From NCBI RefSeq assembly GCF_036373705.1, contig NC_089863.1, positions 3,580,444-3,644,443 on the forward strand: a stretch of DNA of 64,000 nucleotides, in the 5' to 3' direction. The position numbers and the translations under genes are program-made. A model generated the notes under the pieces. It ran no database searches, was not told the origin of the DNA, and was given only the letters and a program-made list of their open reading frames with translations. The DNA is from Amia ocellicauda (taxonomy: Eukaryota > Chordata > Actinopteri > Amiiformes > Amiidae). Below, one piece after another: positions 1 to 64,000 of the stretch. Positions within the stretch are counted from its first letter, which is position 1. Each line of letters opens with the position of its first letter.

Positions 1-350
1 GCGAGAGAGAGAGAGGGGGAATGTGCGATTAAAGAAAACGAAGGAGAGAAGGCGAGGAGAACAGATGGACAGAGAGAGAGGCAGATGGAGAGAGAGAGAG
101 ACTGAGAGCGATGCAAAGGGAGGGAGGGAGAGAGAGAGATTGCTCACCTCAATCTGCAGAACATGGACTTCTCCTGAGCGCAGTCCAGGGGCGAGGCAGC
201 TGGAAGAGGGAGACAGAGAGACCGTCAGCACCTCTGAGCACCAGGGGGGGGGAGGGTATGACAGACCTATTACCGCTGCCAACTCGTTAATGAATTAGCA
301 ACACATCACCGCATAACCCTTCGGAAGTAAGAAACGTGGCTCGTGCCCAC

Positions 351-1534
351 CTTTGCCGGTGCAGGCGGACCACACGGGAAGGCGGCAGGGCACGGTGCTG
401 CTGTAGAACATGCTGACGTCCTGGGGGGCCAGCAGGCGCGAGAACAGTGCCCCCTGCAGACGGTCCGCCTTGCAGCGCAGCACATAGGCGGCCTGCGGGG
501 ACGCATACACCACCTTGCCCGACAGGAAGGACACGGCCACCGAGAAAGTGTCCTGAGAGGGAGAGGGAGAGTGTCAATATAGACGCACTGGAATGTTGAC
601 AGAGAGAGAGAGAGAGAGAGGGGAGGGGAGGGAGAGACTCACTGTGTTTTTGAGGGTGTACTCGGAGGTGATGTTCTCCAGCTCGTCGATGGTGTAGGTG
701 GACAGGTCCAGGCTGCTGTTCTGGTTGTCCTCCACGGCCCACTGATGATAATATTCCTGGTTGGCTGTGGAGAGGGAGGGAGAGTTAGGAATCTAGAGAA
801 ATTAAGGCATGAGCTCAGAATGCAGACGACTCCTCCCTCCCTCCCTCCCTCCTTCTCTCTCTCTCTCTCTCACTCACCGCGCACTTGCTTGACGCAGGTT
901 AGTGCGTGCTGCAGCGCGGCCAGGGTGCTCGAGCGGCTCCGCCCCTTCCGGTCCGCCGGCACCCGGATCTTGAGCTCCTTCAGCGCCGACATCAACTCTT
1001 TCTGGGTCTTGACCCGCGCAGACTGGTCAGAGCTGGGGAGGGAGAGGGAAAGGCGTCAGATGTGGCACCGCCCTGCTGTGGCCGCGAGGCTCAGTACCGG
1101 AGGCCGGGCCGGGGGGCGCCGTTACCTGCAGCCGCTGGTGGACGGGTGGTCATGCTCGGAGCTGGCGCTCAGCAGGCTGTAGGCGATGGAGCTGCTGGGA
1201 GGCGACGGGCTGTGGGAGTTGGAGCTGTGGAAGGACAACAAGACAGGTTAGGGTCCCGATGACAGACAGAGACAAACAATCCTTCTATCCCTCCACATCT
1301 ATCCATCCTCCTCGATCCCTTTCTCTCTCTCACCTTCTATCCCTCCCTCACTCTCCCTCTCTCCCTCACCTTCTATTTCTCCCTCTCACCTTCTATCCCT
1401 CTGTCCCTCTCTCCCTCTCACCTTCTATCCCTCCCTCCCTCTCCTCTTCTATCCCTCCCTCCCTCCCTGTCACCTTCTTTCCCTCCCTCCCACCCTCTCT
1501 CTCCTTCTCTCCTTCTCTCCCTCCCTCCCTCCCT

Positions 1535-1565
<31 letters not shown>

Positions 1566-2059
1566 CCCCTCCACCACAGTGACTCCCCGCTCCCTCCCCC
1601 TCACCTCTTGTTGCTCTCCGTGGTCTCCAAGATCATGGCCGAGTCCTTGCCGTTGTGGCTGGAGCTGCTGTTGGAGGAGCGGGTGGACTGGCGGCCCTGT
1701 GACGAGCGCTGCGACCGCTGGCCCTCGCTCTCCTGGGCGGCCGAGTCGTTGCCGCTGGAGTTGCCGTTGCTGTGTGCGTCCGTGTCGTCCGAGGAGGCCG
1801 GCGGGGGCGGGGCGGGGCCCTCGAGGCGCGCCCCCCGCATCTCGCCACTCCCTCCTCCCTCGCTTCCACTCCCTCCGCCCGCCCCCGCGCCCAGGGGACT
1901 CCCCTCTCGCCCGCTATTGGCCTCAGAGCTGACGCTCAAGCCCGGGGAGCCGGCGCCCGGCCCCGACCGCGACCCCTCGGACTCCTCCCCCTCGGCCACG
2001 CCCCCCCGGCGCACCTCGTGGGCCTGGCTGGGGGCGGAGTCGGAGTTGTCGTCGCTCAT
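351..2059 (-). CDS. per1: Period circadian protein 1, N-terminal part (5 coding exons, gene continues off left edge)
   Basis: Transcriptional repressor of the circadian feedback loop, acting with cryptochrome on CLOCK-BMAL1 in the nucleus. Coding exons in transcript order: 1605-2059, 1126-1224, 878-1032, 643-764, 351-552; all have GT/AG borders and matching phases, giving about 344 residues. The start at 2059 has a strong Kozak context (CCACCATGA) and lies 18 bp inside an exon whose acceptor is at 2077/2078; an in-frame ATG at 2137 lies beyond that acceptor. Residues 1-151 are Ser/Gly-rich, with a D-D-T-D-A-H-S-N-G run; 153-184 hold the SPSPPSSSIAYSLLSASSE signature of PER1; 186-236 are the basic HLH-like segment (TQKELM...CVKQV); 238-277 lead into PAS-A, which starts at DTFSVAVSFLSG (278) and is cut after about 67 residues by the next intron. 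The first exon seems longer than in mammals because of a Gly/Ser/Pro insert. Paralogue assignment to per1 rather than per2/3 also rests on the vamp2 neighbour. Confidence 0.93.
1316..1565. repeat. Pyrimidine-rich CTCC/CT tract in per1 intron
   Basis: About 250 bp of CCCTCCCT, CACCTTCTATC and (CT)n repeats on the plus strand within the intron between exons 1605-2059 and 1126-1224. It creates a long Ser/Leu/Pro open frame that is not a gene. Related short (GA)/(CT) runs occur at 601-620, 840-872, 2930-2956 and 3370-3398. Confidence 0.85.
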
Positions 2060-2077
2060 GGTGGAGCGGTCCGGCGT
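2060..2077 (-). other. per1: per1 5' UTR part of the first coding exon
   Basis: Eighteen bases between the putative acceptor (CCCTCCCACAG, read on the minus strand, ending at 2078) and the ATG at 2059. It implies at least one upstream non-coding exon, as in mammalian PER1. Confidence 0.6.
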
Positions 2078-3362
2078 CTGTGGGAGGGACTTCTGATTGC
2101 TGTGGGGCCGGGCACTAGGTGGGGCAGTCCTGTCCACTGGAGGGACCCATTGTGATGTAAATGGTTGGGTTTAAATAGTAATAATAATAATGATGATGAT
2201 GATGACGAAGAATGAAAAAATGATTATATCGATGCAGGAAGTCAAAGATAGTAATTAAACGAGCGGGATAGAAGGATGGAATTGACTGGGTTCTAGATCC
2301 AAATGGCCAGAGAGAATCTGATCTGTTTTTTTATGCTTTCTTTGTTTTCTTTTGGTGAGGAAATGTTTGCGTGTTTTTGTCTTTTCCTCAATTCTCCTTG
2401 CCTTTCAGAGTGAGAAAATAAATGCTCTCTCTCTCCAAACACTGAAAAGCTGTAGCAGAAAACGCACAGATGCCAACAGAATATGAAGTCTTTCTCTCTC
2501 TTGGGGAAATGTGTCTGTCGTCTGCCAAGAGGAACGGGTGATGGATGCGTCTTCAGTTCTGTGCTCTCCTCTCGTCCGTCTCTCTCCGTCCTCCCGGGAT
2601 GCTCGGAATTATCTTCTCAGATTATCTTCCTGAAAAATCAGATTAAATAAATCAGTGACAGTGTGGCTACAGCGACGACCCCGGTCATGACCTCCCAATA
2701 TTAATTCCCCTCCCCGGCCACCTGGGCTCTGCCATTTCAAAAGGCGCTCTGCCCTTTGAACTTCAAAAGGATGCGCAGTGGGGGGGTAGGAAAGAAAAGA
2801 AAAAACACAGAGAGAGCGAGAGAGAGGGAGACAGACAGACAGAGGAGGGACAGATAGATCGAGTGGGTAAATGCTGCGTTAGTGACCGACACAACCGCAC
2901 GGCAGGCTGAGGGGTCAGACGTGTCTCTCTGTCTCTCTCTCTCTGTCTCTCTCTGGGCGCTGTACATCGCCTGCACGATTGCGTTTTAATATATTTTTTA
3001 ACACAACATCAGAGTTACAAGAGAACATACTGAAGCTTCAGCACAGGAGGTCTGGCTGAGAGCGCGCTCAGGTGTCACTGCGGTGTGGGGCTATTTACAA
3101 CTCCCCCACCCCACCCCCCCCAAGCCAATTACACCAATTACTTAACGAGGGATGATCTGGCCGGTCCGCCCCGGGGGTGGGAGGGGTTTCGTAATGACTC
3201 AGTCACAGAAGTCCGCAGGTGAGAGGAGACTTTCACTTCCCGGCACTGATCCCATTAGCCTGCAGTGTATTGCCCTGCCTCCGTCCACAGCATGTGCGTC
3301 TCCCAGGGCCCGGTTCAGTGCGTCAGCGAGGGCGAGGGACTGGGAGAGAGGCTACTTTCACC

Positions 3363-3400
<38 letters not shown>

Positions 3401-4001
3401 CACATTGTCTCTCTCTCTCCAACACTTTGTGCCAGATAACCCCTCCTTCTGACACAAATCATTACTCTTTTCAAATTCTTTAAAAATAAACGAATCACAG
3501 AACAAGGAAGACTAATAATAAATACACGTATACGTTATAGATCACCATCAACCTATATTATCAGCCACTGCTGCGTTAAGCCGTCCCAAAGATGCTTTCC
3601 ATAGTATATATATATTTATTACAATTACACATTTTATACTACAACATTAGAAAGTGCGATACAAGTAGCGTTCTGGCTGTCGTCGTTATAATGATTAGGT
3701 TCCTATACCCGTATATCATTATTATTCATATTATTAATTGTGCAGTGTGCACCTGCCTCACCATGCATAAACGCAACCAGGTCGCAGCTGTGTCCCAGGT
3801 GTTCGTGCATTTAATTCGGTGCACCAGACAACGCTTAAAACACATAATTAGTAAGCAATTCACTAAATTAGTTTACAGCAAGAATATTAACACGGGTGAT
3901 TTTCTTTTTAGTGCATACAAATAATAATCATAACAATAATAATAGACTTTTTGACTACTACTACTACTAATAGAAATAATAACAATAACAAATAACAATA
4001 A

Positions 4002-4003
4002 CA

Positions 4004-4057
<54 letters not shown>
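4002..4057. repeat. (TAA)n microsatellite
   Basis: Near-perfect (AAT)n run preceded by impure AACAAT units from about 3955, in per1 intron 1. Confidence 0.9.
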
Positions 4058-4236
4058 CCCTACCCGCTAAACAAAGTCTGCAAATATGCAACAGGCACTG
4101 ATACAGCTGTGGTGCGTGGGTCTGCGATGCACACGGGATTTGGCTTTATGTCCCCCCCCTCTCTCTCTCTCTCTCTCTCTATCCCTCCCTCCCTCAGTAT
4201 GTCTGTCTCTCTCTTGTCCTCCGGGGCTGGTCTTAC

Positions 4237-4390
4237 CACTCCAGGTGGCTGGTAAAGCAGTCCCTCCCCCGCGACTCTCTCTCTCTCTCTCTCGCAGGAT
4301 CTCTTTTCTCCCTCTTCTCTCTCTATCACACCTCAACACAGCCCCCCCCCCACCGCCGCGTCTCGGTTGCATAACCGCGGCGGACCGGGC
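4237..4390 (-). other. per1: Candidate non-coding first exon of per1 (proximal)
   Basis: On the minus strand a good donor (GGAGTG|gtaaga) ends this segment at 4237, and a GC-rich promoter-like patch with a full CRE lies directly upstream at 4391-4500. No protein start is implied. The fit with a 5' UTR exon spliced to the acceptor at 2078 is inferred; transcript data are absent. Confidence 0.35.
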
Positions 4391-4500
4391 GCTGATTGGC
4401 CGGTGACGTCACGGCCGGGCCGCGGTGTACACATAACGCACATGTCCTCCGCGGCCGCAGCCAGACGCCGGCTCTGATTGGCCGAGCCGTCAGCCAATAG
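4391..4500 (-). promoter_or_regulatory. CpG-rich promoter-like patch with CRE and CCAAT boxes
   Basis: Contains a palindromic cAMP response element TGACGTCA at 4404-4411, minus-strand CCAAT boxes at 4395-4399 and 4477-4481 (ATTGG on plus) and a plus-strand CCAAT at 4494-4498, plus GCGGCCGC. CREs are a known feature of Per1 promoters. It may be the promoter of the exon candidate at 4237-4390. Confidence 0.45.
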
Positions 4501-5460
4501 GGGAGCAGGGAAGCGGGTTTCTTCTTTTTCTGTCTTTCCAAAAAACATCATCATTATCAAAACTAACACTTTCTACGGTTCAGACAGTCGTTCTCACAAA
4601 CAAGGCTATTATTATGAAACACTTTGGTAAAAAAACAAGTGTGTTTGTAATTATTTAATTATATTAATTTATAATTATGTATTGATTATTCTCAGTTTGT
4701 TATAAAGTGCTTGGGAGATCAATAGAGATGTTAGATTGAACCAACAGAGAAATAAATCTGAATTTTACAAAAATCAAAACAAAGGAGCTTTTAATTTTAA
4801 TAAAACAGAATATATATCAACAAAAACAAACCCAAAAAAGGAATGCATTGTATTCAGTGTTAGGACTATAAGTCATACACGCGGTTTGTCAGGTGTGGTC
4901 GGTGAGCACCTGTGTGATCATCTTGGTTAGAGCAATCGGTCACAGTTCATTTAGACGCGTTTAACAGGCTTTTTTTGTCGCAGGGATTAGGCGGCCACGG
5001 TGTGCCGGCCCGAAACCGTGCCTTAATCTCGGGGCGAGTCTCACCGCAGGGGCCAAAACGGTGACCCGAAATTAGACGCGGGCGCAATATAAATAAAATT
5101 AAATGTATTAGGAAGAAAAAAATAAGTGTAACAGAAATAACTCGGGCGTGAGTCACGGCAGTAATTGCAGATCGAGCACAGTCACTGTGGAGGACTCCGC
5201 ACCCCCAGGACTCTTACCCGTCCTGGTCTATTTTTACTAACGTCTCTAATGTGTTTGTAAAGGCCCGTCTCTGGGCTGCGGTAAAGCAGCGGGGGTAATG
5301 GGGCATGACTGAGCAAAGACTGCCCCCTCCAGACAAACATCTACACTTAAAAACACCCCCCCTCATCTTTCTGATCACAGACCCTGGAAAACAACACAGC
5401 CCCCCCCCCCCCCCACGGTCCAGTTATATTAATGCAGCCGAGGGTCAGCAGGTCAACTGC

Positions 5461-5775
5461 AGTGTCACTTCACTACACTACACCACTGTACTACACTACA
5501 CCACACTGTCACTCTACTACACTAGACCACAATGGCACTGTATTACAGTTTACTACACTACACTGTCGCTTTACTACACTACACCACACTGTCACAGCAC
5601 CAATGTACAATACTTTACCACAATGTACTACATTGTACCACACTGTCACTGCACCACAGTGTACGATACTTTACTACAATGTACTACACCATAGCACACT
5701 GTCAATACAATAGACTGTACCATACCACACTGTCACTTTACTGCACACTAATATACTGCACTTTACCACACTGCA
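5461..5775. repeat. Degenerate minisatellite, TACACTACACCACACTGTCA-type
   Basis: About 310 bp of imperfect units with cores CTACACTACACCAC and CACTGTCAC, in the long per1 5' intron. The His/Tyr/Thr-rich open frames across it in several phases are repeat artefacts. Confidence 0.8.
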
Positions 5776-6174
5776 CTGCCTGGCCCTGCTGTCCATTGTT
5801 GTTGTTGCCAGCTGTGTGTGCTTTATCTCTGTGCCCGCTGTGTGTCAGTGCATGTCTGATCCCAGAAACCATGGCCCCCACAGAGAGAGACCCCAGATGC
5901 TTATTAACTTAATGGGGGGGGGTTTACATATACTGTACTTATTTCCTCGTTAGCGCTCAATTAACCCCGCAAAGGCTAACAAGACGGAAGGTCTGAGCAA
6001 ACACACCAGCGCTGTTGATCGGAAGGCCGGGGCCACAGAGCGCCGGGGGCCCCCGTCTGTTTGGAACCAAGGGATACTACACAAGTCACACAAACACACA
6101 CATTACCACACACTCACACACACATATACTCACACACGTTGGTGCAGCTATCATTATGAGCACTCCCCATAGAC

Positions 6175-6420
6175 ATAATTATTTTTATACTGTACAAACT
6201 ATAGATTATTCCCTAACCCTAACCCTCACAAAAAACTTTCTGCATTTTTACATTTTCAATAAAACATCATTTAGTATGTTTTTTAAGCGTTTTGAATTAT
6301 GGGGACATTGGCAACGTCCTCATAAACCACCGTTTTTGCATAATAACCTTGTAATTACCCGTTTGTAACCCCAAAACGTCCTCGTAAACCACATAAACCA
6401 ACCCACACACACACACACAC
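6175..6420. repeat. Dispersed fish repeat with telomere-like CCCTAA core, ending in (CA)n
   Basis: Contains CCCTAACCCTAACCCT at 6211-6226, then TTTCAATAAAACATCATTT and two copies of an ACGTCCTC(A/G)TAAACCAC motif (about 6315 and 6377), ending in a CA microsatellite. I recognise this layout as a repeat found next to CA runs in many fish introns; its class is not known to me. Confidence 0.55.
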
Positions 6421-7800
6421 TGACACTCTCACACTGCATCAGTAGATATAGACACTGTCTGTAATCTCTATATTGGCTGGATACAGAGCTTCATTACAGC
6501 TGCATATCTGTCCATTTGTTCATTTTCTACACACGGGGGCAGATTCGCTCCCACATCCCACCGAAAACCGGTTCTCACTGCCGGGGGGGAAACGGTGTCG
6601 CCCCCCAGCGGACAGTCCCCGAACTGCGGACGCCACTGGATGACCCAAAAAAACACATTCAGCCGAGCGCGTCTTAAAGGGACAGGGAGTGTTTTTGTGC
6701 CATTTGTTTTCGTTTTCTTTTTTCACACCTCTCTCTCTCTCTCTCTCACACGAATCTGATGAGGCGTATTTATGCATTTCCTCGATAAGAAAAGCGTACG
6801 ATAGACAGATGCATGCTTTGTGGTGCAGAAGGAGTTTCACTCAGCTCTGTATGGTAGGGACTGTTGCAATGTTTGCATCGAGAGACCGCGTACACATCTG
6901 ATCCTAACTTCCGTGTATCAAATAGCAGATGACAAAAGGGGGGTTTCATTGTTTGTTGGGCAGGGTGTGACGGATAGAGCAAGACGACACGGTTGGGGAG
7001 AGGCAGGGAAGGAAAGCGAGAGGCAGAGAGCAACAGAGAGAAGGACAGAGACAGGACGAGAGAGAGAGAGAGAGAAGGAAACGAGAAGTACCCTGATTTG
7101 AGACGGAGGAGAGAAGGGTCTCTGTGCATCACTGCGTCAAACTCACATGATCAAAACATGACCCCACCTCCGCAAGACACATGTGATCAAAACATGAGCT
7201 CACCCTGCCAGCCTGCAAACCAGCTGCGGAGGAGAAGCACCGACAGTGCCAGAGCACAACATCAATACAATAGGCAAATGCTACTTACTGGTTGTGGTTG
7301 TTATTATTATTAATAGTAATAGTAACAATTAATCAATTAATTAATTATTAATACTAATATCACCCATAGGGTAGGGTACGTGCTACACAGCGATGTCCAG
7401 ATATTATTATGGATTTATTTATATGCATTACCAATGCTAATACATTTCTCTCCGTTTTTTCAGACTAAACTACTACTACTACTACTAATACTAATACTAA
7501 TACTAATAATAATAATAATAACATACATCTAGTCTTCTGGGACGACTCTACCCAAATGCCCCCCAATGCCAGCTGTGCCCGGGTCGGAGCGCCTCAGTGC
7601 CGACACCGTCACGAAAACGCACGTAGTTTTAAATCTGGGTCCGAAATAGCAAGATTAGACCAAATCGCGCGTCTTGTCGGTTTACACAGATACCGTCACC
7701 CGTGTATCGCAGATTATAATCAAGGGATCTTTTCAATCTAAGGAGGGTTGGGATTAGTGTATGGACGACATTCACAAAGCTTTTATTATGACTTTATCTG

Positions 7801-8046
7801 TACTGTAGCACACTGCCCCTACAGTGCCCTATACTGTACCACACTGCCCTATACTGCCCCTACAGTATACTGTGGCACCCTGCCCCTGCACTCTACCACC
7901 CTGCCCCTACAATGCCCTATACTGCCCATGCAGAGTCCTATACTGTACCACACTGCCCCTGCACTGTACCACTGTGCCCCCATACTGTCCCAAACTATAC
8001 CAGTGCCCTATACTGCCCCTACAATGCCCTATACTGTGCCACTCTA
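7801..8046. repeat. Degenerate minisatellite, CCCTATACTGTACCACACTGCC-type
   Basis: Imperfect units built from CTGTACCACACTGCC and CCTACAATGCCCTATA. It is related in composition to the perfect 31-bp array about 210 bp downstream. Confidence 0.8.
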
Positions 8047-8259
8047 TGACAACTTTGTTTTAAAAATTATAAAACAATTACAACATGTGTTTTGTTAACA
8101 CCATAATGTGTCTGTGTAACATTTAACACAATGTGATTTTCCCCACACAGGCTTGTGTTAAAAATTAATTATTGAGTTTGTGCTTCCGTGAATTTGTGTT
8201 TTCCTGTAACAAAATAATGTGTTCAGTTTAACCCATTCGTTCTAAGTGTCCTATACTGA

Positions 8260-8409
8260 CTGTGCAACAGTGCCCCTACACTGCCCTGTACTGTGCAACA
8301 GTGCCCCTACACTGCCCTGTACTGTGCAACAGTGCCCCTACACTGCCCTGTACTGTGCAACAGTGCCCCTACACTGCCCTGTACTGTGCAACAGTGCCCC
8401 TACACTATA
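8260..8409. repeat. 31-bp tandem array, about 4.8 units
   Basis: Units start at 8260, 8291, 8322, 8353 and 8384 with an exact 31-bp period (each begins CTGTGCAACAGTGCCCCTAC); the last unit decays into CACTATAG. It lies in per1 intron 1. Confidence 0.92.
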
Positions 8410-8596
8410 GTGCCGTACAGATGCGCATACAACACAAGTGCAAGGCATTTACGATGAGCCTGTTACAATAACATGTGGAGAGAGAGACAGAGAGAGATGC
8501 AATCAATCAATAAGCGCTGGGTATTAATAACGCCACGTTACGGCGGTATTTCCAAGAACCAGAGCTCGAAGAAACCTTTTAAGGAACGTAAACAAA

Positions 8597-8599
<3 letters not shown>

Positions 8600-8650
<51 letters not shown>
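8600..8650. repeat. (GA)n microsatellite
   Basis: Uninterrupted GA run of about 50 bp in the per1 5' region. Confidence 0.95.
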
Positions 8651-8651
<1 letters not shown>

Positions 8652-9205
8652 TGCTCAAATTACCTCCCCACCCAAGCCAGTGGAGAGTGAGCGCTTCTTC
8701 AGCGGATATTCTCACCAGGTCTTTCTCAGAAAATGAACAGACAAGGAAGTCCCAAACAGAATAATAACAAGAATAAAGTGATTCTCTTCCTGCTGACACA
8801 ACTCTCGCCCGCAGCGCAGCGTTATAACCCGCCTATAACCACTGTATAACCGCGCCAGTGTCACACAGGGAGGGGGGAGGAGACAGCAGTGCGCTCAACG
8901 TGTGTACAGACACCATACAAAGCTGAGTCCCAGCGCGCACAGCCCGCCCCTTTCCTCGCATCCCCCCAATATGCATTCATATTGACACTGACGATCCCGG
9001 GGACACACTGTTGCGAACAACACAGACACCGCCACGCAACCGAGCACAATGTAACCATTAAAACACTCCCTCCCGCCCTAATTGACAGCACTTTACAAAC
9101 ACACACTGACATGGTTTAAAAGCTTTTGCAAAATCAAAACACAGACAGGTACCGTCCAGCCCCGGCCCCCCCAGCGCAGCAGAGCTGGAACCCGCTCCTC
9201 CTCAC

Positions 9206-9340
9206 CTGCAGCAGCTGTGCGCCCTCGCTGGTGCTTCTCTCCGCAAAGCAGGGCGGTTATCCGGAGGAAAGTGCGCGGCTGTGTGCGTCTCTGCCCGGGA
9301 CTGAGGCTCCTCTCCGGCAGCCTCTCCGACCCACGCCAGC
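9206..9340 (-). other. per1: Candidate non-coding first exon of per1 (middle)
   Basis: A strong minus-strand donor (CTGCAG|gtgagg) sits at 9206/9205, with a GC-rich island immediately upstream. The segment would splice about 7.1 kb to the acceptor at 2078. Exon extent and start site are guesses. Confidence 0.4.
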
Positions 9341-9500
9341 GCACACGCACAGCCACACGTGTGCCCGGGTCCGCCCCGCCCCCCGGCCGCCGCCATTGGC
9401 CCGCATCCCGCCCGGCCCCGCCCCCGCCCCGCCCCGGCGCTCGCTGGTTGGCCGGAGAGGGCGGCGCTGCCCGCACGGGGCTCTGTGTGTCACGTTGAGC
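9341..9500 (-). promoter_or_regulatory. CpG-island promoter candidate with E-box and GC boxes
   Basis: E-box CACGTG at 9356-9361, repeated CCCCGCCC GC boxes at 9371-9440, and ATTGG/TTGG motifs. Upstream (on the minus strand) of the donor at 9205, so consistent with a per1 start region; E-boxes are the CLOCK-BMAL1 targets of Per promoters. Confidence 0.45.
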
Positions 9501-9999
9501 GCTGCCTGCGGGAGCCCGGAGTCCCGCACCGTACAGCGCCGAGCACAGGGGCATGCGTGCAGATACACATACATGCATATGAACATGCGTGCACACCCGC
9601 CCAGGAGAACCAATTCTCATTATTATCAAGAAGATGTATGAGTCAAGTTCGTTTGTTGAGGCTATTTTGTATAAGCATGTTGATCGTTTATTTGGTGGTA
9701 TGCATGTGTGTTGAGCTCTTTGTTTTGAATTTGTATGCATGCATGTGTGTATGTATGAATGCATGCATGTGTGACTCTCTCCCTCATTATATATTTACTA
9801 AAATAAGTGTCTCTAGTTTTATAATTTGCAGCTCGTTTCTGTGCTAAATCTGCATGAAGTACTTCTTGCTTATTAGTTTTTTCCATTAACGATTCAAATA
9901 ATGATAATAATAATAATAATAAATAGCATCTAGTTTAAGGGAGCAGTTTCATACATAAATACATGGGCGTGATGTGATCCAGGCTGCGGTTTGCGCTGC

Positions 10000-10260
10000 G
10001 CCGCTGTGCGGGGCGTTACGGTAGCGGGGGGGGGCTCTGCATGCACGATTCCACGTGAGGCGGAGGGGGGCAGCTGCGTGACGTCACCCCCCCCTCCCGG
10101 CCCACCTGCGGGAGGCACGCGGCCGGCGGAGTGGTGCGGCGCCGCGCAGGCGCAGTGGCCGGGGCGGCTCTGGGCGCTGATTGGGCGAGAGGGCCGCGAA
10201 TAACAGCCCTGCGCTGGGATGCTGCAATGCCCAGAGTGGCAGCTGGCACAGTGGAGGAGG
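10000..10260 (-). promoter_or_regulatory. GC-rich regulatory patch with E-box, CRE and a possible alternative first exon
   Basis: CACGTG at 10052-10057 and TGACGTCA at 10079-10086 lie 21 bp apart. A minus-strand donor (CCGCAG|gtgggc) at 10106/10105 and ATTGGGCG upstream (about 10179) suggest a further non-coding exon at about 10106-10200. E-box plus CRE is the known clock/light-response combination of mammalian Per1; assignment to per1 is inferred from position. Confidence 0.45.
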
Positions 10261-10950
10261 GGGGGCAGGCACGCCACAGATACACAACCGCCACGGCGCA
10301 GACGCATTCCTACACACACACCTTTACTCCGGGTTTGCGCCTGATTTGCACACGCCAAAGCCTTCTTCTGCTGCTATTTACATGTGAAAGAGATTAGGAT
10401 ATAAAAAGTGCTTCCCAGAGACTGAGGTTGGATTATGGCATATATGTGTATTTAAATAATAATAATAAACATGATTAGTTGTTGTAGAAATAGTATTAAT
10501 ACTATAGTAGTAGTTTAGCAGCAACGTAGAAGTATTAGTATTGTTATAATAGACATATATTACAACGACACTATTCATCTGATCTTTTGATACATTCATA
10601 GGCTGTGATAGACAGAGAGAGACGGGTCTGTCCACGCCTTCTCCGCCACAGCGCTGCAGTTCCGCGGTCCGGCCGCCAGAGGGAGCTTCTGGTCACGTTT
10701 TCTGATGCGCAGGCCGGGTAATTAGGCTGAATAATTAAGCATGTTTACATGTTAACAAAGAACGGTCAAATGCACTAGCTGTGTTCTGTATAAAGTAATG
10801 CTGATCCTATTCGCATTCTTGTGCTGCAGTGACTTTAAAATGCGAAATCTATTTGAAATCTATAATCCATTTATATCGCCATTGTTGTACTGCATAAAGT
10901 GGAAGGCGTGGTTGTTTTCATAATAATAATACATGTATTTATCTGTATCA

Positions 10951-11007
<57 letters not shown>

Positions 11008-11467
11008 CAATACATAAATAAATACATTTATATTACAATCATATCACCACCTTCAGTTAATTAACATAAAACCCTCATTTGTGCACCATAAAGTATTTAA
11101 TCAAGGTGAGTTCAGGCTTTTTTTTAGTTTTTCATTGTGGTAATAATCCATACAGGATTGTTAGTGCATGCTCTGTCTTGTGTTTGGTGTTCTGTCACAC
11201 TGATATTGCCGTCTTGTCACAAGGAATGCATATTTCAAATTAAATAAATATTCCCTGTCTATAACTGAGTGATTAAACTGTACACATGCACATTTTTTAT
11301 GACTTGTGTATTTGTATATTTGTTCAAACTGGAATCAACAGAACATAGAGTGGCGGCCATTATGTATGTATGTATCTAGTCTATATATTTATTTATTTGC
11401 ATATGAGGAGTTACCTATATACTCTGGCCAATACCCAGCTTTTCTAAACAATGTGGTAATGACATTG
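10261..11467. other. Intergenic, no gene seen
   Basis: AT-rich sequence between the per1 5' region and the MITE. It includes an uninterrupted (TA)n microsatellite at about 10952-11005 and short ATA/TAA runs. I see no coding exon. Confidence 0.7.
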
Positions 11468-11475
11468 TAATAAAG

Positions 11476-11767
11476 CAGTGGTTCTCAACCCCAGTCCTGG
11501 AGGAACCCCTACTCTGCTGGTTTCTGTTCAAACCCAGCTCTCAATTACTTAATTGAACCATTAATGTGTAATAAAAGAGTTTGTTCTTTAATAAGTTATT
11601 TACACAATTCTATATTTAACTTAAAACCCCTACTGTTTAAAATAATTAAATGGCTCTGATTTAGGAAATAATTTGTTCAATTAAGGGTTAGAGTAGTAAT
11701 TGAGAGCTTGGTTGGAACAAAAAACAGCAGGGTAGGGGGTCCCCAGGACCAGGGTTGAGAACTTCTG
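11476..11767. mobile_element. hAT-type MITE, 292 bp, with intact 8-bp target duplication
   Basis: Terminal inverted repeats begin CAGTGGTTCTCAACCC on the left and, read from the other strand, CAGAAGTTCTCAACCC on the right. They are flanked by identical TAATAAAG copies at 11468-11475 and 11768-11775, the 8-bp duplication typical of hAT transposition. No open frame for a transposase; non-autonomous. The CAGTGGTTCTCAACC end matches Charlie/hAT-type elements. Confidence 0.85.
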
Positions 11768-11815
11768 TAATAAAGTGAAGACAGAACAATATGACATTGT
11801 AGGCGGCACAACATA

Positions 11816-12849
11816 TACAGATGGGTGACAAATGAAAGGAAAAACCTGAAAAAATGAGTGGAGGAACATAACAAATGCAGGTGCCTCCAGACAGGTGTAC
11901 TGCATGATACAATTAAGCAATTAACATCCTATCCTGCTCTGTGGCATGTATACAAAAGCTGAGCAGGCCCAGCTGACCTCGATTTTGGATCAAGATGGCA
12001 AGAGGAAAGGATCTAAGGGACTTTAAAAGAGGGGTCATTATTGGGGCACAAATATCACGAGCTTCAGTCACACAGACGCTCAACTGGCTAGTGTTTCAAT
12101 AGGAACAGTGACTAAAGTTACATCTGCATTTAGATCTATGGGAAAGACATCAGTAAACAGGGTTGGAAATTGTGGTTGAAAGCGCACATTCGATGAGCGT
12201 GATGCTTATGCATTACTGCGATATGTGAGATGTAGGAAAAAGTGGTCTGGTCAGATGAGTCATCCTTCACCATACTCACAACAAGTGGACGAGTGCATGT
12301 GTGGGACACCAAGAGAGCGGGACAGGCCTGAATGCTGGACCCTACAGTGAGGGGGTCTGGAGGCTCTGTTATGCTGTGGGGGGCATTTTCCTGGCATGGT
12401 TTGGGTCCACTTGTCCCCTTAGAGGGAAGGGTCACTGCAAATCATTACAAAGTTATTCTGAGTGATCTCCTTTATCCTATGGTGACACATTTCTCTCCTG
12501 ATGGGAGTGTCTCTTCCAGGATGACAATGCCCCCATCCACAGGGCATGAGGGTCACTGAATGGTGTGATGAGTATGAAAATGATGAGAATCATATGCTAT
12601 GGCCTTCACCCAATTGAACACCTGTGGGAGATTGTGGACCGACGTGTTAGACAGCGCTCTCCACCATCATCATCAAAACACCAAATGAGGGAATATCTTT
12701 AGGAAGAATGGTGTTCATCCCTCCAGTAGAGTCCAGAGACTCGGAGAATCTGTGCCAAGAGCATTGAAGCTGTTCTGGGGCTCGTGGTGCCCAACACCTT
12801 ACTGAGAGGCTTTATGTTGTTTTTTCCTTTAATTTGTCACCCGTCTGTA
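11816..12849 (+). mobile_element. Degenerate Tc1/mariner transposon, plus-strand transposase remnant
   Basis: Inverted ends: a motif beginning TACAGATGGGTGACAAAT at 11816 and its complement ending CACCCGTCTGTA at 12849. Between them is a broken transposase: an N-terminal helix-turn-helix piece from ATGGCAAGAGGAAAGGATC (about 11995), and a C-terminal DDE-domain piece at 12332-12559 with the GGSVMLWGAFSWHG motif. Stops and frameshifts interrupt it; it is not functional. Confidence 0.82.
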
Positions 12850-15322
12850 TCTGTACATATAATAATAATAATAGTAAAAATAATACTCCCAGCAGTATTC
12901 TGCGTGTCATGTGCATAACACCACCAGAGAAGACAGGAATTTGAACTCAGATTCATTTTGACCCGTTTTATTTTTATTCATTTTTTAAATAGATTTTATT
13001 TTTTGTAGTATTTTCATTTCAAACACACACACACACACATGTTCATCTTTTTTTTTTGTCATTTTTTTTTGTTACAGATACATTTTTTTTTTTTTTCTAA
13101 CTCGGAACAATAAACACAGGTCAATATCATTATTCTTGTTTTAGTTTTTTTTTCTTCTTTCTTTTCCCATCGTCTTGATATTTATCGTTGATCAGACACT
13201 GAAAAGTTTCATTCTGCTTTCTTCCCAATCGTAATTCTATGACATAACTGTTGTGTTGTCTGTTTATCCTCTCTGCTAGATCATTTCCATTACGGAGAAC
13301 CTCTGAAGGGTAAAATATAATAAAACAAAATCCTGTGCCCTACGTTACCCAGAATTCCCCTGCCAGGTCCCTCCTTGTAGGCCGGGGATTGTGGGTAATA
13401 TAGACACAATTCTTCCCTCCACTTTCCCCTCCCTCCCACTGACCCACAAACAAAACAAAACCAAAAAACTATAACAAAGACAGTCCAGACTATAACAGTA
13501 GTGGCTCCATATTCCCAGCGGGATTATTATCAACACCTGGGAACTAATTTAACAACAACAGAAAAGTCCCATCATGCAATGCGACAAGACCTTTCATGGT
13601 AACCCTATAATCTCGCCCATTAACCCCTCACTGGCCGTCTGTTGGCTGGGGGGTCGGTTAATTGAATCTAGAACTCAAGACGCCCCACGATCGAGCCGGC
13701 CGAGGTTCTGCCAACGTTAGCCCAACAGTCCTGTCTTGACCGCAGAAAATTGGCTGGAAAAGTGGGCCAACGGAGAAAAGACGAAAAGTTGTTGTGCGAG
13801 ATTATACAGTGAACACATCACAGCCTGGCTCTGGTAGACACCATTAAACTGATATATATGTATATATTTTCAGACATACATTTATATTCTGCTCAAAGCG
13901 GGGACATGTGGAGCCTCCAAACACAAGAAAACTAAAATAATAATAATAATAACAGCAACAGACTGGTTAAATGAACACCATCAAATAAATTAAATAAATA
14001 AAAAGTACAAAATAAAGTGGTTAGTGTTCCAGCAATGCCCGTTTCATAACTCGTGCCCAAGCGGCATCTTCTCGCCCCATAAAGTTCCCTCCTTTATTAA
14101 GAGGCGGAAGCGCGTGCTGGGCCGAGTTATCAGAGGGGCATCACCCCCCACCCCCGCCCCAGTTTGAGTTCAGAAATAAATACACGACGCCCACAGAAAT
14201 AAACAACCGATTCAATAGATAACACCGTTTCGTTGTCATGTCTTTTTTTAGTCGAGCACACTCAGGACGACCCGCAGACGATACGAGGACCCCTCTGGGA
14301 CTTCAATGCACTGAGATGACAAGGACCCCCCAAAGGTGACCCCTCCATTTGCCTGTCTGTGTTGAATTATTGGACTCCTTTACTCCCTAACTAGATCACT
14401 ACTGTAGGTTTTTTTTTAATTTTGTCATCAGGCCAGGCAATCCGAATCAGCCCACCTTCCTCACCCCCCCCACCCCTTCCCTATGATGTCACACAACACA
14501 TTTTTTTTGTATTTTTATGTTTTTAACAGCTACAGCGATTATGAAAATCTCATGTATGTTTTGTTTTTATTTTCTTCCGTCGTTGTATACACCACAGACA
14601 CAAACTATCAAGAAATAAGATTTGTGCTATTATTCTCATTACATAGGTATCCCAGTGCGAACTGTCATCTTTTTAAAAATAAAATGTAGTGGACGATTTT
14701 AAGTTTAGTTTTCTCTTTATCCTCAGTTTGGACTCTCGCATCCTAGCATAGTCAGAAACAAAATTCTGGTTTATGTATTGATCTATTTAGCGAATCCACC
14801 ATCTTAATTGTGACCTCGTTCACCCACGTGGGTCAGTCTCCGTGTCCTCAGACAGACAGATTGTTCCCTGGAACGATTATCGATGGGATAATACGCTGTT
14901 TTTTCTGATTTGTTTGTTAAAACCTCAATAATCAAGGCCGATCCTGACTCTAGGGCCGGTCGGCCTCTATTTCTCCTCGACGCTCTTTCGCGTTTTTAAG
15001 TCACAGGTTGAACTCCTGAAGAAGAGAGATCCACAGCTGGTTTTGGAAGAAAATAACGGGGGGAAAAAAAAGTAAAAACTAGAAGAAACACAAAAGAATT
15101 GCGATGCAACGGAGTCTTGGTGGCATTTGGCAGTATAGTTAAGACAATTTTTGGTCAGTGTTATAAGGGTACATAGGTAGATAGACAGAAGTGATTTTAA
15201 TGTTCAATGCTATGACTTTGTGGTTTGTGCTCTCCAGAGATGGGGGGAGGGGTGGATGAAGACAAGTGGATGAAGGAGAGAGAGAGAGAGAGAGGGAGAG
15301 AGAGAGGAAGGGGATGCACTGC

Positions 15323-15372
<50 letters not shown>

Positions 15373-15668
15373 AGAGGGAAGGAAATCCCCAACTTTGTCC
15401 ATGAGCACATCTGTCACGGATTTAAAAAAAAACAATTGTGTGTATAGGACGAGGAAGAGAGGGGGCGGAGCCACAACCTGCTCTTCCTGCTTCCCGTCAC
15501 TCCGCCCCCCCCACCCATCCGCTGCTTTTCCAGAGTCCTGCCCCCTCCGTTCTCTAGTAGCTGGGTGACATGGGAACAGCTTGCCCTTACTGCCCCGTGT
15601 AAGCGGGCTAATCCAGTCTGGGCTAAGCCTGGGAGATTGTACCTTGAGTGAGAGCAGGAATCGCTGTC

Positions 15669-15705
<37 letters not shown>

Positions 15706-16106
15706 CACGCACGGCACCCACGGCACACAACACGCTCAGCTACGCACTCACCGCGTCGCACCACTACACACACACACACGCTTGGCTACACACACTCATA
15801 CACACTCTCAGAAGAGGTTGCGGGAGAGTTACAAGAGAGTGGGGGTGATGAGAGAAAGAGAGAGTGACGAGAGTGGGGGGGTGAGAGAGAGAGAGAGAGA
15901 GAGAGGGTGATTCTGCTGAAGCCGAGCAGGGTTTTTTTAAACCATAAACAAAGGAGGAATATTTTCTCTCCCCAGTCCAGTGGCAGTGTATCCCAGAGAC
16001 AGACGGACAGACAGAGTTAGACAGAGCTCACTGGTGGCAGTACGCAAAATTAAAAACAACCAGAAAAAGAGTTCCTGAAATGAGCCGACTGTCAACAAAC
16101 AACAAC

Positions 16107-16153
<47 letters not shown>

Positions 16154-17266
16154 CAAAAAGATCTGTAACCGGAGAGAGAAAAATAATGAACAGAGAGAAA
16201 AAGGCAACAGCTACAGTAACAAGAACAACAACAACAGAAAATGAGAAGTGTTTTATAGTGTGTGGTCAGGTTGTGTAGTGTATCCAACTAACTGGGAGGA
16301 GAGAGAGAGAGAGAGGGAGGGAGGGAGAGAGAGAAGCTAGGATTACTATTGCCTTTGTTGTGAACAATAAAGCTCCTAAAAACCTCCACTGCCATCTCTT
16401 CTCCTCTCCTTCCTCTCTCCTCGCCCTCCTCTTCCATCCCCTCTCTTCTCCACCTCATCCTTCTCTCATCCCTCCTAGCTCTACCTCCACACTCTCCCTC
16501 TCTCTCCCTCTCCCCTAGTACCCAGGCCACTAACCTCAGTAAGCGTCTGTGGTCGTGCTGGGTTGTGTGTTTGTGTTGCTGTTGTTGTAGATGTTGCCCT
16601 GACCCTGCAGGATCCAGCACCGCCCCCCCGCCCCAGTTTAAATCTCAATGCCACCAAAACCCGGGTCAGGACTCCAGTTATTATCTTCCAAAACATTATG
16701 ACCTCATTTCAAATAAACAAAGAAGAATATCAAAAAATATACAAAAGCTGTGGATAGGAATGTATTAGTTTCACCGTTATTTTGCAAGGTTGATCATTTT
16801 TTTCATCTTCAAAGATCCGTGCGTTCAGATCCCGTCGCTGTGTGGTCGGAATTTATTCGGGTATCGATATCCTTTTTAATTTCGTTTTTATAGGAGCTAC
16901 AGTTTTAGTACAGATGCAGACGCCCCCCTCACCTCCCTCCAAATAAGACAAACGCAATTGTTCCAAAACTGCGTCACAGGGGTCGTTAAGTCTATGAATC
17001 AAGTTCCTGTCTAATTAGTGTTATTTCTATATATATATATGCATGATACACACAGAGAGATAGGTACACATAGTCCTACAGAGGGGAGATCTAATTCTAA
17101 TCTATTATTGTAATCTAATGACTAATTATAGTATTTATTTTGTCCTTTCCGTTGCATCCTAGATAGCCAATGGGACAATTATTTATTCATGATATAATTG
17201 TATTTGTTTTCCCAATTTTAGTTGGCGATCTAAGCCTTGGTAATTGTAGTTCTGTAGTTATATGTG

Positions 17267-17272
<6 letters not shown>

Positions 17273-17325
<53 letters not shown>
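17273..17325. repeat. (TA)n microsatellite
   Basis: About 50 bp of alternating TA followed by ACACATCTATATATATAGATAG, able to form a cruciform. Confidence 0.9.
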
Positions 17326-17330
<5 letters not shown>

Positions 17331-17520
17331 CTATATATATATAGATAGAGAGAGAGCGAATAACGTGTTTACACGTATAGGTATATAGACAGCATACGGC
17401 ACTGCTATACAGGAATGTACAGGAAAACGCAAAACACGCATAGAAATTATCAGTCCCGAAAAAAGCAAACACGGCACGCACGTTGGTCCTGTCTAAAGTG
17501 GCAGTTTACAAAAAAGGAAC

Positions 17521-17572
<52 letters not shown>

Positions 17573-17679
17573 GGGGTAGAGTGTTGCTAATAGTCAAAGA
17601 CTAATACCTCGGTTTAAAAGAGAGAGGGAGGGAGAGAGAGAGTGTGCTGGTAAAAGTCATCCAAAAACTATTACCTTGG

Positions 17680-17685
<6 letters not shown>

Positions 17686-17738
<53 letters not shown>
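17686..17738. repeat. (GA)n microsatellite
   Basis: Uninterrupted GA run of about 52 bp; a second impure run lies at 17523-17573. Confidence 0.93.
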
Positions 17739-18189
17739 AACGGGTTCACCAATCTTTCCAAATAGAGAAAGAGAGAGAGAGAAACAGGGACAGATACAGG
17801 AAACATTAGTTGTTTTTCCCCCCGGTAGTAGGCAGTCACCTCTGATGCAATGAATAATAATACACGTAGAAACATCATCTAAGAATAATACTCTACAAAG
17901 AACCAAAAATATATATATCATATATATAACAATAATTGCAAGTGGTCATTTTTTTTGTCTTTTGTCTTTTCTCGTATTAATAATAATCATAATTATACTC
18001 ATAGGTAAGAAAGGGTAGGCATATTTACACAGTCCTGGACACAGCCAGACGGCAGGCTTCACACACTGGGCCAGGCAGGGAAGGGGGGATGGGGGGTGGG
18101 GGGGCGGAAGATTTCGGTCGGTCGGTCGGTCGGTCCTTGCGTTTCAGCGACGAGAGCAGGTTGTGCAGACGTGCCGACGGGCGGTCCGA

Positions 18190-19111
18190 CTAGGTGCTGA
18201 AATACACTGGAGAGAGGGAGGAGGGAGGGAGGAAGCAGAGAGAGAATCGGTCAGACACTTCACTGCTGGACATCTGACATCCTGATCGAGGGACTGGGCA
18301 AGACACCGGAGTGGGAACAGTGACACAGTAGGTGTGTTAGGGACCGGAGTCGCTCGCCAAACGGTTCAGTGTGGGGTCTCTCTCGGTGAGGGGTCTCTCT
18401 TGGTGAGGGGTCTCTCCCGGTGAGGGGCTCAGTGCAGCGACACGCTCAGTGAGGGGCTCGGTGTGGGGTCTGTCTCAGTGTGGGGTCTCTCTCGGTGAGG
18501 GGCTCATTGAGGGGTCTCTCTTGGGGAGGGGATCGGTGAGGGGGTTTCTTTCAGCAAAGGACTCGGGGAGGGGGCCTCTCTCGGTGAGGGGCTCGGTGTG
18601 GGGTCTCTCTCGGTGAGGGGTCTCTCCCAGTGAGGGGCTCAGTGTGGGGTCTCTCCCAGTGTGCTGTCGCTCTCAGTGTGGGGTCTCTCTCGGTGGGTGA
18701 GGGGCTCAGTGCGGCGACACTCGCAGTCAGGGGCTCGGTGTGGGGGTCTTTCTCGTTTAGGGGCTTGACGTGGGGTCTCTCTCTGTGAGGGGCTCGGCCC
18801 ACCGTTCATTTTCCACCCTAGTGCAGTGAGCTGACTAAGACAGCAGTCACCACTAAACCACAGCACAGCCAACCCCGAGAGCAAGGGCTGCTGGGAGAAC
18901 ATTGTCATGATGGGGAGTCTGTGGCATAACTCAGCACCAGTGAGAATTGCAGCACGAGCGCCATTTCGTCAGCTATAATCTCTGAATCACCACAAAGCAA
19001 AGGATTATGGGTACTACCCTGCTGTAGCAGTGACTCAGCGCTCTGTGTAGTAGTTCATTTGTTTAAATCATTATGCTTTCTGAGCTGCTGGGATACTTAA
19101 CGCACCGCACC

Positions 19112-19153
<42 letters not shown>

Positions 19154-21847
19154 AACAACACAGTGGGTGTGTCGAACCATGGAGTCTCGTGATAGTTATT
19201 GATCACTTACCGATCACAATAATCAGAATGATCGCGCATATCACTCCCAGGATGATCATCATCTGCGGGAGAGAGAGAGAGGGTGATGAGAAGAGAGACA
19301 GGGAGAGGGGGTAGAGAAAGAGAGCGGAGAGGGCGAGAGAAGGGGGAGAGAGACAAAGACAGAGGGAGAGAAAGAGAGATTAATGGAAAAGAAAGGGACA
19401 GAAAGAAAAAGAAAAGGCTGGTGTGTTGGCCGCTGGGTTATGGCTGGGGGTTTGATTGATTGGAGGGTGAGTTGGTTATGGTTGGTTATTAGGTGAGTTA
19501 TGGCTGGGGCCTGACAGGGTTATGGTTGGGGGTTGGATGGGTTACAGTTGGTTAGTTGGGTGGGTTATGGCTTAGGGTTGAGTGGGTTATGGTTGGTTGG
19601 TGGGTGGGTTACAGTTGGGGATTGGCTGAGTTATGTTTGGGGGTTGGTTGGGAGCTACTCACCTTCAGGTTCTTCCACCAGTACTTGCGCTTGAGCTTGG
19701 CAGCGCTGGTCTCAAACTGGGAGGCTCCGGCCTGCAGGGCGTCGGCCCGGTCGTCCAACTCAGAGAGCTTCTGATCACGCTCCAGGACCTTGTCCACGTT
19801 CACCCGCATGATGTCCACCACCTGAGAGAGAGGCGGTCAAGGCGTCTCAGTGGGTGGGTCAGCATGTACATGTGTGTCAGAGTACTGGTCAGTGTGTCAC
19901 AGTATCACAGTGGGAGTGTCATTGTATCGGTCAGTGTGTCACAGTGGGAGTCAGTGCATCAGTAAGTGTATCACAGTGTCAGTGTATCAATTTTGTGTCA
20001 GTTTGTCCGTGTGTCAAAGTGTCACAGTTTTAGTGAGTGTGTCAGTATATTGGTCAGTGTGTCACAGTGGGAGTTGAGTCGGTGTGTCAGTGTATGGGTC
20101 AGTGCGTCACAGTGGGAGTCAGTGCATCAATTAGGGTGTCACAGTGTCATAGTGTCGGTTTTGTGTCAGTTTGTCCGTGTGTCAGCGTGTGTGAGCGGGC
20201 GTGTCCGTGTGGGGCTGGGCGAGTCTCCTCACCTCGTCCACTTGTGCCTGGGTCTGCTGCAGGCGCCGGTTGCTGGTGAGGTTGGGGGGCTGCTGGGGGG
20301 CAGGGGGGCCTCCCTCTCCCCCTGGGGCTCCTGCTGCGGGGGCGGCTGGTGCAGACCTGCCAATCACAACACAACACTCACAGCACGACCACCTACCAAT
20401 CACGGCCCAGGGCGGGCCCAGTGACACGGCCACTGTCAAAGAACATCGACGCCAATGACAAATAGTGTAAATACAGGCCCAATCAGAGGGGGGGACAACG
20501 GGGACGCCCCAGTGTTGAGACAACGTTAAATTATCCCACCAATAATGTATTCTCGGCTCAAAAGCGTTGGGGGGTGGAGATCGGAAGGGATAACACAAAC
20601 TGAACATATGAACACAGCCCCAAGGGGAAGGACACCATTTTCTCAACTCCCTACACACGCTTTCAAAAGATCCTGAAAAGAAAAAGTTCTAGAGAGAAAA
20701 AGAGCGAAAAAGACAGACAGTGACAGAGAGAAATGAGGTAGAGAGAGTGACTTAACCAACTTTATTCTACAAATGAAAAATCACTTAAATATGTGTAAAT
20801 GCTACCTCCCCACACCCATCCACTCCACCTCTCTAGAAATACACCCCAATCAAAAACAAAGATATAAACACAAAATACCACAAAACGCTTATTTTAGTTT
20901 AAAAAAGGCAGCCAAAATGTATTTTAAATAAATGAATATGATACAAACAAACAAAAGGCATCCATTCTACCGTGGTTAATGTTGCAACTTGGAGCAACAA
21001 GGCTTGTTGTCTGTATACAACCGCAACACATTAACAATATACAATAGTGCGCAATGCAAACGCAGAGTGCAGAGGGTCCACTGTCCCCGTAATGAGTCAA
21101 TATATCGATTGATTTGCGTATTGAACGTATTGACAAGTAGATCCGGTCCACTGGCAAATCTGCACATAAACAGCGGCAGTGACGCGCTCCGGCCGGCAGG
21201 TGGCGCCACAACGGCGAGAGAATGACCTCTAACGCGTGAATGAAATTGAGCTGTTTGAATGTATAGACATCGATGTATATATTGATATGCATGTCATCCT
21301 CCGAGCCTGCAAAAACAACCCCCCCCACACACACACACACACACACACACACTGGCGTGCATGGGTCTATGAATGCATGCACAGGTGTGTGAAGGCAGAT
21401 GGGTGTCATTCGCTGCTGAAGAGGACGGCCTGCTCTCGCCGGGGCCGACGATTCCCGCTGACTCGTGTTGGCCTATTTTTAGACCCTCAATCCGGAGTTT
21501 AGGACGAGAGGGTGGGGAGGTGGGGAGGTGGGGTGGGGGAGGATCTCGATCAATCGATGGATCAATCAAAACCACCGACAGTAGTGGAAACAGGAATTAT
21601 CGGATTAATAATAAGATATACATGGTTCTCTTTCATGGCCCCTTTTCTGGCCATTTCAAGATGCCGAGCAAATGCAGAAAGATCAGTGCCAATGTGCAGA
21701 GATGCACTGATATATAAACACACAGACACACTGTGCACCCCACCATGCCCACAGGACACACGGTGCAATCTGCAAAACAGCAACTGTGTGCTTGTCTCAT
21801 TGTACTACACTGTGCAAATACACGGTAGGCTAATCCTGGTGTGCAGT

Positions 21848-21891
<44 letters not shown>

Positions 21892-22305
21892 CACCCACAC
21901 GTCCGACCCCCCAGCCTGCCGGGCGGGTGTGTCGGTCACTATGCCGAGCAGCTGCCGTCTGTCTCTATAACCTTGTTGTGTCAACAGAGCGCTTTTGAAT
22001 TGGGAGACGCTGGGAAACCGGGAGAGCCGCACTAAACAGCACTGACCCCCCCAGGCACGCCATATCTCCCCAGGGATGCAGCGGATAAGAGAGAGAGACA
22101 GGGTTGTAGTCACGCACACTATTATTTTGACTGTTATCAAGGTTGTAAACACGGTGTTAGCGTGTAGTTGTGTTTCAGATATGTCATTAATGTGTGTATT
22201 GACCCCCCCGGCGGCCGTGTCTGACTCTGAGGCCAAGCCATCGGAAACGGAAAGGGTTAAGATTACTCTGGCCCGACCCCCTCACCCCGCCCCGCTCCGT
22301 TAAAC

Positions 22306-22354
<49 letters not shown>

Positions 22355-22455
22355 GAGAAAAGGAAAGCGGGGGGGTGGGGGTTAAATCCAGAGCCGTGAA
22401 TCATCATCATAGATCAAACCAAATAAAAAATAAATCGCCTCAGAAATTGGTAGTA

Positions 22456-22503
<48 letters not shown>

Positions 22504-22652
22504 TAATGATGACAATACTATTTGATTATTTAAACTCCGTGTTGACAGTGTGAATAAGAGAAGGCATTTCACACAAACAGGGTTATTTACAGCCCCCCCC
22601 CTCACCGGTCCCACAGATTCCCGGATATTTCCTTCATGAGCCGTCGTCCCCC

Positions 22653-22708
<56 letters not shown>

Positions 22709-24023
22709 TAATGAATGGTAGTTAATGCTAGTGACATCGCAGGCTATTTAAATAAATATAATCGACACTACAGTCTGTGTGAGTGTGTCATTCACGCACA
22801 GACAGACAGACGGACGGACACGGTGACATGGCCCGGGCCCCACAGGCTCCACTCGGGGGTTGTTTTCCGCCACTCATTTCTCACCCCCCCCTCCAGCATG
22901 TCAAAGCGTTGGGGCACATGTGACGCGCGTCTGAGTGGGGATTAATAGCCGGCTGGGCATTAATAAGGACGGACGGACGGACACGCACCCACGGGCAGAT
23001 GCCCCTTTGCCCCGGGAGCATCCTACCCGCTCCATCACGACTCATGGGTGGCTGATGGACTCACCCCACCCTCCTCCTCCTCCTCCTCCTCCTCCTCCTC
23101 CTCCTCCTGTCCTCTGCTGTTGTTCCTGACCCACACGGAACACGCATAGGTCTGCATGTACCCGGTGCCAGTGTGCCCACCTGGCCGTGTTACACCCCGC
23201 TGGTGTTGACAGATTTCACACGCACATCTGAGATGCACACGGCTGTGCCCACGCACGGGAGAGGGCCATTTTCACTGCCACTGTAGATAGGTATATATAT
23301 ATATCGGTATATAGGGTATATAAAATACAACGTCAGTGTTTGCGATGCGTGTCAGCGACGATAAAAGCACGACCGAGTGGATCAAATAAATCAATTAAAT
23401 AAATAAATCCCATTCCAGCCAGTACAAGCCAGCGAGAAACGGGAGGCACGCATTTGACACAGCCGCGATTTAAAACACAGATCAACCCCAGAAAAACACG
23501 CACAAATTGACAGAAAAACACGGGGGCTAATTAGAGACGGGCGGGGGGACATTTGTATGTTGTGCGTGATCGTGCGTGTCGTTATTGTAGCGAAAAGACT
23601 TTTATTATTATGTCACCACAAGATTCATTGGGAGATTTACAGTGTTATTCGCATTATAACTGTGTGTTGGTGTTGGCAGTGGGGGGTTTAAATTAGTATT
23701 GAATTATGAACAGTACAAATAGACCGTCTTCTGAAGCCCGAACTGCTCCCCGAGTGTGAAGGGGCTGCAAACGGGGTGTCGGTGTCTCCGTGGGGGGGTC
23801 CCTCGCTTAATACCTGTAGTGGGGCTGCATGTGAAATCGGATCTTTCCCTTTATTGATCATTTTATGTGGTTTTATTTTTGTCCGTCCCCACCTTCGCCC
23901 TTTAAAAGGCACAACAGCCAGCTCACCTGTCTACAGGGGGAGGGGGGGGGGCGACAGCAACTGCACAACACACACACACACATGAAGACACATAAAAACA
24001 CACAACCACAATCCGTACTCACA
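18190..24023 (-). CDS. vamp2: Vesicle-associated membrane protein 2 (synaptobrevin-2)
   Basis: v-SNARE of synaptic and secretory vesicles; it pairs with syntaxin and SNAP-25 to drive membrane fusion. Exons in transcript order: 24023 (and upstream; contributes only the A and T of the ATG), 20233-20356, 19663-19821, 19211-19262, 18190-18206. Joined length is 117 residues against 116 in human. Residues 2-28 are the Ala/Pro/Gly-rich tail; 30-86 the SNARE motif, with the zero-layer Arg at 57 inside [10 protein letters not shown]; 87-95 the basic WW linker (RKYWWKNLK); then a single C-terminal membrane anchor ([12 protein letters not shown]...) ending VYFST. Splice phases agree at all four junctions. 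Each of introns 2, 3 and 4 carries its own minisatellite. Assignment to vamp2 rather than vamp1 rests on the SAPA...PPAP N-terminus and the per1 neighbour. Confidence 0.93.
18362..18792. repeat. Minisatellite in vamp2 intron 4, GGGGTCTCTCTCGGTGAG-type
   Basis: About 430 bp of 17-19 bp units with variants (TCGGTGTG, CCAGTGAG) between vamp2 exons 4 and 5. Open frames rich in RERPH across it are artefacts. Confidence 0.88.
19114..19151. repeat. (GT)n microsatellite
   Basis: Uninterrupted GT run of about 38 bp in vamp2 intron 4. Confidence 0.95.
19430..19655. repeat. Minisatellite in vamp2 intron 3, GGGTTATGGTTGG-type
   Basis: Imperfect units built from GGTTATGGCTGGGGGTTGG and GTTGGTTGGGTGGGTTA, ending a few bases before the exon 19663-19821 donor. 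Confidence 0.85.
19835..20175. repeat. Minisatellite in vamp2 intron 2, GTGTCACAGTGGGAGTCAGT-type
   Basis: Imperfect units of GTCAGTGTGTCACAGTGGGA and GTCAGTGTATCGGTCA fill nearly the whole intron between exons 2 and 3. The Cys/Val/Ser open frames there are artefacts. Confidence 0.88.
20357..24022 (-). other. vamp2: vamp2 intron 1, repeat-rich
   Basis: No exon recognised inside. Holds (CA)n at 21323-21352, (GA)n at 21848-21888 and 22307-22350, (ATT)n at 22458-22502, (AAT)n at 22656-22709, (GGAC)n at 22969-22982 and (CTC)n at 23067-23108. The intron is defined by the inferred split-start first exon, so it shares that uncertainty. Confidence 0.45.
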
Positions 24024-24130
24024 TTTCTATCCTTCGAGTCTGTCAAGTGGGGGGTGTCTAAATCCTATGTGGACCCGCGCGTTGCAGCTCCTCTTCTATC
24101 GCCTGTTTGTTTATTTGTGTGTTGATTGAT
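24023..24130 (-). other. vamp2: Candidate first exon of vamp2 with split start codon
   Basis: A strong minus-strand donor reads AGAAAT|gtgagtac at 24023/24022, and exon 2 begins |GTCTGCACC. Joining gives AGAAATGTCTGCACC, i.e. Met-Ser-Ala-Pro, so the intron falls between T and G of the start codon. The 5' limit is not determined. No other donor after AT of comparable strength was seen between 20400 and 25100. Confidence 0.5.
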
Positions 24131-24539
24131 TAATTGATGACCGAACCCTTTTTATTATTATTATTGTTATTATGATGTTGATGATGCACCCCTATATATA
24201 TATATATATTATATATAAATATATATATATGTCTTCCCCTCCTTCACAGCTCCCGCTGGTTTGTCCGTCTTTTCCGACGCTTCCCAGACCACCTTTTCTC
24301 TCCCCTCTGCTCGTCGAAATGCGCTTTTTCTGCCGTCGATGTTTCTGGCTGTTATTCCCCCGGTTTTCTCCACCGATGTGCGTGTTTTTCTGTGTGTCAG
24401 GACGCGTCGCCCGGCTGCAAACCCGTCTCCACTATGGCTGCTCTGGCTGCGCCTTGTGTTTCTGTCACTGATGCTTTCTCCTGAGCAGGGGGGTAAAGGA
24501 GGAGGGTGGTGTGTGTGTTGGGGGGGGAGCTGTGGACGA

Positions 24540-24580
24540 GAACAAAGTGGCTCGTCTGACGTCATCTGTCATCCGGGAGG
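24540..24580 (-). promoter_or_regulatory. CRE upstream of vamp2
   Basis: Palindromic TGACGTCA at 24557-24564, about 530 bp upstream of the exon-1 donor. Possible promoter element; function inferred only from motif and position. Confidence 0.3.
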
Positions 24581-24599
24581 TTTCTGGGCGGTGAGAGAC

Positions 24600-26990
24600 A
24601 GAGAGAAAGAGTAGAAGGAAGGATGGCGGCGCTATAGATACACTGTATCAGATTGGAGACACACCGTCATACATATAAATATATATATTTGTGTTTGTTT
24701 GTTTTGAGGGAGTTTATTTAAGGTAACCAGGCACGCAGTCCAGTGGAAGCAGAAGCCCGTGTGTGTGTGTATGTGTTTCCCCCCCACCCACGGAGAGAGA
24801 GAGAGAGAGAGAGAGAGAACGGCAGACAGACCCGTTACCGACTGAGATGCAACAAGATGGCGGGGGAGGGGGGACCACTGCGCCGTCCCCCACTCAGAAA
24901 GACAGACTTTTACCTGGCCTTTTAATTCAGGAATGTATTCCGTGTTTATTTATTTAGAGCTAACTGGTTCTTCTCGCCCACCACAGTGACCCCCCAATTT
25001 ACAGACTAACTCCTATTGTTTTGTTGTTCTGATTATTAAAATACATTGTGGCTTTTTTTTTTGGGGGGGGGTTGCACGAAGGAAATCAAATGCAAGGCTT
25101 TACATCTCGATTATCCTTCTCTCTTCTCCTGTCACACATACATAATTGAAGAGCAGAACAGAGCGGTGACGTACTTTGATCAAACGGGGGTTTCCGCTTC
25201 ATGCATGTAGAGCTCGGCATGGGGGGCGCATGTGTGCACGGGCTGTACATGGCAATTAATCGTGAGCGACGCTCACGTGGTGCCCCCTCCCCCCCGTCAC
25301 GGAGACGCAATCCCGGTGCCGAAACGTCACCCGGCGGCGGCGCGGCTCCGACCCACGACCCACGCAGGTTTTACCATTTACATCAGAAAAGAACGCGTGA
25401 CTCGACTTGAAAGCGTTTTGAGATACTTTGTCTGCAGGTGGCAGTACTTTATGCATTATTATTATTATTATGCATGGTCTATTACTGGATATGCATTACT
25501 CTGATGTCGGAGATACTTTGTAATCGGCTTATTAATAGAACCATTGAGGTTAGGAGAAGTGTGTCTGTGTTAGTAATAGTGTGTTAGTAGCTGTATAATA
25601 GAAGATGTGTTTAACGTTCACAAGAGTATGCAAGTTCCAATAAGTATTATTATTGATCATACAATGGAAATGGCCCCAAGACCAAGAATAATTCAGCTGT
25701 TATATCATAAACCCTCTACAATACGCAATCTGCCCATCAGGGATAAGACACCGTGCGTTTTAAAGAGTCATACGGGGACAACAAATGTCCTACGGGACCG
25801 GAGACACTTCTGTCCCCCACACGACTGTCCGATTGAACGAAGCAGTCTGAACATACGTGAATTGCGCTTTGTATTGCGTTGATATTTTGCTGGAGAAGGG
25901 CGTCTGCCAAGAAATAAATAAATAATAAGTGTCCTGCAGAATGACGCATGTGTGGGAGGAGTTACTGTTGGATAATTAACAATAATACAGATCTTACAAG
26001 AGGATCCTGCAGGAACAGGCGTCACAGCTGAAGACTTAAAGGAGTAGAGAGTAACTGAAATACAGGCCGTGTCAAAGCGGGATTTCATTTATTGGGAACA
26101 CTGTGCGGCGTCTCCCCCGTCCGGACACTAGGGGCGCTGTCGGGCTGCGAACGGGAATTTATTAACGCGTGGATTAATGTGCCGAAGGGGACGCTTTTAT
26201 TTCTGCAGCCGGATGTTATTAAGCACCCGGATTACATGCGCTCATTTGGCCAATGCAAGACCCACCCCCGCCAGGACAGCGCGCCCCTCCTGGGCCGCAG
26301 CTGCTCCAGCATGAGCGAGAAGAGCCACAAGCGTTTCTTGTGCATGTAACCCCGTGAAAACACATTTTAAAGCAGAAACACAGCAATATGGGGGGTGTTT
26401 CACAGCTGGGCAGCGCCTGTTCATTCAGAGAATATGGTCCTGCTTTGAATTACGTTTTCTAATTAACAATGTCGGAAAAAACTAAACGGATACGACGCGT
26501 TCAGTCTTAATCAAAGTCGACGGGGGCAAAGGTGCAGCAGCAGGCAGCCCGTATCTCGACACAGCGGCTGTTTAGTTTTTAAACAAGATATAAACCGTAG
26601 TTGACTAGATTTAAAATCACACTTTGGTGGCGGGGGAACGTGTATATAAATATCTTTCTCGCGAAGTGTCAGGTGACTAAACCCGATGTTAATGAGGCTC
26701 TTGAAGAGTGCGTGGGCTCGTCTGCGCAGGCGCGGCCTAATCTGCTTATAGCGCCGTGGCGGCTTTATTTATAGTCGGAGAGATGGATGGAGAGAGAGAG
26801 AGGAAAGATACCCTTTACCAGCTCAGATATGGACGACACTGGGCTGCAGAAGGGAGTGCAGACAGACCCAAAAATAACCGATGGGTCAACAGTCCTTCGT
26901 GCCCCTGGGCTGAAAAGTAAAACGCCAACCTTGCGATCGGAGTAGGGAAATTCCCCCAACACACACTCACATCCTAGTGGAAGCATAAAA
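24600..26990. other. Intergenic vamp2-aurkb, no gene recognised
   Basis: Contains (GA)n at about 24793-24818, a SINE tail at 25840-25930 and a short GC-rich patch at 26100-26350 with an open frame on plus (26092-26349) that resembles no family I know. I see no convincing exon chain. Confidence 0.6.
25840..25932 (+). mobile_element. SINE fragment with L2-type 3' tail
   Basis: Ends GAAGGGCGTCTGCCAAGAAATAAATAAATAA. The GGGCGTCTGC(C/T)AA stem followed by A/T-rich short repeats is the 3' tail shared by many fish SINEs and L2-clade LINEs. The body is too diverged to place. Confidence 0.6.
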
Positions 26991-26995
26991 AAAAC

Positions 26996-27001
26996 TTTAT
27001 T
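26996..27001 (-). terminator. aurkb: aurkb polyadenylation signal
   Basis: AATAAA on the minus strand, about 140 bases past the aurkb stop codon at 27142-27144, giving a short 3' UTR as expected for this gene. Confidence 0.6.
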
Positions 27002-27141
27002 ACACCATTTAATAAAATAACCTTCCCTAAATATTTAACAAACTTTAAAATACAGAATTTCCTTCAGCAGGAAAACAAATATATGAAAGAGACAGAGAGA
27101 GAGAGAGAGAGAGAGACACAGACAGGAGGGACAGGCGGCCG

Positions 27142-30100
27142 TCACACTTTCTTGGGCGTGTAGACGGGCGGCAGCACACGCCGGGAGTTGGCCTTGACCC
27201 AGGGGTGGTCCTGGACGCTGCGCAGGGGCAGCCGCATGGCGGGGTTGTGCCGGAGCAGCTTGGAGATGAGGTCACGCGCCCCGTCCGACACCACCTTGGG
27301 GAACTGCAGGTCCACCTGGACGAGGAGACGGCGGAACAGGCGCGTGAGACACAGGTCCTTCTCTTGGCTTGTTGGCGGTTGATTTTAATCAACCGCCAAC
27401 TAGCCAAGAGAAGCATCTGTGGTGCCTCCAGAGGCTAAAAACGGGAGGATGGGGACACTAAGACAAACCGAGGACAGAGGGACGGCGTACCTTGGTGATC
27501 CTCTTGTAGGTGTCTGAGTGGCTGGACGTCTCGAAGGGGGGGTTCCCTACCAGGCACTCGTAGCACAGCACCCCGATGCACCACAGGTCCACCTTCTCAT
27601 CGTGCGTGCGCCCCTCGATCATCTCCGGGGGCAGGTAGTCCAGCGTGCCGCACATGGTCCGCCGCCTGGTGGGGGGGGGAGGGTTTATTTATTTAAGTTG
27701 GGGCACAAAAGCCGGAGACTTGCCATCTGAGGGGGGACGGGGACGACACGGACGGACCTGAGGGAGGGCGCGTGGACGGACCAGCCGAAGTCGGCGATCT
27801 TCAGCTCGCCCCGGAAGCCCAGCAGCAGGTTCTCGGGCTTGATGTCGCGGTGGATGACCTTGCGCTCGTGGCAGTACAGCAGCGCGTCCGCCAGCTCCTC
27901 CATGTACTGAGGGCAGAGGAGAACAGAGCTTTAGAGCACGGGCGGAGACAGGTTGACACAAAAACTAAATAAAGAGCCTGGTCGAATTGCCCCCTGCCCC
28001 TCACCGTGGCGGTGCGCTGGTCGTCGAAGCGGCCGCAGCGCTGCAACTGCTTGTACATCTCTCCCTGGGGGGCGTACTCCAGCACCAGATAGACACGCGT
28101 GCGGTCGTGGAAGTACTGGTAGAAGCGCAGGATGTTGGGGTGCCTGGGAGGGGGAATGGAGGGAGCATTAGGGTCCGCCGACGGGCGAGGAAGACTCGTA
28201 TCACTGACAGCGCCCTCCGCTACAACACAGCCACGCATCCCGTCTGGCCCGTGGCCCCCCCGACGCACCTGAGGTGGGACTGGATCTCGATCTCCCGGCG
28301 CAGCTGGTGCTCCACGCCCTCCTTCTCGATCTGCGACTTGAACAGCACCTTCAGCGCCACGATGAACTTGAGCTTGCGCTCGCGGGCCAGGTACACGTTG
28401 CCGAACTTGCCCTTGCCTAGCGGCCGGCCGATGTCGAAGTCGTTGATGCAGAAGCGCTTCCGGCTGCGGGGAAGGGGAGGGGGAGAGATGGAGAGAGTCA
28501 AAAAAAAGGGTTAAAGACTGCGTTTGGGTCATCAGTTAATGAAAAACCACGGCTGGAGACTAATTCGTTACCCACTGGCTAATGGTGGATCTGCTCACCT
28601 GGGTGGAGGGCAAGCGCTGCGATAGCTGGCCACCGCTGCCACTCTGCTCGGGCCTGAGAGAGAGAAAGACGGTGAGCACTGCACAAAGGAGAAGTTAAAG
28701 AAGACCACTCCATACCTCTCCTCTATTCCCAAAGAGACGGACGAACCTACCCGTCACTGTGTGGCAGTCACCGTTCTCCACAGCCGGGTTCCTCGGCACG
28801 CGCTGTGGCCCCATCGTCCCCAGGGGCGTGGTGAACTGGGCAGGACAGAGAGATGGTTGGATTAAACACTTTATACCCCCAGGATCACAACCCTTTCACT
28901 CCACCAGACGTCACGCATGGTTGCACCTTGAGATCTGACTGCATGTCTTAAAGCGTACCGATTGTAAAGCACAGGTTAGGGTTAGTTCCCCCCCCTCTGT
29001 ACAGATTGCCATAGTTTATCTGGGCTCTTACATCCGTTCAGGCCTACGGTACGTGCCTTTCACCCCCATATCCCTCAGTTTTTCAAAACATGCTTCTGTG
29101 AAATTGGGCATCATTTAAGACATGCAAACTAAAGAAAAAAGCTACATGAAAGGGCTTCCTCTGGGAAATTAAATTGAAATCAGGGCACAAATTAAAAATG
29201 GCTCGGGGCCCAACAGCACTGCGGCCCGGTCCCTGTGGGTGACCCACAATGCCTAAATCTAGAACAGCAGAGATGGACTATCCACCCACAGGCTGGCTGA
29301 TCTGCAGCTCCTTCAGTGACTGTTACGCAATCATTTGATAATCCACCACCTCTAACTGGCAGCAGGGAAACCGAGGCGTCGATAAATGGGCAATAGTGTA
29401 AAACCATCACTTCTACACCTTATACCCCCCACCACAGACTGGGACTCTGCACGCTGGGATGCACCGGGTTGTATCGTGCAACGATTGCAACGCCGCACTT
29501 TGGGATGCGTCGCCTGCCAGGACAGCAATAATAAAAGGCATCGGCCTACCTGTGGTCTAACTGGTTTAGGATCCAGATTCTCTTTATCGTTTGTCTGTGC
29601 GGTCTGGAAACAATTAAAAACAGGAATACATTCAAGTTAAAAAGGTACCCTTTTTAGGCATTGCCAACAGGAGTCCCGTGACAAAAAACCCATGTGTGCC
29701 TCACATTTGCCAATCCTTACCTCTGAGATGTCACTTCTTTCGTTGGAATGTGTTTTGTGCAATTCCACTAAAAGACACATTAATCTTTACTAACCCAAAC
29801 GCGTCATTTGAGCTCTATTCTGCAATGCACTCATATCAGGACCAGTTCAACTGCAGAACAGAAACCGAAGTAAACAACTGTAGAAGTACATTTGGACATG
29901 TTTTTTATGTAGCCTATTAGCAGCTAGTTAGTGTGCAAAGCAGGGATTTCGGCACTTTTAGTTCAGGAGTGTGAACATCTGCTGAAGACAACAGGGGCAG
30001 CTCAAAAGGGGCCGGATTTATTTCTGCAAGGCGTTTTTCCTGTGTGCAGGGGTCTGAAGCTCCTGGGATTATGTTAGACGGCTGTGGTAGTTTCTCCCAG

Positions 30101-30555
30101 CCTGCATGGATAAACATCACTAACACAGCGAGCAAAGTGCAGTTTCCTCTCACACAACCATCAGCCCAGAGACACACTCGACTCCGTGAAGCGACGGTGG
30201 CTCGTTTGGCTCAAAAGGCGAGAGACGGCAGCCATTGGACCCAATTTCAGCCCGGAACCGGACACTCGTTTTCTGGCGATAACAAACTAATAAGTAATAC
30301 TAATTATAATAAAAAGATAATATTGATGTCCGGACCAGTTCACCTCCACTTCCATCTCAGTTATAGTTCAATAAACGAACTGAAATCATAGACACAAACA
30401 CACGGTTCTGCTCTGATGTCAGTTAAAAAATAAAAACCTCCTAATTAACATTAAACGGTAACCGCGGGGCGCTCGGTGTGACATCGGGTGTAAAGGACGG
30501 TGTTTATCCGCGGTTGTGTGTTTATTTATGGGCGTAAAGGCGACCTTACCTGCAT
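27142..30555 (-). CDS. aurkb: Aurora kinase B (mitotic Ser/Thr kinase), complete
   Basis: Catalytic subunit of the chromosomal passenger complex with INCENP, survivin and borealin; phosphorylates histone H3 and corrects kinetochore attachments. Exons in transcript order: 30550-30555, 29550-29603, 28751-28835, 28599-28653, 28269-28463, 28005-28143, 27758-27906, 27491-27665, 27142-27315. They total 1032 bp, 343 residues (human 344), and all junction phases agree. The first exon codes only Met-Gln. Residues 8-10 hold the KEN motif; 1-67 are the variable N-terminus. The kinase domain has a Gly loop GKGKFG (83-88), Lys105, helix-C Glu124, HRD with Asp199, DFG 217-219 and activation Thr231 in RRRTMCGT, all conserved. 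The C-terminus ends YTPKKV. It is AURKB rather than AURKA by the [18 protein letters not shown] and [19 protein letters not shown] regions. Intron 8 contains a 56-bp palindrome. Confidence 0.96.
27358..27413. repeat. 56-bp near-perfect palindrome in aurkb intron 8
   Basis: Left arm 27358-27384 starts CTTCTCTTGGCTTGTTGGCG; right arm 27387-27413 is its reverse complement with one mismatch; spacer TT. It occupies a third of the 175-bp intron between the last two aurkb exons. Confidence 0.93.
30550..30555 (-). CDS. aurkb: aurkb first coding exon, Met-Gln only
   Basis: ATGCAG followed by donor gtaagg. It joins in phase 0 to the exon 29550-29603, which begins Thr-Ala-Gln. The micro-coding exon is supported by in-frame continuity and by the promoter directly upstream. 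Confidence 0.75.
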
Positions 30556-30594
30556 GATTCAACCGCTTTAAACCCCCGTCCGCTGCCTCTGCCT

Positions 30595-30740
30595 CTCCGC
30601 TGCCCAGCCGCCAATTTCTTTAAATCCGCTCTCGCCGCTGATTGGTCCGCTCGCCCCGCCGCGCCGCGCTATTGGTCCGCCATCCTGGTTCAAACGGAAA
30701 ACGCTTCAGGGCGCTCGCTCATTGGTTCGCTGCCACGTCA
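30595..30740 (-). promoter_or_regulatory. aurkb: aurkb promoter: CCAAT boxes and CHR-like element
   Basis: Three minus-strand CCAAT boxes (ATTGG on plus at 30641, 30671 and 30721) lie 30 and 50 bp apart, with a CHR-type TTTGAA on the minus strand at 30689-30694 and an ATTGGCGGC element at 30607-30615. NF-Y boxes with CDE/CHR sites are the known architecture of G2/M genes including AURKB. The region is GC-rich and about 40-190 bp upstream of the ATG. Confidence 0.65.
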
Positions 30741-30875
30741 ATCTTGTTCTACACGGACTCGCCCGGCACAGACCTTGTCCCCGCCTTTTAAAGGGCCCGA
30801 GGGGCAAAAAGACCTGCGTTTGATTTCCCATAGGAGGAGGGAAATAGATGCGATCAAACTACAGGCATGGCGATA

Positions 30876-31658
30876 TATACTGCGCAAAAGAAGCGTCGTC
30901 TCATTTTCAGCAGACTTTATGCGTAAATATTTGTATGCACATAAAAAGATTCAACTACTAAGACAAACTGAACAAGTTTCACAGACATGTGACCAACAGA
31001 AATTGAATAATGTGTCCCTGAACAAAGGGGGGGTCAAAATCAAAAGTAACAGTCAGTATCTGGTGAAGTGCATCTCCTCCTCATGGACGGCACCAGATGT
31101 GCCAGTTCTTACTGTGAGATGTTACCCCACTCTTCCACCAAGGCACTTGCAAGTTCCTGGACATTTCTGGGGGGAATGGCCCTAGCCCCCACCCTCCGAT
31201 CCAACAGGTCCCAGACGTTCTCAATGGGATTGAGATCCGGGCTCTTCCCTGGCCGTGGCAGACACTGACATTCCTGTCTTGCAGGAAATCAAGTCCAGTG
31301 AAGGTGTGTTTGTGCCCATAGGCGACGTTTCCGTTGATGTCTGTAATGACCTGCCTTACAACAGGCCTACAAGCCTTCAGTCCAGCCTCTCTCAGCCGAT
31401 TGCGCACAGTCTGAGCACTGATGGAGGGATTGTGCGTTCCTGGTGTAACTCGGGCAGTTGTTGTTGCATCCTGTACCTGTCCCGGAGGTGTGATATTCGG
31501 ATGCACCGATCCTGTGCAGGTGTTGTTACACGTGGTCTGCCACTGCGAGGACAATCAGCTGTCCTTCCTGACTCCCTGTAGTGCTGTTAGGCGTCTCACA
31601 GTATTGACACAGTAAATAGTGTCCTGAAAAAGAGACGTTTCTTTTTTTGCTGAGTATA
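30876..31658 (-). mobile_element. Internally deleted Tc1-like transposon
   Basis: Inverted ends TATACTGCGCAAAAGAAGCG (left, 30876) and, on the other strand, TATACTCAGCAAAAAAAGAA (right, 31658). The minus-strand remnant at 31081-31554 shows the transposase N-terminal motif NPSISAQTVRNRLREAGL, then a short C-terminal piece. Most of the DDE catalytic part is missing, so it is non-autonomous. At about 780 bp it is well below the usual 1.2-1.6 kb. It separates the aurkb promoter from the tmem107 3' end. Confidence 0.85.
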
Positions 31659-32335
31659 AATGTTTGGATAAGTGCCCTTACCGCCCCTGCCCCCCTCGGT
31701 TTGATATACATGCTCATGACCAAAAAAAACAACACACCCTAGATCAATTAGATTCTGTTCAATTTATTGGTTTTGTGTAAAAACATCAGTAAAAAAACAA
31801 ACTGATATACAGGAAACGCAGACGTGAACACCATGGGATTCAAACAAAACAAAACTTTACAATGTGCTGCTATTATTGTTACTGTGATTGTTGACAACTA
31901 AATACAAAATTACAAATTACTTCGACCTGAAAATCAGCTTTAATTAGGAATGCGTTGTTTATTGCTTGCCCCCTTTGCCTGGAGCTCTTATCCCGGCCTT
32001 GCGGAAGCCGAGATTGGAGGGTACAGTTCTGTTCATCACAGGGCAACAAATCCACCCCAACCCCTCCACACAACGGGGTATTTACTCAATTACTCTCTCC
32101 AGATAGCATGAGTCTTACAGTGTCTCTACAATGCACTCAAACCAACTGATAGTAGCCGGTCCGTCAATACAGAGACTCGCCCTCTTGTGTTGGTGATAGG
32201 AACTGTAGGGTTTATTTTATTTTTGTATTAATAACCAAATACAAACGTCTGCCAAACGTTTGTGGCTCATGGGGTTCCAGGGATCCGTGCACCGAGAGGT
32301 CCTGCCTGCCGGCCCTCTCTCTCTCTCTCCTGGTC

Positions 32336-32374
<39 letters not shown>

Positions 32375-32382
32375 CAGGCATC
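31659..32382 (-). other. tmem107: tmem107 3' UTR and flank
   Basis: Minus-strand AATAAA signals at 32211-32216, 31957-31962 and 31763-31768 could end the transcript. A (GT)n run at 32337-32373 begins 10 bp after the stop codon. No coding exon seen. Confidence 0.5.
32337..32373. repeat. (GT)n microsatellite in tmem107 3' UTR
   Basis: Uninterrupted 37-bp GT run (AC on the transcript strand), ten bases past the tmem107 TGA. Confidence 0.95.
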
Positions 32383-35300
32383 TCAGAACGGCTTCTTCTT
32401 CAGCCCAAACACCGCGATGAAGAGCACCACCTCAACGAAGGCTGGCAGAGCGCTGGAGGGACACAGCAGAAGAGCAAGTGTCAGCGTCGGGGTCGGCACT
32501 CGGCAAATAAATAGTGTTTTTTCATGGTTTTGCTTGGTTTTTATTCCCCAAATGATTGGAGAAAGTGGGGAAATGAAGAGAATGAAAAACTGAAAGAAGG
32601 GAAAAAGAGAATGGACACAAACGGAAGAGGAGGAGGAAAGAGGAAAGGACAGCGGGTGATGACGCCCGCTGTGAGGGGGGGGTCCAAGCCTCCCGTTTAC
32701 CTGCAGAATCCCAGTATGAACCAGTAGGTCCAGCACTCCCAGCGCTGGAACACGAAGAAGGACAGGCAGACGGAGGCGCTGCAGTGAGCCGCCAGCGCTG
32801 GGGGAGGAGGTTAGGGAAAACACGACAGCGGCCCCGTGAGGGAGACGGGGAGGAAGGAGAGGGGATGGGGTCTGTGTGTCCGTGGGCGAGTGTGTGTGTC
32901 CGTGGGTGAGTGTGTCTCTCTCTCTGTCTGTGCGTCAGTGTGTCTCTCTGTGTCTCTGTGTGTCTCTGTGTCAGTGTGTGGCAGTAATCATGAAAAAGAC
33001 AAATATCATGATATTCCAGAAAAAGGCCAGGCCTCAGGGAAGTAGGTACCACTTCACTTTAGGAAACAGCACCATCGAACACTGCACCCACTACACATAC
33101 CTAGGCCTCACACTCAGCTCAACAGGAAGCTTCAACACGGCGGTGAAGACACTGAGAGAGAAAGCGCGCAGGGCCTTCTATGCCATAAAGAGACAAATTA
33201 GCATAAAAATACCTGTAGAAATCTGGCTAAAAATATTTGAATCCGTAATCCAGCCCATTGCTCTCTATGGCAGTGAGGTGTGGGGTCCCCTCACAGGGCA
33301 GGAGTTTGCTCAATGGGACAAACACCCAACAGAAACCCTGCATGCAGAGTTCTGCAAAAATATCCTACAGGTGCAAAGGAAAACACCGAACAACGCATGC
33401 AGGGCAGAATTAGGCCAATACCCATTATTAATCAACATACACAAAAGAGCAATTCAATTCTGGCTCCATCTAATAAACAGCGACACACACTCCTACCACC
33501 ACAAGGCCCTGCAATGCCGAGAGCTGAACCCAGAAAGGAGCCCCCTCAGCCAGCTGGTCCGCAGGCTCACTGCGCAGACACACACCAACACCGGCCAGCC
33601 TCAGGACAGCAACACACATATGCACACAATCAGAGTCAACCAAATTATAACAGCACAAAGAAAACTACATCACCCATTGGGAAACACACACACAAGCACA
33701 AAGTAAACTGCAGTGCTATCGGGCCCTACAAAGACACTACACATTGGCAGAATTCCTTAAATTAATAACGAACGAAAAACACAAAAGGATCCTGACCAAA
33801 TACATAAACATTTACGAGCAACATTTTTCCCCAAAATAGCAGATCTCTTTAAGAGATTTCCAGACCTGCCAGACTCGGAGAAAGTGCCAGTCCATCTGGG
33901 AGAGGAGACCAGCTGCATATTACTGGCAGCCCAGTATACAGCTGCCTGCCACAGCTTGAGGGACACAGTGGACACTTAGTCCACACACACAGGGGACACC
34001 CCTGGACACAGGCAATGACACCCATGCTACACCGACTTATTACTATTAATATCAATTTTATGTCTCTGACATATGGTTTAAATTGTATTAATTGAAATGA
34101 ATCAGTTAACTGTTTAACATACATATCGTGCATTTAAGTATGCAAATGTACATGTATATGTTCAAAACTGTTGTTTGTCACCATTGCTTTGGCAATACTT
34201 CTTTTTGGTCATGCCAATAAAAGCACGTTGAATTTGAATTTGAAATGTGTGTCTCTCTGTGTGTCTCTCTGTCAGTGTGTGTCTCTGTGTGTCTCTGTGT
34301 CTATGTGTCAGTGTGTCTCTCTGTGTCTGTGTGTCAGTGTGTATCTCTGTGTGTCAGTGTGCATCTCTGTGTGTCAGTGTGTATCTCTGTGTCTGTGTGT
34401 CAGTGTGTCTCTCTGTGTGTCAGTGTGCATCTCTGTGTGTCAGTGTGTATCTCTGTGTCAGTGTGTCTCTGTGTCAGTGTGTCAGTGTGTATCTCTGTGT
34501 CTGTGTGTCAGTGTGTACCTCTGTGTGTCAGTGTGTCTCTCTGTGTCAGTGTCTCTCTGTGTCTGGGAGTCAGTGTGTCTCTGTCTGTGTGTCAGTGTGT
34601 CTCTCTGTGTCAGTGAGTGTCTCTGTGTCAGTGTGTCTCTGTGTCTCTCTGTGTGTCAGTGTGCATCTCTGTGTGTCAGTGTGTATCTCTGTGTCTGTGT
34701 GTCAGTGTGTCTCTGTGTCAGTGTGTCAGTGTGTATCTCTGTGTCTGTGTGTCAGTGTGTATCTCTGTGTCTGTGTGTCAGTGTGTCAGTGTGTACCTCT
34801 GTGTGTCAGTGTGTCTCTCTGTGTCAGTGAGTGTCTCTGTGTCAGTGAGTGTCTCTGTGTCTCTCTGTGTGTCAGTGTGCATCTCTGTGTGTCAGTGTGT
34901 ATCTCTGTGTCTGTGTGTCAGTGTGTCTCTGTGTCAGTGTGTCAGTGTGTATCTCTGTGTCTGTGTGTCAGTGTGTCAGTGTGTACCTCTGTGTGTCAGT
35001 GTGTCTCTCTGTGTCAGTGTGTCTCTGTGTCAGTGTGTCTCTGTGTCTGGGAGTCAGTGTGTCTCTGTCTGTGTGTCAGTGTGTCTCTCTGTGTCAGTGT
35101 GTCTCTCTGTGTCAGTGTGTCTCTCTGTCTCTGTGTCAGTGTGTCTCTCTGTGTCAGTGAGTGTCTCTGTGTCTCTCTGTGTCAGTGTGTCTCTCTGTGT
35201 CAGTGTCAGTGTGTGTCTCTGTGTCAGTGTGTCTCTCTGTGTCAGTGTGTCTCTCTGTGTCAGTGTCAGTGTGTCTCTCTGTGTCAGTGAGTGTCTCTGT

Positions 35301-38300
35301 GTCAGTGAGTGTCTCTGTGTCTCTGTGTCAGTGTGTCTCTCTGTGTCAGTGTGTCTCTGTGTCAGTGTGTCTCTGTGTCAGCGTGTCTCTGTGTCAGCGT
35401 GTCTCTGTGTCTGGGAGTCAGTGTGTCTCTGTCTGTGTGTCTCTGTATCTCTCTGTGTCAGTGTGTCTCTCTGTGTCAGTGTCAGTGTGTGTCTCTGTGT
35501 CAGTGTGTCTCTCTGTGTCAGTGTGTCTCTCTATCTCTGTGTCAGTGTGTGTCTCTGTGTCAGTGTGTCTCTCTGTCTCTGTGTCTCTGTGTCAGTGTGT
35601 CTCTCTGTCTCTGTGTCAGTGTGTGTCTCTGTGTCAGTGTGTCTCTCTGTCTCTGTGTCAGTGTCAGTGTGTGTCTCTGTGTCAGTGTCTCTGTGTCAGT
35701 GTGTCTCTCTGTCTCTGTGTCAGTGTGTGTCTCTGTGTCAGTGTGTCTCTCTGTCTCTGTGTCAGTGTCAGTGTGTGTCTCTGTGTCAGTGTCTCTGTGT
35801 CAGTGTGTCTCTCTGTCTCTGTGTCAGTGTCAGTGTGTGTCTCTGTGTCAGTGTCTCTGTGTCAGTGTGTCTCTCTGTCTCTGTGTCAGTGTGTGTCTCT
35901 GTGTCAGTGTGTCTCTCTGTGTCAGTGTGTCTCTGTGTCTCTCTGTGTCAGTGTGTCTCTCTGTGTCAGTGTCAGTGTCTCTGTGTCAGTGTGTCTCTCT
36001 GTCTCTGTGTCAGTGTGTGTCTCTGTCTCTGTGTCAGTGTGTCTCTCTGTCTCTGTGTCAGTGTGTCTCTGTGTCAGTGTGTCTCTGTCTCTGTGTCAGT
36101 GTGTGTCTCTGTGTCAGTGTGTCTCTCTGTGTCAGTGTCAGTGTCTCTGTGTCAGTGTGTCTCTCTGTCAGTGTGTGTCTCTGTGTCAGTGTGTCTCTCT
36201 GTGTCTGTGTCAGTGTGTCTCTGTGTCAGTGTGTCTCTCTGTGTCAGTGTGTCTCTGTGTCAGTGTGTCTCTCTGTCTCTGTGTCAGTGTGTCTCTCTGT
36301 GTCTCTCTGTGTCAGTGTGTCTCTCTGTGTCAGTGTCAGTGTGTCTCTCTGTGTCAGTGTGTCTCTCTGTGTGTCTCTGTGTCAGTGTGTCTCTCTGTGT
36401 CTCTCTGTGTCAGTGTGTCTCTCTGTCTCTGTGTCAGTGTGTGTCTCTGTGTCAGTGTGTCTCTCTGTGTCAGTGTCAGTGTGTCTCTCTGTGTCAGTGT
36501 CAGTGTGTCTCTCTGTGTCAGTGTCAGTGTGTCTCTCTGTGTCAGTGTCTCTGTGTCAGTGTGTCTCTCTGTCTCTGTGTCAGTGTGTGTCTCTGTGTCA
36601 GTGTGTCTCTCTGTGTCAGTGTCAGTGTCAGTGTGTGTCTCTGTGTCAGTGTCTCTGTGTCAGTGTGTCTCTCTGTCTCTGTGTCAGTGTGTGTCTCTGT
36701 GTCAGTGTGTCTCTCTGTCTCTGTGTCAGTGTCAGTGTGTGTCTCTGTGTCAGTGTCTCTGTGTCAGTGTGTCTCTCTGTGTCTGTGTCAGTGTGTGTCT
36801 CTGTGTCAGTGTGTCTCTCTGTGTCAGTGTCAGTGTGTCTCTCTGTGTCAGTGTCAGTGTGTCTCTCTGTGTCAGTGTCTCTGTGTCAGTGTGTCTCTCT
36901 GTCTCTGTGTCAGTGTGTGTCTCTGTGTCAGTGTGTCTCTCTGTGTCAGTGTCAGTGTCAGTGTGTGTCTCTGTGTCAGTGTCTCTGTGTCAGTGTGTCT
37001 CTCTGTCTCTGTGTCAGTGTGCGTCTCTGTGTCAGTGTGTCTCTCTGTGTCAGTGTGTCTCTGTGTCACTCTGTGTCAGTGTGTCTCTCTGTGTCAGTGT
37101 GTCTGTGTCAGTGTGTCTCTCTGTCTCTGTGTCAGTGTGTGTCTCTGTGTCAGTGTGTCTCTCTGTGTCTGTGTCAGTGTGTCTCTGTGTCAGTGTGTCT
37201 CTCTGTGTCAGTGTGTCTCTCTGTGTCAGTGTGTCTCTGTGTCTCTCTGTGTCAGTGTGTCTCTCTGTGTCAGTGTGTCTCTCTGTGTCAGTGTCAGTGT
37301 CTCTGTGTCAGTGTGTCTCTCTGTCTCTGTGTCAGTGTGTGTCTCTGTGTCAGTGTGTCTCTCTGTGTCAGTGTCAGTGTGTCTCTGTGTCAGTGTGTCT
37401 CTCTGTGTCAGTGTGTCTCTCTGTGTCAGTGTGTCTCTGTCTCTGTGTCAGTGTGTGTCTCTGTGTCAGTGTGTCTCTCTGTGTCAGTGTCAGTGTCTCT
37501 GTGTCAGTGTGTCTCTCTGTCAGTGTGTGTCTCTGTGTCTCTCTGTGTCTGTGTCAGTGTGTCTCTGTGTCAGTGTGTCTCTCTGTGTCAGTGTGTCTCT
37601 CTGTGTCAGTGTGTCTCTCTGTCTCTGTGTCAGTGTGTCTCTCTGTGTCAGTGTCAGTGTGTCTCTCTGTGTCAGTGTGTCTCTCTGTGTCTCTCTGTCT
37701 CTGTGTCAGTGTGTGTCTCTGTGTCAGTGTGTGTCTCTGTGTCAGTGTGTCTCTCTGTGTCAGTGTGTCTCTCTGTCTCTGTGTCAGTGTGTGTCTCTGT
37801 GTCAGTGTGTCTCTCTGTGTCTCTCTGTGTCAGTGTGTCTCTCTGTGTCAGTGTGTGTCTCTGTGTCAGTGTGTCTCTCTGTGTCTCTGTCAGTGTGTGT
37901 CTCTGTGTCAGTGTGTCTCTCTGTGTCAGTGTGTCTCTCTGTGTCAGTGTCAGTGTGTCTCTCTGTGTCAGTGTGTCTCTGTGTCTCTCTGTGTCAGTGT
38001 GTGTCTCTGTGTCAGTGTGTCTCTCTGTGTCAGTGTGTGTCTCTCTGTCAGTGTGTGTCTCTCTGTCAGTGTGTCTCTCTGTGTCTCTCTGTGTCAGTGT
38101 GTCTCTCTGTGTCAGTGTGCCTCTGTGTCAGTGTGTCTCTCTGTGTCAGTGTGTGTCTCTGTGTCAGTGTGTGTCTCTCTGTCAGTGTGTGTCTCTCTGT
38201 CAGTGTGTCTCTCTGTGTCTCTCTGTGTCAGTGTGTCTCTCTGTGTCAGTGTGCCTCTCTGTCAGTGTGTGTCTCTGTGTCAGTGTGTCTCTCTGTGTCA

Positions 38301-39019
38301 GTGTGTGTCTCTCTGTCAGTGTGTGTCTCTCTGTCAGTGTGTCTCTCTGTGTCTCTCTGTGTCAGTGTGTCTCTCTGTGTCAGTGTGCCTCTCTGTCAGT
38401 GTGTGTCTCTGTGTCAGTGTGTCTCTCTGTGTCAGTGTGTCTCTCTGTGTCAGTGTGTGTCTCTCTGTCAGTGTGTGTCTCTCTGTCAGTGTGTCTCTCT
38501 GTGTCTCTCTGTGTCAGTGTGTCTCTCTGTGTCAGTGTGCCTCTCTGTCAGTGTGTGTCTCTGTGTCAGTGTGTGTCTCTGTTCGTCACTGACCTGCAGA
38601 AGGCGAATATCCACCAGTACAGGCTGCAGTTCCACTGCTCGAACAGGAAGAAGAGGAGGGAGACGGCGGCGCTGGCGTGGGCGGCCGTGGCTGAGTGGAG
38701 TCAGGGACTCGTAATAACGCCAGCCATGTATTTCACTACACACTTATCTCCCTCCCCCTCTCTCCTCCTCCATCCTGTTACTCTCCCCGTCTCTCATTGT
38801 ATCCTGCCTGTGATACCCTAGTGCAGTTGTCTCCACCCCTCCCTCTCCCTTCCTCTCCTCCTCTACCTCCCTCCCTCCCTCTCTCTCTCTCTCTCTCTCA
38901 ACTCCATCCCCTCTCCTCCTCTACCTCCCTCTCTCCCTCCCTCTCCTCCTCTACCACCCTCTCCCTCCCTCCCTCCACCTCCCTCTCTCGCTCCCTCCCT
39001 CTCTCCCTCCCTCCACCTA

Positions 39020-39061
<42 letters not shown>

Positions 39062-39441
39062 CACACAACACATCCTGCCCGCAGAGAGGAAGAGCAGCCA
39101 GCCACAGAGGGGTGCACAGTAGAGTCTGAGCGGTCCTCTCTGATTCAGCATCAGGGATCGCAGATTAGCTCAAAGACACTGCGCTTCACTGCACTGTTTT
39201 CATAGTAAACATACTGCATTAAACTATAGAGTACTGAACTCATATAATACAAAATGTGCTGAATGTCCTGTAACTACATAAGTTGATCGGAACTGCGGCC
39301 CCTCAAGAGCTGAGATGTGGCCCCCTGTGGTGAAGGATACAGAGGAGGCCCTGGCTGCTGTTGAACATGGACACTCCGGACAGGAAGCCAGCCAGCTCGA
39401 TGGCAAACAGGCCCAGGGTCACCGAGAGAGCGACTACCAGC

Positions 39442-39481
<40 letters not shown>

Positions 39482-39815
39482 GAGGGAAGGGAGAAGCACA
39501 AGGTCAGCTTGCCTTGAAACCCAGTATCCGGGCGCTGGGGCCCTACGGGGGCTGTACTCACTCTGTGTCGCGGCTGTTGTACTCCTCCGGTGTGGTGTCC
39601 AGGGGCAGGCAGGCCAGCACGTTGTTCTCCTGCCAATGGGAATCACAGACACTTCATCAGAAGGGGAAGGAGGAGGGAGAGGTGGAGGGGAGAAGGAGGG
39701 GAGGAGGAGGTCGGTTTGTGACTCGTACCCGGGACCAGAATATGGTGATGACGATGACCAGGTGGGCGGTGAGGGTGAGGAAGCGGGCCGGTACCAGGCT
39801 GCTCACGGCGCGCAT
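32383..39815 (-). CDS. tmem107: Transmembrane protein 107 (ciliary transition zone), with duplicated exon 4
   Basis: Small four-pass membrane protein of the MKS module of the ciliary transition zone, needed for ciliogenesis and hedgehog signalling. Coding exons in transcript order: 39729-39815, 39562-39629, 39341-39441, exon 4 as either 38594-38690 (4a) or 32701-32797 (4b), and 32383-32452. With one exon 4 the product is 140 residues, the same as human. Recognisable motifs: [16 protein letters not shown] (TM1), [12 protein letters not shown] (loop), [20 protein letters not shown] (TM2), the exon-4 TM3, and VFGLKKKPF at the C-terminus. All phases fit with either exon 4. The start has AAACATGC context; acceptor 39836 and donor 40287 suggest an upstream non-coding exon. 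The 4a-4b intron is 5796 bp and mostly minisatellite. Confidence 0.95.
32701..32797 (-). CDS. tmem107: tmem107 exon 4b (mammal-like TM3)
   Basis: 97 bp with acceptor CCCCCAG and donor gtaaac. It encodes [19 protein letters not shown] and a segment ending ILGFC. The AHCSASV.LSFF.F.RWEC.TYW pattern matches mammalian TMEM107 closely, so this is probably the ancestral copy. It lies 248 bp before the last exon. Confidence 0.93.
32870..32976. repeat. Left remnant of the GTGTCTCTCTGTGTCA minisatellite
   Basis: About 100 bp of GTGTGTCCGTGGGCGA and GTGTCTCTGTGTCAGT units, cut off abruptly where the LINE sequence begins. It is the same family as the large array that resumes at 34244. Confidence 0.8.
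32977..34243 (+). mobile_element. 5'-truncated non-LTR retrotransposon, reverse transcriptase C-terminal part
   Basis: The plus-strand frame to 33706 (in the stretch from about 32988) encodes the segment after the RT core: [81 protein letters not shown]. It then decays by frameshift (a second frame runs 33280-33765). The 3' end is GCCAATAAAAGCACG followed by TTGAATTTGAATTTGAA, a short tail repeat typical of such elements. Clade not assigned. Antisense to tmem107, inside the 4a-4b intron and inside the minisatellite. Confidence 0.85.
34244..38582. repeat. 4.3-kb minisatellite in the tmem107 4a-4b intron
   Basis: Hundreds of 12-22 bp variants built from GTGTCTCTCTGTGTCAGT, with GTGTGCATCTCTGT and GTGTGTACCTCTGT variants near the left end and GTGTGCCTCTCTGTCA near the right end. 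No unique sequence interrupts it. All three plus frames are open for more than 1100 codons because no unit contains a plus-strand stop; the predicted Cys-Val-Ser-Leu proteins have no other support. It ends 11 bp before the exon 4a donor. Confidence 0.97.
38594..38690 (-). CDS. tmem107: tmem107 exon 4a (divergent alternative TM3)
   Basis: 97 bp with acceptor CCACTCAG and donor gtcagtg. Phase is identical to 4b. The split first codon with exon 3 gives Ser; it then encodes [19 protein letters not shown] and a segment ending IFAFC. No stop, intact borders. About 18 of 32 residues match 4b by eye. It differs from the mammalian sequence more than 4b does (Ala for the Cys after AAH, Asn-Cys-Ser for Glu-Cys-Trp). 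Confidence 0.85.
38840..39060. repeat. CT/CTCC pyrimidine tract in tmem107 intron 3
   Basis: About 220 bp of CCCTCCCT and (CT)n on the plus strand (purine on the transcript strand) between exons 3 and 4a. A shorter (GA)n lies at 39448-39478 next to the exon 3 acceptor. Confidence 0.88.
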
Positions 39816-39894
39816 GTTTCTGACGGGCCGGGCTCCTGTCAGCAGGGCAGAGTACGTACACACGCACATGCACACACTGCACAGCCACACGCAA

Positions 39895-39928
<34 letters not shown>

Positions 39929-40286
39929 CAGAGAGGTATGAAAATGCAATCAAATACACAAGTAAACTCACTTAAATACATAACGTGTCAATATTTTAAT
40001 GTCGGCGTTTCCTTCCAACTCTGCTTTTGGCTCCTTAATGGGTCCAATTAAACAATTAACTGGATTAACTGAACATATATTTGCACATAACAGTTCTGCG
40101 ACATAGCTGTTACTACAAGTCTGCTTTGCAGTTGCTCTGTACTTTCTTGTCTAGTGTGTTTAGTAAAGTAAGCACATCAACAGGGATGACTGTGGCTCAT
40201 TAAACACAGTTACGAGTCCTAGGCCTCTCCGAGAGTGCAGACCGCGCATGTGCAGTCACAGTCCGTACAAAGAGCTCATATCTTAC

Positions 40287-40440
40287 CGTCAGGCTGCAGC
40301 AGGACCGGACGCGCGTTTAAAGTGCAGCAATCACCGCGCACTGCTGCCTCGCATTGAAAAGGCCGGCGGGATAACTTGCTAAGCTGACATTAAGACCCCA
40401 ATGCTGTTTAATTTTGTTTACACGCGTCGTGCACAGGCGC
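40287..40440 (-). other. tmem107: Candidate non-coding first exon of tmem107
   Basis: A minus-strand donor CTGACG|gtaaga at 40287/40286 can join the acceptor (CTGACAG) at 39836, which precedes the start codon by 20 bases. Directly upstream is a promoter patch with an X-box. The exon's 5' limit is a guess. Confidence 0.5.
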
Positions 40441-40515
40441 TGCCCGCTCGTTGCTACAGCAACTGCCGCACTTCTCGCGAGAGTCCTAGCCACGTTGGGG
40501 GGTGACGTCAGCGGC
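40441..40515 (-). promoter_or_regulatory. tmem107: tmem107 promoter: RFX X-box, CGCG motif and CRE
   Basis: GTTGCTACAGCAAC at 40450-40463 is a near-palindromic RFX X-box. TCTCGCGAGA at 40473-40482 is the known CpG-promoter palindrome. TGACGTCA lies at 40503-40510. RFX factors control ciliary genes, so an X-box just upstream of a transition-zone gene fits its role. Confidence 0.65.
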
Positions 40516-41094
40516 GTGACGCGCCGAGCTATGCAAAGAAGGCCCTGCGCGGAGGATCATGGGAGCAGCGGGGTCTGCGCTGTCGACACTGCGGGGTCGT
40601 AACGGTTGTGACATGGGGGAAACGGTTGAGTTGCAGCTTCAGTGTTCATTGTTTTTTACGTGCGTTGTTACTACTCTTTTCAGGAATACAGTCGCATTCA
40701 CACATGCATCCAGCCCCGTTCATAGCCTACACCGCACATGCATTCAAGAGTCAGCCATTTGAAATAAGCAGATATATCCGCATCCTGTTCAAATCCAGTA
40801 TCAGTTCACACGCAGCCGAGTGACGACGGCCAATATGCAAATGAGCCACGGCGAACGGGCCTCTGGGTAACACACGCGTGTTCGCGCAATTGTGCCCAAA
40901 CACACTCTTTCGTGCCTCGCCTGTCCGACGGAGCACCTTGCCCGCGTCTCAAGGGTGTCCCGGCTCCTGAAGGGTCCGACGTTAAAGCCACACCAGTCAC
41001 CCTGAGCCGCCGAGCCATGCAACGATCTTTACCGCACTATGAATTAGTTTTACCTGACTACCCGACGATCACTTTACACGAATATACGTCGCTC

Positions 41095-41270
41095 TAGTCT
41101 TTGTAATTCGTCAACTGTATTGTGCTTTGAATTGCACTGTATTATGTAGATTGGAATTTGTAATGTCTTGAGCTGCACTGTATTTGTGCTTTTTTTTTTG
41201 TTGCGCTAATATTTTGTAAGTTGCCCTGCGTAGGGCGTCTGCTAATAAATTAATAGTAATAATAATAATA
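41095..41270 (+). mobile_element. SINE fragment with L2-type 3' tail
   Basis: Ends GTAAGTTGCCCTGCGTAGGG, then CGTCTGCTAATAAATTAATAGTAATAATAATAATA. This is the stem-loop tail of fish SINEs and L2-clade LINEs; the upstream body (TTTGAATTGCACTGTATT) is diverged. Confidence 0.7.
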
Positions 41271-42425
41271 GTCTTGCAAATCACACCTGTAAATGCGGGC
41301 CGAATTGCGGGGACAAAAGAGTCTAAATATCGACGGATAAGGGTGCATCAAGGGAATCGAACTTTTAGGCAGATGTATTTGACTTTTTTCTTTTATTTCT
41401 CCATTGTACTCATTAAACATGTGACTTCCACAGCTCTGAAAACAAGGTGCTATATCCGTCCCATAAACTGGTTTAGTAGGTTATAATGTAGGGTACAAAC
41501 ACATATCGATGGTTAAACTGTAACATTAATTACTGTATCTAATGGAAGCCAATGCAAAGACTCCGATACATTGTTGCCTCGTCTCTATATATAACAACAG
41601 ACGCCGGCCATCTTGATCAAGATTCCGGCTGGAAACGAAAACAGATGGAGTCTGAAGCGATTGCAACTCGTAGGCACAAGATGGCAGCAAAGGCTAACGC
41701 AAGACGACAGAGGAGGCAAGCGGGGAAATGGCGGAGATTTTTTTTCCAAGTTGAATTCAGAGGATTAAATGCAACTGAAACGATATCCGTCCATAATATA
41801 TTAAAATGCCCGTGCTTTAAATCATGTCCATGTACTACTACTGCGCGTCACATGCTGTTACTGTGATTCATTCGTCATAATGACACAATGACGGGACAAG
41901 TGTCTGCGTTCGATGCCAAACTGCATTCATTCGCGTTGCGTTTTCCAAATCAACGGTGAACCACCGGAGTCAGTGCTGTAGTAACAACTCCTCCAAAAAA
42001 TTAACTTTGCCAAACACGCATTTCCTACTTCAGCGACACCCGCCTTTTTGTTTGAATGTTTTTATTTATTTTACGACGGCATTTAGGGATTTCAAAGTAA
42101 TATTTCCAAACCGTTTTAAAATACGGCTGGGGGAACTAGGCATCAAAAATATGTATAATAATTATTACATAATTTCCAGAATAGGTTACATAATTACTAA
42201 TTTAACTAACAAATAACATCAATATGAAACTATATATATTTTTAAATGTGACAGGACACTAACGAATTGGCAAAATGTAATTATAAATACTACTCCCACT
42301 ACTACTTATAATAAGAAAAACACATATGATACATATCTAAAAGCTACACATTGAAGTTATCCAGTTTTGTGGACATGTTAGTTTTGAAGAAAGAACTGTA
42401 GCAAAGACGTCTTGTTTCAGTTTGT
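41271..42425. other. Intergenic tmem107-NXPE, no gene seen
   Basis: AT-rich with short open frames lacking recognisable domains. A minus-strand AATAAA at 42426-42431 may end the first NXPE transcript. Confidence 0.6.
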
Positions 42426-43010
42426 TTTATTCATCAAGTAAACACTTGACCTACACCAAAGAACAAAACAGTGAACAATCATCAAAATACATTAAAAGAA
42501 AGGAACAATGAACATGACATTCAAGTTTGTTAATGGCTGCAGTTCCGGATGATTGAAAGGACAGTGAGGTCGCTTAAAAATGCTACTTTTAACACTGTGC
42601 TCTTCATCTACTGTATGAAACCAGGAATGTATATCACCTTTTGTAGTGGCTTCTACTCTTTTAATAAAGGCATCGAACAAGCAGCTGTTGCAGTGCAAAG
42701 AGTGGCTCAAACTCAAACCCATTCCAGCGGTTTCCGAGAACACCCCTGACAAAAACTGAAATAGGGTATAATAACTTATAGCTTTGATACTCTGTCAAGG
42801 TAGGGAATACATTATACCATAATGAGATCTCCAGCCCCTGTGTGTGGAGATGGCATTTGAGCAATCAATGGGAGATGCCAAGAGGAACGGGCGCATTTGC
42901 AGTGACCCTGAGGAGGCAGAGGGCCACCCAGACCTCCTGTCTCGGCACGCTGCATACCGGCTGTCCGTCATGGAGATGGTTCCTTCTCTGTGGGACACCC
43001 ATAGGGAGCT

Positions 43011-46000
43011 TCACTGGGGACAGACAAAGGACAGGAACAGGTCAACTTCGTTTTTGATGACGACAGGCTGGGGGTGGATCTGGTCCGGTGTGTAGTGGCA
43101 GGAGGTCATCTGCCAGACGTCGATGAAGGCCACAGGGAGGCCCTGGAACATCCTCCTGAGCACGGTGTCCAGCTGCAGGGACAGCCAGTCACTGCCGTAG
43201 ACGTCCTTGTAGCCGGTGTTGGCCGACTTGATGACCACGAGGGTCTGGGGGCTCCGGCGCAGCAGCGAGCGCACCGCCTCTCGGATGATGGCGACCCGGC
43301 GGACAAACGTGGCCAGTGGGAAGGTGGTGAAGTGCGCCCAGAGGTTGAAGGCCACCACGGTGTAGGCGTCTCCCGCCAGCCCGTCGATCTCGTTGGCGAT
43401 GTAGTGCAGCCGCACCCTCGGGACCTTGAGCGTGCGGATGGGCAGGCCGTGAGCTCGCCAGCGCAGGACCACATTGTTACCGGTGTCCACTGCCAGGAGA
43501 GGCCCCGACTGGCCTGAGGTGTGAAGGTTCATGAGCTTCAGAGCTGGAGGGAGGGAGGATGTTACAGTCTTTCTGAGGTAGAAGAGAGAGAGAGAGAGAC
43601 AGATGCAAGGAAGGTTCTTGCAAACTGGACAGAGAGGGAGAAGAAGTGTGAGGGAGATGAAAGAAATGGGAAGAAGCAGAGAGCGAGAGAGTCACAGGGA
43701 GGGTAAGAGTGGCGTATCGGGTGTGTTGGTGTCTCAGGCTCTTACTGGGCACAGTCGTCTGCAGGTATTCGAACCACTGGCGCAACGTGGAGTCGCCCAT
43801 CATGTACAGCTGCTTGTCCTTCAGGCAGCCGACTATCTGCTCTGCGCTGGAGAAACTGCGAGCGGAGCAGACCAGCGAGGTCCAGCGGTCCTGGAAATAG
43901 AACCCGGCCGGAACCGGAGTGTCCAAACCGGGAGCGCACTTCTGCTCCTGTCCTGGGGAGAAACACAGAGACTCAGACACAGAGAGAGGGAGCACAGAAG
44001 CAAAAACACACACAGGAGAGAGGGAGGTGGGTAGGAAGAGTCACAGTCAAGCACACACACTCACACTCACACGAAAAGCCATGCTTACTGTGTTCTTTGT
44101 CCAAGGGCAGGATGTGGATTATGGGGTCAATTCCTGATATCCCAATGTCTATTAACTTCCTGTTGGGAAGAATGAGTCTAAAGTCTAAAAACCTTCAGAA
44201 CTGAGCACAATCATGGTAATGTTCTGCTGAATTTCTCTGGGCTTCGCTTCACTTAAAATGTCATTAAGTTGTGAACTACACAGCTACACACATTATGTGA
44301 GATTTGACCTTGAGGAGAATTGACTCCTCAGGTCTCACACTGGGCATCTCCACAGAGACTCACGTGTCCAAAAGACTCTTGTCCAGGTCGGTCAGTTTTG
44401 CCTGGTAGGTCCCAGCGCTGTGGTAGACGAGGGCGTGGCAGGGCAGGGCAGCTGGTTTCTGGCAGAACCACATCTCCCCGGTCGCAGGATCCTTGTACTC
44501 ACAGCAGCAGCGTGAGCCGCTCCTCTGGGCGTTGCAGACTACAGTCTCCGATCTGCCCCCCTCCTCGAAATACCCCCGGAAGGACACCTTGTTGGGGTCG
44601 GCCTCCCTGTGCCGGAGCAGCACCTGCACAGCTTCACTGGAGTGGATCAGCCGCAGGGAGATCCGGGCCTGACCGGGCCACAGGAGGGAGAAGTGGACTG
44701 TGTAGGTCCCGTTGCAGTGATCCTGCACCGAGCCATAAGTGCTGGCTTTGAGCTTTGGGGAGTGCAGCCGAGCCTGGAAGAAGTCCCCTCCATAGCTTTT
44801 GGGTTTCCTGGAGAAATCCTTGGCGACCAGAGTGACATTCAGAGTGTCCCCCACTGTGTAACTGTCCCTCAGGTTCTCCACGTAGTAGAAGCAGTGTCTG
44901 GGGTCTGTGGTGTTGTCCAGGGAGGTGACAGGCCTGTCTGGGGACAGCCAGCGAAGAGCCTCCCTGAGAGCCTGCCACTCCTCTGGGCTGAGGTGGGTGT
45001 CGTTCGCTGCGGGAGGGGGTGGGGTCAGGGTCTGTACTGGACAGCTGTGGTTTGTGCCGGAGTGGATCTGGTCCCACTGATGTTGGGAGAGGGGGCTGGG
45101 TGGCTTTATACTAAAAGGTTGAGTTGTCTTCTTCCAACAGTACAAATATACCTTGATGGAATAAAGGAGACACAGAAGAACCATTACGCCATTACTCTAG
45201 CACTCTAGTGCTCCATCTAGCGCTCCATTACTCTAGTGCTCCATTACTCTAGCACTCTCTCTAGTGCTCCATTACTCTAGTGCTCCATTACTCTAGTGCT
45301 CCCTCTAGCGCTCCATTACTTTGGCACTCTAGTGCTCCATTACTCTAGCACTCTCTCTAGTGCTCCATTACTCTAGTGCTCCCTCTAGCGCTCCATTACT
45401 TTGGCACTCTAGTGCTCCATTACTCTAGCACTCTCTCTAGTGCTCCATTACTCTAGTGCTCCATTACTTTGGCACTCTAGCGCTCCATTACTCTAGCACT
45501 CTCTCTAGTGCTCCATTACTCTAGTGCTCCTTCTAGCGCTCCATTACTTTGGCACTCTAGTGCTCCATTACTCTAGCACTCTCTCTAGTGCTCCATTACT
45601 CTAGTGCTCCATTACTTTGGCACTCTAGCGCTCCATTACTCTAGCACTCTCTCTAGTGCTCCATTACTCTAGTGCTCCATTACTCTAGCACTCTCTCTAG
45701 TGCTCCATTACTCTAGCACTCTCTCTAGTGCTCCATTACTCTAGTGCTCCATTACTCTAGCACTCTAGTGCTCCCTCTAGCACTCCATTACTTTGGCACT
45801 CTAGCACTCCATTACTCTAGCACTCTCTCTAGTGCTCCATTACTCTTGTGCTCCATTACTCTTGTGCTCCATTACTCTTGTGCTCCATTACTCTTGTGCT
45901 CCATTACTCTTGTGCTCCATTACTCTAGTGCTCTGGTGCTCCACTACTCTGGTGCTTTAGTGTTCCATTACTCTAGCGCTCCATTACTCTAGCGCTCCAT

Positions 46001-46830
46001 TACTCTAGCGCTCCATTACTCTAGCGCTCCATTACTCTAGCGCTCTGGTGCTCCACTACTCTGGTGCTTTAGTGTTCCATTACTCTAGTGCTCCATTACT
46101 CTAGCGCTCCATTACTCTAGCGCTCCATTACTCTAGCGCTCCATTACTCTTGTGCTCCATTACTCTTGTGCTCCATTACTCTTGTGCTCCATTACTCTAG
46201 CGCTCTGGTGCTCCACTACTCTGGTGCTTTAGTGTTCCATTACTCTAGTGCTCCATTACTCTAGCGCTCCATTACTCTAGCGCTCTGGTGCTCCACTACT
46301 CTGGTGCTTTAGTGTTCCATTACTCTAGTGCTCCATTACTCTAGCGCTCCATTACTCTAGCGCTCCATTACTCTAGCGCTCCATTACTCTAGCGCTCCAT
46401 TACTCTAGCGCTCTGGTGCTCCACTACTCTGGTGCTTTAGTGTTCCATTACTCTAGTGCTCCATTACTCTAGCGCTCCATTACTCTAGCGCTCCATTACT
46501 CTAGCGCTCCATTACTCTAGCGCTCTGGTGCTCCACTACTCTGGTGCTTTAGTGTTCCATTACTCTAGTGATCTAGTGTTCTAGTGCTCCATTTCAAACA
46601 TGCAGGATCCAGAATGGAACTGGAAGCATTTGCTCTTGTTGATGTTTTTACAGACACCCAAAGAGGTTTTTCCTTCAGTCTGACTCCTCTAACAGCCAGG
46701 TGCCCAAGCCAGCAGTTTTCAAGATATCAGATCATGCTGCTTTGTGATGACAGGAAAACATTTGAGGACAGAATGAGAGACTTACCAGAAAACCCAGAAA
46801 CAGTAAAGTTAGAATGATGACTTTCTTCAT
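43011..46830 (-). CDS. NXPE family protein, copy A (neurexophilin and PC-esterase domains)
   Basis: Secreted or lumenal glycoprotein family; the PC-esterase domain is related to acyl-modifying GDSL esterases, but the biochemical role of NXPE proteins is poorly known. Exons in transcript order: 46786-46830, 44364-45151, 44089-44159, 43746-43952, 43011-43543; total 1644 bp, 547 residues, all phases consistent. Residues 1-15 (MKKVIILTLLFLGFL) are a signal peptide. About 40-300 is the neurexophilin-like region with paired cysteines (SRCCCEYKDP, GEMWFCQKP). The esterase domain has the nucleophile motif GDS at 354-356 and the D-x-x-H pair Asp524/His527 in YTPDQIHP, so it looks catalytically intact. 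It carries a 23-residue Pro-rich insert (about residues 39-61) absent from copy B. Intron 1 is mostly a 16-bp minisatellite. Orthology within the NXPE1-5 family cannot be resolved by eye. Confidence 0.9.
45186..46590. repeat. 16-bp minisatellite, CTCTAGCGCTCCATTA-type, with higher-order units
   Basis: About 1.4 kb, roughly 85-90 units with variants (AGTGC, TTGTGC, GGTGC, TTTGGCACT). Longer blocks recur, e.g. TCTGGTGCTCCACTACTCTG followed by GTGCTTTAGTGTTCC at about 45931, 46043, 46205, 46283, 46411 and 46523. Fills intron 1 of NXPE copy A. Confidence 0.95.
46786..46830 (-). CDS. NXPE copy A signal-peptide exon
   Basis: Fifteen codons, ATG to donor gtaagt, strongly hydrophobic, phase 0. It joins GTATATTTGTACTGT of the next exon after an acceptor at 45152 (CCATCAAG). 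The chain fits but rests on phase, donor strength and signal-peptide character, not on transcripts. Confidence 0.75.
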
Positions 46831-49599
46831 TGTTTTCCTACTGTGTCAATTCTGGAAGAAAAACTGTGGAAATTATAATACTGACAAAGAAAACAGGTTT
46901 CAGTCATTGTGACCAGACTATTCTAGGGTACGAGGAGACTCCTCTGCCCTTTATTCACAGTGTGCTGAATCATGACATGAATTGTTATATTGTATTATTA
47001 ATGTTACCTGCTAATGTGTTGTTACTGCCTCACACGTTTGTGTGACTGCTCCTAAGCGGTCTATGAAAAGCGGACATACATATTGAAGTTGGTTTCATGT
47101 GACATGTGAAATTGAGGTGATGTTCTCATGGTTTGACAAGTTTTTCCCTTTGGCCCTGCCATTTGTGCTGTGGATGCTCTCTCTGCTAGAAGCCAGTGGC
47201 CTGATAGAGAGCACGCAGGAGTCTTCTGTGCCGTCTACATCTCTTCTGCATCACCAGGACGAAGTGGTTGGTGAGCTGCATCCAATATCTCTCACAGATT
47301 CCCAATCGGGAGGGTGGAAATGGAAGGATATTTGGTGGTTGTGGACGCAAGATTCATAAATATCCCTGACTGTGCTAGAGTTGCGTTTCTGTTTGTGGCA
47401 AGTCATTCATATTCTGCTGCTATGAAATATCCTAATGGCCACACCCAGCTCAAGACTTTAGCTCTTACCTGCCCTTGCCTTAACCAGCAATTGTGGCGAT
47501 CACACAGACACACCTGCTCAGACTGTCCCTGTGGCACAGCAGCGCGATGCCAGCACAGTTACTTTTGCCAGTCCCTCTCCGCAGCACATGCCTGGAACTT
47601 AACTTAATGAGAAAACAATACAGATGAGACAATACAATAAAGTCTATTTGTTAGCAGGTAGACTATAAAATACCATATCTCTCCTCTCCAGTTCTGCATA
47701 TATCGATAAAGTGAGGATAGGCTGTCGTCCTTGTTCAACAACGACCGACTTTCAAACAGGTTTTGTATTTGCATGACTCAGACATGACATATATCATCTC
47801 AAGTGCCTCTTGCTTTTAAAACTGTGAGATCTTCTAGTATTGATCAGCAACTATGTTGCACTTATTCCAATTAAGTAATTTTGGCACATACAGCCTCATA
47901 CAGTGTCTCTGCCTTTCTGTCTGTGTCTTGAGAAATCAGTAACAGACAGAGACACTCAGTTCTCATTACATTGGATTTATCTTGCCTTGACACTTTCAGG
48001 GGACGAGGTAAACACGGCTGTATTGATAACAAACCTTCCTGTTGTGTCTGAGAGTTGTCCACAAGGTTACCACAGTGGTGAGGTGGAAATTTACCACAGG
48101 GTTTAACATATCTACTCATTAGCTATTTAGTTGATTATTCAGGAGCCAATATAATCTGTTATCCTTGCATTTTCATAGATTCTTCCACATTATTCCTATA
48201 TATAGACTTTTCTTTGTTCGCTTTTGAAGTCTAGACCTGTTTTTGCTTGGGGCTCAGAACCATTGCTGTCACCCGTTTCTCTACAATATTGTATTACCAT
48301 TATATAATAAACAACGTACTGATTCACTGTGATCCTGTGGATTCCAGACAAATCAGATTTCTGTGCACAAAGACATTTTTATTGGTAAGTAACTGACCTC
48401 TTCACAGAATAGACTGTACCAGGTTCCAGACACACCTGTCCCTGGTTTACATGGCATACCTCAGCCAGCACTATCAAATCCTCTTTTATGTTTTTTAGTG
48501 AAACACTCAACGTCTGCTTTTTCAATGTGATAGGGATCACTGCTACCTACTGCTGATACTTACACTGCATGCTCTACCCCCCTCCCCTCTGTGTACACAA
48601 TGAAGGTGGATCTTTGCACCGTATTTTGTACGTTTTTGTGTCAGCTGTAAAACGGGTCATGGCAATTTTGAAGAAATTAATAGACTAATGAGAGTAATAA
48701 TTACCACATTGACTGAATGCACGCTTTAATTGAAGTCCTTCATTAATTTATTTTTACCGGGGAAATGTTCCTGCGCTCTGATAAGCGTGTTACCTGCGGT
48801 TGAACAAGTTGACTATGCTGTCAACGTATCACTCTTACGATTTCAGGATTTAAAAAAGTACTTACGGATAAAAGCTGGATTGAAAATTCAAATTATCGCC
48901 TCCGAATCAAAGCGGAAAAAACACAAATCCAGCCAGTAATCGCACACTTTTCCACCCGGGTCCACGGAGAGCCACCTCAGACGGACGCCTCTCCTCGCTT
49001 AGATGTCAATTAAAGACCCGGCGCGTCGCACTCACTGCGGGGTTTCATTGCGGGGCGCCCGGGCTGTCTCATGCTGCTGGGTAGACACACACAGGTATCA
49101 CACTGTCCTGTTGTGCAACCAACACCAGCTATACTAGGAGAAGGAGAGGGACGGGGACTGTCCTTACAAAACCGATTTAACTATCTTGTGCAACAGCAAA
49201 CAAAAACAAAAAAACACAGCTGAAGAGGCAGGACAGGGAAGGCGAATGGCCTGCTGCAGTGTGAGGGAGGAGAGAGGCGGAGAAGCACACCTGCCGCCCG
49301 GAGCCGCGTCTGCAGGCTGCCCTCACAGCGACCTGCGCACAGGCTAATGAGCAAACAACCCAGCTCTCCATAGTTGAACCACAGGATAAGACAATCACAG
49401 CAGGACCACCGAAGACTTCAGACCTATAGGACCTAGAACAGCCCGTGTTGTAAGTACTACCTCTCTCGGCCCAGCCCTGCCTCCCATACAGCGTCTGTGT
49501 TGGTACTGGAAATGTATGAAGGACAACAGAGTCCAGGACCAAATAAATACACAAATTAATAAATTAAAGTGCTGACAGGTATGGATTTATTTGTTCCCA

Positions 49600-49830
49600 T
49601 CTTTATTACAAACTTTTTTTTTTTTGTCGGCAAGGAGGCTGGTAAGTATTCGCCCCCCTGAGTCAATAGGCTACTTTGTAAAACCACTTTAGTCAGCAGC
49701 TACAGCTGTGAGTCATTGGGATAAGTCTCAACATATGGGTTGCGCAGTATTCACCCATTCTTGTTGGCAAAATCGTTCAAGCTCTGCCAGGTTATATGCT
49801 TTCTAATGATGTGAAGCATTCTCTGATGTG
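49600..49830 (+). mobile_element. Non-coding fish DNA-transposon fragment
   Basis: The text AAGTATTCGCCCCCCTGAGT followed by CAATAGGCTACTTTGTA, then GCAGTATTCACCCATTCTTG and TCAAGCTCTGCCAGG, matches a layout I recognise from dispersed fish DNA transposons. Ends not defined. Confidence 0.4.
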
Positions 49831-51039
49831 AAAAAAAATGTTTTTTATTCTGAAAATTCTGAAATTGGGGATGTGTGGGGGATACAAAATCTCAGAAAAT
49901 ATTGATAATTATGGCTTATTCTGGAACCAGACAGTCTACTGATTAAAACAAGACCATCCATGTTTTGGTAGAAGCTGGTTTTGTTGCTGGTTTATATTTT
50001 CCCTTGTTTTATTACTTCTGTTAATTTTCACATTTGGCTTTTTCTTCACTTTAATTATATTTTCACATGAAGGCAGCCTTCTTGACAAGCTCCAGGCACT
50101 AATTAAGGACACACCCATCTGATTGGGTGGTGTCCTCCGCTCCTTCAGCTAGCACACTCCTTTCATTTATCTCCTCACCCATAACCACGAAAACCGGCTT
50201 GAAGAGACCAGTGCAGAGAACAGCAGGGAGTCACGCCCGGGACTGACAAGGGAACAGAACGGCACTACAGGGAGCAAGGCAGGAAGGTGTGCGACAATTG
50301 GGAATATTAAAGGCGAGGAAGACAAAGCCTTGAGGAACAGAGGAAGCTGCTGATTGGAACAGGGGAATTGTTCACGGCAGGATAGGTACTCTATGGGGAA
50401 ACTCTCTCTTGTCTTGAATGAGTTTTGGTTGATTGCTCCGCATATTTCCTGGCTCCTGGCTGTCTCTTCGTAATGAGTATAGCATCCTGAAGAAAAGAGA
50501 AATAATCAACCTAAGTATAGATACTGGACTGATTTTGTACTATTTCTACTTATCTTGCAAGGCTGGTAGAGACGGTGTGTCCCCCTGTAGTCAGCTGGGC
50601 CTGAGGTGGAAAGTAGTGCACCTGTGGTGAGAGACACGCTGGGGAAAAGGATAGCAGAGGGACGTGAATGAGAAAATAACAACTGTAGTGTGTGTGGTTT
50701 CACTTATGAAAGGCGGTTTTAGTTACTTTAATTGTTAGTAATGGGGCCTCTAGCTCGGCGGACTTCATGCCCCGTCTGACAACCATTGTAATAAACTTTT
50801 TGTTTTGCAACTCCAAATATTGACTCGGTGGTGTGTGCATCGGGATCTTGCTACAGCCTGCACGGGGAGAGGGGGGAATAGTGAGACCCCCTCCTCACTG
50901 GAATAAAATAGGGGTGGCGTGGTCACGTGACGGTGGCAATTGTTCCCCCCTTTGTCATTGTCACATGCAACACTGCCAAATAATGCTTAAGAGGGGGTAG
51001 TAACACAGTATATAACTCTGAAATGTTTTTGGTAAACTA

Positions 51040-51172
51040 AACTTTTTTTTTAACCTCTGGCAGTTTACCGCTTACCTTTGTACCACTTCAGGTTATTCAC
51101 TGGACTTGAACTGCTTAAATTTAAATACAAACTGGAAACATTGGTGTTCTAAAACTTTTGATCGGTAGTGTA
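51040..51172. mobile_element. Tc1-like transposon right-end fragment
   Basis: Ends TTCTAAAACTTTTGATCGGTAGTGTA, the outward inverted repeat of fish Tc1-like elements (TACACTACCG... inward). No matching left end nearby, so truncated. Confidence 0.65.
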
Positions 51173-52313
51173 CATGTGAGTGTTATTACTTATTAGCTCC
51201 CTGCACTCTTTTCATTAATCAAAAACACAGACCGCTCATGCTGCAACCACTGTCTTCCTCTTTTTCAATGCAACAATTAAAAAAACTGGTTATAATATAA
51301 TGTGGATTTATATTTAATCGATATGCTAGCATAATAGAAGACTCTTTGAGCTATCGTATAGTTATTATGATGGCAGTTTTTCTCCTAGAAAATCACACAG
51401 GCCTGGCTTTTTGTTGGGGGGTGGAGGTCAATGTGCATTTATGGGAATGTTTGACTCTTCTTGCATGGTGTATCAATTTATTTTCAATGCAATCGGGAAA
51501 ACCACATTTGTAAATTTCACACATGCTTTTTAAAATCTGTGTATTCTCCATCTGGCCTGGAGAATGACAGTGTAAACATGGCAAAAACAGTCGCCATTAC
51601 CTTCAAAATCATGCACATAACCCTCAATCCAATCACTGTACCCCTTCTGATGCTTCTCCATTCATCTGCCCATTTATCTATTTCCACCTGCATCATTTCT
51701 GGTAAATACTCAAGATTTTTGGACCAGATTGCCAGGTCTGTCTCCCAGAATGTTAATTTGCCTTCCAAGCCTTGTTTTCAAACCAAGATGGCGCTGCCAT
51801 AAAGTCTGTTGCGACTCAGTACTGGGCTGGGCAAGTGACTGCCGCCCTGACCGCCACTACATCTTCCAGAAGCGCCAGGAGATGCATCAGGAAGTGGAAG
51901 CACATGACAAGCAGAACTGTCCCTGTCCAGCTCCTGTATAAAAGCAGGATGCCGGGAGCCTTTGTTGATGGTGAGTCAGGAGGAGGGCCTGGAAGTGTTG
52001 TAGAGAGAGAGAAGAAACAACAGCAAAAATAACGGACTGATAACAAATTCTGGGCTGAACTTTTCTTTTGGTCATGGATTTGGACTTGTTGCTGAGTGTG
52101 TTTGTGTTTAATAAGTTAAATACGACCAGGACGAAAGATAATTAAATCGTCCTCTCGCCAAACTCCGTTATTAAAACACTGATATTGTTTGGAGTTTAAC
52201 TAGTGCAAAATCTCATTGATGCTGCTGAAGGAGCTATTGCAGAGACCTCCTGTCTCGCACACCGCCTGTCCATCAGAGATGGTTCCTGCTCTGTGGGACA
52301 CCAGCAGGGAGCT

Positions 52314-54824
52314 TCACTGGGGACAGACGAAGGACAGGAACAGGTCAACTTCGTTCTTGATGACGACGCGCTGGGGGTGGATCTGGTCCGGGGTGTAGTG
52401 GCAGGAGGTCATCTGCCAGACGTCGATGAAGGCCACAGGGAGGCCCTGGAACATCCTCCTGAGCATGGTGTCCAGCTGCAGGGACAGCCAGTCACTGCCG
52501 TAGACGTCCTTGTAGCCGGTGTTGGCCGACTTAATGACCACGAGGGTCTGGGGGCTCCGGCGCAGCAGCGAGCGCACCGCCTCTCGGATAATGGCGACCC
52601 GGCGGATGAACGCGGCCAGTGGGAAGGTGGTGAAGTGCGCCCAGAGGTTGAAGCCCACCACGGTGTAGGCGTCTCCCGCCAGCCCGTCGATCTCGTTGGC
52701 GATGTAGTGCAGCCGCACCCTCGGGACCTTGAGCGTGCGGATGGGCAGGCCGTGAGCTCGCCAGCGTAGGATCACATTGTTACCGGTGTCCACTGCCAGG
52801 AGAGGCCCCGACTGGCCTGAGGTGTGAAGGTTCATGAGCTTCAGAGCTGGAGGGAGGGAGGATTTTACAGTCTTTCTGAGGTAGAAGAGAGAGAGAGAGA
52901 GACAGACAGACACAGGGAAAGGTCTTGAAAACTGGACAGATGGAGTGGAGGGAGTGAGACAAGATCAGGAGAGAGAAGGATCGAGGGAGATGAAAGAAAT
53001 AAGAAGAAGCAGGGAGAGAGAGGAGTCGCAGGGAGGGTAAGAGTGGCGTATCGGGTGTGTTGATGTCTCGGGCTCTTACTGGGCACAGTCGTCTGCAGGT
53101 ATTCAAACCACTGGCGCAACGTGGAGTCGCCCATCATGTACAGCTGCTTGTCCTTCAGGCAGCCGACTATCTGCTCTGCGCTGGAGAAACTGCGAGCGGA
53201 GCAGACCAGCGAGGTCCAGCGGTCCTGGAAATAGAACCCGGCCGGAACCGGAGTGTCCAAACCGGGAGCGCACTTCTGCTCCTGTCCTGGGGAGAAACGC
53301 AGACAGTCTCAGACACAGAGAGAGGGAGGCGGGTAAGAGCCAGAGCACAGGAGCAAAAACACACACACACACTCATACAGGTAAAGCCATACTTACTGCT
53401 TTCTGTGTCCAAGGGCAGGATGTGAATTTTGGGGTCAGTTCCTGGTATCCCAACATCAACATTAGTTAACTTCCTGTTGGAAGAATAAGTCCAAAGTTCA
53501 GTTAAAAAAAACCTTCAGAACTGAGTACAATCATGGTAATGTGCTGCTGAATTTCTCTGGGCTTCGCTTCACTTTAAAACTTCTCTTAAAATGTCATTAA
53601 GTTGTGAACTACACAGCTACACACATTATGTGAGATTTGACCTTGAGGGGAATTGACTCCTCAGGTCTCACACTGGGCATCTCCACAGAGACTCACGTGT
53701 CCAGAAGGCTCTTGTCCAGGTCGGTCAGTTTTGCCTGGTAGGTCCCAGCGCTGTGGTAGACGAGGGCGTGGCAGGGCAGGGCAGCTGGTTTCTGGCAGAA
53801 CCACATCTCCCCGGTCGCAGGATCCTTGTACTCACAGCAGCAGCGTGAGCCGCTCCTCTGGGCGTTGCAGACTACAGTCTCCGATCTGCCCCCCTCCTCA
53901 AAATACCCCCGGAAGGACACCTTGTTGGGGTCGGCCTCCCTGTGCCGGAGCAGCACCTGCACGGCTTCACTGGAGTGGATCAGCCGCAGGGAGATCCGGG
54001 CCTGACCGGGCCACAGGAGGGAGAAGTGGACTGTGTAGGTCCCGTTGCAGTGATCCTGCACCGAGCCATAAGTGCTGGCTTTGAGCTCCTGGGAGTGCAG
54101 CCGAGCCTGGAAGAAGTCCCCTCCGTAGCTTTTGGGATTCCCAGAGAAATCCCTGGCGACCAGAGTGACGTTCAGAGTGTCCCCCACTGTGTAATTGTCC
54201 CTCAGGTTCTCCACGTAGTAGAAGCAGTGTCTGGGGTCTGTGGTGTCGTTCAGGGAGGTGACAGGCCTGTCTGGGGACGGCCAGCGAAGAGCCTCCCTGA
54301 GAGCCTGCCACTCCTCTGGGCTGAGGTGGATCTGGTCCCACTGATGTTGGGAGACGGGGCTGGGTGGCCTTTTACTCTGGGGTTGAGTCCCCTCCTCCCA
54401 ACAGTACAAATACACCTTGATGGGATACAGGAGAGACAGATACTTGTGTAAAAGATACTACGCACCCCTGTGGACACTTGTGAGGAATGCCCAACAATGT
54501 CTGAATGTGTTTTCGATTGTTTGTTTCTGTTACAGTTTCCAGACACCTGGGTGTCCTTTCCTCCAAACTGTCTGCTCTGATTCACAGTAAACCAGTGCCA
54601 CAAGGCAGCATTTTCAATATATAAAACATCTTAATATGCAATCAGTAGCTTGGAATCTAATCACTTTGAGCTGAAACTGTTCAGAATAGTGTGGACGTTG
54701 TGGTGTGGGACACTGTGGCTTTGCAATGACAGGAAAGGAGACCGGAATCAATATCTTCTGAAGACATACTTACGCTCAGAATCACCAAAGATATTAAAAA
54801 ACAAGGGAGAGCTGCCTTCCTCAT
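52314..54824 (-). CDS. NXPE family protein, copy B (neurexophilin and PC-esterase domains)
   Basis: Tandem paralogue of the gene at 43011-46830. Exons in transcript order: 54774-54824, 53697-54415, 53397-53473, 53080-53286, 52314-52846; total 1587 bp, 528 residues, phases consistent. Signal peptide residues 1-17 (MRKAALPCFLISLVILS), unrelated to copy A's. The GDS nucleophile (Ser337) and Asp505/His508 are conserved. The last two exons are nearly identical to copy A, differing at only a few residues. Exon 3 is two codons longer (KLTNVDVGIPGTDPKIH) and is the most diverged shared exon; the 23-residue insert of copy A is missing. Introns 2, 3 and 4 also resemble copy A closely, pointing to recent duplication or gene conversion. 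Intron 1 is only 358 bp and has no minisatellite. Confidence 0.9.
54774..54824 (-). CDS. NXPE copy B signal-peptide exon
   Basis: Seventeen codons, ATG to donor gtaagt, with a hydrophobic core; an acceptor-like TTTTAAAACAG lies 10 bp upstream of the ATG, implying a further 5' UTR exon. Joins exon 53697-54415 in phase 0 (GTGTATTTGTACTGT after CCATCAAG). Confidence 0.75.
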
Positions 54825-55903
54825 TTCTGGGAGTCTGTTTTAAAAAAAGAAACAAATGTTGGAAACTGCAACAGAAGAAGAGCAGGCAGGGACCACTTTT
54901 GTCTCCAGAAGGTTCTTGGGACAGAATCTGGGTTTCATGACAAGAGCAGCACTTGGTGCCGATTGGACGGCAATGACTGGATACCTGCATATCCTGAGTG
55001 TCTGTGGCCGTTCAATTAACTGGTGTGTGTAGAGGAAGCCCCAGACCCCTTTGTGCACACATGCCATGTATAGAAAACATGAGACCCTTGTCTGCGCAGG
55101 TATCGAGGGAGCATTACTTTGTCTGTTTAATCCTGGCAGTGTTTTATAGAGGAAGTGTCTTTTACAAATTCTAGCAATTGTCCCAAATTGATTTTAATAT
55201 GATAACAACTGTTTCCGTGCACCTGCATGGTTAATAGCAAAAGTGTTTACAGGTCAAATGAGTGTCGACACTTCTGGAGATGCGGTGTAGCCATCTTGTA
55301 TTTATATCCGAACAGAAACAATGCCTTTCCAGCACATTTGGTAGTCGGTCACCTAATTATATAGGTGGATACTCTGCGGGGACAGTATTGCTTCGTCCAT
55401 ACATATTGTGACACGTAGGAAAACACATAGTACAGGACGTGCAGAAGAAAGGGTGCCTTGTGATGTTTTATTTAGTCTCAAATGAACACGCAATAATACA
55501 GAAAGAAAACAAGAAATCCTCCTGATGCTTAAAAAAAAACTAAAACAAGGTCGTGAGTCGTGGCGCTCTCTTGTTAAATAAGCGCCTCCTACTGCAAACA
55601 GAACTAATATCTATAAGGACATGCTCTTGTTGGTGGTGTTATCTCTCTCTCGCACACAAACTGTTAAGTGCTTTATCGTAAAGAAAAACGTGTTTCTAGA
55701 TTTTAAATACCGTAAAACTTCAATTAAACGCCCCCTAGGTTTTTTCCAAATAACTGCTAGAACCCCGGCGTCAATTGGAGACCGGCGACTGTATTAAACA
55801 TTTTAAATAAAAAGACATCGCGGACTCATGCAGGGTAAGAAGAGCCTGGAAACATTGCTTCATTGTAGAAGTAGGCCAGGCTTTTATTAATTTATTTTTG
55901 TAA

Positions 55904-55904
55904 T

Positions 55905-55977
<73 letters not shown>
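55904..55977. repeat. (AAT)n/(ATT)n microsatellite, inverted halves
   Basis: (AAT)n on the left meets (ATT)n on the right, so the two halves can pair as a hairpin. Translation on minus gives a poly-Asn artefact. Confidence 0.92.
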
Positions 55978-57549
55978 TAATAATTTGCTTTCCAAAGATT
56001 CAAACAAATCACATTCAATGTATGGTGAACTATACACTGCATTGAAAACAAGATACCGGTAATTCTGTAGAATAAGAGTCCATATATTGTGAAGTCTCGC
56101 TACATAAACACAAAGCACTGCAACAAAACTGTGGAAATACGCTTTAAACCAAACCATTAACATTATACTTCATTAATGCATTGTTCATGTCGCAATTGAC
56201 CGTTATTTACATTCCAATGAACAGCAGTACATCTATATAAAGTGAGACATAAATGAATAAAAACACAAAGTCATGTTTTGTTTTATTGTAATTCTTTATT
56301 TAGTGTTTTTAATTAATACACAGTATGTATATTTACTGGAAACAAGAAAGATGCGTAACCCGGCGTTTATTACAGACCAGCTTGTGTTTTACAGTATATA
56401 TAACTGAATGAAAGCGAACTTAATTATATTTTAAAAATATTTTGAATCTAGGTATACCCGTACTGATACATAATAAAATAATTAGTGTATTAATTCGTTC
56501 TGTGTATGTATGTATGTATACTAAATAAACTGGTAATGGTGAGATGTAGATAAAAGTTACTTAACTGTAATACATATTTGTTTCGTGTGCTTCCCCCCTG
56601 TCTTATGTATTGTTTATTATAGGTCTATTATATCGCCAGTATTTTAACATGTAAAATAACTCACCGAATCGATTCAGATGTCTAGTAGGATCTGCTTGGG
56701 CGCATCATGCATTGGTGGCCAATTTTGTTTCCAATGTGTTATATTTTTCACTCCTGTTTCGTGAAGAAATTAATCAAAAATATGGAATAAAACGGTGTAG
56801 ATATAAACATATTCACTTTCAAAACGACTCTGGTTAGACACAGACTGCGTAAAGAATGACTACAGCGGGTGAACATGTATAGTAGCACTAACAGACATTT
56901 GCTTGTTATTCAAACAAATAAACCATTAAAACCAATAAGTTGACATCTTACCTTCCAGTAACGAAATAGGAATAATTCTTAACCCGATGACCATTGATTG
57001 TAAATCCTTTTCCCACCGAAAACAGCCCGAAGTGACTGGAAACAGAGGTGGGGCAAAGACGGTATGTGTGTTTAATGAATGTGAATGATAAGTTATCTTG
57101 TGGTGGTGAAAACGAAAGTACAGACATCTGAGATGACATATATTCACTCCATCTCTTAGCTCTGCACAAAAATAAAGCATTCAGACTGAGCCTCTGAATA
57201 TTGATCCGTTTGTGTTCATGAAAAGTGTATAACAACCACTTGTGATTGACATACAGCAGACGGGCATAATTACTTTACACAACCAGTTAATCATTTAGAT
57301 TCAGACATATTTAGATTTAGCATCAAGATCCTATATAGTTTGAAGATAAACGTTTATTTTGCGAGTCAGACCTTCAAATAGCAGTGCTTATTCTCCAAAT
57401 TGGAGTTTAGCATTTATTTCAGTATTTGTTACAACTTGAAATATGTATAAATGTGGGTGAAATAAATACCTTTTTATTATTTCAATCTAGAAAAAAAAAT
57501 CTGTTAGGGGGGAAAAAACATGTGTGTTGTTTTACATGTGACCTCCACA

Positions 57550-57605
57550 CTTTATTTATTTATTTATTAGCAGACACCCTTGTCCAGGGCAAAACTAGAA
57601 CTCTA
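57550..57605 (-). mobile_element. SINE/L2-type 3' tail, reverse orientation
   Basis: TTTATTTATTTATTTATTAG then CAGACACCCTTGTCCAGGGC is the reverse complement of the GCCCTGGACAAGGGTGTCTG(CT) tail also seen at 25840 and 41095. Confidence 0.65.
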
Positions 57606-58207
57606 GAACACTCTTAGAACTAATGTGTCAAATTGAACCCATTGTTTGTTCAAGGACAACAACTCCCGGGCAACTTTGTGTCTTTTCAACAAATAATGTT
57701 TAACATGTTTAATCTGTTTTTACCACTGTGGAAGAAAACTGAATTCAGGTTGTGTTTATCAGGCGAATTCTTTATTCATGCAGCTACAATGTGGATATTG
57801 TAGAAAGCAGTACTGCACAGAGCCGTGGGACTCTAACTCACGCCATTTAGGATCCTTCTGTTTTGTGACTCTAGTCCAAATCGTGGATCTGGGGCTCTTG
57901 CACAGATCGGCTGCTGGGTTCATTTCTGTGTCACAGCCCTCTTGCGTGCTAGATATGAGCTGTGTGAAAACCTACCCATGTGACAGTCAGCCCCGATCTC
58001 TCCTAACCTAGCAGTGTAACATTCCTCTCCGCTCCTCTGAGCAGGGAGTTTAATACGCTTCTACACACAAAGAAACAGTTATTAGAAAATGAGTCAAACC
58101 CTTTTGAACTGGCCTTGAGTTGTCTGACAACAACCCGATTCACCAGCCAGACTTCAGAGCACACAGATTAACACATTCCTAAACTAAAAAGAGAAACAAT
58201 TCTTGCT

Positions 58208-58300
58208 TTACAGTGAGGGAAAAAAGTATTTGACCCGCTGCTGATTTTGTACGTTTGCCCACTGTCAAAGAAATGATCAGTCTATAATTTTAAAATTTGC
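58208..58300 (+). mobile_element. Tc1-like transposon left-end fragment
   Basis: TACAGTGAGGGAAAAAAGTA followed by TTTGACCCGCTGCTGATTTTG and CCCACTGTCAAAGAAATGATC is the start of a very common fish Tc1-like family. Only about 90 bp remain. Confidence 0.75.
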
Positions 58301-59517
58301 GTTCATGTGAATACACAGATACTAGTTTTGCTGCCATTGCAGACTCCAAACGGCGAGCGTAGATCTGTTTCATTTATTGTGAGCAGTTTTTTGTGTTTTT
58401 ATATTGAGTAGTTTACTAATGCAAGTGTGAGTTTCTCAAAGTAATATATGTAGTGCAATTTGAAACAATGTGATTGTATTCTTCCTTGATACAATATCAC
58501 CATATCGAAAATATAGTTAGCTGCATTGAATTTGTTTTCATAAGCCATGTCAAACTTCCAGCTGTTCACTGTATTGTTTTCTTTAGTTGTTTTTCCTTAT
58601 TTATTACTGCCTATTACCTTTTTAACAATAAAAAAGCTTTGAGACAATGATAAAAATATGGATGTTATTTAATCATGCATATTACAGTTGTCTCAGATTT
58701 AAGAAGGGAAAGAAAAATACATGTTAAAAATTTTACTTTTACATATACAGTATATGGGAAACCCTGTAACAACGTTGGGTGCTTTTTGCTGACATATGGG
58801 ATGTACATGCACCTCTAAACTAACTCTGGGGTAATGAATCCTTTATGGTGATAACTAATTGTTGTAAACTTAAATAAATGTGTGTATAAAGGGTGTTTGT
58901 GTATATATTCATAGTAGGTATATTCATACGGGTAGTGAAGGAGAAACAAACTAAAATAATAATAATAATAAAAAACAACATTGGTTTAACAATTTACCAA
59001 AAATGTTGAATCTTAAAGTGCTCCATACTGAGGCATAAAAATAAAATAAAAATACACCATTCAGCATTATCAGTGATTTGTATTGTATTACTATTCTTTC
59101 CCATACCCCACCCAATGTTAATAATGTTAATATTAACTTACTAAAATGTATCTAGTAATCAAGGTAAGCTTAGTAATCATACCTTAATTGAAACTTGTGT
59201 GAAAGTGTTTTGTTCATTTATATGATTAGATTTCAGTTGACAGTAAATGTATGCATGTTCCGATGTATCTACAGAACAATTAATGTTTTGGTAATACAAG
59301 ACACTAATGTAAATTTCCCACCCCCCCTCCCATGACTGTGGTGATGGAAAATGACGACAATGCACAATGTGGATCCACAAAAGGTAAAAATAAATACATA
59401 TCTGCAAGCTTTTGTTATCTGGAATAACAAGAGACACTTAGCATATACAATGAAATGGAGAACTGCTGAGAGATCACTTGACAGTAAGTCATAGAAAAGT
59501 GTTAGAAAGCAGCGATA

Positions 59518-60290
59518 GTGTTGTGTCAATCTTGCATCAAACATACCATGATATTGAAAATGCAGATGTTGAGCCTTGCAATGCAGAACGATAGCCATGA
59601 CAGTGATTCTAGTAGTGATAGAGAAGATGATGTTTGGGCAATAACTGATGAGTGCAATGCCATAATAACATACTCTGATTCAGAAGAGGATGAGGAAAAT
59701 GAAGGAGGCATTTATTTGAAAGATGATCTTACATCTTGGGCAAATTGAAACTTGATAACACACAATGCTGTGGATGATCTTCTCAAGACACTGAGAAACC
59801 ATGGCCATTCAGAGCTCCCTAAAACAGCGAGGACATTACTAAAAGCCTCGTAAAACAGAAACAGAAATTAAATCTGGTATGCAGTACGTACACTTTCCTG
59901 TAAATGAGGGAATTCTGAAATACATTGAGAAATATCCCACAGATTTGATTAACAATACTGATATTATAGAAATATCTTTTGAGCATTGATGGACTACCAA
60001 TTTTTAAAGCACTCAGGGTTCAGTTTGGCCAATTTTATGTGCTATTCACCTATCGGCAGAATATGTATTTCCAGTTACGCTGACATATGGTAGCAGTAGG
60101 CCCAGCAATTTGATTTTCTACAAGATACAGTGAGGGATATAGGCGAACTCTTGCAAAATGGTTTGGTATACAAGAGTAGACATGTCCAAGTACAGCTTCG
60201 ATGCATTGTTTGTGATGCCCCTGCTGGAGCAATGCTGAAATCTGTCAAGCAATACTCTGGCTACTATGGATGTAGTACAACCTCACCCTA
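59518..60290 (+). mobile_element. Degenerate DNA-transposase-like pseudogene
   Basis: Broken plus-strand frames: an acidic N-terminal piece (SDSSSDREDDVW...EEDEENEGG, 59518-59748), a following ELPKTARTLLK segment, and a C-terminal piece from 60130 (DIGELLQNGLV, CDAPAGAMLKSVKQYSGYYGC). The pattern CDAPA-x(6)-K-x(5)-GYYGC resembles uncharacterised transposase-like proteins that are repeated in fish and invertebrate genomes. Several stops and frameshifts; family not assigned. Confidence 0.45.
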
Positions 60291-61206
60291 CATTTCAGCC
60301 AGGCCAGACTTATCTGAAAGATCAGACAGGTCAAGGTCATTGTGCAGCTCAGATGAGAAGTCAACAACACCTAGCATTTCAGTTGAAAGGTCAAGTGGAT
60401 CAGATAGGCCAGGATCACTTTGCCGATATAAAAGGGCACGATCACCGTGCAGAAGGGATGAACGGGCAAGATCATGCTACACTTTCCCCTTCCCGAAACA
60501 CAAATATATTATGGGTTACAAACATCCTCGGACAATAACATTCCCACGAGGCATGACGTGCACATGCTTGTGGGAACACTGCAAACATTTTTCTTTCCCA
60601 AACGCATTAGCCAATAAATCGGTACTATTATGTTGTGTAACTACGTATAGGGACTGCCCCGTAACTGTCACTGAAGTTGTTTGTTAGACTGTATAATGGC
60701 TGTGTGAAACTTTCAATAAACTGAAGATAAACGAATGGACTACTTCTGTGTCTGCATTTTTCTTCCCGAGTGCTCGTCTCCTGCTGAACAGTCTCCCCTG
60801 TAGCTGAAACGCTGACTGGCCTGACTGCCTGATTCACTGGGATCCGAAGGGTTGCTTCACCTGAAGCGTTGTACCTTAACAATACCCTATAGCAGCAAAT
60901 CCCCTTCATCTGCACATAATTCCACCAGAAGACCTCAGACTGATAATAGTGAGTTAATCTTCCCACCCTAATTTCCATATTCTCTAACTTCTCTAGCTTT
61001 TCTTTCCAGCAGTAATTACTTAATATTTTGTTTGGAACTAGAGATTTTGGCAACCCTCTACTATTCCCATAGCCTATAGGATTGCTGCTCAATCTTCCAG
61101 TTTATTAAATGATCCTTGCATAAATAAATATATATAGTGTTGGAGTTGTTTTGATACATTCCTGCAGATCACTTCTGCATTACATATTTGAATTAACAAC
61201 ACCAAA

Positions 61207-61430
61207 GTGCAATACATGTCTGTTCTATTAGGTTTTCAGAGGAGCGTCCTTGTGAGGCTTGACATCATTCTTGAGGCCCAGCAGGAGGGCTTGGCCCTAT
61301 TATGTAAGTTGATTTCTGCCCTTGGAAGCAGTTGCTGCCCTCAACCCTGGCAGACCATACACCAGATGGCTTCCATTTACATGAAGGTGTTGACTTCCAG
61401 AAATAAAATGTTATCAATGTTTCACTAAAC
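61207..61430 (+). pseudogene. Short coiled-coil-like remnant
   Basis: The frame contains FQRSVLVRLDIILEAQQEGLALL, a heptad-like helix similar to those before DUF4806 domains in fish repeat-derived proteins. No DUF4806 domain follows. May belong to the same dead element as 59518-60290. Confidence 0.25.
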
Positions 61431-61479
61431 TTCTGTTGTGAAAATGTCTGGGGAACATGGCATAGAGGTAATAAAACCC

Positions 61480-62460
61480 TTTGAAGCGGGCGAGAGCCGA
61501 AATCCCGAAACAGAGCTACGAACCCAGGCCAGCCGGCATTTCCAGAAGATGGCATGGATTGACATCAGGTATGAATCGAGCCTCCTCCAATAGGAGACAT
61601 GGGGCTGGCACAAATCCAAATTCGCAAACTCAAGCACCAATCACCTATAATCTGAAGGCATAAAAAGTAAGGCACAGCATTTTTCTCTCTCTCTCACCTG
61701 AATCGGTAACTCGCTGCCACAACTCAACCTGTAGCTCTGTTGCCAGAACCGGAACCAGAAACCAACCAAGTCTTTGCCAGCAACAGAAGAGTTAAACCGG
61801 GAGAAGGAGATTGAGCCGTACGAAGAATTCTTTAAAGAACTTTATTAAGTAAAGAACTTTAGAAACTGCACCTGCCCGCCTGTGCCCACCTGATCAGTGG
61901 AGTGTATGCAGCTGGACAATTGACTAAGTCGACTGTAATACAGAAGTGTTCAGTCATTTAAATAGCTATTGAGTCTTAAGAAACTTGACCCTTGGAAAAG
62001 AACAGGGCCCTGCTTTCCTCAAAGACTTTGTCTTCAAGTAACTACAGTGGAAAACCCTGCTTGCCAAGAAGATATCCTGTGTACACCCTTGGAGCCTTCA
62101 AACCAGTGGAAAATCTGTTTGGAAAAGACTCTACTTTCGCGAAACCCCAACTTCCAGGTGCATCGACTGAGTGGAAGTTCTTGGACAAAGCCGAACCGGA
62201 CGGCCTTTGTTCCAAACCACACGGACCTCGTGCCGTGTGCTGTTATCTGAGCCCGAAGACAGAGAGGCCTCTCTGCGACGAAGTTCAGATAAGTTTAACA
62301 GTTTGGAGTTTGTGATTCATGACATTTGAGAAATCAATTAGAAATGTTAATCTGTGATTCATAACTCTAGAATGTGTAATATCATTTAGTTTTCTTAAAT
62401 ATAAATATGTGTTGCATTAAACTGTTTTGTTGAAATTTTTGAAATAAAACGTGTCAACGC
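61480..62460 (+). mobile_element. Possible solo LTR
   Basis: Promoter-like order on plus: CCAATAGG (61587) and ACCAATCACC (61636), TATA-like CATAAAAAGT (61659), a CT-rich start-like stretch (61681), and AATAAA at 62442 about 780 bp later. Two overlapping open frames at 61969-62315 encode nothing known. Terminal TG...CA borders and a target duplication were not established. Confidence 0.25.
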
Positions 62461-62469
62461 CGAGAAATA

Positions 62470-64000
62470 TCTTCTCATTCCTGTTTAACTGTTTAGTCTG
62501 AAATTAACACAAGTTAATAGACGTTAGATTATAGGTGGCCCTGCCTATCCTTAATCATTGAATAATAATCAGTTAAGGGAAATTGTGGTAACAAGTAATG
62601 ATAGGATCTTTCTCGGCACCTAAACGTAAATGAGACTGATATATATATAACGAGAAGTTACCTGACATAAATACTAACCTGCGTAGTTATTTAATGTCCG
62701 ACTAACAATACTAATGAGAGACTCACCTTCGTCTTACTAACCGGTATTGTAGTCAATGTGTTTGTAATTTTGTGTAAAGTTTTGTGTGTCATCATATGCG
62801 ATTCTATGGTCTTTGATTTGGTCACGCAAGTGATTTGTCTTTGATTTGTTGATCTTGAGTGAATTTTAATTAGTTTTTCCCTTTTTGTATAACTAGTGTG
62901 GTGCTACATTTTATCTTTGTTTTAAATAAATTTGAGAATTTATATCTTTGGAATTGGTGTCTGTGTCCAATTATTTCAGAAATTGAGTTCTACAAGATTC
63001 TAGGATTCTTGATAAGGTGATACTGAAATTCACTTCTTTAACTGAAATGTGTATCTTATGCTACATTAGTATAAAATGGCTATAAAATGTATTTAAAGTG
63101 TAAACCTACTGGTGTAGTATTGTACACAGATGAAGTCACTTTCAATGTACAAACCATATGTGGAATGTGCTGTTGCTGTATTTAGTTTCTAACTACACTG
63201 TCAACACGGACCATTCCGTAGCTGCTGTGCTGGAGTTTGGAGGGTGTGACCTGGGAGACAGAAAGTAATACGTAAACTATGTACCAACAAGTTCATGTCA
63301 CCATAGGCGCCGAGTTTAGAAATTCCCGGGGGGGGGCTGAGTTATTAACCCTAAGCCCCTACGACCACTGTCAGATAAAACCACTAATATAGAAACCGCT
63401 GATTTTATTTTATACCTACATTCTAGGCCAGGGTTCGTCAACGGGCCAAACCCAGACAGCACACACAGGACGTTGGCCCGACGTCGGCATATGTTTGGCA
63501 TGGTCGGACAGCAGTATGAGGGGGAACATGTCCGACTAAATGGCGACAGCTGCGATATCGGTGCAACTTGTTTTCCTAAATGGACCTGTACAACTTTAAA
63601 ATCTCATACCTATAAATAATATTAATTTTCTTCGCATTGTATTTGTGTTCAGTGAACCGGTTTCATTCCTATAGTGTGTGAAGATGCCACGAAACGAGGT
63701 TTTTTGTTTGTATTATTCCTAAGACACTGAATTCGCCACGAATGTAACTTAATGGCTACAGGACAGAAGGGAACTTATATATCATGAATATTTAAAAAGT
63801 GCTCAATCCTGATAATTAAGATTACAGTTATAAGAATCAATACGGCTTGTATTTATTGAATGCCTTGTAGTTTGCAGTTACTTTTTGTTTTTGTGTTTAA
63901 TTGACCCAAGTCGTGTCCAGAGGATTCCTGTGCTTCAGATCAGGGCCCCAGTCACTGAGATCAATATCAGACGTGCGCCGTTTATTCTTTTAAATGTTTA
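62470..64000. other. AT-rich non-coding right edge
   Basis: No exon recognised. A small inverted patch GACGTTGGCCCGACGTCGGC at 63470-63489 follows a CAGACAGCACACACAGGACG motif, a combination I associate with dispersed fish repeats. Confidence 0.5.

Follow-up and report, generated by a model that had tools for sequence, protein, structure and literature searches.

Duplicated exon 4 of tmem107 in Amia ocellicauda: a candidate mutually exclusive pair between U12-type and U2-type introns

Introduction

The closest described relatives of the locus analysed here are the JNK genes (MAPK8/9 and relatives), whose exons 6a/6b (7a/7b) are, like exon 4 of tmem107, tandem duplicated exons at a U2/U12 boundary where the classes of the splice sites aid exclusivity. 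In these genes two U2-type 3' splice sites and two U12-type 5' splice sites compete (PMC8329584, in excerpt). Exons 11/11a of TMEM87A/TMEM87B provide a second likeness: these exclusive exons are equal in length, 72 bp each in Tmem87b, and are linked to a minor intron (PMC6717393, in excerpt). Mutually exclusive homologous exons in general swap one segment of a protein, as they would in tmem107, and transmembrane proteins are enriched among them (PMC9741552, in excerpt); those human exclusive exons put down to U2/U12 incompatibility amount to five cases, or 0.79% of clusters (PMC5740500, in excerpt). A 2012 review, in the part consulted, describes alternative splicing of U12 introns as almost entirely absent, with alternative use of 3' splice sites seen but unclear in meaning (PMC3584512).

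TMEM107 proteins of other vertebrates belong to the same family as the protein studied here, and the human gene is listed among minor-intron-containing genes in a 2026 paper (PMC13216214, in excerpt), a comparison that holds at the level of the gene. A duplicated TMEM107 exon was not found in the titles or abstract openings of the open-licence literature, among the matches listed. The excerpts of three papers on minor introns (PMC6717393, PMC6865273 and PMC3564746) do not contain the word tmem107; that of PMC3564746, on twintrons, also lacks MAPK, staggered and mutually exclusive, and in the excerpt of PMC8767276 the phrase 'mutually exclusive' occurs in the references alone. Here we analyse tmem107 of Amia ocellicauda in a window of 64,000 nucleotides (contig NC_089863.1), for which an initial annotation had proposed that the gene carries two copies of exon 4, named 4a and 4b, as a mutually exclusive pair.

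Results

Organisation of the tmem107 locus

The features of the locus are collected in Table 1. The initial annotation had given tmem107 the span 32383-39441, which takes in exons 3 to 5, but the gene starts outside it, with exons 1 and 2 at 39562-39815. Its description of the two exon 4 copies was borne out base by base: they are equal in length (97 bp) and in phase, have intact splice sites, contain no stops and share 18 of 32 residues. They align without a gap, 68 of the 97 bases being common and 29 bases and 14 residues different. The T that ends exon 3 forms a Ser codon with either copy (TCC or TCG), and both copies end in AG, which the C of the last exon completes to a codon. Translation likewise gave the products that had been expected, that is, a protein of 140 residues ending in KKKPF with either copy (isoform A with 4a, isoform B with 4b) and, with 4a and 4b together, a frame-shifted protein of 156 residues whose stop, a TGA at nt 471 of 520, lies in the last exon. 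Leaving exon 4 out entirely also shifts the frame and yields 102 residues. Adjacent, homologous and equal in length and phase, with a broken product upon joint inclusion or joint skipping, the copies have the anatomical features of mutually exclusive tandem duplicated exons.

Table 1. Features of tmem107 and its surroundings, in positions of the window; branch-site scores come from a provisional weight matrix, not built from data.
Feature	Position	Strand	Remarks
NXPE-like gene or copy, second of two in tandem	52314-54457	-	
NXPE-like gene or copy, first of two in tandem	43011-45196	-	PF24536 223 bits; Neurexophilin PF06312 95 bits (first copy only examined)
X-box-like site (RFX motif) GTTGCTGTAGCAAC	40450-40463	-	upstream of tmem107; sole match to the pattern in the window; palindromic, both strands
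Likely 5'-UTR splice donor GACG/GTAAGATATG	40280-40300	-	upstream of exon 1; by eye
tmem107 exon 1 (coding part)	39729-39815	-	in-frame splice; donor CGG/GTACGA, U2 6/9
tmem107 exon 2	39562-39629	-	in-frame; donor AGA/GTGAGT, U2 7/9
tmem107 exon 3	39341-39441	-	in-frame; last base T is first base of Ser codon
U12-type 5' splice site GTATCCTT	39333-39340	-	common to both exon 4 copies; U12 8/8, U2 3/9
U12-like branch site of 4a, GTCCCTGAC	38700-38708	-	score 8.77; 10 intron nt past branch A
tmem107 exon 4a, 97 bp	38594-38690	-	U2-type donor CAG/GTCAGT; PF14995 34.8 bits by itself
Minisatellite, 4.3 kb, CA/GA-rich	34258-38582		consensus TGTGTGTCTCTGTGTCAG on +; TRF period 18, 245.7 copies; intronic, from 11 nt past the end of 4a
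Reverse-transcriptase-like remnant (LINE-type)	32980-33706	+	by eye; no Pfam match
U12-like branch site of 4b, TTCCCTAAC	32810-32818	-	score 12.18; 13 intron nt past branch A
tmem107 exon 4b, 97 bp	32701-32797	-	U2-type donor CAG/GTAAAC; PF14995 30.3 bits by itself
tmem107 last exon (exon 5)	32383-32452	-	rest of TM4, KKKPF and stop; U2-type acceptor; in-frame with either copy
Tc3-like transposase remnant	31081-31554	-	PF01498 29.6 bits, just under cut-off
Aurora-B-like (aurkb) kinase exon	27801-28535	-	by eye; PF00069 26.9 bits, below cut-off of 31.7

The peptide match between 4a and 4b scores 106 on BLOSUM62, against 26 for the next-best stop-free ungapped match of either peptide in six frames of the window, and each exon alone matches PF14995, so the likeness of the two is not due to chance. 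No third copy of exon 4 was found in the window by ungapped base or protein comparison.

Both isoforms belong to the TMEM107 family by a full-length match to PF14995 (169.5 bits for isoform A and 166.7 bits for isoform B, cut-off 26, model positions 1-122 of 123), of which 102.5 bits are left when exon 4 is masked. A search of the genome (988 Mb, 385 contigs) with PF14995 gave four matches at E <= 0.001, all in the tmem107 locus (19 of 19 candidates scored), namely exons 1-2, exon 3, 4a and 4b, the last two with the scores of Table 1. Isoform A as the query returned, at E <= 10, six rows at the tmem107 locus and three elsewhere with E of 1.2-2.35. The initial annotation had itself raised the case of 4a being copied from a separate tmem107-like gene; no such gene was found in the 988-Mb genome. 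A separate source gene or retrocopy behind 4a was accordingly discarded, both searches yielding this locus only, bar the three rows just mentioned, in a genome that is possibly incomplete.

The minisatellite and the reverse-transcriptase-like remnant between the copies could also point to an assembly artefact, or to a fragment of another gene, as the origin of the pair. We regard this as very improbable: both copies lie on one contig, in an order and on a strand consistent with exons 1-3 and 5, no other tmem107 locus was found in the 988 Mb, and copies that differ at 29 of 97 sites are not alleles.

Splice-site classes around exon 4

The donor of exon 3, which serves both copies, is of the U12 type and is one of three matches to RTATCCTT on both strands of the window, whereas the four other tmem107 donors, those of 4a and 4b among them, agree with the U2 consensus at 6-8 of 9 positions and with the U12 consensus at 2-4 of 8. 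The initial annotation does not mention this U12 class.

Each copy is preceded by a U12-like branch site. On the provisional matrix, the score of the 4a site is reached by 0.24% of the 8822 AGs and 0.6% of the 677 pyrimidine-rich YAGs in the window (both strands), and that of the 4b site by one AG in 8822 (0.011%, its own site) and one pyrimidine-rich YAG in 677 (0.15%). A simple count of consensus letters is less striking for 4a (7 of 9, with two mismatches, reached by 4.2% of AGs and 7.1% of YAGs) and gives 8 of 9 for 4b (reached by 0.5% and 0.7%, respectively). By the same matrix, the exon 2, exon 3 and exon 5 acceptors score 0.46, -4.8 and -4.4, so that no U12 branch site is seen at the last-exon acceptor. 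The 5' splice site and the branch site are the defining features of U12 introns, with an optimum branch distance of 11-13 nt (PMC3584512, in excerpt); the distance at 4b (13 nt) is within this range and that at 4a (10 nt) slightly below it. By consensus, therefore, the two introns beside each copy belong to different spliceosome classes, as they do for the exclusive exons that are ascribed to U2/U12 incompatibility.

JNK loci of the same genome served as controls; a genome search with a MAPK8 segment gave 23 matches, mostly other kinases, and three stretches were read. The sequence GTATCCTT stands directly after both duplicated exons at two JNK-like loci (C26 and C11) and, at the third (C8), directly after the single exon copy present in the 3 kb that were read; the C11 stretch has one extra RTATCCTT, which adjoins no exon copy. 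With the same provisional matrix, the acceptors of the exon that follows the JNK copies score 6.7, 8.45 and 2.8 at the three loci, and none of them exceeds either tmem107 branch site (8.77 and 12.18).

The site classes suggest how the choice could be made. The lone exon 3 donor, being of the U12 type, would pair properly only with a U12-type acceptor, and since there is one such acceptor at each copy, two U12-type 3' splice sites would compete for a single donor; the selected copy would then be spliced to exon 5 through a U2-type donor and a U2-type acceptor. Joining of 4a to 4b would bring together a U2 donor and a U12 acceptor, and skipping of exon 4 a U12 donor and a U2 acceptor, each a mismatched combination that would also break the frame. 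In such a competition 4a would be the nearer copy (650 nt from the donor) with the weaker branch site, and 4b the farther one (~6.5 kb) with the stronger branch site at the optimal distance. On the same logic, duplication of an exon with a U12 intron on one side and a U2 intron on the other would be enough to make the copies exclusive in one step.

This barrier may leak. The intron between 4a and 4b begins at the U2 donor of 4a and ends with the strong U12-like branch site that precedes 4b, yet the pyrimidine tract of the 4b acceptor (18 of 20 pyrimidines) is U2-like, and the branch core there is CTAAC; the major spliceosome might therefore use it, and joining of 4a to 4b would not be strictly blocked. 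JNK genes have been described with a hybrid intron that combines a U12 5' splice site with a U2 3' splice site (PMC3584512, in excerpt). Both exons could accordingly be in use with exclusivity arising mainly from frame loss or other control, the U12/U2 mismatch playing a minor part, an account that we consider unlikely given that the donor class would still be mismatched both for 4a-4b joining and for skipping, and that double inclusion stops in the last exon. Ordinary nonsense-mediated decay spares transcripts with a stop in the last exon, so the doubly included transcript would not be cleared and a truncated protein would be expected. Anatomy and the U12/U2 arrangement together argue for the mutually exclusive layout that the initial annotation had proposed.

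Constraint on exon 4a

Exon 4a could be the decaying relic of an exon duplication, 4b alone being in use, and several measurements bear on this. Over 32 codons, dN/dS between 4a and 4b is 0.36/0.50 = 0.72 (NG86) or 0.38/0.41 = 0.93 (LWL85), not clearly below 1, so purifying selection is not demonstrated by this measure; we set these ratios aside as proof of selection, and they are compatible with a relic. The protein has diverged nearly as fast as the silent sites, which fits relaxed or diversifying change after the duplication. The absence of stops in 4a had been taken as a sign of selection: 4a is indeed stop-free, but the argument is weak, as 26-27% of copies simulated with 29 random changes contain no stop, and this escape of about a quarter of copies would also suit a relic, as would the weaker branch site of 4a and the greater closeness of a provisional human sequence to 4b.

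The drift test, which took 4b and not the true ancestor as its starting point, used Pfam scores of stop-free copies with 29 and 15 random changes. All eight copies with 29 changes (128.4-142 bits for PF14995) and all ten with 15 changes (137.4-156.2 bits) fell below both isoforms; isoform A lies above isoform B and all 18 drift copies. The GC3 of 4a is 31/32, a value reached by less than 0.3% of stop-free simulated copies at each of 10, 15, 22 and 29 changes (GC3 of exons 1-3 is 76/85, and the GC of the four intron stretches measured is 46-54%). In a blastn alignment of the copies the match begins 4 bases inside the exon start and breaks off 2 bases beyond the exon end; outside simple repeats the flanking introns cannot be aligned, with 20 of 100 positions identical upstream and 22 of 100 downstream in ungapped comparison. 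Despite this, 4a has suffered no indel and has retained its acceptor, donor and U12-like branch site. At 29 changes, 4a could not be told from drift by residue identity to 4b (P 0.06-0.09) or by its mean hydropathy (P 0.07). BLOSUM similarity to 4b rejected drift only if all 29 changes are placed on 4a (P 0.003-0.005), not at 22, 15 or 10 changes (P 0.17, 0.84 and 1.0, respectively). In most tests, then, 4a behaves as a constrained coding exon would and does not look like a relic, which we consider an unlikely explanation of the pair.

The provisional human TMEM107 sequence agrees with 4b at 23 of 32 residues and with 4a at 19, and contains 17 of the 18 residues that the two copies have in common. 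The statement that 4b matches mammals while 4a is diverged holds to this extent, but PF14995 slightly favours isoform A over isoform B (169.5 vs 166.7). This small advantage, found also for exon 4a alone, and the proximal position of 4a might suggest that in this lineage 4a does the work and 4b is redundant; with 4b intact, closer to the provisional human sequence and provided with the stronger U12-like branch site at the optimal distance, such a reversal of roles seems highly unlikely. The reading in which both copies serve remains the preferred one.

Differences between the two isoforms

Exon 4 corresponds to residues 86-117, which by simple hydropathy comprise TM3, the loop that links it to TM4 and the first part of TM4; the earlier description of exon 4 as encoding TM3 is therefore right as far as TM3 is concerned but leaves out the loop and the start of TM4. 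The proposal that the isoforms would present different TM3 faces was not upheld, since in a comparison of low power the 14 differences are not clustered on a helix face (P 0.35 for the first 20 residues and 0.19 for all 32). Isoform A also carries, in the loop and near the membrane, an N-C-S sequon (residue 106), a putative glycosylation site that isoform B lacks.

Surroundings of the gene

RFX sites mark ciliary promoters. The X-box-like motif upstream of tmem107 is, from the sequence, the only hint in the window on a ciliary transition-zone role of the gene, and the likely 5'-UTR donor suggests a non-coding first exon near this motif.

The minisatellite, whose length may vary between individuals, is dense in CACA (479 in 4294 nt) and might offer a platform for hnRNP L; no TGCATG regulator motif occurs in the four stretches of intron that were searched. 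The reverse-transcriptase-like remnant lies antisense to tmem107, and the Tc3-like remnant lies beyond the last exon. The Aurora-B-like kinase exon adjoins tmem107, and AURKB neighbours TMEM107 in mammals. Human TMEM107 also has the U8/SNORD118 snoRNA as a neighbour; a scan of the window against Rfam gave 0 matches at gathering score, and so no snoRNA of this type was seen there.

Discussion

Our analysis points to tmem107 producing two 140-residue proteins through the choice of one of two duplicated copies of exon 4, with exclusivity largely built into the types of the splice sites, a reading to which we assign a probability of about 0.72. The sequence anatomy, the consensus classes of the splice sites, the frame arithmetic, the single locus and the family fit of both exons are direct observations; inferences drawn from them concern whether both copies are actually used, how strongly the mismatch would act as a barrier, how the choice is regulated and how the two proteins might differ in function. 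More tentatively, and with somewhat less than even confidence, we propose that the choice between two minor-spliceosome acceptors decides which of two forms of a transition-zone protein is made, a mirror image of the JNK arrangement in which selection of the U12 3' splice site would set the isoform. If so, the activity of the minor spliceosome could tune the ciliary gate in some tissues, and it becomes testable whether one small protein varies the composition of the transition zone among ciliated tissues. The competition between two U12 acceptors would likewise be open to test.

Among known systems, the JNK-type arrangement of two U2 acceptors and two U12 donors is not what is found in tmem107. 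MAPK8/9 and TMEM87A/B follow a related logic of exclusivity in the opposite order (PMC8329584, in excerpt). TMEM87A/TMEM87B differ from tmem107 in having the JNK order (U2 upstream and U12 downstream; PMC8329584, in excerpt), in encoding an unrelated protein and in the kind of evidence, which consists of RNA reads and RT-PCR there and of sequence here (PMC6717393, in excerpt). With one U12 donor, two U12-like acceptors and two U2 donors, tmem107 mirrors JNK in its predicted splice-site layout. If the arrangement is real, it would illustrate the rule that duplication of an exon flanked by U12 and U2 introns gives exclusive splicing from one mutation, and a cilium gene with a mirrored layout would join the short list of exclusive exons that depend on spliceosome incompatibility.
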